Positions 1 through 49,497 of a DNA stretch of 49,497 nt are shown here, piece after piece; positions within the stretch are counted from its first letter, which is position 1, and each line of letters opens with the position of its first letter. The DNA comes from a virus. The DNA lies in IMG/VR virus record IMGVR_UViG_3300037584_000897, positions 1 through 49,497 of that record. The stretch is one strand, 5' to 3'. Under the pieces are notes generated by a model. It made no database searches. It was not told the DNA's origin and saw only the letters and a list, made by a program, of their open reading frames with translations. The translations under genes were made by a program, and so were the position numbers.

Positions 1-81
1 GTCATGCTAGATTATTGGTTTGACAAAGATGAAAGTGACAGGCAAGCTGTAGCATCACACTTGAGCAAGCGTTACCCATGA
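1..81 (+). CDS. C-terminal end of a hypothetical protein (5' cut by window)
   Basis: An open frame runs in from the left edge and stops at TGA 79..81, giving at least 26 residues rich in charged amino acids. The next small gene starts inside its last codon (ATG 78..80 overlapping the stop), the coupling used throughout this strand, so this is probably the tail of a real early gene. Nothing in the fragment identifies a function. Confidence 0.5.
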   Translation, partial: VMLDYWFDKDESDRQAVASHLSKRYP

Positions 82-209
82 CTAAGTGTGTGACAGCACT
101 GTGCATATACAATCAGATGCCGTGGGATAGTGTATTCATTGGCGGTTATCTGGTTGTATCTGTAGTCGGAATATGTTATATAATATATAAACTGTACAAG
201 GATGAATGA
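78..209 (+). CDS. Small single-pass membrane protein (43 aa)
   Basis: The frame begins at ATG 78, overlapping the stop of the preceding gene (ATGA), and encodes 43 residues. Residues about 19-37 form one hydrophobic segment rich in V, I, G and Y, followed by a short basic tail (KLYKDE), so an inner-membrane protein with a cytoplasmic C-terminus is likely. The family is not recognised. The overlap upstream and the 1-base spacing to the next start support it as a member of the early gene run. Confidence 0.5.
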   Translation: MTKCVTALCIYNQMPWDSVFIGGYLVVSVVGICYIIYKLYKDE

Positions 210-210
210 G

Positions 211-465
211 ATGACAACCGAAAACCAAGCAAACAACTACTTTAACTGTGTTGACCTAATCAAAACGCTGAGTGCTAACAATGCACTAGGTTTGCAGCGT
301 GTGCATGGTGGCACAGATAACGAGGATACTGTAGCAGATTTGTTGCAGGATATAATACACAATCTATACATGCAGCGTGGCTTGTCCTCATCAGAATGGG
401 AACAGCTATTGTATGATATAGAGGTGTTGTTAAAAAAGGAATTGCGTAATGCTACTGACACCTAG
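211..465 (+). CDS. Hypothetical early protein (84 aa)
   Basis: An acidic, soluble-looking small protein with no recognised domain. An in-frame ATG at 202 overlaps the previous gene. ATG 211 is preferred because an AAGGA sequence ends about 9 bases upstream and the previous stop (207..209) then lies directly before it. It belongs to the string of tiny genes in the first 1.5 kb, typical of host-takeover regions of marine podoviruses; that role is inferred from position only. Confidence 0.6.
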   Translation: MTTENQANNYFNCVDLIKTLSANNALGLQRVHGGTDNEDTVADLLQDIIHNLYMQRGLSSSEWEQLLYDIEVLLKKELRNATDT

Positions 466-682
466 ACCACCAGAGAAAACATGGGCAGATGCCAAGCTGT
501 ATCGCTGTGACCTATACGACACACGCTATCCAGTATGCGGCACACGTCTTGTATGGGTCAACGTAGGCTGGAAGTGGGTGCGACTATGCACACCAATACA
601 GCATGACAAGTGGCGTATCAGACGTGCTGAGTGGGACAAGATACCACATGAATTATTTGTAAAGGAGATTGATGATGCCTAG
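449..682 (+). CDS. Hypothetical early protein (77 aa), Trp/Arg-rich
   Basis: A basic, tryptophan-rich small protein (six Trp in 77 residues) with two cysteines about 17 residues apart. It overlaps the previous gene by 17 bases and the next by about 11, as expected for a compressed early operon. No family is recognised. Confidence 0.6.
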   Translation: MLLTPRPPEKTWADAKLYRCDLYDTRYPVCGTRLVWVNVGWKWVRLCTPIQHDKWRIRRAEWDKIPHELFVKEIDDA

Positions 683-887
683 AACAATAGAATTACAAGA
701 TGATGAAATTGCAATCGTGTGGTCAGCCGAAGATGTAAAACAGGAATGTGCATGGCTGACTGATGACCAATGTTGTGATGTAATCAATGCCATAGAACAT
801 AGACACGATGCTTGCATTGGTATTAATTGGGAAGTGATACACTATACTGCACTACACATGTATCCAGAGGAGACTAACGATGGCTAA
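672..887 (+). CDS. Hypothetical early protein (about 71 aa)
   Basis: A small acidic protein. Two adjacent ATG codons (672 and 675) follow a good ribosome site, AAAGGAG at 661..667; spacing slightly favours 675. The middle contains a Cys-Cys pair and several Trp and His residues, but there is no recognisable motif. It overlaps both neighbours by a few bases. Confidence 0.6.
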   Translation: MMPRTIELQDDEIAIVWSAEDVKQECAWLTDDQCCDVINAIEHRHDACIGINWEVIHYTALHMYPEETNDG

Positions 888-1059
888 CCTTGTTAAGCAT
901 ATTTGCGTATACTGCAAAAGTGTGCAGTACATACCAATCAAGCTACGTGACATGGCATACAAGATGTTGTGTCGTGTATGTGGCAGGGATATATTAAAAG
1001 ATGACGCACCTAAATATCTAGGTGGGTTAGGCAGAGGCAATGGGGGTGAACATGAATAG
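880..1059 (+). CDS. Small zinc-ribbon protein (59 aa)
   Basis: The frame starts at ATG 880, overlapping the previous stop by 8 bases, and ends at TAG 1057..1059. Two CxxC pairs (C9/C12 and C31/C34) about 19 residues apart make a compact zinc ribbon. A Gly-rich tail follows. Such mini zinc-finger proteins are common in phage early regions and may bind nucleic acid or host proteins; the specific role is unknown. Confidence 0.6.
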   Translation: MANLVKHICVYCKSVQYIPIKLRDMAYKMLCRVCGRDILKDDAPKYLGGLGRGNGGEHE

Positions 1060-1261
1060 CATAACAGTAGTGCTTGCTTGTTTAGGCACAATCAACACAT
1101 ATACTGTAGAATTAGAGGTGTGGTCAGGGCATGAGTGGATGTCACAGTGTCACATGGAATCTACTGTAAGAAGTTTTGAATATCCACAGCAACAATGCTT
1201 TTGCATAGAGAGGAGTGATGACAATGTACATAGACCCAATATACCCAGACAAGGCCAGTGA
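1052..1261 (+). CDS. Small exported Cys-containing protein (69 aa)
   Basis: ATG 1052 follows GGGGGTGA and overlaps the previous stop; an upstream in-frame ATG at 1040 is a less likely start. The N-terminus is hydrophobic and could act as a weak signal or anchor, and the mature part has three cysteines (one near residue 34, a CFC pair later). The pattern resembles three other small proteins on the other strand (43669..43863, 45331..45546, 46632..46838). No function is assigned. Confidence 0.5.
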   Translation: MNSITVVLACLGTINTYTVELEVWSGHEWMSQCHMESTVRSFEYPQQQCFCIERSDDNVHRPNIPRQGQ

Positions 1262-1427
1262 TAAACGACTGTTGCATGTAGCAGACGAGAAACGTAGGCT
1301 CATGCGTGAGTTTGGTGACTTAGTATTTGAAGAGGCAGACCAAGCCCTGATAGATGCCAAGCACAAAGAGTACATGGCTATGAAACAGTTAGATAAAGAG
1401 GGTGTCACTTTAGTGACCAAGTTTTGA
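1224..1427 (+). CDS. Hypothetical charged helical protein (about 67 aa)
   Basis: A highly charged, Cys-free protein likely to be mostly alpha-helical, rich in K/R/E/D. ATG codons at 1218 and 1224 are both possible; AGAGGAG at 1208..1214 is better spaced for 1224. It overlaps the previous gene by about 40 bases in another frame. No family is recognised. Confidence 0.55.
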   Translation: MYIDPIYPDKASDKRLLHVADEKRRLMREFGDLVFEEADQALIDAKHKEYMAMKQLDKEGVTLVTKF

Positions 1428-1440
1428 GAGGAGTATACAG

Positions 1441-1500
1441 ATGGAGACAGTGCTAATTATATTTATTGTTGCACCCATACTAGCAGCAATTTTTTTGTAG
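1441..1500 (+). CDS. Tiny membrane peptide (19 aa), possibly extended by frameshifting
   Basis: ATG 1441 follows a strong ribosome site (GAGAGGAG, about 1426..1434) and encodes 19 residues, almost all hydrophobic, ending at TAG 1498..1500. Just before the stop is a run of seven T (1491..1497). A -1 slip on T TTT TTG there would continue to TGA 1548..1550 and add a YFFVWY-type segment and a basic tail, giving about 36 residues. Whether the short form, a programmed frameshift, or a one-base error in the run is correct cannot be settled from the sequence. Confidence 0.45.
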   Translation: METVLIIFIVAPILAAIFL

Positions 1501-1568
1501 ACAAATATTTTTTTGTGTGGTACAACTCACACAAGATAATCGTCAGTTGACATGAAAGGAGAATAGAT

Positions 1569-2402
1569 ATGCCATTAGATTTTTTACCAGAGAACCTTAA
1601 CTTTGACCCAGTGTTTGAGCCTACCAAGGTGAAGGACAAGAAATATGTCATCAATGGTGACACAGGTGACTACATTGGTGTGGTGGGTGACACGTTCAAC
1701 TGTGCCAGCCACGCTGATTTCTTTGAGGGTGTACATGACACCATCACAGAGAACCTTGGTGATGCAGAGTGCGAGGGCATGAACATGAAGTGGAACATTG
1801 CCCGACAAAACGCATGGGCTATGCTTGACATGACCCTGCCTAACGTGACTGCTCGTATTGAAACAGACAAGCACAGTACCACTATTGCACAGCGTATCAT
1901 TGCTTTGCATGGTATTGATGGTAGCTGTTCCAACCAGACATACTTTGGTGCTATAGATTTCTTCTGCACCAATGGTATGATTCGTGGTGAGCATGACAAG
2001 GTGAGGCGTAAGAACACTGCTAACTTTAGCATGACTAGGTTCATTCGTGATCTGCGTGAATCTACGCAGTCATTCTATGCACAGTCAGAGCGTCTACAAG
2101 GCTGGGCTAACAAGCCACTGTATGTTGGTGACGTTAAGTCTATGCTTGAGACTTTACTCAAGTCTGATCGCACTTCAGAAAAGATGCTTAACTTGTACAA
2201 CCAAGAGGCATCAGTTCGTGGTCAGAATGTTTGGGCTTTATACTCTGCGTTCACTAACTACGCAAGCTATGCTGATGATCGCAATGGTTTTACCCTGCGC
2301 AACACTGGCAAGGATACTAACGCAGTGTCCATGTTCCAGCGTGAGAGCAAGGTGTCACAGTGGATTGACAGCAAGCCATTCAGGGAGTTGATAGCAGCAT
2401 GA
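1569..2402 (+). CDS. DUF932 family protein
   Basis: A 277-residue protein matching the DUF932 (phage/plasmid-like TIGR03299) pattern: a mixed N-terminal domain, the central diagnostic stretch FFCTNGMI near residue 130, then a helical C-terminal half. The family is widespread in phages and plasmids and its biochemical role is not known. AAAGGAG at about 1555..1561 sets the ATG at 1569. The next gene starts within its stop (ATGA), so the two are translationally coupled. Confidence 0.8.
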   Translation: MPLDFLPENLNFDPVFEPTKVKDKKYVINGDTGDYIGVVGDTFNCASHADFFEGVHDTITENLGDAECEGMNMKWNIARQNAWAMLDMTLPNVTARIETDKHSTTIAQRIIALHGIDGSCSNQTYFGAIDFFCTNGMIRGEHDKVRRKNTANFSMTRFIRDLRESTQSFYAQSERLQGWANKPLYVGDVKSMLETLLKSDRTSEKMLNLYNQEASVRGQNVWALYSAFTNYASYADDRNGFTLRNTGKDTNAVSMFQRESKVSQWIDSKPFRELIAA

Positions 2403-2698
2403 GCAGAGAATATTTTGCTGGCTTAAATCGTTGGACTGTTGAGGAATATATACCCAATGGTTCCAGCGGTTGGGAGTATAACGAGACGTATAAGTTTAAG
2501 TGTGAGGTAGGTGACTACCCGTATGATTATGTGCTTAAACTAATGTCTCGTTGGGGTATACCTTTTGGCTCTGATAGTGGGGTATTCAGAAAGGAAAAAG
2601 CATACGGCTCAGATAAGTTTCGTGCCTTTTGGAACTATAAAATTATTGAGTCAGAAGGTGAATATCAAGCATTGGAATGTAGGAGATTGGAAGGATGA
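2399..2698 (+). CDS. Hypothetical protein (99 aa)
   Basis: An aromatic-rich (W, Y, F) small soluble protein lying between the DUF932 gene and the integrase. It overlaps both by 4 bases (ATGA type), so it is part of the same transcript. No family is recognised; it lacks the helix-turn-helix look of an excisionase or repressor. Confidence 0.65.
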   Translation: MSREYFAGLNRWTVEEYIPNGSSGWEYNETYKFKCEVGDYPYDYVLKLMSRWGIPFGSDSGVFRKEKAYGSDKFRAFWNYKIIESEGEYQALECRRLEG

Positions 2699-3573
2699 AG
2701 ACAGTAAAACATCTTGTGGATAAGTATTATAATTCCAATGATTTCAAGATGTTACGAAGCAGAACTAAGAAAGATTATGAATACTTTCTGAGTGTCATGG
2801 TGGCTGATTTTGGCTCTGTGAAATTTTGTGAACTCACAAGTAAGCAGGCCAAACACGCATACGAAGGTTGGGTTGTGCGAGGTATCAGTCTCGCCAACCA
2901 CGTCTGCACTGTATCATCCATTGTGTTTCGTTACGCTATTGAAATGGAATATACACACATCAATCCATTTGCAAACATCAAACGTAAGACACCACCACAA
3001 CGAAAGGTAGTGTGGACAGATGAAGATGTACGTCAATTTCTTGACACTGCTTACTCTAAGTTTGAGTGGCGTAGTATCGGATTGATAGTTCACATGGCAT
3101 ACGAATGGTGTCAACGTCTGGGTGATATGCGTATGTTGACATGGGATAACATAGATTTTGAGGAGCGTAAGCTACATCTTCAGCAGTCTAAGCGTAGGGC
3201 AGAGGTAACTTTACCTATACAAGATGATCTGCTTGAGATGCTGACACAACAAGAGCAAGAGTTTGGCTTTCAACAGTACGTTGCTCCCCGAATAAAGCCC
3301 GTACACGGGGTGTACCATCCCTATGGTATAGATAGACTAGGCCAAGCTGGAAGGCTTGTCATGCGAGAAGCTGGGCTGTCTGATGAACTACGCCTGATGG
3401 ATTTACGCAGGACTGGTACGACACAGATGGTTGAAGCTGGTGTACCTATGGGACAAATCATGTCGGTTACAGGACATAGTAACCCACAGTCAGTGAAACC
3501 ATACATGAAAAATACGTATGCAAGTGCAAATAATGCATTGACAGCACGTAAAATACATGGTAAAAGCAGTTAA
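2695..3573 (+). CDS. int: Tyrosine recombinase / phage integrase
   Basis: 292 residues. The SAM-like core-binding domain covers about 1-95 and the catalytic domain about 105-285. Visible catalytic positions are R141 (QRLGD), the beta-hairpin lysine K167, R238 in LMDLRRT, H261 in VTGHS and the nucleophile Y270, nine residues after H261 as in XerC/D. The first histidine of the usual HxxR box is replaced by M235. The enzyme would recombine phage and host att sites. Integrases occur in several HMO-2011-type and T7-like marine podoviruses otherwise thought lytic. No repressor or att core was identified here. Confidence 0.9.
   Translation: MKTVKHLVDKYYNSNDFKMLRSRTKKDYEYFLSVMVADFGSVKFCELTSKQAKHAYEGWVVRGISLANHVCTVSSIVFRYAIEMEYTHINPFANIKRKTPPQRKVVWTDEDVRQFLDTAYSKFEWRSIGLIVHMAYEWCQRLGDMRMLTWDNIDFEERKLHLQQSKRRAEVTLPIQDDLLEMLTQQEQEFGFQQYVAPRIKPVHGVYHPYGIDRLGQAGRLVMREAGLSDELRLMDLRRTGTTQMVEAGVPMGQIMSVTGHSNPQSVKPYMKNTYASANNALTARKIHGKSS
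3538..3566 (+). promoter_or_regulatory. Candidate sigma70 promoter upstream of primase
   Basis: TTGACA (3538..3543), 17-bp spacer, then TAAAAG (3561..3566) preceded by TGG, so an extended -10 element with a weak hexamer. It lies in the 3' end of the integrase gene and would start near 3573, 25 bases before the primase ATG. Weaker than the promoter at 8031..8059. Confidence 0.4.
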
Positions 3574-3577
3574 CTGC
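3566..3577. repeat. Perfect 12-bp palindrome at integrase end (possible operator)
   Basis: GCAGTTAACTGC is a perfect palindrome covering the integrase stop codon (3571..3573) and the predicted transcription start of the candidate promoter at 3538..3566. A dimeric repressor site is a reasonable guess; a chance palindrome or part of an attachment region is also possible. Confidence 0.4.
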
Positions 3578-3597
3578 CAACAAGGAGAGTGTATATA

Positions 3598-4368
3598 ATG
3601 AATAATATATATAACATTATAACTGATTTAGATTTGTCTAATGGACAAACTAAAAGAATGGATTGTCCTAACTGTGGTGGTAAAAATACTTTCACTGTGA
3701 CTAACAATCTTGGTAGTCTTATGTGGAATTGTTACAAAGTATCTTGTAATGTTCGTGGTGGTAATCGTGTGCATCTAACTGTGGATGATATACGGGCTGG
3801 CATGGGTAATGCCCAGCAGTTTGCTGAAGAGGAGTTTGAATTACCTAATTATATTGTTCCACACAGAAAAACAACTGATGTGTTACAGTTTTGTTATAGC
3901 TATCAGCTTGATCCAGATAAGTTAGGTGTGTTATATGATGTAAAAGAGGACAGGATTGTGTTTCCTGTCGTGCATAATGGTAAGATTGTAGACGCAACAG
4001 GTCGTTCGCTTGGTAAGCGTTTACCTAAATGGAAAAGATATGGAAAAAGTGGCTTGCCTTATACTCATGGTTGTGGTAAAGTCGCAGTAGTTGTTGAGGA
4101 CTGTGTGAGTGCAGCCGTTGTTGGTTACGGTTCCTTTGTCGGGGTTGCTCTTCTTGGTACCTCTTTACAGGAAGTGCATAAAGGGTATCTTGCACAGTTC
4201 TCAACAGCAGTCATAGCGTTAGACCCCGATGCACTACCTAAGACGCTACAGATGGCTAAAGAATTACGTGGTCATGTAAACGATGTTCGTGTACTACGTT
4301 TGAAGGATGATATTAAATATCGTAACCCGACAGATATGGAGAATCTAAATGGAATTATCAATAATTAG
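3598..4368 (+). CDS. DNA primase (zinc-binding + TOPRIM), T7 gp4 N-half type
   Basis: 256 residues from ATG 3598, chosen over an upstream GTG (3589) because AAGGAG lies about 10 bases before it. C23/C26 and C45/C50 form the zinc-binding domain that reads template DNA. The TOPRIM fold follows, with E167 in VVVED and the LDPD metal motif at D209/D211. It synthesises RNA primers for lagging-strand replication. In T7 this domain is fused to the helicase; here the helicase is a separate gene overlapping by 20 bases, so the two products probably act as a complex. Confidence 0.85.
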   Translation: MNNIYNIITDLDLSNGQTKRMDCPNCGGKNTFTVTNNLGSLMWNCYKVSCNVRGGNRVHLTVDDIRAGMGNAQQFAEEEFELPNYIVPHRKTTDVLQFCYSYQLDPDKLGVLYDVKEDRIVFPVVHNGKIVDATGRSLGKRLPKWKRYGKSGLPYTHGCGKVAVVVEDCVSAAVVGYGSFVGVALLGTSLQEVHKGYLAQFSTAVIALDPDALPKTLQMAKELRGHVNDVRVLRLKDDIKYRNPTDMENLNGIINN

Positions 4369-5572
4369 AAGTCTGATGGACAAGTCATTCTACGATGACC
4401 ATCGTGGTAGCAAATGCCCACCACGTTTGTTCAGCAAGGATGCACGTAAGATTAAGGAAGCTATTGACACAGCTATGGACAGATACGAGCGTACTGTCAC
4501 ACCCGATGAGGTTGAGGCTCTGTTTATGTCTAACAATCCTACGCTGACTACTGCACAGAAGCAGGGCTACGCATCTATGTTTGCTACGATCAAACGTGAG
4601 GAGCCAATGGGTAGTGATGTAGCACAAGAGGTGTTATCAAAACTATTCCAGCAGGTTGTGGGCGAAGATGTTGCCAACATAGGATTTGATATGGTCAATG
4701 GTGATGCGTCTACGCTAGAGCGTTTGCGTAATCTGCTTGAGCAGTATGGTGATGACTTTATACCCAACATGAATATTGAGTGGGAAGACATCAGTATTGA
4801 AAGCATCATGGCTGCAGCAGAGCTTGAGGCTAAGTGGAAGTTTAACATACCATCTGTCGTGCGTAAGATAGAGGGCGTGAGTGGTGGACACTTGATTGAG
4901 GTAGGTGCTAGACCCAATGTGGGTAAGACATCCTTTCATGCCAGCTTGATCGCTGGGCCGGGTGGCTTTGCACATCAGGGTGCGCAGTGCATTATCTTGT
5001 GTAACGAAGAGTCTGGTAAGCGTGTGGCAGAGAGATATCTCAATGCTGCATCAGGCATGTCACGCCATGAGATAAGCAAGGACTTTGCCAAGGCATCTGC
5101 TAAGTATTATCCTATATCACAAAACATTCGTATTAAAGAATGTCAGGGCAGAGACATGGCTTGGGTTGAATCTATTTGTAAGTCATACAATCCTGATATT
5201 CTTGTGTTAGACATGGGTGATAAGTTTAGTGCAGGTGGTAACTATTCAAGGCCAGATGAAGCACTCAAGGCTTGCGCTATTTATGCAAGGCAGATTGCTA
5301 AGACTTATGACTGTGCTGTGTTCTACATGTCACAGCTATCTGCAGATGCAGAGGGTCGTGCGCAGCTAAACCAGAGCATGATGGAAGGTAGTCGCACTGG
5401 TAAAGCAGCAGAGGCAGACTTGATGATACTGATTGGTAAATCACCATCTGTTGAAGGACAGGAAGAAGAGAGTCCACTGCGACATGTCAACATTGTTAAG
5501 AACAAACTTAATGGTTGGCATGGCATGGTTAACTGTGAGCTTAACTATCTTAACGCGAGGTATGAAGGTTGA
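4349..5572 (+). CDS. Replicative DNA helicase (DnaB/T7 gp4 helicase-like)
   Basis: 407 residues. The N-terminal 150 residues resemble a DnaB-type helical domain. The RecA core follows: Walker A GARPNVGKTS (186-195), a CNEE motif with catalytic E220, Walker B ILVLDMGD (about 284-291) and an MSQLS sensor motif near 337. It should form a hexameric 5'-3' helicase at the fork with the primase encoded just upstream. The start overlaps the primase end by 20 bases. Walker A reads RPNVGKTS, as in DnaB relatives. Confidence 0.85.
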   Translation: MELSIIRSLMDKSFYDDHRGSKCPPRLFSKDARKIKEAIDTAMDRYERTVTPDEVEALFMSNNPTLTTAQKQGYASMFATIKREEPMGSDVAQEVLSKLFQQVVGEDVANIGFDMVNGDASTLERLRNLLEQYGDDFIPNMNIEWEDISIESIMAAAELEAKWKFNIPSVVRKIEGVSGGHLIEVGARPNVGKTSFHASLIAGPGGFAHQGAQCIILCNEESGKRVAERYLNAASGMSRHEISKDFAKASAKYYPISQNIRIKECQGRDMAWVESICKSYNPDILVLDMGDKFSAGGNYSRPDEALKACAIYARQIAKTYDCAVFYMSQLSADAEGRAQLNQSMMEGSRTGKAAEADLMILIGKSPSVEGQEEESPLRHVNIVKNKLNGWHGMVNCELNYLNARYEG

Positions 5573-6027
5573 GCCAGTTAGATTTCTTTAACGATAACAC
5601 TATTGAGGATCTGTGTGAGGACGGTCTTGTCTGCATAAAGTGTGACATAAGACAACCAATACAGAACTTTCAACAGATGTCATATACAAAAACAGGTGAG
5701 GCAGAAATAAAAAGAACTTGTAAGTCATGTCAGAAAGGACACCGACAAGTTATAGCAGAACTTAGAAAGACAAATATATATCCTCAAGAGGCAAGTTATG
5801 AGTGTCCAATTTGTACACGTACAATAGATGAGGTAAATAAATATGGACAAAAGTTATTAGGAACTTGGGTACTAGATCATTGTCACGATACTAATACATT
5901 TCGTGGGTATATATGTAAACATTGCAACGATGGACTAGGTGGGTTTCGTGATGACTTGACAACAGTTAAAAATGCTGTTAAGTATCTTGAAGAACATAAG
6001 GAGAAATTAAATGAAACTAACACTTGA
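5569..6027 (+). CDS. Recombination endonuclease VII (HNH, T4 gp49-like)
   Basis: 152 residues with a TTG start at 5569 overlapping the helicase stop. Two zinc sites are visible: an N-terminal CxxC pair set (C22/C25, C51/C54) and the endonuclease VII site (C79/C82, C116/C119). Between the latter is the catalytic DHCH (D103, H104, H106), with N120 completing the His-Me finger. The T4 enzyme cleaves Holliday junctions and branched DNA before packaging. The extra N-terminal zinc finger is longer than the minimal Pfam domain and may target DNA. Confidence 0.88.
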   Translation: MSQLDFFNDNTIEDLCEDGLVCIKCDIRQPIQNFQQMSYTKTGEAEIKRTCKSCQKGHRQVIAELRKTNIYPQEASYECPICTRTIDEVNKYGQKLLGTWVLDHCHDTNTFRGYICKHCNDGLGGFRDDLTTVKNAVKYLEEHKEKLNETNT

Positions 6028-8053
6028 TATTGAGAATACAGTCACGAAGCGTGATGGCAAGATGCATCTTGACCCATTTGAGCCAGAGAACTCACTGACT
6101 ATGATTGGTGTGTTGACCGACCAAGACGTGGAGCGACACTTCCCATTTGACCATTGTGACGTACCTAGTCAACAACATTACTACGAGCAGGTGCAATGGT
6201 TTTTAGATGAAGCTACCATACTTATCTGCCACAATGCTGCATATGATTTGATGTGGTTGTGGGAGTCAGGCTTCAAGTATGATGGCCCTGTGTTTGACAC
6301 TATGCTTGCAGAGTACGTGCTACAGCGTGGTATCAAAGAGCCACTGTCTCTTGAGGCATGTGCAGAGCGTTATGAGTTGGATACTAAGAAACAAGACACG
6401 TTGAAGGAATACTTTAAGAAGGGTCTTAGCACTCGTGACATACCATACAATGAACTGTGTGAATATCTGTCTGCTGATTTACATGCTACGCAACAGCTAT
6501 CAAACAAGCTAGTACAGCGTCTGTATTCACCAGCAGATGCAGGTTTAATGAACACTGTGAACCTAACTAATCAGGTGGCTGTATGTCTTGCGCGGATCTA
6601 TCAGCGTGGGTTCACTGTTGATAAGTCTGCATTAGAAAATGTACGTGAAGAATTTGAACAGGAAAGGAAGCAGCTTATAGATGACCTGCAATCTCATGTT
6701 CGCAAGTTGATGGGAGACACCCCAATAAATCTGAACAGCCCAGAGCAATTGTCTTGGGTTATATATAGTCGTAAGGTTAAAGACAAACAGCATTGGATTA
6801 ATGCTATTGATCCATACATGGATGATAAAGACTTTCGTAAACTAATTAAAAATGGTACAGAGCGTTTGTATAAAACAAGTGCTGAACAGTGTGTTACTTG
6901 TAAAGGCACAGGATACATTAGAAAAACTAAAAAGAATGGTATGCCATTTGCTAGAGATAGCAGGTGTCCACACTGTGATGGTGCAGGCTATCATCTACTT
7001 CCATGTGAGGATGTAGCTGGCTTAAAGTTCAAGCCACCATCACCGAAGTGGTCAAGTGCAAACGGGTTTAGCACATCTAAACAAAACCTAGAAATATTAG
7101 AGTCTGCTGCAAAGCAACACAGTATGGATGACGCTGTAGATTTCTTGTACAAGGTACGCAGACTGTCTGCTGTAGATACATATCTATCCTCTTTTATTGA
7201 GGGTATCCAGATGTATACCAAGCAGGATGGTAAGCTACATGTACGTCTATTGCAGCATCGCACAGCTACTGGACGTTTCTCTGGTGCAGAACCTAACATG
7301 CAGAACATGCCTCGTGGCGGCACGTTTCCTGTTAAGAAAGTATTTGTGTCACGATTTGCTGGCGGCAAGATTATGGAAGCTGACTTTGCGCAGCTTGAAT
7401 TTAGGACTGCTGCCTATTTATCACAGGACAAGGTGGCAATAGATGAAGTATCTACTGGATTTGATGTACACTCATATACCGCTAAAGTTATTACCGATGC
7501 TGGTCAACCTACGGATCGCCAGACTGCAAAGGCTCACACGTTCGCACCGCTTTATGGCGCAACGGGCTTTGGGAGAACGCCAGCGGAAGCAGAATATTAC
7601 ACACACTTTACACAAAAATACAGAGGAGTCGCAGAATGGCATACCAGATTGGCTAAAGAAGCTATAGAGACACGCAAGATTACCACGCCAAGTGGCAGGG
7701 AGTTTTCTTTTCCTGATGTTGTGCGTAAAGTAACTGGTCGTGTGTCACACTTTACACAAATAAAGAACTACCCTGTTCAATCATTTGCTACAGCAGACAT
7801 AGTGCCTATTGCTTTGCTGCATATAGATGACTTGCTACAGGACATGAAATCATGTATAGTAAATACAGTGCATGATAGTATTGTTATTGACGTGCATCCA
7901 GACGAAGAGTCACAGGTAATCAATGTTATAGACGAAACTAATAAAGCATTGCCTTACCTAATTACCCAGCGTTGGGGTGTAGAATTTAATGTTCCTCTAC
8001 TTTTAGAGGCAAAAATTGGTCCGAATTGGCTTGACACCAAGGACATAACCTGA
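6011..8053 (+). CDS. Family A DNA polymerase with inserted DnaJ-type zinc module
   Basis: 680 residues. The 3'-5' exonuclease (about 1-165) keeps D6/E8 (LDIEN), D79 (HNAAYDL) and Y152xxxD156. Two DnaJ-like motifs, CVTCKGTG (294-301) and CPHCDGAG (319-326), form a zinc module between exonuclease and polymerase cores. Polymerase motif A is EADFAQLEFR (D458, E463), motif B has R503, K507, F511 and Y515, and motif C is HDS (H621, D622). It replicates the phage genome. A partial DnaJ central domain is the known hallmark of HMO-2011-type polymerases. F511 aligns with E. coli Pol I F762. Overlaps endonuclease VII by 17 bases. Confidence 0.95.
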   Translation: MKLTLDIENTVTKRDGKMHLDPFEPENSLTMIGVLTDQDVERHFPFDHCDVPSQQHYYEQVQWFLDEATILICHNAAYDLMWLWESGFKYDGPVFDTMLAEYVLQRGIKEPLSLEACAERYELDTKKQDTLKEYFKKGLSTRDIPYNELCEYLSADLHATQQLSNKLVQRLYSPADAGLMNTVNLTNQVAVCLARIYQRGFTVDKSALENVREEFEQERKQLIDDLQSHVRKLMGDTPINLNSPEQLSWVIYSRKVKDKQHWINAIDPYMDDKDFRKLIKNGTERLYKTSAEQCVTCKGTGYIRKTKKNGMPFARDSRCPHCDGAGYHLLPCEDVAGLKFKPPSPKWSSANGFSTSKQNLEILESAAKQHSMDDAVDFLYKVRRLSAVDTYLSSFIEGIQMYTKQDGKLHVRLLQHRTATGRFSGAEPNMQNMPRGGTFPVKKVFVSRFAGGKIMEADFAQLEFRTAAYLSQDKVAIDEVSTGFDVHSYTAKVITDAGQPTDRQTAKAHTFAPLYGATGFGRTPAEAEYYTHFTQKYRGVAEWHTRLAKEAIETRKITTPSGREFSFPDVVRKVTGRVSHFTQIKNYPVQSFATADIVPIALLHIDDLLQDMKSCIVNTVHDSIVIDVHPDEESQVINVIDETNKALPYLITQRWGVEFNVPLLLEAKIGPNWLDTKDIT

Positions 8054-8059
8054 TATAAC
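8031..8059 (+). promoter_or_regulatory. Sigma70-like promoter for the ssDNA-binding candidate
   Basis: TTGACA (8031..8036), exact 17-bp spacer, TATAAC (8054..8059) with TGA before the -10 (extended -10). It sits in the last codons of the polymerase gene. Transcription should start near 8066, with the ribosome site at 8075..8082 and ATG 8091 downstream. It would raise expression of the next gene independently of the polymerase. Confidence 0.75.
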
Positions 8060-8090
8060 TATGCATCTTACAAGTGAAAGGAGTAAATAT

Positions 8091-8960
8091 ATGAGTGAAC
8101 TTACTACAATAAATACTAATAACTTTGCTGAAATGGCTAAAGCTATGGGTATGGCTAATGATACGGCTGCTAAGAAAGGTATGTTCCTATCTAGGCTACG
8201 CATACAGCACAAGGCTATTCTTGGTGCTGATTCTATTCTGGTCAAAGCTGGAACTTATAAGTTAGAAATACCAGACGGGCCTACACATTACGCAGAGTCT
8301 GCTATCATTCGTCCCTTCTTACAACGCTATATGTATAAGAAGTTTGTTATGGGACAGGGTGGCTCACCTAATCGTTATGTTAAAACTGTTATGGCTGATA
8401 ACCTAAACATTGACTTGAAGGATGACGATGGTGGATTTAACTGTGGCAAACCTGCTGGTTGGATACAGGACTACAACGCCTTGCCTCAAAAGGATAAGGA
8501 CTTAATTAAATCTATTAAGCGTGTTCGTGTAGTCTTTGGTGCTATTCATTTAGTGAACCCTAAAGATGAGAATGGTAAACCTGTAGAAGAAACCACTAGC
8601 AACTTTATTTGGGAAGTAGAAAATAAGGAAGCGTTTAAGACTGTTGGTGGTGTATTCACACAGCTTGGAAAGATGAAGCGTCTACCACCACAGCATAATG
8701 TAACTCTTAATACTGAGTTGCGTAAGATCCCAAGTGGTAACGACTACTATGTGCCATCGCCATCCTTAGACATCACCAATTCTGTTGAGATAACTGATGA
8801 GGATCAGCTTTTGTTTGGTGAGTTTATGGGTTGGTTGCAAAACTACAATGAGTATATCATCAACAAATGGGCAGAGAAATCTTCCAAGGTAGAAGATGAT
8901 GAAGACTTTGACATGCAGTTGAATGACATCATTGACATTGAAGAAGATGAGGTAGCTTGA
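8091..8960 (+). CDS. Candidate ssDNA-binding protein with acidic tail
   Basis: 289 residues from ATG 8091, which follows GAAAGGAG at 8075..8082; an earlier in-frame ATG at 8061 lies before the ribosome site. No named family is recognised. The body is basic and aromatic-rich, and the last 24 residues are strongly acidic (KVEDDEDFD... IEEDEVA), as in T7 gp2.5 and bacterial SSB, where the tail contacts replication partners. It lies between DNA polymerase and the exonuclease and has its own promoter, fitting an abundant replication protein. The function is inferred. Confidence 0.6.
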   Translation: MSELTTINTNNFAEMAKAMGMANDTAAKKGMFLSRLRIQHKAILGADSILVKAGTYKLEIPDGPTHYAESAIIRPFLQRYMYKKFVMGQGGSPNRYVKTVMADNLNIDLKDDDGGFNCGKPAGWIQDYNALPQKDKDLIKSIKRVRVVFGAIHLVNPKDENGKPVEETTSNFIWEVENKEAFKTVGGVFTQLGKMKRLPPQHNVTLNTELRKIPSGNDYYVPSPSLDITNSVEITDEDQLLFGEFMGWLQNYNEYIINKWAEKSSKVEDDEDFDMQLNDIIDIEEDEVA

Positions 8961-9808
8961 TGAATCACCCTGCTGAACTGGCGTTACATCAATACATGGA
9001 AAACGCTGTAAAAGGTAAGTCATCTATGGCTGACGATACCATAAAACAAGTAGCGTCTGACGTGGCCTTCGCACTCAAGCGTCAGTTCGGTGGGGGGAAC
9101 AAGCGTGACAAGTTTGGTCTGCGTATGTCTAATGTAGGTAGGCCAACTTGCCAACTCTGGTATGACAAGAATAAACCAGAGGCAGCTATACCCCTACCAA
9201 CCACATTCGTTATGAACATGATGCTTGGCGATATAGTTGAAGCAGTGTTTAAAGCAATATTAAAAGAAGCAGGAGTTAAATATGAAGACACGGATAAAGT
9301 TTCTCTTGACCTTGGTGACGATAGCGTTTCTGGTAGTTATGACATCGTCATTGATGGTGCAGTTGATGATATTAAATCAGCTTCAGACTGGTCATACAGA
9401 AACAAGTTTGAATCCTATGACAGTCTTGCCAGCGGTGATAGCTTCGGGTATGTGGCTCAGTTAGCTGGATACGCAAAAGCATCTGGTAAAAAAGTTGGCG
9501 GCTGGTGGGTTGTAAACAAAGCCAATGGGCAGTTTAAATATGTTCCAGCTACAGGTCTTGACATTGACAAAGAGATATCACATATTAAGAAAACCGTTGA
9601 AACAGTAAAGGAGAACAAGTTTGAAAAGTGTTTTCAACCAGTACCAGAGAAGTTTAGAGGCAAGGAGACAGGCAATACTGTGCTTAATACTGGCTGCAAG
9701 TTTTGTTCTTATCGCTTTGACTGCTGGCCTTCTTTGGTGGAAAGACCTGCTGTAAAATCGCAGGCAAAAAATCCACCCACTGTGGCATATGTAGAACTAA
9801 GAGCGTAG
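8960..9808 (+). CDS. Cas4-like PD-(D/E)XK exonuclease with Fe-S cysteines
   Basis: 282 residues from ATG 8960, overlapping the previous stop. Nuclease motifs are E94 in LGDIVEAVF, D128 in GSYDIVID, D137-I-K139 and Q167 in QLAGYA, the PD-(D/E)XK pattern of Cas4/RecB nucleases. One upstream cysteine (C64) and three near the end (C246, C249, C255) are placed to hold a 4Fe-4S cluster as in Cas4 and AddB. It probably processes DNA ends during replication or recombination, filling the T7 gp6 exonuclease slot. No CRISPR genes are nearby. Confidence 0.82.
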   Translation: MNHPAELALHQYMENAVKGKSSMADDTIKQVASDVAFALKRQFGGGNKRDKFGLRMSNVGRPTCQLWYDKNKPEAAIPLPTTFVMNMMLGDIVEAVFKAILKEAGVKYEDTDKVSLDLGDDSVSGSYDIVIDGAVDDIKSASDWSYRNKFESYDSLASGDSFGYVAQLAGYAKASGKKVGGWWVVNKANGQFKYVPATGLDIDKEISHIKKTVETVKENKFEKCFQPVPEKFRGKETGNTVLNTGCKFCSYRFDCWPSLVERPAVKSQAKNPPTVAYVELRA

Positions 9809-9810
9809 CA

Positions 9811-10269
9811 TTGGTTAATGCTAATCAATTTAAAGTAGCTCGTAAATATGGTTTTCGCAGTGGATTAGAATTAACCATATCAGATAAGCTGAAGTCGGAC
9901 AAGGTTAAGTTCAAGTACGAGGCCATCAAAATAGAATGGCAAGACATGGCATATAGAATTTATACCCCCGACTTCATACTTAATAACGGAATAATAATAG
10001 AGGTTAAGGGTAGGTTTACTTCTGCAGATAGACGAAAACATTTAGCTGTTCGTAAACAACACCCACATTTAGATATACGTTTTGTGTTTGAAAATAGTAA
10101 TGCAAAAATTAGAAAGGGATCTAAGACAAGTTATGCAACGTGGTGTGTGAGACATAAGTTTAGATATTATGATAGGATCATACCCGAATGTTGGATAAAA
10201 GAAAAAGGTAAAGATAAACATCCCAAGTTTACACTTCACCCCAGTTCCACAGTGAAAAGGAGAATGTAA
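9811..10269 (+). CDS. T7 endonuclease I (gp3)-like junction resolvase
   Basis: 152 residues, TTG start at 9811 (no ATG is available before the conserved region). The conserved layout matches T7 gp3: E20 in FRSGLE, D54 in YTPDF, E64 and K66 in IIEVKGRF, then a long C-terminal half with RFVFENSN and WCVRHKF. It resolves four-way junctions and degrades branched or host DNA. It is one or two residues off T7 numbering (E20, D55, E65, K67). It is the second junction-cleaving enzyme in the same transcript after endonuclease VII. Confidence 0.92.
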   Translation: MVNANQFKVARKYGFRSGLELTISDKLKSDKVKFKYEAIKIEWQDMAYRIYTPDFILNNGIIIEVKGRFTSADRRKHLAVRKQHPHLDIRFVFENSNAKIRKGSKTSYATWCVRHKFRYYDRIIPECWIKEKGKDKHPKFTLHPSSTVKRRM

Positions 10270-10640
10270 TGGATAGAGAACAAATGAGAAAACAAATAAA
10301 CGATGAGGATTATATCATACGAGTGCGTCCTTTCGTGGATGAGGAAGGTGTTTGGTCTGGTGAAGTTGATTTATCTATTATAACTTTACCGGGTAATCCT
10401 CTTGACGATGATGCATATTATAATATAATGCACTTAGTTAAAATGATGTGTTCTTCATTACCTATAATGGAAGAAATAGAAACTATTAGAGATGTACTGC
10501 ATAAGTATGTAAAAGCTATGGATGAGGATGTTGATATTGAACTACAATTAGAAAAAGAACTTGAAAATAAAGTTGAAAAGGTGTATGATGGCAACGTAAT
10601 TAAGATAGATTTTTCAACTAGAACTAAGGGATCAGCATGA
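10269..10640 (+). CDS. Hypothetical acidic protein (123 aa)
   Basis: A strongly acidic protein starting at ATG 10269 after AAAAGGAGA; the start overlaps the endonuclease I stop by one base. The C-terminal half is Glu/Asp/Lys-rich and probably helical. No family is recognised. It sits between endonuclease I and the DUF3310 gene and overlaps the latter by 4 bases. Confidence 0.65.
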   Translation: MDREQMRKQINDEDYIIRVRPFVDEEGVWSGEVDLSIITLPGNPLDDDAYYNIMHLVKMMCSSLPIMEEIETIRDVLHKYVKAMDEDVDIELQLEKELENKVEKVYDGNVIKIDFSTRTKGSA

Positions 10641-10948
10641 GTAGATACGAAGATTACATGAAATCAATGATGAGACAGGAGGAGTTACGTATGGCACAGG
10701 CAAAAAAACAAAGTGATAATGTTGTTGATATGGTCAACAGTCCACCACACTATAATCAGTCTGGTATTGAGTGTATTCAAGCAATTCAAGCTGCTCTTGG
10801 GCCTAATTATAAATATTATCTTCAAGGCAATGTTATGAAGTATCTGTGGAGATTTGACTACAAAGATAAACCAATAGAAGATTTAGACAAAGCGGATTGG
10901 TATTTAGAAAGATTACGAGAAGAGGTTATGGCAAATGATGAGAGTTAA
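10637..10948 (+). CDS. DUF3310 protein
   Basis: 103 residues. From about residue 28 it shows the DUF3310 signature: NSPPHY, then IECIQAIQAALG, the GNVMKYLWRF block and a closing KADWYLERL helix. The family is found in many phages, often beside nucleotide-metabolism genes and sometimes labelled nucleotide kinase, without firm biochemical proof. The first 27 residues are a charged, Met-rich extension. Overlaps the previous gene by 4 bases. Confidence 0.82.
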   Translation: MSRYEDYMKSMMRQEELRMAQAKKQSDNVVDMVNSPPHYNQSGIECIQAIQAALGPNYKYYLQGNVMKYLWRFDYKDKPIEDLDKADWYLERLREEVMANDES

Positions 10949-11096
10949 AATGTTCATAACCATTGAGGTAGATGAGGATGATTATCCTGTACCTGCGGAT
11001 GGTAGGGTTGGAGAGGAACTAGAGGATAGCCTACAAGAATATTTCCATGATATAGACGGGGCTAACATTAAACACATTAGAACAATTACGGAGTGA
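10938..11096 (+). CDS. Small acidic protein (52 aa)
   Basis: A short frame from ATG 10938 (or the adjacent ATG 10935) to TGA 11094..11096 fills the gap between DUF3310 and the reductase. It overlaps the former by 11 bases. It is rich in D/E with a beta-like N-terminus (KMFITIEVDED) and could fold as a small alpha/beta domain. No family is recognised. The fit between neighbours supports it as a real gene. Confidence 0.5.
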   Translation: MRVKMFITIEVDEDDYPVPADGRVGEELEDSLQEYFHDIDGANIKHIRTITE

Positions 11097-11099
11097 GAT

Positions 11100-13031
11100 A
11101 TGATAAGCAATCAATTACCAACAGATTACCAGAACTTTATAGCACTGTCGCGTTATGCTCGTTGGAAAGAAGATGAGCAACGTAGAGAAACATGGGGCGA
11201 AACTGTGCAAAGATACTTTGACTACATGGATAAGCATCTAGCCGACAACCACAACTACAAACTATCTGATGAGTTACGTTCAGAATTAGAAGAGGCTGTA
11301 CTAAATCAATCTATTATGCCTAGCATGAGAGCGTTGATGACCAGTGGCCCCGCACTGGACAGATGCCATGTAGGTGGATATAACTGTTCCTATGTACCCG
11401 TGGATAGTCCACGTGCATTTGATGAGGCTATGTACATTCTTATGTGTGGCACGGGTGTAGGATTTAGTGTAGAGCGTCACAACATTGACAAGCTACCTAT
11501 CGTGGCAGAAGATTTCTACAAGACTGACACGGCTATTAAGGTAGGTGACAGCAGACCCGGCTGGGCAAAGTCTTTGAAAGAACTTATCGCTATGTTGTAT
11601 GCAGGACAGATACCAGAATGGGATGTATCAGAGGTACGCCCTGCAGGTGCTAGGCTAAAGACATTTGGTGGTAGAGCATCAGGCCCGCAACCATTGGTTG
11701 AGTTATTTAATTTCTGTGTTGAAAAGTTTAAGAGAGCAGCAGGTCGCAGACTCTATCCTATTGAATGTCATGACATTATGTGTAAGATTGGTGAGGTCGT
11801 AGTTGTAGGTGGTGTGCGTAGGTCAGCCCTTATTAGCTTATCTAATCTTAATGATGATCAGATGGCACACGCAAAATCAGGTAAATGGTGGGAGAATGAA
11901 GGTCAACGTGCATTGGCAAATAACTCTGTGGCATATAAAGTTAAGCCAGAGATGGGTACATTTATGCGTGAATGGTTGTCTCTTTACGATAGTAAATCTG
12001 GTGAGCGTGGTATTTTTAATAGAAAGTCTGCACAAGCACAAGCCGCTAAGAATGGCAGACGTGATGCTGAACAAGACTTTGGTTGTAACCCTTGTTCTGA
12101 AATTATCTTACGTCCTTATCAGTTCTGTAACCTATCTGAAGTAGTCATTCGTGAAAGCGATACTATGGACACACTAAAAGAAAAGGTTAGGCTTGCTACA
12201 ATACTTGGCACTTTTCAAGCTACTCTAACTAACTTTAAGTACTTACGTAAAATATGGAAAGACAACACAGAAGAAGAGCGTTTGCTTGGTGTGTCTTTAA
12301 CAGGTATTATGGATAACATTATGACTTCTACTAACGGAGAAAAGTTGCCCATACTACTTGGCATACTAAAGGATGAAGCGGTACGCACTAATGAAGCTAT
12401 GGCAAAGCAATTAGGAATAATACAATCTACCGCAGTTACTTGTGTTAAGCCTAGCGGCACTGTGTCACAGCTTACTGACGCTGCGTCAGGTATACATGCT
12501 AGGCACAATCCATACTACATACGTACTGTTCGTGGAGATAATAAAGATCCACTAACACAGTTTCTCATATCTCAGGGCATACCTGCCGAACCTGATGTAA
12601 CGAAACCTGAATCAACAACAGTATTTAGTTTTCCTATGAAAGCACCAACTGGTGCAGTAACGAGAACACAAATGAACGCAATAGAGCAGCTAGAGTTATG
12701 GCTTACCTATCAGCGTTACTGGTGTGAACATAAACCGTCCGTATCCATTACTGTCAAAGAACACGAATGGATGGAAGTAGGTGCTTGGGTGTATAAATAT
12801 TTTGATGAAGTATCTGGTGTTTCATTTTTTCCTCACAGCGATCACACGTATGAACAGGCTGTTTATCAGGATATAGATAAAGATGAATACAAAAAGTTCT
12901 TGACAAAGATGCCAAAGAATGTAGACTGGTCATTGTTGCAAGAGTTTGAGAAGGAAGATACTACATCAGGTGGACGTGAGTTAGCGTGTACTGCTGGTGT
13001 GTGTGAAATTGTAGACATAGAGGCAGCGTGA
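11100..13031 (+). CDS. nrdJ: Class II (B12-dependent) ribonucleoside-triphosphate reductase
   Basis: 643 residues. It makes deoxynucleotides from ribonucleotides using adenosylcobalamin. Active-site residues align with the Lactobacillus leichmannii enzyme: C96 (YNCSYV), the N330-P-C332-S-E334 loop with thiyl cysteine C332, C343 (QFCNLSE) and a C-terminal CTAGVC redox pair. The single-subunit architecture and absence of an NrdB gene support class II. Marine phages often carry NrdJ, which depends on host cobalamin but not oxygen. GGAGTGAG just upstream provides the ribosome site. The next gene overlaps its stop. Confidence 0.92.
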   Translation: MISNQLPTDYQNFIALSRYARWKEDEQRRETWGETVQRYFDYMDKHLADNHNYKLSDELRSELEEAVLNQSIMPSMRALMTSGPALDRCHVGGYNCSYVPVDSPRAFDEAMYILMCGTGVGFSVERHNIDKLPIVAEDFYKTDTAIKVGDSRPGWAKSLKELIAMLYAGQIPEWDVSEVRPAGARLKTFGGRASGPQPLVELFNFCVEKFKRAAGRRLYPIECHDIMCKIGEVVVVGGVRRSALISLSNLNDDQMAHAKSGKWWENEGQRALANNSVAYKVKPEMGTFMREWLSLYDSKSGERGIFNRKSAQAQAAKNGRRDAEQDFGCNPCSEIILRPYQFCNLSEVVIRESDTMDTLKEKVRLATILGTFQATLTNFKYLRKIWKDNTEEERLLGVSLTGIMDNIMTSTNGEKLPILLGILKDEAVRTNEAMAKQLGIIQSTAVTCVKPSGTVSQLTDAASGIHARHNPYYIRTVRGDNKDPLTQFLISQGIPAEPDVTKPESTTVFSFPMKAPTGAVTRTQMNAIEQLELWLTYQRYWCEHKPSVSITVKEHEWMEVGAWVYKYFDEVSGVSFFPHSDHTYEQAVYQDIDKDEYKKFLTKMPKNVDWSLLQEFEKEDTTSGGRELACTAGVCEIVDIEAA

Positions 13032-13189
13032 TGAATTGCTGGTATTGTGGAACAGAATTAATCTGGGGTGGGGACCATGACATAGAAGAAGAATTTGAAA
13101 ACTTCTGTATGGAAACAAACCTATCATGCCCTAATCCAGATTGTAGGGCTGAAGTTATTATGTATTTGCCAAAAGCAGGAAGGAGTTAA
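13031..13189 (+). CDS. Small zinc-ribbon protein (52 aa)
   Basis: ATG 13031 shares one base with the reductase stop (TGATG), and the frame ends at TAA 13187..13189. C3/C6 (CWYC) and C33/C38 (CPNPDC) give a zinc-ribbon arrangement with an acidic loop between. No named family. Its direct coupling to NrdJ is of interest because small Cys proteins near reductases can act as electron donors (thioredoxin or glutaredoxin), but no CxxC thioredoxin fold is visible, so a zinc site is preferred. Confidence 0.6.
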   Translation: MNCWYCGTELIWGGDHDIEEEFENFCMETNLSCPNPDCRAEVIMYLPKAGRS

Positions 13190-13190
13190 C

Positions 13191-13376
13191 ATGGAAGCAT
13201 TATTAGTATTAGGTGCATTAGCATATGGTATTCATCATATGAACAAACAAGATGAACCAGAGGTAGCAGAAGTAACTGTGCAAAAATTAGAAGACATTGA
13301 CTGGTCTAAAGCAGGTAACTTTAGGACAGCCAGCACAGAAAATAATGTGCAATGGGTAATAATAACGGAAGGATAG
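13191..13376 (+). CDS. Small membrane-anchored protein (61 aa)
   Basis: ATG 13191 follows AGGAG at 13181..13185. The first 16 residues (about 2-16, ALLVLGALAYGI) are hydrophobic and could serve as a membrane anchor; the rest is acidic and soluble. An open frame extends upstream to 13095 but overlaps the zinc-ribbon gene and lacks a ribosome site. Unknown function. Confidence 0.55.
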   Translation: MEALLVLGALAYGIHHMNKQDEPEVAEVTVQKLEDIDWSKAGNFRTASTENNVQWVIITEG

Positions 13377-13379
13377 AAA

Positions 13380-13634
13380 ATGAGAGATGTAATAATACGG
13401 GGAGCAAGAGCGCACTTTATTGGGAATATTAATAAACACTTAGCTAACATTGAAATATATATGAACAACACGATTGGTATCGGTGAACACTCTGATATCA
13501 TAGAGACTGTAGAGCTAGAACTTGAGCAGGTTGCTAACTATCACGATAAGTTAGAAATGCTTGAGAGATATTTTATCAAACCACAACAGAAACAAAGTGA
13601 AGGAGTTGAGGATGAGAAGGAACAATCTGACTAA
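13380..13634 (+). CDS. Hypothetical helical protein (84 aa)
   Basis: A small protein with a long predicted helical stretch (about residues 15-65) and an acidic, Gln/Glu-rich tail, compatible with a coiled coil. GGAAGG lies shortly before ATG 13380. It overlaps the following gene by 23 bases. No family recognised. Confidence 0.6.
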   Translation: MRDVIIRGARAHFIGNINKHLANIEIYMNNTIGIGEHSDIIETVELELEQVANYHDKLEMLERYFIKPQQKQSEGVEDEKEQSD

Positions 13635-13848
13635 ATATGATGCGCCTTTGCGCATACAATATCAATCAGGTTATGATGCATTTTATAGGGGTGGGGACTT
13701 TGTTCCTGACCCCGATCATAAAGATAGATTTATGTGGATAGAAGTTCGTCCTAAGATTAGTCAGAATACCATGCAGTATCGTGAGTGGCAACGAGGCTGG
13801 AATACTGCGTACTTTGAGAATTTAAGAAAGGTTAAGAGTCGTGAATAA
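13612..13848 (+). CDS. Hypothetical basic protein (78 aa)
   Basis: ATG 13612 is chosen because AGGAG at 13601..13605 is 6 bases upstream; the frame is open further left but inside the previous gene. The protein contains a SGYDAFYRGGDF segment and later EWQRGWNTAYFE, resembling short Gly-Trp-rich phage proteins (ribosome-modulation-factor-like G/W/A pattern: a GYdA...W..GW.aA motif), but it is too divergent to name. It lies directly before mazG. Confidence 0.6.
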   Translation: MRRNNLTKYDAPLRIQYQSGYDAFYRGGDFVPDPDHKDRFMWIEVRPKISQNTMQYREWQRGWNTAYFENLRKVKSRE

Positions 13849-13888
13849 GCTAGAGCAAGAAGCAAATAACTGGATGAAGGAGAAAAAA

Positions 13889-14230
13889 ATGTTGAGTGGT
13901 ATAACAGCTACTGAGTATCAGATACGTGCAGCAGAGACTGCTATCTTCCCAAAAGAAAAAGCCCTTGAGTATATTACTCTTGGGCTTACTGGTGAGGCTG
14001 GTGAAATAGCTAATAAAGTTAAGAAGCTAATACGAGATGGTGCAGACGTTGAGGGTTACAACGACAAGTTAAATCAGATAGGTGCAGAGGTAGGTGATGT
14101 CCTGTGGTACTGCGCTATGCTGGCAAGAGAAGTGGACATGAACCTTGGAAGCATTATGGAAAGTAATCTTGAAAAGTTGGCAGACAGGAAAGCTAGGAAC
14201 CGCCTACAGGGTGACGGTGACAATCGTTAA
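13889..14230 (+). CDS. mazG: MazG-like nucleotide pyrophosphohydrolase
   Basis: 113 residues from ATG 13889, which has AAGGAG (13877..13882) 6 bases upstream; a GTG at 13841 would add 16 residues. The all-alpha NTP-PPase metal motif is E36xxE39 (GEAGEI) and E67xxD70 (EVGDVLWY). Family members hydrolyse (d)NTPs or lower alarmone levels; phage MazG has been proposed to keep host metabolism active, though cyanophage MazG prefers dGTP/dCTP. It is the last + strand gene and converges with the virion gene at 14244. Confidence 0.85.
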   Translation: MLSGITATEYQIRAAETAIFPKEKALEYITLGLTGEAGEIANKVKKLIRDGADVEGYNDKLNQIGAEVGDVLWYCAMLAREVDMNLGSIMESNLEKLADRKARNRLQGDGDNR

Positions 14231-14243
14231 GATTATGTGGAAG

Positions 14244-17200
14244 CTATTCTAACACTCCTTTTATAGCCCTACCTATTCGTATACCACGCCTAAAATGATT
14301 CATATTAGGCTGTAGTTGTTGCATCTCCATAACTGTTTTGCCATACTCTGTTAAATAAAAGTCATCAGCTAACTTTCTAATTGCGCCAGATGATTTAGCC
14401 CAAGCACCTCTATCAAAAGGTGTATACCCTAAACCCTCTTTGACACTTTTTAATCTAGCATTTGACTCAGCTATTTTTTTAGCTATCTTTCTAAATCTAG
14501 CTAGCTTTTTAGCTAATAAAACTTTTTTCTGTGCCGTGGTTCTATTTTTATAACTTGGTAATGTTATCTCATAGGCCACATGCTTTTCAAATAGTTTACC
14601 CATATGCTTTGCAACAGCAGAGGTTGCTACTCTATCTCCAACATTTGGCACTACTTGATAATCTCTTATGCCCATACTTACTAGCTCTGTCTGTGCATCA
14701 CTACGTCTTGCCACTGGTCTGTATCCAGTTAATTGACCAAGCAGGGGACTCTGACGTACAATTGGAGCTTCTTGTGTTGGGCTTTCTTTTACTGGCAGAT
14801 CGGGTCGTAAGAATGAGGGTAGTCCACGTGTAGCTGTTTTAGTAAATGTATCTAACGCACGTTCACCTGTTGTAGTTCCTTCTACCTGCCTAGAGTCTCT
14901 TAATAACGCTTCTTCTTTATCAAACTGAGCTTCAATGTCTGACACAATTCTTAAAGGTGTAGTGGCTCCACCAACAAGTTCTCCCAAATAACCACTCATG
15001 TACTCAGTTAATTTTTCTGCTTTAATATCAAGTTTTAATGAACCATCATCTCCAACTACACCTATGTTAGATAAGTTTTGGAAGAATGAATCAACCATGT
15101 ATGCACTGGCACCTGCTCGTAGCTGCGCACCAGTTAGTCCTTCCAGAACAGATTTGAAACTTGTTTCATCTAATTCTTTATTCTTAAATTTAACTATGAA
15201 ATCTGCGACAATTAAGTATGGTGCTATTGGAAAAAATGGTCTGCTATCTATAGTTCTGCCATCACCTAATTTCATTTCGTACCAATTTAAGTCTTGGTTT
15301 TCACTTCTAACTTTTACAGCAGCATACAAGGCAGCAGTTCCTACAGCCGCTTTACTTATTTCTTCTCTAAATCTTTTAAAGTCTGCTTCAGTTTCTGCCT
15401 GACTTGCACCCTTTACATATTTTTTGTATAGACCCTTACTACTATGTCGTATGGCACCTATCGCACTAAAAGGGCTGTAGTCAAATTGAAACTGCATGGC
15501 ATTTACCATAAACCTAGCGAAAGGAAATGCACCAGTGCCAATAGGTACGCCTAATACTCCGGGTAGTGGACCCATGAGTTCGTTTGCTTTTACAAATAAA
15601 TGTCCTGCCTTTTCTGCTTTTCCTACACCCTTGCCTGTAAATTTAGGCATACGTGCAAACGTAAAAGATAGAGCGTCATCTACTGCTCTTTGAGCGACTG
15701 ATGTGGGTAGCTGTTTACCAGACTGAACAAAGTCAATGATGTCTACACCTACAGCACGTAACTGTCGTTCTACTGAATCATTAAATACTGCACTTCTAAA
15801 ATATGCATCCTGTGCCATGTTTAAAATATTAGCACCTCTTGAAAATCTTGATAGGTTTTGTTCTACGTCTACTTCTTGTAGCGTTCTATTCATAATACGA
15901 TTTAGTCTAGGATTGTTTGCAAGTAAAGCTGTAGTCAAATCCTTTGATGCGCCATGATCTGCTAAATATTGTAAGGTGCCGAAACCATCATACATGATTT
16001 GCTTTACGCCTCTCATTGCACCAGAAGCACTAACTTCACCACGAGATAAAGAGTCAAGGCTCTTACCCAAATGATAAAGAGAAGACTCCATAGTTCTTGC
16101 AGTGCCTTCCATAGTCAGGCGCATACCTGCAGTAGCTACGTTTCTAGCAGTGGTTGCTATTTGAGATACCATTAAAGCTCTACGCTCACGATCTAAGCGC
16201 ATCATAAAATCATGTACCTTTGAACCCGGACTTTTTTCTAAGTCTGGTCCAAATAATTTTTCTATTTCTTTTGACTTTTCAGGATCTAATTCCCTAATAC
16301 GTTTTAAGAGTTTACCTAAATCAGAGTATGCTCTCATAGTATTGGCAGCATCTGTAGCTGTTACACCACTGATGTCTAAGAAATCTTTCATTGAAATACC
16401 AGCACGTTTTACTGCCGCATCAAGAACAGCAGTGTCTATTTCATCATTAGCTAATACTATACGTGCTACTTCAGACGCTTTCTTTTCACTCTTAATAGCA
16501 TCTTCTAATGTCTTAGGTAACTGTCTACCACCTTCTTTCATTTCAGCAACTACATCAGTTGCAATTTGTCCTAGACGTTTTGTTAGTTCTACCTGTAATT
16601 GTGGTTCTGTAAGGGTTGCACCCGCTGCAGTCTTACGTGTTTGAACATCTATAGCTTCTAATAACTTTGATCCGTTTATTGGATCGTATACATAACCTGA
16701 CTCAGCGTCTTTAGCAATAGTCTCTGTTTCTTTCTTTGTTAATATTTCTGCAGCTTTACGTCTCTGTTCTTTGCTTATCTTTATTTCTTTCGCTTCTTTC
16801 TTAGCAAACTCTATTACACCCTCTGCAGTGTCACGAGCGAAAGCTGCTGTGGTTCCTGTTGTTAAGATACCACCAGCTACAGATTGTATGCCACCAATTA
16901 AAAGTGCTTCACCAACACTTACTTCCTCACGTAAATTTATCTCTTCTCTTATAGTCTGTCTACCTAACTCTTCTATCGTGCCAGTTCCCAAGTCAACTGA
17001 CATTTCAACTGCAAGAGGTTTCTTAGCTGCTTGTAAGGATAATTTAGTAGCTTGTTTAATAGCTTCTTTCTTACCCTTTTTCTTAAATGTTTCTAGTATT
17101 GCAGCTTTCGCACCAGCAGCAGCGATTCTACCAGCACCAAATCCTACAAGGTTTATTGGATCGGACACAAAATACCCCACGTAGTCTCTAATACCACGCA

Positions 17201-17732
17201 GGGTTGAGCCGCCACCTTCAGATAAAAATCCGGGCATACGTTCTAGTTGGCTGTAAATAAAACCAAAGTTTTGTTTTTCTTCTTCTGTTGCACCGCGAAC
17301 ATAGTCAATGGTGCCAGTTAAATTAATACTGTTAGTTTCAAATCCACGAACTTCAGATAAGAATAACTCTAATACTTCTTTGTTTGATTTATCTTTTAAT
17401 AATTCTTCACCGTCATCACCATAACGAGAAACAGCATATTCTCTTATACTATCTATGTATCCTTGATCTTTGGTAAACTCATCAAATGTTTTAGGCACAT
17501 CCAGTTTATATGCTGGGCTTTCGCCCACTTCTGGAACGGGCATTGTTTCTTCAATGGTGGGTTGATCATCTTCAGGTTTTTTAGGTAATAGTAATGAACT
17601 AGGGTCAAAGACCTCTTCTGGCTCCTCTTCCTTTTGTAAGAGAAGTGAACTAGGATCAAAAATTTCTTGATCTTGCTCCTCTTCTTCCTTTGGTAAAAGA
17701 AGTGAGCTTGGATCAAATTGTTGCTGTGTCAT
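14244..17732 (-). CDS. Large internal virion protein (1162 aa)
   Basis: The largest product of the internal-virion operon and its last gene. The N-terminus carries three FDPSSLLL repeats in acidic linkers (residues 6-49). Residues about 165-300 have Gly/Ala-rich amphipathic or hydrophobic stretches, and the rest is long charged helices. Size, place at the end of the late block and its neighbours match the large internal core proteins of T7-like phages (gp15/gp16), ejected with DNA to form a conduit. No transglycosylase motif was seen. The stop is 14 bases from the convergent mazG stop. Confidence 0.7.
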   Translation of the reverse strand: MTQQQFDPSSLLLPKEEEEQDQEIFDPSSLLLQKEEEPEEVFDPSSLLLPKKPEDDQPTIEETMPVPEVGESPAYKLDVPKTFDEFTKDQGYIDSIREYAVSRYGDDGEELLKDKSNKEVLELFLSEVRGFETNSINLTGTIDYVRGATEEEKQNFGFIYSQLERMPGFLSEGGGSTLRGIRDYVGYFVSDPINLVGFGAGRIAAAGAKAAILETFKKKGKKEAIKQATKLSLQAAKKPLAVEMSVDLGTGTIEELGRQTIREEINLREEVSVGEALLIGGIQSVAGGILTTGTTAAFARDTAEGVIEFAKKEAKEIKISKEQRRKAAEILTKKETETIAKDAESGYVYDPINGSKLLEAIDVQTRKTAAGATLTEPQLQVELTKRLGQIATDVVAEMKEGGRQLPKTLEDAIKSEKKASEVARIVLANDEIDTAVLDAAVKRAGISMKDFLDISGVTATDAANTMRAYSDLGKLLKRIRELDPEKSKEIEKLFGPDLEKSPGSKVHDFMMRLDRERRALMVSQIATTARNVATAGMRLTMEGTARTMESSLYHLGKSLDSLSRGEVSASGAMRGVKQIMYDGFGTLQYLADHGASKDLTTALLANNPRLNRIMNRTLQEVDVEQNLSRFSRGANILNMAQDAYFRSAVFNDSVERQLRAVGVDIIDFVQSGKQLPTSVAQRAVDDALSFTFARMPKFTGKGVGKAEKAGHLFVKANELMGPLPGVLGVPIGTGAFPFARFMVNAMQFQFDYSPFSAIGAIRHSSKGLYKKYVKGASQAETEADFKRFREEISKAAVGTAALYAAVKVRSENQDLNWYEMKLGDGRTIDSRPFFPIAPYLIVADFIVKFKNKELDETSFKSVLEGLTGAQLRAGASAYMVDSFFQNLSNIGVVGDDGSLKLDIKAEKLTEYMSGYLGELVGGATTPLRIVSDIEAQFDKEEALLRDSRQVEGTTTGERALDTFTKTATRGLPSFLRPDLPVKESPTQEAPIVRQSPLLGQLTGYRPVARRSDAQTELVSMGIRDYQVVPNVGDRVATSAVAKHMGKLFEKHVAYEITLPSYKNRTTAQKKVLLAKKLARFRKIAKKIAESNARLKSVKEGLGYTPFDRGAWAKSSGAIRKLADDFYLTEYGKTVMEMQQLQPNMNHFRRGIRIGRAIKGVLE
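17580..17717 (-). repeat. Three FDPSSLLL peptide repeats (in-gene)
   Basis: The coding sequence for residues 6-13, 25-32 and 42-49 of the 1162-aa virion protein repeats FDPSSLLL, each followed by P/Q-K and an acidic stretch. Spacing is 17-19 residues. A short linear docking motif for another virion protein is a plausible use. Confidence 0.75.
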
Positions 17733-19270
17733 TACTTAGGTGTTCCGTCTGCGTTATGTGTAGCACCGTATTTTTGATCCCAATCATTTCTAGCATAGTC
17801 GCCAGCTTGTCCGCTTTCGGTTGGTCTAGGTTCAACACCTGTCTGAGGTGCAGCATCTGCTGCTGATGATAGAGTTGATGCGGCAGCAGGTGCTAAGATA
17901 GCATCTATTTGATTGTCTGGTACACCTGCTTCATTTAAGGCACCCCTTAAATCATCATTTGTTACTGCCTGATTATTTTGTCTTATAAAGTCAACATACC
18001 CGGCTGGATTATTTACAACGTCTGCGGCTGAAGAAAATCCAGCATCCTGCGCTTTTTTAGCAGCAGCAGCGGAAGCAGCATCCGATTGATCAGTAGCAGC
18101 AGCATCAGCGGCAGCAGCAGCAGCATCCGGTTGAGTAGCAGCAGCAGCGGTAGCACTGGCATCTGTGTCTGATTTCCTACTTTTTTGTTTTGCAGACAAA
18201 CCGTATGTTTCTATTTCTAAAAATGCCTGTCCACTAGCTGTATCTCCATGTTTGTCCAACCAAGTATTATCATATGCATCTACAGCACTATTAAACGCTG
18301 CATTATATTCGGCTGGATTTGTTTCTTTAGCCACGACTTGTTTTTCTTTACGCCCATCTGGTAAGTCTACAATCATTGTAAATGATGCATTAGGACCAGT
18401 TGTTACACCAGCCGAAGCTAAAGCTATTTCTCTTCCACCCTTGTACATTGTATTTAATAAAGCAGCCCCAGTTTTTTTACCGGCCCCTGTTCTATTTAGT
18501 TTTTCTTGCATAGCAGTGCCTATTGCTGACAGTTGAGCATTTATCTCAGCTAGTTTTTCTTGTCCCTCTGGTGTATTATCTCCTATTAAATTTATGGCCT
18601 GTTTAGCCATCATATCATAATCGTCTTCCAAAGACGTTATTAAAGACTGTTCTGCTTGTTGTCGTTTTAACTGATATTCTTTAGCAGGTAGTAACCCTGA
18701 CCTATCTATTGTTACACCCTCAAATATTCCCGCTTCAATTCCAATAGGCTCATCAGGTTGATAACGCTTATTTACTTGATTAACTATGTCATCTAGTCTT
18801 TTATCAGATGTAAAAAATAAACCATCAGTATTAACAGCAATGTCTTCTCTAGTAATACCCTTCATCTGTTTTTTCACAGATGCTTGAGCTTGTTCCATTG
18901 TAATGTCTTGTGTTTGTTGATTTGCAAATCCTTGTGGAAGTGTAACCATGTTTAATAGATTTACCTTTTCACCTGCTTTCTTTGTAGCAGCGATATCAGA
19001 GAGTAAATCCTCTACTTGATCTAAATCTCCGACAGAATTATAAATAGCTAAACCTAAAGCCGTATCATTGCCAGCTTCACCAATAACTCTTTCAAGAGCC
19101 TTTACAGCACGAGCATCATACTCTTCTTTTTTCTCTGCTTTATCAGCTTGTCTAGCCATCCAGAACCGTTTAGCTTCACTAAGTTCTTCGTCACGTTTTT
19201 TAACAGCGTTTTGTAATCCTCTATCAACGCTGCTTGCTAAACCTGTTGTAAATCCTGTCCAAAAACTCAT
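17732..19270 (-). CDS. Internal virion protein (512 aa), Ala-rich C-terminal linker
   Basis: The first 340 residues are charged and helical (SFWTGFTTGLASSVDRGL start, then K/E-rich segments). Residues about 370-415 are a low-complexity Ala/Asp/Thr/Ser tract, followed by a small C-terminal region with a further Ala cluster. The gene lies between other internal virion genes, sharing one base with the downstream gene and overlapping the upstream one by 4. Likely part of the T7 gp14-gp16-like core; the exact counterpart is not assignable. Confidence 0.6.
   Translation of the reverse strand: MSFWTGFTTGLASSVDRGLQNAVKKRDEELSEAKRFWMARQADKAEKKEEYDARAVKALERVIGEAGNDTALGLAIYNSVGDLDQVEDLLSDIAATKKAGEKVNLLNMVTLPQGFANQQTQDITMEQAQASVKKQMKGITREDIAVNTDGLFFTSDKRLDDIVNQVNKRYQPDEPIGIEAGIFEGVTIDRSGLLPAKEYQLKRQQAEQSLITSLEDDYDMMAKQAINLIGDNTPEGQEKLAEINAQLSAIGTAMQEKLNRTGAGKKTGAALLNTMYKGGREIALASAGVTTGPNASFTMIVDLPDGRKEKQVVAKETNPAEYNAAFNSAVDAYDNTWLDKHGDTASGQAFLEIETYGLSAKQKSRKSDTDASATAAAATQPDAAAAAADAAATDQSDAASAAAAKKAQDAGFSSAADVVNNPAGYVDFIRQNNQAVTNDDLRGALNEAGVPDNQIDAILAPAAASTLSSAADAAPQTGVEPRPTESGQAGDYARNDWDQKYGATHNADGTPK
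18055..18153. repeat. Imperfect GCA/AGC trinucleotide tract
   Basis: About 100 bases made mostly of repeated GCA/AGC triplets broken by ATC and GGT/TCC variants. On the coding (-) strand it encodes the Ala-rich linker of the 512-aa virion protein. Such a tract could vary in copy number by slippage. Confidence 0.7.
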
Positions 19271-19773
19271 TGTGTTCTCCGTGCCATTAATCCTTTAGGC
19301 TCATCTGTCATAGGTTTTTCTGGTAAGTCTTGTGTTAATACTTCTGTATCGGTTTCACGTAATTTCTTTTCATACTGACTAATTGTTTTTGCAACAAGTG
19401 AATCACGCAATTTCTTTTTGTTTGGATCTTTTAATCCATCATCATACTCTATGTCGGCACTCTCTGCCAGCATCATCATCATTTCCATTATCATAGGTAG
19501 TACAAGCATACCCGTGTCCAAACTATGTACACCGTCCATAACACTAGCCATTTGTATTGTATTAGCTAGTACGGTAACAGGCACACCAGACTCAAGAACT
19601 TCTACAACTTGAACCATAAACTCTTCATTACTCATACGCTCCATGTAGTAATCCATGACTTCATCTACATTAGCGTGTTTGGCAGGTGTCTGCCAAGGAC
19701 GATCTCCTAACTCGTGAGTAAGAGACATGCCCGGTATTGGGGCATCAAAGATTGGTTCATTGCTTGTCTGCAT
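19267..19773 (-). CDS. Hypothetical virion-associated protein (168 aa)
   Basis: Contains a helical middle with a Met-rich run (MIMEMMMML near residue 95) and a charged C-terminus. Overlaps the 512-aa gene by 4 bases and the upstream small gene by 17. Its place in the internal-virion operon suggests a structural or assembly role; no family is recognised. Confidence 0.6.
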   Translation of the reverse strand: MQTSNEPIFDAPIPGMSLTHELGDRPWQTPAKHANVDEVMDYYMERMSNEEFMVQVVEVLESGVPVTVLANTIQMASVMDGVHSLDTGMLVLPMIMEMMMMLAESADIEYDDGLKDPNKKKLRDSLVAKTISQYEKKLRETDTEVLTQDLPEKPMTDEPKGLMARRTQ

Positions 19774-19990
19774 TTTTTTCTTCCCTGTATTTACGGATTA
19801 CTTGCATTTGCTTTGCCACGCGCACCGCTGGATTTTTAAAGTCTAGCTGTGAGCTTGTTTGTTCTGGCATAGAGCTACGCACTAAAAGACCACCAGACTT
19901 TTCTGGTTTTTCTGGCACTTCTAGTTTATTAAAATCATCCAGATTCATGCGCAAATAAGCTGCTGCTGCAGGATTAAATTGTCTGGACAT
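19757..19990 (-). CDS. Hypothetical small virion-operon protein (77 aa)
   Basis: A basic small protein beginning with MSRQFNPAAAAYLRMN and ending in a K/E-rich helix. It overlaps both neighbours by 17 bases, so it is coupled into the internal-virion operon. Function unknown. Confidence 0.6.
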   Translation of the reverse strand: MSRQFNPAAAAYLRMNLDDFNKLEVPEKPEKSGGLLVRSSMPEQTSSQLDFKNPAVRVAKQMQVIRKYREEKNADKQ

Positions 19991-22274
19991 TATGCTTTCT
20001 CCGTTTTTTCTCTACTACTAAATCCATTAATTGTTTGGTTGCCCACTTTAATGATGGCACTTTAGCTATTAGTTTAGCGTATGATTGTCCATGTTTAGTG
20101 TAAAGTTTCTTAAACCATTTTGGTGCGTCATACTGTAACCAAGTTCTAAACACAAACCACTCAGAGTTTTGTTTGCCATATACTTCCCGTGCAACCCAAC
20201 ATGTAAGAAGAGCAGATCCAAGTGTTCCAATCAAACCGCCAATAGCACTACCTGCTGCAGATTTACTCGCTGCACTTGACGCAGCAGCAGTTGTTTTAGC
20301 ATCTAGTTCTGCAATAGCCATAGCACTGTATCTGTCCAGTTCACTTTCTGCAGATGTCCATGCCCACTCCATAGTGTCTGCATAGTAACCCCACAAGTTG
20401 TTGTATGCTTGTTTGCTTATATCAAGCACGTTGCCAGCATTTATTTCATTCGCTCTGTTGATAGCAGCAGTATCTGCTGTAGCTATTTGCTTACGCCACT
20501 GTGCGTTTGACTGTGCAATTACTAGCTGGTTCTGTGCGTTAAACTGATCACGTTGATTATTTAGTTCTGCGTTAAAACGCTCAATGGTATTTTCCTGACC
20601 TGCGTTAAACTGTGACTGTGCATTTTGTTGTGATGCATTAAACTGTGCAGTTGAACTTGCAAGGTTAGCAAAGAACTGATCTACTTGATTTTGTGAAGAT
20701 GCGTTAAACTGTCGTGAGGCATTTTCTGCAGCCTGATCTGTAAAGAGTGACTGCACTCTCTGCTGTGCTTTAAACATGTCTGTCTGCTGTTGATTAGACA
20801 AATTAGCCATATCCATTTGCAAGAATGACTGTGCGTTCTGCACGGCAGCTTGTTGTCTGTTGTTAAGATTAGAAGCATCAAGTTGTGCTAGTGCAGCAGC
20901 CTCTGACATTACAAGAGCCTGTCTGTTAGACAGGTTGTTTAAGTCCATCGTATTAGCAGCACGTGAGTTTTCTAACTGCACCTGTTGCTCTGCTGTAAAG
21001 TTTTGATTAGCGACATCACTAATCTTACTAGCGTTCATTACCTTTGCTTGGAACGCTTGATCAAACTCCATGCCAGCAAACTTAGCACGTTGCTCTGCAG
21101 CAAGCATTGCCGATTGTTGTCTGTTAGATAAATTTTGTGACTCAAACTTAGCTACTGTTTGCGCATCTGCCATTGCAATAGGCATGGCTGATTCCATAGC
21201 AGCCTGTACAATAGCTTGTCCTGCCATAGAAGATGCGCCAAGACCACGCTGTGCCATCGCTGCTGTAGCACTACGCATAGCCCCTGCAGCCCACGCTGGT
21301 GTAGCACCGCCTTGGAACTGTTGCATCAAGCCATCAAGCTGCTGTGCCACCATAGTCTGTGCAGATGGATTAGCTGTAGCTGCTGCAGCCTGTGTTTGTG
21401 CAGTTACCTGTGCAGCCTTAACAGCATCTACACCTGTGCCTGTTACAAGTTCACCAGCTTGTATCTGTCTTTGTACAGGGTTGTTTATAAGAGTAGCATT
21501 ACCCTGTGCTGCTTGTAGATTGCCTACAGAAGAAGTTGTTTGCTGTGCGGCTGTCACCTGCGAACGAGGATCGTTTGGATCTGTTTGTGCTGCCTCTGTT
21601 GCCTGAAGAGCAGCGTCTACCCCAGCAGCAGCCTGTGATGCTTGCATTGTATTTGCAGCAGTTTGTGCTGTCATTGACGCTTGCGCTGTTGCAGCTTGTG
21701 CTGCATTTACATTTGTAGTAGGACCAGTAAGTTGACCAGTACCAGCAGCTATTTCTTGATTAGTATCAAAGCCTATCTTTTCTGTCATAGTAACCCCGCC
21801 TTGCGGTAAACCGGGATTGTATACCTGTTCTGTCGTAAATGCTGCTATGCCGGGTGTTGTTACTGATTGTGTTATTGGATTACCATCTTCATCTAGTAAT
21901 GGATTACCGCTTTCATCTAAAATAGGTTGTTCTACTGTTTGTGATGTTGTGGGTTTTGTAATTATAGGTGCAGTTTGAGTTCCAACAGTTGAAACGTCAG
22001 CACGATTTTGTGTTGTAGTCGGTTGTGTTGTAGTCGGTTGTGTTGGAGTCGGTGCTGGCGGTGTCGGAAGTGGTGGTATAGTGCCACCTGTCTGCATCCT
22101 AATTACACCACCACGTGCCATGTTAACTGCAGCACGTGTGTACTTATTCATTTGCTCCTGACGCTGTGGATCTTCTTCAAGAAACGATTGAAACTCATTC
22201 ATGTTTCCTTGATACCCCATAGCATTTGCTATTTTATTCATAGCTTCAGGTTTAAATCCTTTAAATATAGCCAT
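19974..22274 (-). CDS. Internal virion protein with hendecad repeats (766 aa)
   Basis: Regions in order: a helical N-terminus with an ARGGVIRMQTGGT motif (about 53-65); a Pro/Thr/Gln linker (66-115); Ala/Gln-rich helices with a GLGASSMAGQAI segment (about 345-355) seen in marine phage internal proteins; an 11/22-residue repeat region (about 381-590); and a C-terminal domain with a small hydrophobic stretch (AIGGLIGTLGSALLTCW, near 686) and a Trp/Lys-rich end. Likely a T7 gp14/gp15-type core protein that reaches or spans the host envelope during ejection. The name is inferred from context. Confidence 0.65.
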   Translation of the reverse strand: MAIFKGFKPEAMNKIANAMGYQGNMNEFQSFLEEDPQRQEQMNKYTRAAVNMARGGVIRMQTGGTIPPLPTPPAPTPTQPTTTQPTTTQNRADVSTVGTQTAPIITKPTTSQTVEQPILDESGNPLLDEDGNPITQSVTTPGIAAFTTEQVYNPGLPQGGVTMTEKIGFDTNQEIAAGTGQLTGPTTNVNAAQAATAQASMTAQTAANTMQASQAAAGVDAALQATEAAQTDPNDPRSQVTAAQQTTSSVGNLQAAQGNATLINNPVQRQIQAGELVTGTGVDAVKAAQVTAQTQAAAATANPSAQTMVAQQLDGLMQQFQGGATPAWAAGAMRSATAAMAQRGLGASSMAGQAIVQAAMESAMPIAMADAQTVAKFESQNLSNRQQSAMLAAEQRAKFAGMEFDQAFQAKVMNASKISDVANQNFTAEQQVQLENSRAANTMDLNNLSNRQALVMSEAAALAQLDASNLNNRQQAAVQNAQSFLQMDMANLSNQQQTDMFKAQQRVQSLFTDQAAENASRQFNASSQNQVDQFFANLASSTAQFNASQQNAQSQFNAGQENTIERFNAELNNQRDQFNAQNQLVIAQSNAQWRKQIATADTAAINRANEINAGNVLDISKQAYNNLWGYYADTMEWAWTSAESELDRYSAMAIAELDAKTTAAASSAASKSAAGSAIGGLIGTLGSALLTCWVAREVYGKQNSEWFVFRTWLQYDAPKWFKKLYTKHGQSYAKLIAKVPSLKWATKQLMDLVVEKKRRKHNVQTI
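20505..21134 (-). repeat. 11/22-residue repeat array (in-gene)
   Basis: Codes for residues about 381-590 of the 766-aa virion protein. Three consecutive 22-residue units begin NLSNRQ, NLNNRQ and NLSNQQ (residues 447-512). After a short break there are six 11-residue units starting QFNA, QFFA, QFNA, QFNA, RFNA and QFNA (522-587). This hendecad period indicates a long, slightly right-handed coiled coil. Confidence 0.8.
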
Positions 22275-22480
22275 TACCCAACCCCTACAAGTACAGTGCT
22301 AGCTAGTCCTATTATAGTCACTGTAGATGCCATAATCATAGCTTCTAAACGCCACAGACGTTTATCAACACTTTCTAATTTATCATTCATCATTTGATAA
22401 CGGACAGCGCACTCTTTCTCATGTGCGTCTAATTCCATTTGAACTTTAAGTTCTGGCTCTAAAGATTGTGTCAGCTTCAT
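22274..22480 (-). CDS. Small coiled-coil protein with C-terminal TM (XhlA/holin-like)
   Basis: 68 residues: a charged amphipathic helix (about 8-48) and a C-terminal hydrophobic segment (about 49-68, MASTVTIIGLASTVLVGVG). The layout resembles haemolysin XhlA-type and similar small phage membrane proteins. It is the first gene after the promoter at 22508..22536 and shares one base with the 766-aa gene. A role in lysis or in anchoring ejected proteins is possible. Confidence 0.6.
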   Translation of the reverse strand: MKLTQSLEPELKVQMELDAHEKECAVRYQMMNDKLESVDKRLWRLEAMIMASTVTIIGLASTVLVGVG

Positions 22481-22507
22481 TTGTCAATACCTAATTTGTA
22501 TGTTCTA

Positions 22508-22536
22508 ATTATACCACATTTATTTGTAAAAGTCAA
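22508..22536 (-). promoter_or_regulatory. Strong sigma70 promoter for the internal-virion operon
   Basis: Read on the - strand: TTGACT (22536..22531), 17-bp spacer, TATAAT (22513..22508), with TGG directly before the -10 making it an extended -10 promoter. Transcription would begin near 22501, about 20 bases before ATG 22480. It lies in the 60-base gap between the tail block and the internal-virion block. Confidence 0.85.
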
Positions 22537-22540
22537 GTAC

Positions 22541-23110
22541 TTATATCTCATCAGGCCAGTCGTTAATCTTAGCAATAGTTTTTAGCGTGCCATCTGAATT
22601 ACGTTCATCTTCAAACAACGCCATGAACGCAGCCAAATCAGATGCACCATTTAAGGCTGTCTCTATCTCTGCGCATTTGGTGCGGACTGCATCCCTGTAT
22701 GTTGTAATTGAGCTAGGGATTGCTGTAGACTTTTCTGCTTTACGAGTAACGTACCAATCATGCACCGCAAGTTTGTTGTTTGCCGTTTTCTTTGTCTGCG
22801 CCACCCACACGGATTTCAGGCCAAGAGTAACAACTTGATTACCCTGTGCATCTTTTAGGGGGTTGCCATCTGAATCTACCTCGTTAACATCCGCAAGATT
22901 TTTTGGAATTAGTGTGCCATCTGTCTCTCTACCATGATAAAACCTATTATCAAATGGACCCTCGCTTGCTGGTGGGTCTTCCCAAGTAATACCAAATCTA
23001 GCTTTATCTTCAGCACTATGCCTCATCCACAACTTACCGTGTAAACTTCCAGAGGCATCTATAAATTCTTTACCGGGTTTTATTATATTACCCGCACATT
23101 TCCACGTCAT
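22541..23110 (-). CDS. Tail-fibre-associated protein (assembly/DUF4376-like)
   Basis: 189 residues. The second half has the pattern seen in tail-fibre assembly-like and DUF4376-like proteins: WYVTRKAEKSTAIP, then a YRDAVRTKCAEIE helix and a C-terminal acidic stretch. The first half is rich in aromatic and Gly residues. It is the last gene of the capsid/tail operon, directly after the large fibre gene, where fibre chaperones or tip proteins usually lie. Family assignment is tentative. Confidence 0.55.
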   Translation of the reverse strand: MTWKCAGNIIKPGKEFIDASGSLHGKLWMRHSAEDKARFGITWEDPPASEGPFDNRFYHGRETDGTLIPKNLADVNEVDSDGNPLKDAQGNQVVTLGLKSVWVAQTKKTANNKLAVHDWYVTRKAEKSTAIPSSITTYRDAVRTKCAEIETALNGASDLAAFMALFEDERNSDGTLKTIAKINDWPDEI

Positions 23111-23121
23111 CTTAGTTTCTC

Positions 23122-25656
23122 CTATCGTGCATTAGAAAATTTAAATGGTTGATCAGCCCAAGCAAAATACAGCACACTTCCTTGATTGTTCGCAAAATTT
23201 CTACGACATTTAAATCCATTTGACAAAAAGTCTATATCATTATCCGTTTGCTCTGTTGCTGCTGAAAATGCAAAAGCTCGTAAATTGTCGTTATCTACGT
23301 TATAGCCTTCTCGCTTATTGTCATATAAAGACCAATCAACACCACCTGAATCATGGCGTTTTAGCCAGATGTAAGCGGGACGAAAACCTAGATATACAAA
23401 GGTGCCATCAGAGGCTGAATTTCCTGAAAACGAACCAAATTTACTATAGCCTTCAATTGAGGCAAATACATACGCTAGGTAATCGTCACCACTTTCATTT
23501 ACTTGATTGTGAGTTTTTACGGAAAACACATTGGCAGTAGGTGCGGTATCATTCCAATCATCAGAATCACCTGCTCCAGCAGTGTCATTAAGATATATAT
23601 AATCTGTTTCTGCATCAGAGGCTATTGAACGATGGTAGGCTTGCCAACTTGTGCTAGCATCATCTCTATTTTTAACAACATAAAAGTCTGGGGCGACTCC
23701 TAAACCATGAGGGATTGTTCCCGCTGATCCTGTACCCGTCCATGTTACTATAGAAAATCCAGCCGCAGTGTTTGCTGAAAGTCTTTTTATAGCTATGGAA
23801 GGGGGGCCGGAAAATGCACCACTTTGATTAGACCCATCTATTTTAGCTGATCCCGCTGTTGGCTCTGCATTAGCAGCAGCAGAATTATCTGCGCTAGGTG
23901 CGCCGCCAGCTTTCCAGTTCCAAGCAACGTAAGTTCTAGTATTTACGTTTAAGTTTCCGGGAGTAGATGCAGGACCAGTAAATCCGTCAGAACCAAACGC
24001 ACTAATAACAGCAGTAGCGGGCGTGGATTCAGCATCACCTTTATTTGGCTTTAACTTTTTGCTTGCGCCTCTAACTGTGTCTGACATAGCAGAGTCTTCT
24101 GCAGTAGAACGAGATTTGATAAAAACAAGATCAGGAGCGAAGCCAACCCCAGTTATTGAACGACTTGTATTTCCATCGCCACTATATAAAAGTGTGTTAA
24201 AATTATCATCAGCTTGAGTGTCTTGTCCGGGGCCGATTGTTGGATCTGGAAGGTTGGACGTGCATAAAGCTAAATGGCCGGACGGTGGCGCATATTCAAA
24301 TGTTCCTATTCCGTTAGCGTCACTTTCAGCAGACGAAACATCTATACTATCCTGTCCAAAGTTTATATCCATTGAACTAAGATTAGTGGAATTAGCAAAT
24401 CCAAATATTGCTTGCCAAGTTGTTGCACCAGAAATACCAGACAGATTTGTAGTATTTATAAGTGAATTATTTTTATAAAAAGATACAGTTGGGGTGCCTG
24501 CATCAAGGTCTAATGCAACACCAATAACATCATCAGTTGTGTAAGTAGCTAGTCCAGTTGTAGTGGCAGATGTGCCTGTGTATATTTTACCATCATCGCC
24601 ATATTGAATTGCACTGTTTAAAAATGCTGCTGCTGCTGAAAAGTCTGCATCCACAACACCAACAAGTTTTAATGTTCCAGTACCTTCAGCATTAATGTTG
24701 GCTTCCCAATACCATTTACCAGAACTAACAGCTATTGATGATCTTGTGTGACATTTTGCTCCGTACATCCGTAAACCCACTCTCTGTATTGCAAGAGAAG
24801 TAGTAATAGCAGTTGACGGACTATTTAAGACATTTAATATAGCAAAACTATTAGTCGGGCTATCTGGTACAACATCGGTTGAAACTATGCTGCTGCCTAT
24901 AATCTCAAAATTGTTACCATTTCCAGATTGGTCATCACCAATGTTTGTTTGGGCTGTTGTGTCTTGTGACGTTGTAGCCGTCCCCGTCCCTTGAAAAGTA
25001 AGATGAAAACCTTCATCACCATAAGAGCCTGAGTAATTTTTTGGAACCCAGACACCATCTTTTGTTTCGCCAAAAGAGCTTGGGTCTAAAACTACCCCAT
25101 CAATAAAATTAACTTCAGCAATATATCCATCAAACTCTTGAAAATGGTCGCCAGCACTATTCAATCCACACCCAACAGAATGTTTTGCGCTTGCCTCATT
25201 CCAATAAGCATTTGTGCTAGTTGGGTATGTGGCGGTGGCAAAACTTGTTTCTTGAACACCGTTGACATACATTTTGAAGCGTTCTGTGCTTGTAGCGTTA
25301 TCAATGTCTAAAGCAACAACAATATGATACCAAGCAGATGGATCACGAAAAAGTCTGGTGGTTATGAAATTTATTACGGTTGGATTACCAGCAAAAAATG
25401 CAAGTTTGTCATCGCTTTCAAAACCAAAATATCCGTAATTTGTACCTTTTCTTACACCCATAAACCTTGTGTTTGAGCCTAACTTTGAACGCTTGACCCA
25501 AAGAGATATTGTGCAAGTTCCTTCATCATCTGCGCTTGCAGAATGATCATGTGACAGAAAAGGATCATTAGCTTGATTGACTCGCAAAGACTGACCAATG
25601 GTCTTACTAAAAAAGCCTGTGCTTACTTCACTTGAACCGGATGCACCAAGTAACAT
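23122..25656 (-). CDS. Large tail fibre/adhesin with LamG-like and SPRY-like domains
   Basis: 844 residues. About 25-225 form a concanavalin/LamG-like beta sandwich (FRDPSAWYHIVVALD, FKMYVNG, DGYIAEVNFIDG). About 310-430 resemble a SPRY domain (SSGKWYWEANI, DDVIGVALDLD, VSFYKNN). The C-terminal half contains three related segments: GFAPDLVFIKSR (505), GVAPDFYVVKNR (653) and GFRPAYIWLKRH (757). These are sugar- or surface-binding folds, so host recognition is the likely role. It is coupled to the preceding fibre gene by a one-base overlap. Confidence 0.8.
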   Translation of the reverse strand: MLLGASGSSEVSTGFFSKTIGQSLRVNQANDPFLSHDHSASADDEGTCTISLWVKRSKLGSNTRFMGVRKGTNYGYFGFESDDKLAFFAGNPTVINFITTRLFRDPSAWYHIVVALDIDNATSTERFKMYVNGVQETSFATATYPTSTNAYWNEASAKHSVGCGLNSAGDHFQEFDGYIAEVNFIDGVVLDPSSFGETKDGVWVPKNYSGSYGDEGFHLTFQGTGTATTSQDTTAQTNIGDDQSGNGNNFEIIGSSIVSTDVVPDSPTNSFAILNVLNSPSTAITTSLAIQRVGLRMYGAKCHTRSSIAVSSGKWYWEANINAEGTGTLKLVGVVDADFSAAAAFLNSAIQYGDDGKIYTGTSATTTGLATYTTDDVIGVALDLDAGTPTVSFYKNNSLINTTNLSGISGATTWQAIFGFANSTNLSSMDINFGQDSIDVSSAESDANGIGTFEYAPPSGHLALCTSNLPDPTIGPGQDTQADDNFNTLLYSGDGNTSRSITGVGFAPDLVFIKSRSTAEDSAMSDTVRGASKKLKPNKGDAESTPATAVISAFGSDGFTGPASTPGNLNVNTRTYVAWNWKAGGAPSADNSAAANAEPTAGSAKIDGSNQSGAFSGPPSIAIKRLSANTAAGFSIVTWTGTGSAGTIPHGLGVAPDFYVVKNRDDASTSWQAYHRSIASDAETDYIYLNDTAGAGDSDDWNDTAPTANVFSVKTHNQVNESGDDYLAYVFASIEGYSKFGSFSGNSASDGTFVYLGFRPAYIWLKRHDSGGVDWSLYDNKREGYNVDNDNLRAFAFSAATEQTDNDIDFLSNGFKCRRNFANNQGSVLYFAWADQPFKFSNAR

Positions 25657-28007
25657 TAGGTCAACGCTCCTGAAACTGATACTAGCACATGATTTCCACT
25701 TCCCGAACTTTCTTTTACAAAGTACGTTACGTGATAGGTTCCTGCTGTTGCCAATCTAGTTAAGGCATCAGCGTTTATGGCAACTTCAGCAGACGCTGTT
25801 GGTTGATCTGTACCACTTTTAATAAACATTATATTTCCCGATTGACCAGCCGCAAGATTAGTAAATTCAATATCGTCAGCCGCACTACACGTAGTAATAA
25901 AGTTGTTGTTTTTAGATAAATCGTGAGTTAGGTGATTTGCATTACTTTCACTGCCAGAAGTAACTGCTGTAGGTGCAGGTCCAACGGCCCTTCCCCCTAT
26001 TGTAAGATCATCACTTATGGTTGCATCATCTGTGACAGTTAGGCTATCAACAAAAGCATCCTTAAATCTTGCACCTGTTGTACCTAAGTCTACATCACTA
26101 TCTGTCTGTGGCCCAAACACACCGTCTGATACAAATACCTGTTCAGCGTTTGCAGCATAGAAATGTATCTCGTCTGCAGTTTCAAAGTCAATCTTAGTCT
26201 GATCGTCTTCACCTAATTTTAAATCAGTCGCTAGTACAGATGTAATAGCTGTTTGTGCAGCCGCCATTCTAGCAGCAGCCAATGTTCCTGAACCAATGTT
26301 ACTTGCATTAGTTGTGTCTGTTGTAGCAGATGTAGCTAGTCCAAGATCGGATCTAACTTCTGATGCAGATCGCCCCTCTACAGAAGTGCCATCAATACGT
26401 AAGAAGTCATCGTCTGCAACACCACTTGTAAATACAGCCACGTTGCCGTTGCTGATGCCTGTGTCTGCTGTTGACGATGAGCCTAATCCCATAGAGGTAC
26501 GTGCGGTAGCACCTGTTTCAAGTACAAAGTTTGAACCGTCCCCAACAATAAAGCCACCGTCTGTAACGGCAAGGCCAGCTACATCTTGTAGTTGTGCATC
26601 AAGACGTGCGTTGGCAACTGTTCCTGTAAGCTGTGTAGCTACAATAGACTTGTTAGTAAGAGTTTGAGTTGCAGATGTAGAAACTAACTCCTGACTGGCA
26701 TCACCAGTGCTTGGAAGTGTTAAAGTTGAAGGGTTGCCGGAACTGCTGCTTAACGCACTATGTGATGCTGCAATAATCTTTTGTCCGTGACTATTATTCT
26801 CACAGTTAAAAGTTATAGCACCTTGATTAGTATTTCCTTTTACAACTACATGACCTGTGCCATTAGCAGCTAACTCAATATTTGCGTTGGATGTAGTCAC
26901 GATATCTTGACCATTCATGTCCAAGTCACCGCCAAGTTGCGGTGTACTATCATCTGCTACATTTGATATCGCGCCTGAAGAAGCTAATCCAGACACTATA
27001 GCACTACGTGTTATTTTCTTTAAACCACCACCAGAAGTATCTACAGCTAGAAATACATCATCGTTTGCTACAGTTGATATTTCTGATAAACTTCCTACAG
27101 CTACAGAATTAAAGTTAGTGCCATCTGCAATAAGCAAATTGCCAGCAGTGTTAGTACCCATAGTTATATCATCACCAGAGACAGTCAAATCTCCTGTAAT
27201 AACTACGTCCTGAGAAAATGTAACATCTCCGTCAGAGGCAATGGCTATAGCATCTGTATCTGATGTGTGACCTATATTAGTTCCGTTGATAATAATATTG
27301 TCAACAGTTAACGTAGTTAAAGTGCCTACAGATGTTAGGTTAGGCATTGCTGTAATTTCATCATCTAAGTAAGCAGCAAGAGTTTGCACCGTGGTTTGTG
27401 CCATAGTGCCGCCGTGATTCATTACAATACCGTGTCCATCAGATACAGCAGTTGTTCCTATGCTAGTATCGCCATCCAGAATGTTTAATTCTGTCGTGGT
27501 AACACTTGCACCATCTAGTATCTCTAACTCAGCTTCAGATATACCTGCACTACCAATTGTCAAAGTTCCAGATATGTCTACGTTACCATTTATATCAATT
27601 GTTGTAGCTGCTATCTGTACTTCTGTATCAGCCACAATATCTAGTTGTCCGTCTGTGCTAGAGTTAATATATAATGCTGTATCTCTAAATTGTAACTTTT
27701 CTGTAGTGGACATTAGTATGTCATCAGAAAACTCAAAGTAGTCCTCATCTTCCATCCACGTCAACACGCCATCGCTAGTGTTTGCATTAAATGTTACAGC
27801 AACATCTGTGTCTGCACCTGTACCAAACGTAATTGAGTTTGTCGCAAGCGCGGTGATAGGCCCACCCTCACCAGTAGTTCCATCGTGAGTATGTCCTGTG
27901 CTGGCTGCAAAAGCAGCGACTAGCTGGTCAAATTCATCATTGGTGTGTGCGGCGGTAATAGTATCGCCATCTGAATACGTGGATTGTCTTGTATAAGTTG
28001 CACCCAT
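25656..28007 (-). CDS. Tail fibre protein (783 aa)
   Basis: The N-terminus (TYTRQSTYSDGDTITAAH, then a FDQLVAAF helix and GHTHDGT) is typical of podovirus fibre attachment regions. The body is a repetitive beta-rich Thr/Ser/Asp/Gly sequence with motifs such as LEILDGASV and ELNILDGD, DLTVSGDD and TLTNKSI, typical of trimeric fibre shafts. The C-terminus is a small beta domain. It is flanked by the gp12-like tube gene and the LamG/SPRY adhesin, both sharing single bases with it. It should attach to the tail and carry or precede the adhesin. Confidence 0.8.
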   Translation of the reverse strand: MGATYTRQSTYSDGDTITAAHTNDEFDQLVAAFAASTGHTHDGTTGEGGPITALATNSITFGTGADTDVAVTFNANTSDGVLTWMEDEDYFEFSDDILMSTTEKLQFRDTALYINSSTDGQLDIVADTEVQIAATTIDINGNVDISGTLTIGSAGISEAELEILDGASVTTTELNILDGDTSIGTTAVSDGHGIVMNHGGTMAQTTVQTLAAYLDDEITAMPNLTSVGTLTTLTVDNIIINGTNIGHTSDTDAIAIASDGDVTFSQDVVITGDLTVSGDDITMGTNTAGNLLIADGTNFNSVAVGSLSEISTVANDDVFLAVDTSGGGLKKITRSAIVSGLASSGAISNVADDSTPQLGGDLDMNGQDIVTTSNANIELAANGTGHVVVKGNTNQGAITFNCENNSHGQKIIAASHSALSSSSGNPSTLTLPSTGDASQELVSTSATQTLTNKSIVATQLTGTVANARLDAQLQDVAGLAVTDGGFIVGDGSNFVLETGATARTSMGLGSSSTADTGISNGNVAVFTSGVADDDFLRIDGTSVEGRSASEVRSDLGLATSATTDTTNASNIGSGTLAAARMAAAQTAITSVLATDLKLGEDDQTKIDFETADEIHFYAANAEQVFVSDGVFGPQTDSDVDLGTTGARFKDAFVDSLTVTDDATISDDLTIGGRAVGPAPTAVTSGSESNANHLTHDLSKNNNFITTCSAADDIEFTNLAAGQSGNIMFIKSGTDQPTASAEVAINADALTRLATAGTYHVTYFVKESSGSGNHVLVSVSGALT

Positions 28008-29719
28008 TATCTTCTAGCCCCTAATTGATATTCCATTTGAAATCCTTTTAATGAGTATGGTGCTGTGCTTGTAGCCCCATCTTCTACTCGTAAAGCTACA
28101 GCAAAACCAGAACCCTCTACTGCTTTACGCACAATTGGTTGTGAAGGTCCACCATATGATGTAGTTCCATACGTTGATGATCCATATATACCACCAACAT
28201 TTAAACTGTCTAATGGATACGCTGCTGGTCTAGATGATTGAGCAGATTCATAATCATAACGAACAAACATATCTGCATCTATAGTAGACTCAGGAGCGTA
28301 GTTAATATTAACTCTTTGCATGTATTTTCTGACACCCGGATCTCCAAAAGTTATGTCAGGACTTCTATACTTAGCTAATATTAAAGCACCATCAAATGTA
28401 TTACCTTTGTCTTGCCTATAAACAAATCCGTCAAATCCACCATGCACAGGTATTATTTCTCCATTTTCAACAACGCTATCTGTAGCTGAAGGTTTAATAC
28501 CTTTTAACTCAGCAAACTCAAAGCCTGTACTTTTCATAACACATATTACACCTTTAGTCGCTGCTTCCGTGCTATCCTTACTAAAAAATATTCTATATTG
28601 TGTTTTATCGGGTATAACTAATGAGTCAAAATTGTCTGCGTTTTCTAAGTTTTCTCTGAAGATAGACTGCACGGAACCACTAATAGTACCAAGTTCAACG
28701 TCACCAATTCTTGCAGTACCAGCAATTGTTCTCAAACCATCTGGCCCCAAGAATATTAAGTCACCCGCAAATTCTTGTATTGTAAATCCGTTGATGCAGC
28801 CAATATCACGAGTAACCGCCGTAACCGCAAAGTCTGAACTAGAAGTTCCAGACAATTTAAATATTCTATTTTCGCAAAATACAAACAAGTCATCGCGGAA
28901 AACTTTAAGACCCGTAATAGTATCATCAACTTTTAGACTACCTGCACCACTACCAGAATTAAAACCGTCTTCATTAAATGGCTCACTAAAAATTATTTCT
29001 TGTGGTGTGCTTGATTTACCAGCATAGAACATGTGGTTTTTAAAAGAAGCCACAAATTTAGAACCAGCTACACTGCTATCACTTACATCTGTTGCAGCTA
29101 AAGAGGCGTTAAATACTGTAGGCGCATTAACCTGATCAACAACTACAATTTTATCAGTTCCATCAAAATTAAATCTTTCAAACTGATATTTTAAAGCTCC
29201 TGTTCTACCACTATCTCTAGTAGTCCAAGACTCTGACACCACGTCTGTAGCAGCGTGATTTGCTGCTGTAGTGCTACTTGCTGCTCTTGTTACACCCGTA
29301 AACTGAGTGGCCGACTTACCAGTATAAGTAAATATTTCGGAGTTAATTTGTATTGTTCCGCTTGCACTAAAAGAGGTTGTATCCCCTACGTTAATTGTAC
29401 CTGAACCCGTCATACCAGTGCCTGATTCTATTTTTAAAGATAGCGTGGTAGAAGCAGAGCTATATATTAATCTGCCCCTAGCTGCCAGTACAAAGTTATT
29501 AAACAATGCAACCATAGTGACACTTTCAGTTGGATCAGCATCTTCTGGTACTTGTTGATTCACGTGTTTTGTAAAACCGTTTATTCTTCTATAACCACCC
29601 TCAACGTCAGGCTCAAAGTTTGTAAGCTCTAGTGCTTGACCGGGTTCCATGATAAATGTAGAACGGTTTAATACTAGACCACCTTCACAGTTGAAAGCGA
29701 AAGGTACTATGTCTGCCAT
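28007..29719 (-). CDS. Tail tubular protein B-like (T7 gp12-type nozzle)
   Basis: 570 residues. It begins with a strand-rich region and contains repeated beta-propeller-type pieces (KNHMFYAGKSSTPQEIIFSE, FRDDLFVFCENRIFKLSG, DLIFLGPDGLRTIAG). It lies immediately after the gp11-like gene, as in T7. It would form the tail nozzle. Residues 99-164 are an inserted small beta module also found in the neighbouring gp11-like protein. Starts on the same base that ends the previous gene. Confidence 0.75.
   Translation of the reverse strand: MADIVPFAFNCEGGLVLNRSTFIMEPGQALELTNFEPDVEGGYRRINGFTKHVNQQVPEDADPTESVTMVALFNNFVLAARGRLIYSSASTTLSLKIESGTGMTGSGTINVGDTTSFSASGTIQINSEIFTYTGKSATQFTGVTRAASSTTAANHAATDVVSESWTTRDSGRTGALKYQFERFNFDGTDKIVVVDQVNAPTVFNASLAATDVSDSSVAGSKFVASFKNHMFYAGKSSTPQEIIFSEPFNEDGFNSGSGAGSLKVDDTITGLKVFRDDLFVFCENRIFKLSGTSSSDFAVTAVTRDIGCINGFTIQEFAGDLIFLGPDGLRTIAGTARIGDVELGTISGSVQSIFRENLENADNFDSLVIPDKTQYRIFFSKDSTEAATKGVICVMKSTGFEFAELKGIKPSATDSVVENGEIIPVHGGFDGFVYRQDKGNTFDGALILAKYRSPDITFGDPGVRKYMQRVNINYAPESTIDADMFVRYDYESAQSSRPAAYPLDSLNVGGIYGSSTYGTTSYGGPSQPIVRKAVEGSGFAVALRVEDGATSTAPYSLKGFQMEYQLGARR
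29228..29425 (-). repeat. Inserted beta module, copy in nozzle protein
   Basis: Encodes residues about 99-164, with INVGDTTSF, INSEIFTYTG and the TGVTRAASSTTAANHA block. It matches the module at 30085..30294 in the neighbouring gene at the same order of motifs. Confidence 0.7.
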
Positions 29720-30654
29720 TATTCAGCCCTTACGTTTGTGGCACCTCGTGTATTACCAGTGTGCGGTATATAAGTTGAGCGTACATATTCAAATTTATTT
29801 ACTAAAAGTGTTTGCATATTTTTGATGCCCTGTTCAAATCTAGCAAAGTTTATCCCATACTGTTGCGCTTCTCCCCTGTACTGATACACAAAAGCACAAG
29901 CCCCGTCTACAATTACGGGTGCAAATCTGTCGGGTATAGTTGTAGTGTCTCCATGTGCCGACATATCACTGGGAAAAGTAAAGAAGTCATACTTTAGTGT
30001 ATATGCTTTGTCTGGGTATGGGTGTAATAAATAATTATTGTCTAGTGTCCTAACAATAAAATCTGGTCTACTACCTTCTTCAAATTGAGTTACTGTAGTT
30101 CCATCAGCATGTGCTGCAGCAGTAGTGCTTTCAGCACCTCTGGTACAACCAGTTATGTCGTTGCCTAATATTCCTGTATAAGTTACTATTTCACTTCCTA
30201 TGTGAACTTTACCCGTGGCATCTAGTCCTGTAGTAGATGTAAGAGTTAGGGTTGTCACACCTGCAGAATGTGAGCCATTTAATGTTGTAGATACAATGTC
30301 ATCTTCTTTATCGCTGTATAAATTAAGGTATTCGTTATAGTCCAGCTTGCGTAAGCGACCACCAACAATACCATTAGCTTGATCTTTTACAATTCTAAAT
30401 GTATGATAGTCCACTGTCTTTGCTGTAGTGGGTATGCTGTAACGAACTACCCCAGCAGTTAATGTGTCTGACTGAGTAGAATGATTAAAAGGATAATTAA
30501 ATTCTCTTTGATTAATATATCTTATGGCTTCGTTAACTGCGTTTTTTGCTTGCGTTTGTATGCCGCGAGATGTAGCAAACGTAGAAGACGTTAACTCTAC
30601 TTCATTTAAACGTGCCAGAACTTTATTCGTTATTGTTAAAAATGATTCAGCCAT
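29719..30654 (-). CDS. Tail tubular protein A-like (T7 gp11-type gatekeeper)
   Basis: 311 residues. The helical start (LTITNKVLARLNEVEL, QTQAKNAVNEAIRYINQ) and the later YTLKYDFFTFPSDM and GACAFVYQYRGEAQ segments fit the gp11 fold that joins portal and nozzle. Residues 121-190 are a small beta module inserted into the middle and shared with the nozzle protein. Position between decoration and nozzle genes supports the call. Confidence 0.78.
   Translation of the reverse strand: MAESFLTITNKVLARLNEVELTSSTFATSRGIQTQAKNAVNEAIRYINQREFNYPFNHSTQSDTLTAGVVRYSIPTTAKTVDYHTFRIVKDQANGIVGGRLRKLDYNEYLNLYSDKEDDIVSTTLNGSHSAGVTTLTLTSTTGLDATGKVHIGSEIVTYTGILGNDITGCTRGAESTTAAAHADGTTVTQFEEGSRPDFIVRTLDNNYLLHPYPDKAYTLKYDFFTFPSDMSAHGDTTTIPDRFAPVIVDGACAFVYQYRGEAQQYGINFARFEQGIKNMQTLLVNKFEYVRSTYIPHTGNTRGATNVRAE
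30085..30294 (-). repeat. Inserted beta module, copy in gatekeeper protein
   Basis: Encodes residues about 121-190: TTLTLTSTTGL, IGSEIVTYTG and the TGCTRGAESTTAAAHA block. Related to the module at 29228..29425, probably by duplication between neighbours or parallel gain of a mobile phage domain. Confidence 0.7.
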
Positions 30655-30681
30655 GTGTTTGTTTCTCTTTAATCAGATGTA

Positions 30682-30711
30682 GTGAGGGGGCAAGTTGCCC
30701 TGCCCCTTCAC
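30682..30711 (-). promoter_or_regulatory. Strong intergenic RNA hairpin
   Basis: An 11-bp stem (GTGAGGGGGCA / TGCCCCTTCAC, one mismatch) with an 8-base loop lies in the 63-base gap between the decoration gene and the gatekeeper gene. No T run follows on the - strand, so it is not a standard terminator. It could shield the 3' end of capsid/decoration mRNA or attenuate readthrough. Confidence 0.65.
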
Positions 30712-30717
30712 ATAAGA

Positions 30718-31212
30718 TTACGCGAGTTGATCGCGGTCTACCTCTTGAGCAGTCATGTCGCCCGGATCGTCCACGTCCAAGCAGACAGCAAACATACGGA
30801 CTTTACCGCCTGTTGTTGTACCTGTCATTGCTTGAATTTCAATATCAATGGTATCAGAAGTACCGCCGATAAGAACAGGAGTTTGACCTGCCTTAAAAGC
30901 GTAATCACCTACTGATGCGCCATCAAAATCAAAACCGTCAACGAAGTTGTCCAAGTCACCACCCGTAATACCGAAATCAAAATCTGTGTCAGTTGAAGTG
31001 CCTGTATGAGCAGACGTTACTTCAAGACCAGCACACATAATGAGGGTATTCGCAGGAATAGTCAAACCCGGAATAACATCGTTAGCAGCGAGGGCTGTAC
31101 CCTTATCACTTGCAGCAGTTGCAAAGTTCAACTCTGCTGAAAGCAAATAAGGCTTACGACCACGTGCGTCATTGCCACGTGCTACGGAAGTAGTATTATC
31201 ACCTAGAGCCAT
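30718..31212 (-). CDS. Capsid decoration / head-associated protein
   Basis: 164 residues, Gly/Ala/Asp/Thr-rich and beta-like, with no Trp and acidic character. It lies directly downstream of the major capsid gene (14-base gap) and is followed by a strong hairpin, the usual place and expression unit for an abundant head decoration or fibre-type protein. The family is not named; the call rests on context and composition. Confidence 0.6.
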   Translation of the reverse strand: MALGDNTTSVARGNDARGRKPYLLSAELNFATAASDKGTALAANDVIPGLTIPANTLIMCAGLEVTSAHTGTSTDTDFDFGITGGDLDNFVDGFDFDGASVGDYAFKAGQTPVLIGGTSDTIDIEIQAMTGTTTGGKVRMFAVCLDVDDPGDMTAQEVDRDQLA

Positions 31213-31226
31213 AATTCAATCCTCCC

Positions 31227-32285
31227 CTACACTAAGCAGAACCGGGCATTAACAAGAGCCTCTGGTCGGAGAATCTTGCGCCCATACAAATGCATACCAC
31301 GAACAATATCAGCAAAGCTGTCAGGGTCACGATATGTCTCAGTCTTGTTGATTTGCTCTGCAGTAGCAACAGCAGATGAATGTCCACCAACAATCACACC
31401 GAAGTTAGAAGAGTTCGTGCCACCTGTGGTAGCAGAGCCTGTTCCAATTTCTGGCAGGTTGTTTGAAACATACACTTGGAAGCCGTGCAGATTATTAACA
31501 ACAAGTCCGTTACGAAGTCCACCAGACTCACCGTAGTCTTGGTTCAGAAGTTTTGAATCTTCATCCTTCAAGATTTCCAAGAAGACTGGGTTAACAACGA
31601 GCCAGCGGCCTTGAGTATCAACATTTTGCTGGTCTAGCTTACGAGCCATACGAGCAATAATCATGGTTGGGTTAGCGTTACCTGAACCCGGCACTGCAGA
31701 AGCACCCGGTAGGCGTGGCTGAATACCAATACCATTATCTGCTGATCCACCAAAGTCATTGGCGTCAACTTGCATTTCAGTCAGCAGTTCGTTAGTCCCT
31801 GCTGTAGAAATTGCTTTTGATCCATTCACAGTTGTATTTGCTGTGTCAGCAACACTGTGAAGAGATGATTGCTTAAAGCCGCACATATAGCCAAGAACAT
31901 CTTGGTCAAACTGGTCGGCTAGGCGATACGCAGCACGGTCACTTGCCAGAGCTTGGAAGTTCACGTGTGAGTGCGCCTCTTCAATGTCATCAACCTTAAA
32001 TGCAAAGTAGTTAGCTTTGTCAATTGTTAGGTTGAAATCTTCATCGTCAAGGTCTTGCGGGGTAATAGTTGTACCACGTGCATACGCCTTAACGGTGATT
32101 TCGGGTTCCTTAATAATCTTAACGGAATCTCCCATCTGCGCAATCTCACCAAAGTAGTCATTGTTAGAGATAGCTTCAGCAACAGCACTCTTGCGGAAAG
32201 CAAGTTGCACCTGTTTGCTGTAGATAATAGGGGAGAAATTACCGTTGGGAAGATTACCATATCCCGATGCGGTAGTAAATGCCAT
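31227..32285 (-). CDS. Major capsid protein
   Basis: 352 residues with an HK97-fold-like pattern: an N-terminal arm (PIIYSKQVQLAFRKSAVAE), a GDSVKIIKEPEITVKAYARG P-domain stretch, a DQFDQDVLGY helix, and late A-domain segments (GRWLVVNPVFLEILKDE, NLHGFQVYVSNNLP). It is next to scaffold, portal and decoration genes and has its own promoter with a long leader. AGGAG sits 8 bases before the ATG. Confidence 0.88.
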   Translation of the reverse strand: MAFTTASGYGNLPNGNFSPIIYSKQVQLAFRKSAVAEAISNNDYFGEIAQMGDSVKIIKEPEITVKAYARGTTITPQDLDDEDFNLTIDKANYFAFKVDDIEEAHSHVNFQALASDRAAYRLADQFDQDVLGYMCGFKQSSLHSVADTANTTVNGSKAISTAGTNELLTEMQVDANDFGGSADNGIGIQPRLPGASAVPGSGNANPTMIIARMARKLDQQNVDTQGRWLVVNPVFLEILKDEDSKLLNQDYGESGGLRNGLVVNNLHGFQVYVSNNLPEIGTGSATTGGTNSSNFGVIVGGHSSAVATAEQINKTETYRDPDSFADIVRGMHLYGRKILRPEALVNARFCLV

Positions 32286-32486
32286 TTCAAATTCTCCTAA
32301 TTAGCATTTTGACAGATGCAAACTCACGAGACTTTTAGAGGCTGATTTACTTGGGTGCGTTCTATAATAAGGTGGCCGCCCTACTACACAACGGGCCTTG
32401 TCAATCAGGTAATCCGTAAGACTTTGCGGTTTGCTAATAAAGTGTAACTAGGTGCGCAATAAAGTTACACTATCTTTGTGACTATA
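32286..32486 (-). other. Long leader of the capsid mRNA
   Basis: This roughly 200-base stretch between the 2OG oxygenase stop and the capsid start is the largest non-coding stretch in the window. On the - strand it would be transcribed from the promoter at 32487..32514, giving about 195 bases of 5' leader. It has a hairpin at its 5' end (32441..32471), a C/G-rich inverted segment near 32371..32400 with only 4-bp pairing, and the ribosome site. No open frame with a good start was seen. Confidence 0.6.
32441..32471 (-). promoter_or_regulatory. Inverted repeat at 5' end of capsid leader
   Basis: AGTGTAACT (32441..32449) and AGTTACACT (32463..32471) are perfect 9-bp arms with a 13-base loop. The structure would start within about 10 bases of the predicted transcription start, as do the 5' stabilising hairpins of abundant mRNAs. 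A protein operator is the alternative. Confidence 0.6.
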
Positions 32487-32514
32487 GTTATACTGATAAA
32501 TAACTATTTGTCAA
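32487..32514 (-). promoter_or_regulatory. Sigma70-like promoter for capsid/tail operon
   Basis: Read on the - strand: TTGACA (32514..32509), 16-bp spacer, TATAAC (32492..32487). The -35 overlaps the last codons of the 2OG oxygenase gene. Predicted start near 32480, about 195 bases upstream of the capsid ATG. Confidence 0.75.
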
Positions 32515-33172
32515 CACTTTTCTCTTTCGGCACTTCAATAAAGTTCATATTCATGCTGAAAGACCTACGCTCACCCTTTGTATAGAAAGGATAAACACAG
32601 TGAAATAGTTGTGATGGAAATACGTAGAAGTCACCTACTTGTGGTTTTATTATAAAGTTTGTACAGGTATAGCCTGAAGCTGTTCCGTATGCAAACTGTA
32701 TATGTCCGTTAGCAGGATGATGATCTTTATAATCTTCTTCCCATTCTTCTTCTATTCCATCAGGAAGTTTTAAATAACCCACACAAGATAGTCTAGCACC
32801 TGTGTGAATATGTAATGGATTATATTCATTTTCAAACTGACGTACAAACCAACCTGAAGCTATTTGTAATCCATAATTGTTATTTTCTGTATCTAAAGTT
32901 TTTGCACCCATAGAGTTTCTATACTCTGTATAGTTTTGATATTTACCTACAAACTGCCCCAAACCTTCTTGAGCAATACGTATAATCTCATCATCAAAAG
33001 CTAACTCTTCAGAAACTTTACCTACAAGTTGATCAGAGTAGTCTTCTAGTCTGGCAGACATTTTATCATTTAGTTTATCTACCAACTCATCTGGCATACG
33101 ATAGTATCCCATCGTAGGCCCAAAGGGTGCAAATAACTGAACATCTTTTTCAGGAGTAAAGATAATACTCAT
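32504..33172 (-). CDS. 2OG-Fe(II) oxygenase-like protein (TIGR02466-type)
   Basis: 222 residues. The double-stranded beta-helix core shows NPLHIHTGARLSCVGYLKLP with H121 and H123, then GDFYVFPSQLFHCVYPF with H191, and R202/R203 for 2-oxoglutarate binding. The HxH form rather than HxD is usual in the TIGR02466 group as remembered. Family members hydroxylate proteins or small molecules. It lies between the scaffold and the capsid promoter and overlaps scaffold by 4 bases, an odd place for a metabolic gene. Substrate unknown. Confidence 0.72.
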   Translation of the reverse strand: MSIIFTPEKDVQLFAPFGPTMGYYRMPDELVDKLNDKMSARLEDYSDQLVGKVSEELAFDDEIIRIAQEGLGQFVGKYQNYTEYRNSMGAKTLDTENNNYGLQIASGWFVRQFENEYNPLHIHTGARLSCVGYLKLPDGIEEEWEEDYKDHHPANGHIQFAYGTASGYTCTNFIIKPQVGDFYVFPSQLFHCVYPFYTKGERRSFSMNMNFIEVPKEKSVDK

Positions 33173-34044
33173 CTTGCTGATCCTGAAATATCGTAGATAA
33201 ATTTGCCACTACGTATTGCTTCCATAATGTTATCCGCTTCTTTTTCATATTGTTGCGGCGACATCTTTTGAACGTCAGACTCTTTTAAGTAATTAGTCGT
33301 TTCGTCCTGTTGTGGCTTACTACGTGTGTTTTTAGTAGCTACGGATTTAGCTGCTGCTTTGTCTGACTTAGGCTTTTCTTTGATGCCCATGTCAGCCTTG
33401 TACAAGTCAATGGCTCTAGCAGCAGAACGTGCATCGTTGTCATTGTCGTACAACGCATCCTGTACCCACTTAGGCTGTTCTTCTGCCCAGTTATGAAACT
33501 CGTCACTGTCGCGTATCTCACCAAAGTCAGGGTGTATGCGCATTAGTTCTGCTTCTGCCTTTTCTTTTGTTGCAGTTGTCTGTAACTCATCAATTACCTT
33601 CATGCGTTCTTCAAGAGCAGTAGATTGCTCTTTAGCTTTCTTCATGGCAATTGTTTCAACTATAGCTGCTACATCTGGGTAGTCTGCTGCCCACTGTTCA
33701 ATGTCCTCATCAGACTTAGGCAGTTTCATTTCTTTCTGTGCAGCTTGACTTAGTTGACTTTTAAGACTTTCAATCTCTTTCTTAAAATCTTCAGCTTGCT
33801 GTTGTTGATGTCTACGCAGATCAGAGTAACGCTTCTTAAATGTTTTTTCTTCTGCACTAGTAGGTTCAGCTTCTTCGGGTTCAGCAGCTTTTTGTTCTAC
33901 CTCTCCCCTCTGTTCCTTTATCAACTGTTCTAGTTCTTCTTCTTCCATCTTGCGTTTTTCTTCGTTAGTATACTTACGATTTGCAAACGCAACTTTTCTT
34001 TGCGGCTTCATTTCTTCAGCCATGATTGTAGCTTCTTCAGCCAT
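33169..34044 (-). CDS. Capsid scaffolding protein
   Basis: 291 residues, highly charged (E/K/Q-rich) with predicted coiled coils (about 25-150), few hydrophobics, no Cys or disulfides, and a C-terminal helix that could bind coat protein. The composition, length and location between portal-side and capsid genes are typical for podovirus scaffolds that leave the procapsid. No protease is encoded next to it, fitting a reusable scaffold. Confidence 0.78.
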   Translation of the reverse strand: MAEEATIMAEEMKPQRKVAFANRKYTNEEKRKMEEEELEQLIKEQRGEVEQKAAEPEEAEPTSAEEKTFKKRYSDLRRHQQQQAEDFKKEIESLKSQLSQAAQKEMKLPKSDEDIEQWAADYPDVAAIVETIAMKKAKEQSTALEERMKVIDELQTTATKEKAEAELMRIHPDFGEIRDSDEFHNWAEEQPKWVQDALYDNDNDARSAARAIDLYKADMGIKEKPKSDKAAAKSVATKNTRSKPQQDETTNYLKESDVQKMSPQQYEKEADNIMEAIRSGKFIYDISGSAR

Positions 34045-34118
34045 TGTACTTCCTTTCGTTGGGGCTAACCGTAGCCACGGGGTGGGGGATTAGGTAGCCA
34101 ACATATTGTGGATTATTT

Positions 34119-37100
34119 TTAAGAAGCTAATCCACTTCGCTTCATCTGTTTGGCTAGACCGCCAGATTTAAATGCAGTTTCAAAGCCCCCAGCAGCTTCT
34201 GTTTCCCTATCAATGTCTGTTTTTCCATCATCAATTCCGTAAGCACCATCACCTCCACCAGTATCTCCACCACCATAGGTTCCTGTCCTTCTGCTTTCTC
34301 GCACTGCTCTTTCTGCTTCTCGTCTTGCTGCCTCTTTAGCTTCCTGTTCAGCCTTTTGTTTAGCTATTTTATTTTGTACTACTTTGTTAGCTTTAACTGC
34401 CTCAAGTTGGTCTTTAGCTCTTTTACCTGCTGCTGTTAAACCGTGTTCAAACTTTCCTGTAACTGGGTTTTTAGACCTAAATGATTCTCTAAATTCGTTA
34501 TCTAACGCTGCTTCTATTGCCTCTTGTGACATACCTTCAGAATCAAAAAAATCACCTCCGATACTGTCTAAAGCAGCATCAATATTAGCTATGTCAGCAG
34601 ACAAATCTCTTGAATATTCAGCATTTGTATAAGTGCCTAATCCTAACATACCCGGATTTCTAGCTGAGTTGTAGTTTGACTTTACCTCATTATATATACC
34701 TTCTTTTAGTGCCTCTACTTTTTTACCACTTAAAACAGAACTTACAGCCTCTGCTGGATTTTGTCCTTTTCTTGATGCTTCCATACCTGCTCTCATAGCT
34801 TTGCCTATTACATCATTTACTTCAACATTGTCTATGGCATCTAATTGACTCATGCTAACTAGACCTAAAGTATTCAATGCAGTATCTCTAGCTTTATTAC
34901 CTGCTATGGAAGCCGCCTTAAAATCTATTCCTGCCGTGTTAAAATCTGTGCCAAGAATTTCATTAGCTTTATTACCTAATGCTACAGCGGCTCCACCTGT
35001 TGGAGATAAACTAAGACCTTGAAAAGCTCCTAATAATGACGTTGCTACTCCTAACTCACTAGTAGGGGTAATGTTACTAGCCCCACCAAAGAAATCGTTT
35101 GTAACACCAGCACTCTCATAAATATTACCTTGTGGTTCCTTTAGACCCTCAACATCTATTGCAGCTAAAGCATCGTTTGTAATATTAGTTGCATCACTTG
35201 GATCTTTCATTACGTCAGGTCTTGAACCTGTAAGCGTTTCTATAAAATCATTCACATTAGTACTAATGCTAGAACCTATGTTACCTAAACTAAATCCACC
35301 CGATGTGCTTTTAGTTCCACCCGTCATAGGATCAAACTCTTCTCTGCCATCACGATCTGGTTCTTGTGGTTGGAATACGGGTGTAGATTGTGCTGTTTCT
35401 ACAGCAGTGGCTGATTCACCTTCTGTGTATCCGGCAGGTATGGGATAAATAGGTTTACCACCTATAAAGGGTATACGTAGAGTTTGACCTGCTGCATTTG
35501 AATATGTTCTTATTTCATCATATCTACCCGGAGTGCTTGTACCTATTTGATCAATAAAATTTGTAGTGGTTGTTGGAGAAGTTACCATTGGCACGTTAGG
35601 CGTGGTAGTGCCTGTGGTAACAGGGGGCTGCACTGTCGGTATGGCGGGTGGTGTATATACAGGAACTTGAGACTGTACATTAAATGTGCTAGGTTGTTGC
35701 ATAGTAAATGTGCCAGTCTGTGGATTTACAAAACCACCCCCTTGCATTTTTAAACCATCATCTTCTTCTACATCAAGATCGTACATATCAAATGGCAAGT
35801 CATCTGGCATAGTAGCTTCTTCACTATTGCCCATCTGACCCATAGCATCCATCTGTGCCAAGCCTTGCTTTGCTTCTTGACGCATACGCATTAAGTTCTC
35901 AAGACCTATATAACGCACTACATCTGCAGGGAATACAAACTCGCCCTCACTAAGTTGGGCAGGAATGTCATCACGTACTTCCTCTCGCAGTGAACCGGGC
36001 GGTACATCGTTGCCAGACTCTTCGTCAATCATACCGCCTTCGTCAAGTAGGCCACCCTCATTCATACCAATAGCATCTCTAAGTTTTTTATATTCTTCTA
36101 CAAACGCACGTTTTTCCTCATCAGACATATCAGCAGTTTTACCAGTAGTCAGCATACGTTGCATTTCTTTAAAACGAGTGTTGGCTACTAAAGTCTCTCT
36201 TTTAGATGCTAAGTTGGCTCTGTCTCTGCTAGTCTGCGCCGACCTAACGCTTTTTCCATCTTTTATAGCTTGAGCAAATGCAGCCTCACCCGCATCAACA
36301 GCATCGTCTCGTTGTTTTTTAGTGCTGTCACTTGTTTTTCCAGAAACTACTTTTTCATCAAAGAGTTCCATTTGTTCTGCCATGCCGCCTCTGTCCATCA
36401 TTAGCTCTTTAGGCTTCATCATTTGTTCTGGTTCTGTCTGTGACAGCATATAGTCATCTACACCTTGCAACATGGCTAAACCACCCTCGTTAAATTCAAA
36501 TTGTCTGCCTAATATGGCTTCTACTTCATCTCTATACGGTAAATCTTTAACACCCAATTCTTCTTGTATTTTTTTAGCTTCTTCTCTACTAAGCTCTCTA
36601 TTTACTTTCATGTCACCGCCGACAACCCATTGGTCGCTATCAGCCTGTCCATCTGAATAACGATAGCTACCACCTTTAGGCACTCTATCGTTAATATCTG
36701 TTTTACCTTCTGCTGCCAACATTGATTGATAATCAACATCATCAGCCATTTCTACTTCAGCAAATACTTGGTCTTCTGCTCTTCTTTTTACATAAAACTG
36801 ATTGCCTCTTTTTTTTATAGCTTCTTTAGTCACTCCCGCTTTTAAAAGTTTGTCTACTTCTTTTTTTGATACTTTTAAATCTTGTGGTCCCAGATGTGTG
36901 GCTACAGGAGACTGACTTGAGTGCCAACCCGGACGCGCTGCTACTGCCGTTACTTTTCCAAAGGGAGCTTCTTTTGTTCTTCTTGTTCTATCTGTTATAA
37001 AACCAGCATCAATTAATTTCTTACGAGTTTCCTCATCTGGTATCATTATAGAATCGCCTGTACCTTTTGCTTTTTCTCCCGGCTCAACTCTTGCAAAAGG

Positions 37101-37661
37101 TTTAGCATTTGAACCTAAATTATTATATTCTCTTTTAGTTATTTCTTTATTATCTAAAAAATATTTTGTTGGTTTTCTTTCTGCACCTTTAGTTGGCACA
37201 TAAAAACTTTTTTCTGACTTAGCACTACGCTTTCCTTTAAATGCTACATCTGGAAAGTTAGCCTCTAAAAACTCTCCTTTTTTTACAGGTTGGTTTGCAT
37301 CAACAAATAAAGGATATAGCTCTCCATCCTCACCCTTTACAAATAACTTGTACGCTTTACGTGTTTTACGAAACTTTCTAATGCCTCTAGCAGCTAAGTC
37401 TCCCACACCCGGAACAAGACCTACTAAACCTGCAGCAGCCTCTATGCCAGCACCTACATAGTCTTTTTCTTGTATAGCATCGCCAACCCTTTTTGCTGCA
37501 ATTATTTCTCCAAGAACAGGAGTTGATTCCGCACCAAATGTAAGAACATCTTTTGCCGCTTTTACTGCTCGTTCTTTTGTAACGTCTTCTTGCGGCATCA
37601 TCATGTCATCAGGTGACATGAGTTCGTCCATTTGTTGTTTAGTCCTTGCCATTAATTGCAT
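34119..37661 (-). CDS. Large multi-domain virion protein with EGEFVFPADVV motif (1180 aa)
   Basis: An N-terminal Gly/Val-rich helix pair (about 40-95) precedes a conserved module (about 103-390) with KGEDGELYPLFVD, ARPGWHSSQSP, FAEVEM.DDVDYQ and GGDMKVNRELS. A Gly/Met-rich region follows with DDIPAQLSEGEFVFPADVVR (565-584), a motif widespread in marine phage structural proteins. The C-terminal half has Pro/Thr linkers, helices and a final SGGLAKQMKRSGL. It may be a portal-associated or ejection protein. ATG 37661 overlaps the upstream gene; ATG 37631 is an alternative start. Confidence 0.6.
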   Translation of the reverse strand: MQLMARTKQQMDELMSPDDMMMPQEDVTKERAVKAAKDVLTFGAESTPVLGEIIAAKRVGDAIQEKDYVGAGIEAAAGLVGLVPGVGDLAARGIRKFRKTRKAYKLFVKGEDGELYPLFVDANQPVKKGEFLEANFPDVAFKGKRSAKSEKSFYVPTKGAERKPTKYFLDNKEITKREYNNLGSNAKPFARVEPGEKAKGTGDSIMIPDEETRKKLIDAGFITDRTRRTKEAPFGKVTAVAARPGWHSSQSPVATHLGPQDLKVSKKEVDKLLKAGVTKEAIKKRGNQFYVKRRAEDQVFAEVEMADDVDYQSMLAAEGKTDINDRVPKGGSYRYSDGQADSDQWVVGGDMKVNRELSREEAKKIQEELGVKDLPYRDEVEAILGRQFEFNEGGLAMLQGVDDYMLSQTEPEQMMKPKELMMDRGGMAEQMELFDEKVVSGKTSDSTKKQRDDAVDAGEAAFAQAIKDGKSVRSAQTSRDRANLASKRETLVANTRFKEMQRMLTTGKTADMSDEEKRAFVEEYKKLRDAIGMNEGGLLDEGGMIDEESGNDVPPGSLREEVRDDIPAQLSEGEFVFPADVVRYIGLENLMRMRQEAKQGLAQMDAMGQMGNSEEATMPDDLPFDMYDLDVEEDDGLKMQGGGFVNPQTGTFTMQQPSTFNVQSQVPVYTPPAIPTVQPPVTTGTTTPNVPMVTSPTTTTNFIDQIGTSTPGRYDEIRTYSNAAGQTLRIPFIGGKPIYPIPAGYTEGESATAVETAQSTPVFQPQEPDRDGREEFDPMTGGTKSTSGGFSLGNIGSSISTNVNDFIETLTGSRPDVMKDPSDATNITNDALAAIDVEGLKEPQGNIYESAGVTNDFFGGASNITPTSELGVATSLLGAFQGLSLSPTGGAAVALGNKANEILGTDFNTAGIDFKAASIAGNKARDTALNTLGLVSMSQLDAIDNVEVNDVIGKAMRAGMEASRKGQNPAEAVSSVLSGKKVEALKEGIYNEVKSNYNSARNPGMLGLGTYTNAEYSRDLSADIANIDAALDSIGGDFFDSEGMSQEAIEAALDNEFRESFRSKNPVTGKFEHGLTAAGKRAKDQLEAVKANKVVQNKIAKQKAEQEAKEAARREAERAVRESRRTGTYGGGDTGGGDGAYGIDDGKTDIDRETEAAGGFETAFKSGGLAKQMKRSGLAS

Positions 37662-37887
37662 CTCTTAATGTTTTAAGTCTGCGTAAAGCTGCCACAGCAC
37701 CCTGTGATCTATGCATTATGATAGCGTTATCTGATTGCTCTAACGCACGTTGTTGTTGTTCTATAAGAAGGTCAATATAACTATTGAACGCTTCCCATTG
37801 CTGCTTGTTGTTCACCAGCGGCTTGAGGCTGCTGAGTACCTGCTTGTGGTTGAGGTTGTTGTGCATTTCCACTAAATCCTTGTTCAC
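37639..37887 (-). CDS. Small helical protein encoded across the portal gene end (82 aa)
   Basis: An all-helical, Cys-free protein (QQWEAFNSYIDLLIEQQ, then QGAVAALRRLKTLRDAI). Its first 107 bases overlap the portal gene in another frame, and its end overlaps the 1180-aa gene by 23. The non-overlapping part shows clean amphipathic helices, so this is a real gene rather than a shadow. Similar small proteins follow portal genes in related marine phages (from memory). Function unknown. Confidence 0.65.
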   Translation of the reverse strand: MNKDLVEMHNNLNHKQVLSSLKPLVNNKQQWEAFNSYIDLLIEQQQRALEQSDNAIIMHRSQGAVAALRRLKTLRDAINGKD

Positions 37888-39925
37888 CCGGTATAGGAGC
37901 TTGTCCCATACCTATGTTACCGCCGCCAGCACCAGTTGGGTCCATAGCATCTGCACCAGCAGGTGCGCCCGGTTGTGGCTGATCACCTTGGAACTGCTTC
38001 ATCAGTTCTGCTTGCAATGCGGCTTCACTCATATTGTTGGTAACTTTGTCGGGATCTAAATCCATTGATTTAGCAATCTCACGAATGATATATTGGAATT
38101 TAGCAAAGGGTGCTAGTGCAGGACTACTTGCTATCTGTAAGAACTGCATCAAGCGTTGACTACGCACTTCATTCTTCATAAGGCTTTCTGTGCCACGTGC
38201 CTTAACTTCTAAGTCACCTTTTATTTCTTTGTCAAAATCAAACTGCATGTTGAAACGAAAGAAACCCTCTCCAAGTGGACGGAGAAGGTAATCGTCAACA
38301 TTCTTAATAACTGTTTTAATATGCCCACTAGCTGCACCCATCAGCATAGATATGCCAGAGGCTGTTCGTCCTACACCTGTAATACCCGTCTGTCCATGAG
38401 AGAAGCTAGGTAGTCCTGTGCTTTCATCAGCAAGCTGTCTAGCTTTGTCAAATAGTTGCATATTTTCTGAAGACACGTTTGGAAACTTAGTGCCAAAGAT
38501 AGCCTGTCCCGGTGCGCCAGACTGTCTACGGAATACTTTACCCGGATAGATAGACATATCCTGACCCGGCACTAGGTTAGTCTCATCTACTTCTATAAGC
38601 AGATTGCCTGATAATACAGCGTTGTCTACAGCCATACGCATAAAGCCATTCATTAGTGTTTGGGTATCGTCCATGTTTTCTGCAATACCTATGCCAAAGA
38701 ATGAGTATGGGTTTAGTTCATATGGTGCAGCACAGTATGGTATCTTAGCTGGCTTAAATGGATTAAGCACCATGCGCAGTAGTTTGTTGTTACACACCCA
38801 CACGTTTGCTTGCAGTTCATCAAAATCTTTTAGTTCGTCTGGTATCTCAACACCCTGCTCTTCCAGCATGTCTGTATCTACCATACCCCAATACTCAAGA
38901 ACTTCAAAACGCTCTATGCCATGTTCTGGTGCATAGTCTGTTAAATCATCTTCCCAGTATTTTTTGTTATAGTTTTCGCCCATTGTAATACACTCATCAA
39001 TTACAGTGTCACGGAAGTATGGACGTTTTTTAAGACCACGTAGTTGTGATCTTGACATCTTATGTCTTTCAATTACAAACTGTGCTTCATCTATATTATT
39101 GGCATCTGGATCTGGATAAAAGTTCCAGCATGACACATGAGATACCTGCGGCACTGTTTTAAATAACGGATCGTATTCACCATCATCGCCCCAGTTAGGA
39201 TATTCTTTATCTGTAGCAAACGGACCTTTCATAATACCTGTGCCAAACAATGCCATCTCAAAAGCACTACTACGTAAGTTTTTATTGGCACCTGACTCTT
39301 CTAGCTGATCGTGTATTTTCTTTTGCATCTTCTTAGCCGCAACCATCGCTGGGCTAAACTCAATAGCTGTTGGTGTTTTGCCGGGACCAGCTTTAAGTTG
39401 ATCAGATACACCTTCTAGTTTATTTTGAAATACACCTAACTTTTCTTGGAGTGATCTTTCCGTAGCCCCTTTAGGAAACTCTTTACCATCGTCTGCAAAG
39501 CCATAAGGCGATTCCAGATTGGTATCACCACGCAGTTCTTCAGGTTCTTTAGGATCAAAGTGAACGTCTTCCACAACTCCTTCAGGAAGCTCAGTGGGTT
39601 CAATAGACAAAGGGAACTTGTTGTTAGCAAAAAGGACATCCACGATTTGACTGTATGCAGCCAATGTTTTGGTTTTAGTAACTTTAATAAATACACGGGA
39701 TTTCTCCGCTTCTGTAAATTGCACATCTGGACTATACAACCCACGATAATTACGGTAGGCTCTTAGCCATCTTGATTCATCCTGATACCTATAGTCCTCT
39801 GCACGATTATACCGTTCTACAATAAATGGAATAATACTAGATACATTATTATCTTCAACTTCTGACTCATCTGTATCATCTAATGCAATAGCATCGTCTT
39901 CAATCATAATTTCATCTTCAGCCAT
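37781..39925 (-). CDS. Portal protein
   Basis: 714 residues. The body has typical podovirus portal segments (RYNRAEDYRYQDESRWLRAY at the start, SHVSCWNFYPDPDA, PYSFFGIGIAENMDDTQTLMN, GRTASGISMLMGAASGHIK) and a C-terminal Pro/Gln/Gly-rich tail. It forms the dodecameric DNA channel and terminase dock. It follows terminase large with a 17-base gap containing AAAGGAA. The low-complexity tail is where the next gene begins in another frame. Confidence 0.88.
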   Translation of the reverse strand: MAEDEIMIEDDAIALDDTDESEVEDNNVSSIIPFIVERYNRAEDYRYQDESRWLRAYRNYRGLYSPDVQFTEAEKSRVFIKVTKTKTLAAYSQIVDVLFANNKFPLSIEPTELPEGVVEDVHFDPKEPEELRGDTNLESPYGFADDGKEFPKGATERSLQEKLGVFQNKLEGVSDQLKAGPGKTPTAIEFSPAMVAAKKMQKKIHDQLEESGANKNLRSSAFEMALFGTGIMKGPFATDKEYPNWGDDGEYDPLFKTVPQVSHVSCWNFYPDPDANNIDEAQFVIERHKMSRSQLRGLKKRPYFRDTVIDECITMGENYNKKYWEDDLTDYAPEHGIERFEVLEYWGMVDTDMLEEQGVEIPDELKDFDELQANVWVCNNKLLRMVLNPFKPAKIPYCAAPYELNPYSFFGIGIAENMDDTQTLMNGFMRMAVDNAVLSGNLLIEVDETNLVPGQDMSIYPGKVFRRQSGAPGQAIFGTKFPNVSSENMQLFDKARQLADESTGLPSFSHGQTGITGVGRTASGISMLMGAASGHIKTVIKNVDDYLLRPLGEGFFRFNMQFDFDKEIKGDLEVKARGTESLMKNEVRSQRLMQFLQIASSPALAPFAKFQYIIREIAKSMDLDPDKVTNNMSEAALQAELMKQFQGDQPQPGAPAGADAMDPTGAGGGNIGMGQAPIPGEQGFSGNAQQPQPQAGTQQPQAAGEQQAAMGSVQ

Positions 39926-39942
39926 TATATTTCCTTTACTTC

Positions 39943-41502
39943 TTAATATCCGAATGTAGAATCGGCTACCTGCATACCCACGCTGGGTCTGCCCATAGGA
40001 TCATAATCAAATATACTAAATCTTGGTCTAGACATTATACCATATCTTAGCGCATCATACAAGTGGTCTTCACTCTTTGTATCCACATCTTCTGGATTTT
40101 TTTTGTCCAACGGTATGGCGGGAAGTTGGGATATGACATGTGAGCAAGTATTAAAGAAAACAAGTCTGGGTTCCTCTGTAAATTCGTCTATCTGCAAACG
40201 CCTATGTATTTCGTTTTTACCAGCTACCCTGCTGCCTCTACTTCTATCTGATGGTCGCCAACGACAACCTTTACTAATCATTTGTTCTGCCAAAGAAGGA
40301 CCAGTATCGCCACGTTTATGCCACAGAGAGCTATCCAGAACACCGTACTTAATATTACCATCTTCCGCTTCCACATCCAGAATCATATCTGCCAAGTCTG
40401 TGGCAAGGACTTTAGAAACGTAGAGTTCTCTATATACCACAAGTTGTTCAGAAGGCGCAACGGCAAACCAAACAACACCACTATAGCTGCCGTAGCCATA
40501 ATCGCAAGCACGAAACTTAACCCAGTTACTAGGTATACGATAAGGTTCAACAACATGAACCCGCCTATCAAACTCAGTAAACGCTGCTCCTTCTTTAATA
40601 TCCCAATCACCTTCAAGAAGTTGCCTTCTTTGTTGCTCTGGTAGAGAGAGAAGCATGGCTTCGTAATCACCTGCTTGCGCAAGGTATGGGTTATCAGAAA
40701 GTCTCGCTGGAATAAATCTTCTTTTAAATAAAGGTTTTCCTGCCTTGCTATGTCCTGCTGGATACCGTAGGACTTCGGTTGTTTCAATATCGGTTGCATC
40801 AAAGGCTCTATTATACGCTGCAGGGTCAATGAACATCTTCTTAACCCACTGATGACCTCTGCCGCCGGGGTTGGTCGTAGCCCTCATAAAAATTGGCAAG
40901 TCGCTTGCAGTGGACCGTAGACGTGACCGCATGTAATTCCATGCATACGGTGTGGCCCATTGTGTCAACTCGTCAAAGCCTATCCAGCTAAATGCCAGAC
41001 CCTGATAGCGCAAGACATCTTCATCCCTGTCTAGGTAAGACATCCACAACCTTGCACCAGATGGCGCAGTCCACTGCATCTTTCTTTCTGACCACTTTAT
41101 ACCGGGCCAGATTTTCGGGTACAACTCCTGCGACTTAAATATAAGTTCGCGCAACTCCTCTGTGGTGTGTCGCAGCAGAAGCCCACTAAACTGTGGATGC
41201 CCCATGTATCGCAAAGGGTCTGCAAGCATGGCATAACTTTTGCCACCACCTGCAGAACCACCGTACAAAACCTCTCGTTCACTTGCAGCCAAGAACTCCG
41301 TTTGTGGTCCGGGGTTTGGCTTGAACAACACATTAGCATGTTCTTCTATGCTTTGTGTTTCATATGAAACTTCTTTTACTTTAGCTGCTGGCTCTGGAGC
41401 CTGTTCTTTGCGTGTGGATTTCTTCCGCTTTGGCGATTGCCGTTTTCGCATATTCTGCCCACTTGCGGAGGCTTGCAGCTTGATTCTTACGTCTTCGCTC
41501 AT
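39943..41502 (-). CDS. Terminase large subunit
   Basis: 519 residues. The ATPase has Walker A GGSAGGGKSY (81-90), Walker B FSWIGFDE (D177/E178) and the coupling motif ATTNPGG (about 208-214). The RNase-H-like nuclease keeps acidic D334 (RACDYGYG), D390 (GVLDSS) and D479/D483 (SEDHLYDALRYG). It powers and cuts DNA during packaging. The N-terminal 45 residues are Lys/Arg-rich. The upstream gene overlaps its start by 122 bases. Confidence 0.93.
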   Translation of the reverse strand: MSEDVRIKLQASASGQNMRKRQSPKRKKSTRKEQAPEPAAKVKEVSYETQSIEEHANVLFKPNPGPQTEFLAASEREVLYGGSAGGGKSYAMLADPLRYMGHPQFSGLLLRHTTEELRELIFKSQELYPKIWPGIKWSERKMQWTAPSGARLWMSYLDRDEDVLRYQGLAFSWIGFDELTQWATPYAWNYMRSRLRSTASDLPIFMRATTNPGGRGHQWVKKMFIDPAAYNRAFDATDIETTEVLRYPAGHSKAGKPLFKRRFIPARLSDNPYLAQAGDYEAMLLSLPEQQRRQLLEGDWDIKEGAAFTEFDRRVHVVEPYRIPSNWVKFRACDYGYGSYSGVVWFAVAPSEQLVVYRELYVSKVLATDLADMILDVEAEDGNIKYGVLDSSLWHKRGDTGPSLAEQMISKGCRWRPSDRSRGSRVAGKNEIHRRLQIDEFTEEPRLVFFNTCSHVISQLPAIPLDKKNPEDVDTKSEDHLYDALRYGIMSRPRFSIFDYDPMGRPSVGMQVADSTFGY

Positions 41503-41782
41503 TCGTTAATCTTTTCCTCAAACCTACATGCGAGATGTATCTGCCAGTCTGTGTGCTTAACCAGTTAGCTACTTCACGATAGCTGTATTGATTTACGTGT
41601 GACCTAGCTTTCTCTAGCAAGTCCAATTCTATTTGGATAGGTTGAAGAATGTCAGGGTCTTCATCATCCTGTTTATATCCGAATGGTACTGTACGTGCAA
41701 TACGTGGAATAGGTATCCATTCGTTTTCTTCTTTAATGTCTGTCGGCTGTGGTAGCTTCCACTTGCCTATGCTGCGTGTCAT
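41381..41782 (-). CDS. Terminase-associated DNA-binding protein (HTH-like)
   Basis: 133 residues. The middle, ELDLLEKARSHVNQYSYREV then ANWLSTQTGRYISHVGLRKRL, looks like a helix-turn-helix followed by a basic helix. It overlaps the terminase large gene by 122 bases in another frame, so the C-terminal 40 residues are dual-coded. Location and HTH suggest a terminase partner or a late regulator; proteins of this type precede terminase in other marine phages (from memory). Confidence 0.6.
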   Translation of the reverse strand: MTRSIGKWKLPQPTDIKEENEWIPIPRIARTVPFGYKQDDEDPDILQPIQIELDLLEKARSHVNQYSYREVANWLSTQTGRYISHVGLRKRLTNERRRKNQAASLRKWAEYAKTAIAKAEEIHTQRTGSRASS

Positions 41783-42108
41783 TTGTTTTTACGGTTGTCT
41801 ACTATGGTTACAGGGTTTACATATTTTTTAGTAGACAATCCACCAACAGACATTTTCTTTTTCTTATCTTCTTGTTTAATTTTTTTTGCAGTATCTTCCA
41901 TGATTCTATTAAACGCTTTAGGGTCATCTTTTTTAATTTTTAAAAGCGCACCATAGCCACCTAATTCAAACCCTAAATCTTTTCTAGCTTTATCAAAAGT
42001 AGATTGATACTTTTCATAAAATGCTTTTGAAAAAGATTTAGGCATAGCCATTTTCTTTTTCGGCTTTGGGCTTTCTGTTTCTGAAGGCATTGCTTTATCA
42101 GTCATCAC
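41779..42108 (-). CDS. Basic hypothetical protein (109 aa)
   Basis: Lys-rich (KPKKKMAMPKS near the N-terminus, KKKKMSVGGLSTKKY near the C-terminus) with a helical centre. Overlaps the genes on both sides by 4 bases. It lies between the two terminase-like small genes. Function unknown; nucleic-acid binding is plausible from composition. Confidence 0.55.
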   Translation of the reverse strand: MMTDKAMPSETESPKPKKKMAMPKSFSKAFYEKYQSTFDKARKDLGFELGGYGALLKIKKDDPKAFNRIMEDTAKKIKQEDKKKKMSVGGLSTKKYVNPVTIVDNRKNK

Positions 42109-42479
42109 TCATCATCCTCTACTGGTGCTTTAGGTGGCATAAGCATGACACCCCCTGATGCTTCTACCTGCATCTTCTCTGTCTTTACTAGACCTACACG
42201 GTCAAGCAGTTCTTTAGCTGCAGACATCTTATCACGAATACCCAACTCTGTCGGGTCATACAAAGCACCTGTCATCGCCATCGCAGCTTTCGGCGCATTA
42301 CGAGCCATGTACATTTGTGTTGCCTCAAGGATTTCTTCCTTAATACCTTTAACAATTTCCGAAGTGCTAGAAGTGTCAGCATATCCCGCCATCTTTTTTG
42401 CTTGTACCATATCGCCACCTGCTTCTTCAAACAGGACGTTTAAGAACGCTTGTTGCTTTTCTGTAAGTTCTCTAGCCAT
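42105..42479 (-). CDS. Terminase small subunit-like protein
   Basis: 124 residues with the N-terminal pattern of small terminases: LTEKQQAFLNVLFEEAGGD followed by A..MAGYAD and a helix-turn-helix-like stretch. A central helical region and an acidic C-terminus follow. It would recognise phage DNA and load the large subunit. It lies two genes upstream of the large subunit, on the same transcript. Confidence 0.75.
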   Translation of the reverse strand: MARELTEKQQAFLNVLFEEAGGDMVQAKKMAGYADTSSTSEIVKGIKEEILEATQMYMARNAPKAAMAMTGALYDPTELGIRDKMSAAKELLDRVGLVKTEKMQVEASGGVMLMPPKAPVEDDE

Positions 42480-42485
42480 TAAGTA

Positions 42486-42854
42486 TTACCTTCTACGTGA
42501 TCTCGCTAACCGCGCTAGTCCTGCTCTCTGCGTAGGTCTAGCAGGTCTACGGGTCCTACGTGTAGGTAGCTTCATGCCACCACCAGTTCTTGGTCTTGGT
42601 GGCCTTGAAGGTCTTTTAGGTTCTAAAATTGGACCTACTCCGGGCCGTTTAGTAACGGGTCTTTTAGGTCTTTTTGGTTCTAAGATTGGACCTACATTTA
42701 CTCCACCTAATGTTGGCCTTCTACGTCTCCGTCTTAAACCCGTCCCTGTATCAGTTGGTCTTGGTTTTGGTATTGATGGACGACCAGCAATCGCTCTTGC
42801 TCTACGCCGTGTATTAGCCATTGCCTTTTGTCTAGAAGTGGATCTTCGTAACAT
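42486..42854 (-). CDS. Arg/Pro-rich basic protein with VGPILEPKRP repeat
   Basis: 122 residues with about one third Arg/Lys and many Pro, including RRRRRR, and no acidic clusters. VGPILEPKRP occurs twice (about residues 54-63 and 74-83). The protein is probably disordered and should bind DNA or RNA tightly. It lies between lysis and terminase genes. A long + strand open frame lies opposite but has no phage features. A protamine-like or packaging-related role is only an inference. Confidence 0.6.
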   Translation of the reverse strand: MLRRSTSRQKAMANTRRRARAIAGRPSIPKPRPTDTGTGLRRRRRRPTLGGVNVGPILEPKRPKRPVTKRPGVGPILEPKRPSRPPRPRTGGGMKLPTRRTRRPARPTQRAGLARLARSRRR

Positions 42855-42866
42855 AATTTATTCCCC

Positions 42867-43187
42867 TTACTTTGTTGTTTTATTGGTTGTGTTCAGCACC
42901 ATACCACCTTTACGGAAGTCTGTATGGCCTGTTCGCTTACGTGGCATACCGCCTTGGCTACCACCAAAAGTTTTAGTTCGTTTTTCTGCTGCATCAGAAA
43001 TTGCTCCACCAACAGCACCAAACATAGAAGTTAATTTATCTAATAAATCTGGGTCTTCTTTTATTTTTCTTTTCACAGCCGCTTTTTTTGCCGGAGTTTT
43101 TTTACGCTTGGGTTCTTCCCCAAATATATAGTCATACGCCTTTTCAAAAAAACCGGGTTCTTCTTTTTGATATGTTTTTCCAGCCAT
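42867..43187 (-). CDS. Lys-rich basic protein (106 aa)
   Basis: ATG 43187 shares a base with the lysozyme stop (TGATG). After a short Glu/Tyr-rich start comes a histone-H1-like segment (PKRKKTPAKKAAVKRKIKED), a small hydrophobic stretch (SMFGAVGGAISDA) and a basic Gly-rich end containing FRKGGMVLN. It is unnamed and one of several basic small proteins in this part of the genome. Confidence 0.6.
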   Translation of the reverse strand: MAGKTYQKEEPGFFEKAYDYIFGEEPKRKKTPAKKAAVKRKIKEDPDLLDKLTSMFGAVGGAISDAAEKRTKTFGGSQGGMPRKRTGHTDFRKGGMVLNTTNKTTK

Positions 43188-43672
43188 CAAAACTCTCCGT
43201 TGTGCATAGCATTAGCCAACTTAGTAGCCCTGCCTTTTACTTGTCTACTCCACCTACTGTCAAGCATCTCTTTTGCTGCAGTAGGAAAGTCTTCAGCTTC
43301 TACAGCAGCCCACATCTTTTTAAACTTACACAGTCTAGGCACTCCCATGTTAAATGCCATATCTATTAATATAAGTTGACGTACAGAGTCTAACCTGTCC
43401 ACGCAAGGGTGCGCACGTACCAGTTCTTCTTCAACAATCTGTACGTCATTCTCTGCTAGATAAACCGCATCAGCTTCGGTGATTCCCATTTCATAAACTA
43501 CATCTATGTTAGGTATATCCATCCAGTCTAGTTCTTCTTTGGTTATACCCCGGTCTTCTAGGTTTCGTCCGATACCAATAGTATCAATTCCCAATGTGTC
43601 TTTATATACCTGTAGGCGCAAACCCTCTGCAACCACAAGTTTATTTATTAAATCCTGTCTATCATATTTCAT
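43187..43672 (-). CDS. Endolysin, T4-type lysozyme (GH24)
   Basis: 161 residues from ATG 43672, which overlaps the previous stop as ATGA; a further in-frame ATG at 43699 is less likely. The catalytic triad E16-D25-T31 (AEGLRLQVYKDTLGIDTIGIG) has the exact 9 and 6 spacing of T4 lysozyme E11/D20/T26. It cleaves peptidoglycan at the end of infection. There is no obvious signal sequence, so it should need a holin, and two candidates lie just upstream. Confidence 0.92.
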   Translation of the reverse strand: MKYDRQDLINKLVVAEGLRLQVYKDTLGIDTIGIGRNLEDRGITKEELDWMDIPNIDVVYEMGITEADAVYLAENDVQIVEEELVRAHPCVDRLDSVRQLILIDMAFNMGVPRLCKFKKMWAAVEAEDFPTAAKEMLDSRWSRQVKGRATKLANAMHNGEF

Positions 43673-43863
43673 GTACCAATAGCCCCTACTATTTGACAAT
43701 TATAATTAACTGTTTTCCAACTACCATCTTTTGGTATGGATTCATGCAATGCTTTATATTCTAAACACTCAGGTTCACTGCTAAACCATTGTATAGTTTG
43801 TTTGTAACATTCACCTTGAGATGTACAGGCAGTGAGCATCAAAGCCCATATTATAGATGTCAT
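43669..43863 (-). CDS. Small exported Cys-rich protein (64 aa)
   Basis: A hydrophobic N-terminus (SIIWALMLTAC) with several cysteines (C13, C19, C33, C56) suggests a periplasmic or lipid-anchored protein. It fits the DUF1482-like small-protein pattern only loosely. It is wedged between holin-like and lysozyme genes and overlaps each by 4 bases. A spanin-like or lysis-accessory role is possible; the Cys spacing is shared with other small genes here. Confidence 0.6.
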   Translation of the reverse strand: MTSIIWALMLTACTSQGECYKQTIQWFSSEPECLEYKALHESIPKDGSWKTVNYNCQIVGAIGT

Positions 43864-44114
43864 TGTACTTTGTCTTCTCTACGATGTAATCGTTTTGCTT
43901 GGGTTTGATGTGCATTACCCTCGTGATTCATCCACACCGCAAATGCACCTGTCATGGCCCCCGTGACTACACTTACTAGTGCCGCTTGTTGACTCGTTGG
44001 ATCTTCCAACGTCATGAACCATTCTACTACTCTCCATGCTGATATTGACATCATTAACATCATTAGTCGTGGTAGTAGCTTCCACGCTAACACTCTTTCC
44101 ATTACGCCTGTCAC
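43860..44114 (-). CDS. Two-TM holin-like membrane protein (84 aa)
   Basis: GTG 44114 is the start, with AAGGAG 6 bases upstream. Two hydrophobic segments (about 14-34 and 45-62) are separated by an acidic turn, and the tail is basic (KRLHRREDK). This is the shape of a class II holin. It overlaps the next small gene by 4 bases and precedes the lysozyme, so a lysis role is likely. A second reading frame is open across the same bases but is not preferred. Confidence 0.65.
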   Translation of the reverse strand: MTGVMERVLAWKLLPRLMMLMMSISAWRVVEWFMTLEDPTSQQAALVSVVTGAMTGAFAVWMNHEGNAHQTQAKRLHRREDKVQ

Positions 44115-44174
44115 GATTTCTCCTTGCCTGTTCTTCTGTTGTTCGGTTGTGCATACTCCACATCTGCACTAGGA

Positions 44175-44558
44175 CTACCTCTTACCAAAGAATTTTGTAG
44201 CACTGCGTACACCAAAGCTGGCAGCAACAATAACACCAAGGCTGTACTGATACCACTCAGGCATCTTGTTGAGTTGTTCAAATCCATTCTGCACTATACC
44301 TTCCATACCGGGAATAAACGCCAGTATTAATGGTATGCTGAATAAAACTACTAGCCACTCGTCTTTCCAACTTGATGACGAAGCACGAGCCATTTCAATG
44401 TCCCAATCAATTTCGCCAGTGGCTTTCTTTTCCATGATAGCCGCTTCAGCTTTAGCTCTTGCGACATTAGCATTTGCTTTCGCCTTTGTCTGCTCAACTT
44501 TGCCATCCATCCAACTCCCTGCAATATTTGCAATCGGACCTATAAGTGCTGTCCACAT
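44175..44558 (-). CDS. GTA-type 3-TM holin (PF11351-like)
   Basis: 127 residues. A short N-terminal hydrophobic helix (TALIGPIANIAGSW), an Ala/Lys coiled-coil stretch (about 20-55), then two hydrophobic helices (about 70-85, VVLFSIPLILAFIP, and 105-120). This fits the GTA_holin_3TM family used in gene-transfer-agent release. It would open the inner membrane for the endolysin. Its start shares one base with the stop of the preceding DUF5872-like gene. Confidence 0.75.
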   Translation of the reverse strand: MWTALIGPIANIAGSWMDGKVEQTKAKANANVARAKAEAAIMEKKATGEIDWDIEMARASSSSWKDEWLVVLFSIPLILAFIPGMEGIVQNGFEQLNKMPEWYQYSLGVIVAASFGVRSATKFFGKR

Positions 44559-44812
44559 TAGCTTCCTACTCCCCGTCTGAACTGCGCCGTTTTCTTTTGT
44601 ATTTTTTTAGGCTGCTTGACGAACTGCTTACCAGCACGAGTTCCTTCTCTTTTAGCACGGCTGGTAGCGGCGTATTCAGATGGCGATAACGCCTTGATAG
44701 CAGCCGTTGGTAAATAACGCTCACCTGTTTTAGCTGACGGCTTTCCACTCTTGGTTCTCCACTTTTGCTTAGTCCAAGACTTTAAACTCTTTTGTGATTT
44801 TGCCAGTGCCAT
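44558..44812 (-). CDS. DUF5872-like basic protein (84 aa)
   Basis: Conserved core SLKSWTKQKWRTKSGKPS, then GERYLPTAAIKALSPSEYAA and GTRAGKQFVKQPKKIQKKTA. Proteins with this pattern (recalled as DUF5872) occur in marine phages and cyanophages; no activity is known. The ATG lies only 6 bases after the -10 of the promoter at 44819..44847, so the mRNA may be leaderless. It is the first gene of the packaging/lysis unit. Confidence 0.72.
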   Translation of the reverse strand: MALAKSQKSLKSWTKQKWRTKSGKPSAKTGERYLPTAAIKALSPSEYAATSRAKREGTRAGKQFVKQPKKIQKKTAQFRRGVGS

Positions 44813-44818
44813 ATTTAA

Positions 44819-44847
44819 GTTATACCATTATATTACATAATTGTCAA
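44819..44847 (-). promoter_or_regulatory. Sigma70 promoter, possibly leaderless
   Basis: Read on the - strand: TTGACA (44847..44842), 17-bp spacer, TATAAC (44824..44819), preceded by TGG (extended -10). Only 6 bases separate the -10 from ATG 44812, so transcription would start at or within about 2 bases of the start codon. It heads the unit DUF5872-like, holins, lysozyme, terminase, portal and scaffold. Confidence 0.75.
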
Positions 44848-45306
44848 GAGAAAAATAAATAAAGCTATTGCTGCGGCTGCTATAAAACCAACTCCTACCG
44901 CTAATTTTATATTCTCCATCATTTCTTGCTGACGTAGCCTTGCTTCTCGTCTAGCTTTAGCTGCAGCTTCTTTTGCTTCTTTTATACGCTTTGCTCTTAA
45001 ATCTACTATAGACTGCCACGTGCCGGGACCAAACCTCATATCAACTAATGTGCGCATCTCTTGTATTTTTTCTTGCGCTATACGTGCATCTATTACTTCT
45101 TGAGCTACTGACTCTATACCAAACTGATCACCTATGCTGGCTCCAGATTTCTTAGCCCTTTGTTGTTGTACTTGCTTTTCACCCTCAAGTAGATTATCTA
45201 CATACTTTGCTATATCGCCTATATCGTTGGCGGTATTAATGGTAGACTTAATACCATCTACGGCACTCTTCACCAGTGCAATACCCGCAAGGGTTTCTGC
45301 AATCAT
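44833..45306 (-). CDS. Coiled-coil protein with C-terminal membrane anchor (157 aa)
   Basis: Helical throughout. It starts with MIAETLAGIALVKSAVDGIK (mildly hydrophobic) and has long K/R/A/E-rich helices (about 105-128). It ends with a strong hydrophobic segment (about 135-157, VGFIAAAAIALFIFLL). This family is common in marine phages near lysis genes (from memory). A virion or envelope-associated protein is likely; name not known. Confidence 0.65.
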   Translation of the reverse strand: MIAETLAGIALVKSAVDGIKSTINTANDIGDIAKYVDNLLEGEKQVQQQRAKKSGASIGDQFGIESVAQEVIDARIAQEKIQEMRTLVDMRFGPGTWQSIVDLRAKRIKEAKEAAAKARREARLRQQEMMENIKLAVGVGFIAAAAIALFIFLLTIM

Positions 45307-45330
45307 CTCTGTTCCTCATTGGTTGGTTAA

Positions 45331-45546
45331 TTAGTCGCACTTATCTTTTCCTGCACAGTCTTTGGGATAACAATGCACTTGCATAGAATAGTAGTCATTT
45401 TTGTAACTAGCTGCCCATTTATCATCTTGTAACATATATTCACATTGTTTTTCGGTCATGGGTTCTTGCAGTGCTAGTTGTCCTATATAGTGATCTGTAA
45501 CACCATCACTCCCCCACATACTTATGATCATTATCCACTCTTTCAT
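45331..45546 (-). CDS. Small exported Cys protein (71 aa)
   Basis: A mildly hydrophobic N-terminus (EWIMIISMWG) followed by a segment with several cysteines (C34, C58, C64, C70), including the acidic/basic end DCAGKDKCD. The start shares a base with the stop of the Rieske-like gene (TAATG), so it is translated with it. Similar in design to 43669..43863 and 46632..46838. Function unknown. Confidence 0.6.
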   Translation of the reverse strand: MKEWIMIISMWGSDGVTDHYIGQLALQEPMTEKQCEYMLQDDKWAASYKNDYYSMQVHCYPKDCAGKDKCD

Positions 45547-46628
45547 TATGCTGCCAGTGCGGGATTACTAGCATCCACTTGCATCCACTTAGACCACTCT
45601 GCATAATAGTGGCGCATACCTACTTCATCGTGGATTGTGCTATTCTCATGTCGTCCATGCAAGATGTTACGGGGTTCTGTACCTTCTCGCATTGTAGTGC
45701 CTTGACCTGCGACACCAATCAGGTCTTCGTGTAAATTTCTACCAAACGGTCCCCATATGGAGTTATGATGTTTGATACGAGTGTTACGCTCTTCAGGCGT
45801 GTCCTTTTTAAGACCATATCCACGAAATTCAATAAGAACTTTGTTTGGCCCAAGAGGTGTAACGCTATCGCTTCTATAAGCACTACCCCGCAGATTAAAA
45901 TTAAATCCGGGAAATAGGTCCACCATGTACCATTGATTGGGTGGGAGATTAGGGAAACTAAGCTCTCCTCTATCCTCAAAGCCATCGTACTCCTCGTAGT
46001 TGACTGTGAAACTGCTGACATTAACATGTCCGTTATCAAATGGTATATTCTTTCTAGCAAAATACTCATCATTAAATCCTGACACACGATTAAAGTAATG
46101 CATAAAGTCGTGGTAGAACTCGCTGTTGGTATCGTGCCACAGTTTGTAGTTTGTATCTATTACGGCTTTGTGATAGTGGAATACTTCCATTTCTTCTGCA
46201 TCTATTGCATCTGCTATGCAATCAAATGCACCCGCTGTCCACTGGTCTACACTTTGAGTTGGGTTAGGGTCTAGTGTAACCCAAACCATGCCGCCGTGCT
46301 TAACTTCACTGTGCAAAGGTTTTTCTACGGTAGCAAAATCATAGGTAATATTTCCAGCAGGTTTACGATGGTCAATATCGTTAGTATTATAATAAGCCTG
46401 AACATTCTCACCGTCTATGTTTATTGCAATAACTCTTTTGTCTGCAATTCGTGTAGTTCTGTAGTCGCCCTTGTTCCGCATCTCACTGATGTGACACATA
46501 GGCACCCATACTTTAGAAAATATGTTTTCTTGTTCTTGTTCATATAAACTGCGGTCAGAATATATAACAGAGTTTATGTACTCTACTTTAGGTTTCTTTG
46601 TCCAATCTTTATGATTACGTGGGGGCAT
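45546..46628 (-). CDS. Rieske-type ring-hydroxylating oxygenase-like, Rieske ligands missing
   Basis: 360 residues. The N-terminal part follows the oxygenase alpha-subunit pattern (YSDRSLYEQEQENIFSKVW, SEMRNKGDYRTTRI, AYYNTNDIDHR). The C-x-H and C-x2-H ligands of the 2Fe-2S cluster are absent; only two cysteines occur (C45, C137), neither in the motif. The catalytic domain keeps EFYHDFMH (H173, H177) and a late D302 (HEDLIGVAGQ), so a mononuclear iron site may remain, with H-x3-H instead of the usual H-x4-H. HMO-2011 is remembered as carrying a methanesulfonate monooxygenase MsmA-like gene; this is probably its counterpart. Activity is uncertain. Confidence 0.75.
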   Translation of the reverse strand: MPPRNHKDWTKKPKVEYINSVIYSDRSLYEQEQENIFSKVWVPMCHISEMRNKGDYRTTRIADKRVIAINIDGENVQAYYNTNDIDHRKPAGNITYDFATVEKPLHSEVKHGGMVWVTLDPNPTQSVDQWTAGAFDCIADAIDAEEMEVFHYHKAVIDTNYKLWHDTNSEFYHDFMHYFNRVSGFNDEYFARKNIPFDNGHVNVSSFTVNYEEYDGFEDRGELSFPNLPPNQWYMVDLFPGFNFNLRGSAYRSDSVTPLGPNKVLIEFRGYGLKKDTPEERNTRIKHHNSIWGPFGRNLHEDLIGVAGQGTTMREGTEPRNILHGRHENSTIHDEVGMRHYYAEWSKWMQVDASNPALAA

Positions 46629-46631
46629 AGG

Positions 46632-46838
46632 CTACTCTACAATCTCCAATATCTCACCGTCTTTTACTTTTACTTTTAATTCTTTACATGACCACTTCTG
46701 GTCAAAGTTATTGGTCGGACCTACGTTGCGTTTTATTTTACGCCGTACAGACAAACACTCAGATAGTGATTGATAGGGAGTATACTCTACCTTCTCTCCG
46801 CCCATTACTAATAACAATACAAAGGTAAGTTCAACCAT
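46632..46838 (-). CDS. Small exported Cys protein (68 aa)
   Basis: ATG 46838 (after a GTG codon) overlaps the previous stop by 8 bases. A hydrophobic N-terminus (ELTFVLLLVMGG) precedes a segment with cysteines (one in SECLS, one in WSCKELK) and basic residues (RRKIKRN), then an acidic end. It looks like a signal-peptide-bearing periplasmic protein. Same style as three other small genes in the window. Confidence 0.6.
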   Translation of the reverse strand: MVELTFVLLLVMGGEKVEYTPYQSLSECLSVRRKIKRNVGPTNNFDQKWSCKELKVKVKDGEILEIVE

Positions 46839-47229
46839 CACCGTTTCTCAGCTTTTCCAAGTTTTCTTCTAAATTTGTAATACGTTTCTCATAAAACTCT
46901 AGTGTTAGCTTTTGCTGCTGGTCATATGGAGCCTTACCACCTTCTATATCTGTTTGCAACTTTTCTAGTTCACCTGCAAGATGTTCTATTAACATATACT
47001 GCTCAGAGTCTGCTGGCAAGCTACCCATATCACCACGAGGCCACTTTATACGAAACTCAGTATTCTGTGCTAAATCAGATTCCATCATGGTGATGTTAGT
47101 TTCTATCTGGTTCAGTCTTTCTATAATACCAAAGTATGCCCATGTTGCCACGGACGCTGCAGCAACCATGCTTAGTATGTTACGTAATGGTAACGCGACT
47201 TCTGTGTTTTCGTTTAGCTTTGTAGGCAT
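46831..47229 (-). CDS. N-anchored coiled-coil protein (132 aa)
   Basis: A short polar start, a hydrophobic segment (about 16-36, ILSMVAAASVATWAYFGI), then a long acidic coiled coil (IERLNQIETNITMME through EKRITNLEENLEKL). Such N-in membrane proteins with a periplasmic coiled coil resemble i-spanins. It is followed directly by a small exported Cys protein, the arrangement of some Rz/Rz1 pairs, although here they overlap only slightly. The role is inferred. Confidence 0.6.
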   Translation of the reverse strand: MPTKLNENTEVALPLRNILSMVAAASVATWAYFGIIERLNQIETNITMMESDLAQNTEFRIKWPRGDMGSLPADSEQYMLIEHLAGELEKLQTDIEGGKAPYDQQQKLTLEFYEKRITNLEENLEKLRNGDG

Positions 47230-47513
47230 TAGTTTCTATAACCGCCACCAGCTTTCTTATAAGCAGATGCAAGCATTTGGGCTTTTCTTGCACTCCACTG
47301 TCCGGGTGCGCCACCTTTACCACCAGCTTTAATTCTATTAAACTGTTGCTTACGCATCGTAGGCTTGGTGTAGTTTCCGGCTTTGTTTACAGTTGAGCCG
47401 CCCTTATTTAGTTTTAAACTAGATAAAGTTTTAGCTTGCTTGGCATGTAACTTAGAGGCTTTCTTTAAACCCCTAACTACTTTCTTTACCTTCTTTTTAT
47501 TTTGTGAGGCCAT
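47229..47513 (-). CDS. Lys/Gly-rich basic protein (94 aa)
   Basis: A very basic protein (KKKVKKVVRGLKKASKLHAK, KGGSTVNKAG, KAGGKGGAPGQ, then YKKAGGGYRN) with almost no acidic residues and no Cys. It is probably disordered and nucleic-acid binding. It lies immediately after the SET-domain gene (2-base gap) and could be a second substrate candidate. Unnamed family. Confidence 0.6.
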   Translation of the reverse strand: MASQNKKKVKKVVRGLKKASKLHAKQAKTLSSLKLNKGGSTVNKAGNYTKPTMRKQQFNRIKAGGKGGAPGQWSARKAQMLASAYKKAGGGYRN

Positions 47514-47515
47514 TT

Positions 47516-47866
47516 TTATCTACTCTCCCAATAAGGTTCGCCATAATCATGTAGTATTTCTTCACCCTTTTTTATTTCTTTAACTGCAAAGAACTCAATA
47601 AATCTCTCATCCTCTTCAGAAATATTCCACTCAGCGTTTGGAGTTTCACTATGATTGTAGACCATACCAAGACCAAGCGGGACAAGATAGTCTTCATCAT
47701 CTTCATAGGGCGAATAAAACATGTAGTCGTGCAATACACAAGTATCTCCAAAGTCATCTTTATCAGCGACAAGATAAGGACACATCTCAATTGTATCGCC
47801 TTGAGAATAGTCCTTATCTGCGAAGACACCTTGTCCGTGTATAGGTGAATCTTTAACATATGGCAT
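47516..47866 (-). CDS. SET-domain protein (lysine methyltransferase-like)
   Basis: 116 residues with the core SET motifs in order: SPIHGQGVFA (7-16, the SAM-site GxG), GLGMVYNHSETPNAEW (65-80, the NHSxxPN knot piece) and EIKKGEEILHDYGEPYW (97-113, with Y108). SET enzymes methylate protein lysines with S-adenosylmethionine. It is small, lacking pre- and post-SET regions, like other bacterial and phage SET proteins. Its ATG shares a base with the stop of the Lys/Gly repeat gene (TAATG), and another Lys-rich gene follows. Substrate not known. Confidence 0.82.
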   Translation of the reverse strand: MPYVKDSPIHGQGVFADKDYSQGDTIEMCPYLVADKDDFGDTCVLHDYMFYSPYEDDEDYLVPLGLGMVYNHSETPNAEWNISEEDERFIEFFAVKEIKKGEEILHDYGEPYWESR

Positions 47867-48021
47867 TAACGTCTTTTCTTTTTAGCCATTTTTGCCATGC
47901 CGCCGCCCATCATTTTTTTGCGCTTTGCCATTTTTGCCATGCCGCCTCCGGCCATTTTACGTTTAGCCATTCCACCGCCACGCATCTTTCTTTTTGCCAT
48001 TTTAGCTTTACCCATTGCCAT
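47866..48021 (-). CDS. Lys/Gly/Met repeat protein (51 aa)
   Basis: ATG 48021 to TAA 47868..47866. The protein is built from repeats of GGGMAK, RKMAGGGMAK and KKMMGGGMAK, with 17 Lys or Arg, 12 Met and no acidic residue. The GGGMAK unit occurs three times. It overlaps the end of the preceding gene by 14 bases and is coupled to the SET gene by TAATG. It is easily missed because of its size. Disordered and DNA-binding is the likely physical character; it is an obvious possible SET substrate. Confidence 0.7.
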   Translation of the reverse strand: MAMGKAKMAKRKMRGGGMAKRKMAGGGMAKMAKRKKMMGGGMAKMAKKKRR

Positions 48022-48589
48022 TTCGTAATCTCCTTCTATCAATAACTAAGGCTTCATATACGTCTTCTGGAAAATGCTTATAGTAATCACACTTTTCCAG
48101 ATATAACGATGCATCGTCTAGTTTAGATAACAACTGCACAAAGACCATGCAATAAGATAGGCTGTCATCAGTAACCTCGTCTACGAGGAAATCTAATCCA
48201 GCCTCTGTTGCGTCATAGTTGGGGTGGAACACCATCAGGTGCAAATCAATACCTGCCACTGACGCTAACTCATTTATGCCATCACAATACCCATCTAGGT
48301 ATTCCATGTCTGGCAAATTCTCTTCTGCCCACACTACTATTTCGTAGTCGTGGCTATTAAAGTTACGGATCTCTTCCATGAGTCCGTCTAATCCTGTATT
48401 AATACTAAAGACTACTTTGTTATCTGCCCACGCTTTACGTGCATATGGACACGGTGGCAGACCATTTAACTTTGCGTTAGGTACTTCCAAGAAATCATGT
48501 GACCACTTGCGTATGTCAGCTTCTACGGGATGCACGGGTCTTTTTCTTTTGTGATTCAATAAATCTTCGGTATACATTAGCTGCAGCAA
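48008..48589 (-). CDS. Conserved hypothetical protein (193 aa)
   Basis: Begins with a basic stretch, then RPVHPVEADIRKWSHDFLEV and GLPPCPYARKAW (about 18-53), followed by an alpha/beta domain (KVVFSINTGLDG, DYEIVVWAEENLPD). The PPCPYARKAW box looks like a conserved catalytic or metal-binding feature of a phage family I cannot name. ATG 48589 or 48577 could start it; the first 74 bases overlap the upstream basic gene in another frame. Function unknown. Confidence 0.65.
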   Translation of the reverse strand: MLQLMYTEDLLNHKRKRPVHPVEADIRKWSHDFLEVPNAKLNGLPPCPYARKAWADNKVVFSINTGLDGLMEEIRNFNSHDYEIVVWAEENLPDMEYLDGYCDGINELASVAGIDLHLMVFHPNYDATEAGLDFLVDEVTDDSLSYCMVFVQLLSKLDDASLYLEKCDYYKHFPEDVYEALVIDRRRLRNGNG

Positions 48590-48815
48590 TCTTCCCTGCT
48601 GCCCTAGCCCGTTGTTCCATTGCGATAGCCGCCTGTGTCTTATGATTGTGACTTCTGTTAGACGCCTTTATCTTACGCACAGATGCCTCTGCATCTTTGA
48701 CTGTAGCAAACTTCAGACCTTTGATAGTACCCTTCGGGTTCTCATCTGTGTACAGGTCACTATGCTTTTTAGAACCAGCAGGTTGCCCTTTCTTTCGTGG
48801 AACTCTGGGAGCCAT
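48516..48815 (-). CDS. Basic conserved phage protein (99 aa)
   Basis: Basic (Lys/Arg-rich) with a conserved-looking order: PRKKGQPAGSKKHSDLYTDE, ENPKGTIKGLKFATVKDA, then a helix SHNHKTQAAIAMEQRA and a C-terminal KKKTRASRRS. Similar proteins occur in other marine phages (from memory, unnamed). It overlaps the 193-aa gene by 74 bases and shares a base with the next upstream gene. Possibly DNA-binding. Confidence 0.6.
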   Translation of the reverse strand: MAPRVPRKKGQPAGSKKHSDLYTDENPKGTIKGLKFATVKDAEASVRKIKASNRSHNHKTQAAIAMEQRARAAGKIAAANVYRRFIESQKKKTRASRRS

Positions 48816-49039
48816 TATGACTTTTCAAGAATGTTCTTAACTACGTCAGGGCGTACCTTTTGTAATGCTTGTAAGCCCGGATTTAAATCTTTAACAGAAC
48901 CACCTTCGTTAAGATACATATGCTTCTTTCCATTAGCCATGCCACCCATAGCCATTTTCATTGGACCCGTTTTACCTTTAGGTATATCAGCCATGCCTAC
49001 AGATATAGAAATGACGGGGACTTTTTTCTTCTTATTCAT
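48815..49039 (-). CDS. Gly/Met/Lys-rich small protein (74 aa)
   Basis: Contains KKKKVPVISISVGMADIPKG, the Gly/Met stretch MKMAMGGMANGKKHMYLNEG and a helical end (LNPGLQALQKVRPDVVKNIL). The NEGG/GG motif resembles stretches in the 1180-aa and 766-aa virion proteins. ATG 49039 shares a base with the stop of the preceding gene. Unknown function. Confidence 0.6.
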   Translation of the reverse strand: MNKKKKVPVISISVGMADIPKGKTGPMKMAMGGMANGKKHMYLNEGGSVKDLNPGLQALQKVRPDVVKNILEKS

Positions 49040-49497
49040 TATTTCGCCTTTCGTTTACGTTGAGTTAAGAATTTACGTAATCGTTCTTGTTTATTGCCTT
49101 TGATTGTTTCTGGTATATCGCTATCACGCACTGCGCTAAACTTCTTACCCTTAAATGTAAATTCTGTTCCCACACCTTTTGCACGTGCCTTTTTAAAGGC
49201 TTCTCCAAAAGTTCCCGATCCTGCACCTTCACCACGTTTTTTAAGAGCATTTTGTAATCCTCTGTCAACTTCTGTTTTTTTAGTAGTAGTCTTTTTATTA
49301 TTAGGGATTAGAGTTGCAAGAGAAGCAGCACCAATAATTGCTCTTTGTGGACCTGTACCTAATGCACTTTGTTTTTTAGCTGCTGGAGATTTTTTAGTTG
49401 CAGGTTTAGTAGTGGTAGTAGACGCAGGTTTTTTAGTTGTAGGTTTAGTAGAAGATGCACCACTAGGTTTTTGTGTGGGTGAGGTCTTCGGTGCTGT
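49039..49497 (-). CDS. Lys/Thr/Pro-rich basic protein, start cut by window
   Basis: An open frame runs from the right edge (49497) to TAA 49041..49039, 152 residues seen. The visible N-terminal part has histone-H1-like repeats (STKPTTKKPAST, TKPATKKSPAAKK). A middle segment has a GASLATLIP-type start and K/T-rich linker, and the C-terminus has a compact module (SGTFGEAFKKARAKGVGTEF, then FKGKKFSAVRDSD) of a kind found on many phage proteins. The real start lies outside the window. Probably a DNA-binding or virion-associated protein. Confidence 0.6.
   Translation of the reverse strand, partial: TAPKTSPTQKPSGASSTKPTTKKPASTTTTKPATKKSPAAKKQSALGTGPQRAIIGAASLATLIPNNKKTTTKKTEVDRGLQNALKKRGEGAGSGTFGEAFKKARAKGVGTEFTFKGKKFSAVRDSDIPETIKGNKQERLRKFLTQRKRKAK

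Follow-up and report, generated by a model that had tools for sequence, protein, structure and literature searches.

Some phages of the HMO-2011 type encode a small SET-domain protein, and on balance we lean modestly towards regarding it as a host-derived accessory lysine methyltransferase, which occupies a variable slot in the late operon and probably acts on the host enzyme's own target. The gene was found in a window of 49,497 nucleotides (the whole stretch of viral DNA analyzed; IMG/VR record IMGVR_UViG_3300037584_000897). Phages have hardly been explored for protein-lysine methylation; this enzyme is widespread and under selection in one of the most abundant groups of ocean phages.

SET-domain protein in an HMO-2011-type phage

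The phage in the window is of the HMO-2011 type. Its plus strand encodes an integrase, DnaB, PolA, a Cas4-type exonuclease and RNR; its minus strand carries lysis, terminase, portal and capsid genes. The nearest isolate is HMO-2011 (TerL 87%, DNA polymerase 78%). No tRNA was found in the window, and the host of the phage is presumably a member of SAR116. Positions 45546-46628 encode the alpha subunit of a Rieske ring-hydroxylating oxygenase (Pfam, 1.9e-7); at the equivalent location, HMO-2011 has a gene with the annotation methanesulfonate monooxygenase.

The SET gene (47516..47866) belongs to a cluster on the minus strand, near the start of the late genes and upstream of the lysis and packaging genes. 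It is preceded by a gene for a 51-aa protein with GGGMAK repeats (47866..48021; hereafter GGGMAK) and followed by a gene for a 94-aa Lys/Gly protein (47229..47513) of a family with a C-terminal GQWSARKAQ (phrog_17747, PHROG 2.9e-31). The constant neighbor upstream of GGGMAK is a 193-aa acidic protein (48008..48589; phrog_28122, PHROG 2.8e-73), which shares 76% identity with its HMO-2011 counterpart. The stop codon TAA of GGGMAK and the start codon ATG of SET share a single A (TAATG), and two nucleotides separate the SET stop from the start of the 94-aa gene. An earlier note on this DNA had described the three genes in exactly this arrangement and had drawn attention to the overlap. We do not consider the overlap a mark of special coupling, because one-nucleotide overlaps are found in 6 of the 16 adjacent gene pairs at the window end that carries the cluster, the GGGMAK-SET pair counted.

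The identification of the 116-aa product as a SET protein, also proposed in that note, is sound. Residues 11-109 match PF00856 (7e-14; 52.6 bits against a cut-off of 22.4). Among proteins of known structure, the best sequence match over the full length is PBCV-1 vSET (A612L; 1n3j, 3kma), the chlorovirus H3K27 methyltransferase (5.6e-18), and the AlphaFold model (pLDDT 86) likewise finds vSET as its best fold match (3kma, E 6e-10, target TM 0.85). Both proteins are stand-alone domains of about 116 residues without pre- or post-SET regions, whereas their identity is only about 36%, and vSET comes from a eukaryotic virus and has a histone substrate, the phage protein having a putative target only. 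The SAM-site motifs GxG and NHxxxPN and the catalytic tyrosines are conserved. Specifically, G11, G13, Y48, N71, H72, N77 and Y108 are invariant in 29 sequences from phages, SAR116, Nitrospinae and myxobacterial relatives; five of these (G11, G13, N71, H72 and N77) are SAM-site residues, which the earlier note's proposal had required to be conserved. Residues Y48, Y108 and Y112, all three invariant among the phage proteins, align with Y50, Y105 and Y109 of vSET, which we take to be its catalytic tyrosines. By family, then, the protein is a genuine minimal lysine methyltransferase of the vSET type, and judging from its sequence it is very probably active as a SAM-dependent protein-lysine methyltransferase.

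GGGMAK-SET junction in related phages

A search of viral contigs with the SET protein yielded 80 relatives, of which 76 have identities of 68-97%, and at least 82 distinct SET proteins are present in related viral contigs. Four of the 82 loci are cut upstream of SET and were left out of the adjacency count. In 76 of the 78 assessable cases GGGMAK lies directly upstream (within 20 nt), and in the other two (L135 and L147) a single gene intervenes. The linkage expected by the earlier note thus holds in relatives for GGGMAK, but not for the 94-aa protein, whose family is found immediately after SET in just 29 of the 78 cases; a virion-like protein of 117-123 aa follows in 20, and another gene or none in 29. 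Moreover, 16 phage records, among them those of HMO-2011, CRP phages and pelagiphages, contain relatives of the 94-aa protein, and in none of these records did we find a match to the SET protein of the window. The tie between the 94-aa protein and SET is therefore weak.

The relationship looks different when it is viewed from GGGMAK. Using the 193-aa neighbor as a synteny anchor, we compared 157 loci. GGGMAK is present in 155 of them, including HMO-2011, and SET in 81 (L146 was counted as SET-positive from its sequence). GGGMAK occurs without SET in 63 metagenomic loci having at least 1.5 kb of downstream sequence, as well as in HMO-2011 and CRP-345. In HMO-2011 it corresponds to an unannotated 50-aa ORF (L082:4503-4655; GU557055.1, about 50628-50780, complement) between phage1322_66 and _65. 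A tblastn search of phages with a GGGMAK-type consensus gave no match, a result made uninformative by low-complexity filtering. Hence, the tie is strong seen from SET, while no such tie is seen from GGGMAK: GGGMAK belongs to the core genes of these phages, and SET is an accessory gene in a variable slot behind it. The junction after GGGMAK in loci lacking SET is usually occupied by a gene for a 119-aa virion-like protein, a 36-aa basic protein or a probable membrane peptide of 39-45 aa, and in HMO-2011 by the gene for a 419-aa structural protein; the replacing genes are joined by a similar start-stop overlap. Across L250-L326, the slot holds genes for the 419-aa structural protein, virion-like proteins of 119-123 aa, the 36-aa basic protein, probable membrane peptides of 39-45 aa, or SET.

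Given that the slot takes many different small genes, SET might be thought a neutral passenger hitchhiking in a tolerant intergenic position with no selected role. This is very improbable, since the median dN/dS among the phage SET genes is 0.14 (1418 pairs) and the catalytic residues are intact over a wide clade. The gene is kept by purifying selection.

The earlier note had proposed that the enzyme and its Lys-rich substrates form a dedicated unit. This proposal is not supported: neither GGGMAK nor the 94-aa family is confined, even mainly, to phages with SET, and the 94-aa family, besides being common in SET-less phages, usually does not adjoin SET. As both Lys-rich neighbors occur in many phages lacking SET, they are not established as its targets. 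The leading rival to our reading retains only part of the proposal, namely that SET methylates GGGMAK, and possibly other Lys-rich late proteins, from the same message, thereby tuning phage-DNA binding or virion packaging. The near-constant position of SET directly behind GGGMAK could mean a real functional tie, and co-translation of the two is likely. The two proteins are strongly charged with opposite sign: SET has a pI of 4.1 and a charge near -20, GGGMAK a pI of 12 and a charge near +19. There is also an archaeal precedent: the prokaryotic SET protein Go1-SET has MC1-alpha, a DNA-binding protein, as its substrate in vitro (PMC3980110). That substrate was shown biochemically, whereas GGGMAK is only a candidate. 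On the other side stand the many phages in which GGGMAK does without SET, the two loci that keep both genes with another between them, and the SAR116 SET proteins, which have no GGGMAK neighbor. Taken together, we consider this alternative possible, if on the unlikely side.

The composition of GGGMAK itself at first seems to favor the same alternative. Among 99 distinct loci, the motif A[AS]K is found in the GGGMAK tail in 0 of 65 SET-positive and 32 of 34 SET-negative cases, and the last 40 residues contain on average 33% Lys in the former and 27% in the latter. The split is real, but it follows phage phylogeny. On the tree of the 193-aa protein, the presence of SET changes only about four times, and a single contrast falls on branches with support. 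Furthermore, A[AS]K is also absent from the outgroups CRP-345, L144 and L149, none of which has SET. The pattern was therefore set aside as weak evidence for a substrate relation, being largely a matter of phylogeny with few independent contrasts.

In several loci (L065, L038, L051, L053, L009 and L042), GGGMAK proteins encoded just upstream of SET join extra N-terminal segments of differing sequence to a common tail of basic repeats, which gives the tail the look of a modular tag. Short basic tails of the GG-M/V-x-K or NEGG/NKGG type are also present in unrelated late proteins (window 48815-49039; L082:2642-3679; L339:1444-1821); CRP-1 gp65, for example, has KKGGMAKKKK close to its end. Such tails may represent a shared tag for the virion or for DNA binding. 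One may go further and suppose that GGGMAK is a histone-tail-like DNA-binding protein, which in SET-positive phages is methylated by a lysine methyltransferase recruited from the host. We regard this as unlikely; if true, it would be a bacteriophage counterpart of histone-tail methylation.

SAR116 relatives and possible role of the phage enzyme

A search of genome contigs revealed SET proteins with 54-57% identity to that of the phage in two alphaproteobacterial MAGs, in a chromosomal context that by inspection includes SpmA-like, PlsC-like, PfkB and TRAP genes. The gene is present in 54 of 136 genomes (species) of the putative SAR116 order (Puniceispirillales). Among 385 sampled genomes of the class, matches outside this order reach at most about 42% identity with far weaker E-values. 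A chromosomal SET is also carried by G079, the putative genome of IMCC1322, the host of HMO-2011. Thus, a close homolog does exist in a non-viral, chromosomal context of the host lineage. The genome of Candidatus Puniceispirillum marinum IMCC1322 has been published (PMC3368413).

In the phylogenetic tree, SET proteins of HMO-2011-type phages form a single clade (support 99/95) positioned beside the SAR116 proteins and not nested in them. Judging by these comparisons, the SAR116 chromosomal proteins are the only close cellular kin of the phage SETs. A single transfer from host to phage appears most likely, transfer from phage to host being formally conceivable. The SAR116 proteins resemble the phage ones in length, motifs and acidity and are the presumed source of the gene. 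They differ in being encoded by stand-alone genes in varied chromosomal contexts; among those examined, none had GGGMAK or another Lys-rich partner gene nearby. A search of eight SAR116 genomes for GGGMAK, which had no positive control, found none. Since its nearest cellular kin stand alone, the ancestral target of SET was probably something other than these Lys-rich neighbors.

The scenario we favor is as follows. The SET gene would have passed once, probably from the SAR116 (Puniceispirillales) lineage to an HMO-2011-type phage, and would then have been held by selection, settling in a variable cargo slot that directly follows GGGMAK, a core gene, early in the late operon and ahead of the lysis and terminase genes. 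Because the slot lies directly behind GGGMAK near the operon start, the product would be made late and is probably co-translated with late proteins. Its most likely function would be to boost, during infection, methylation of the protein modified by the host's own SET, perhaps a basic nucleic-acid-binding or ribosomal protein.

The divergence between phage and host SETs (about 55% identity) is, however, large enough for specificity to have changed. As another alternative, the phage enzyme might methylate a host protein at a new site, for instance one of the nucleoid, transcription or defence, and thereby block or retune the host. The nearest solved homolog, vSET, provides a model for such action, being packaged and trimethylating K27 of host histone H3 (PMC7019647). 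However, bacteria have no histone H3, the phage gene is located among virion, lysis and packaging genes rather than early takeover genes, and the protein has no PADLOC or NCBIfam match and no match to a defence family. Host retuning of this kind seems quite unlikely to us. The cultured host lineage has a chromosomal SET homolog, and the cultured HMO-2011, lacking SET, offers a natural control.

SET domains in other phages

The literature searched contained no account of SET in phages of the HMO-2011 type and nothing relevant on lysine methylation by phages. A survey of HMO-2011-type phages (PMC9038755) is silent on SET domains, and its section on metabolic genes lists none. The branch of SET proteins shared by SAR116 and its phages, together with its genomic slot, thus appears to be unreported. 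That SET proteins occur in phages, as the earlier note had remarked, is correct: they are already annotated in Stenotrophomonas phages Moby, Mendera and vB_SmaM_Ps15 and in uncultured Caudovirales. As far as we searched, these annotated domains, like the SAR116 proteins, are functionally unstudied. The Stenotrophomonas phage proteins are about 30% identical to a SAR116 SET query and are encoded in far larger genomes in an unrelated context. In addition, an about 40% identical SET gene without a Lys-rich neighbor is present in a probable T4-like phage (L077-L080), where it is flanked by metallophosphoesterase-like and ATPase-like (SbcD/SbcC-type) genes.
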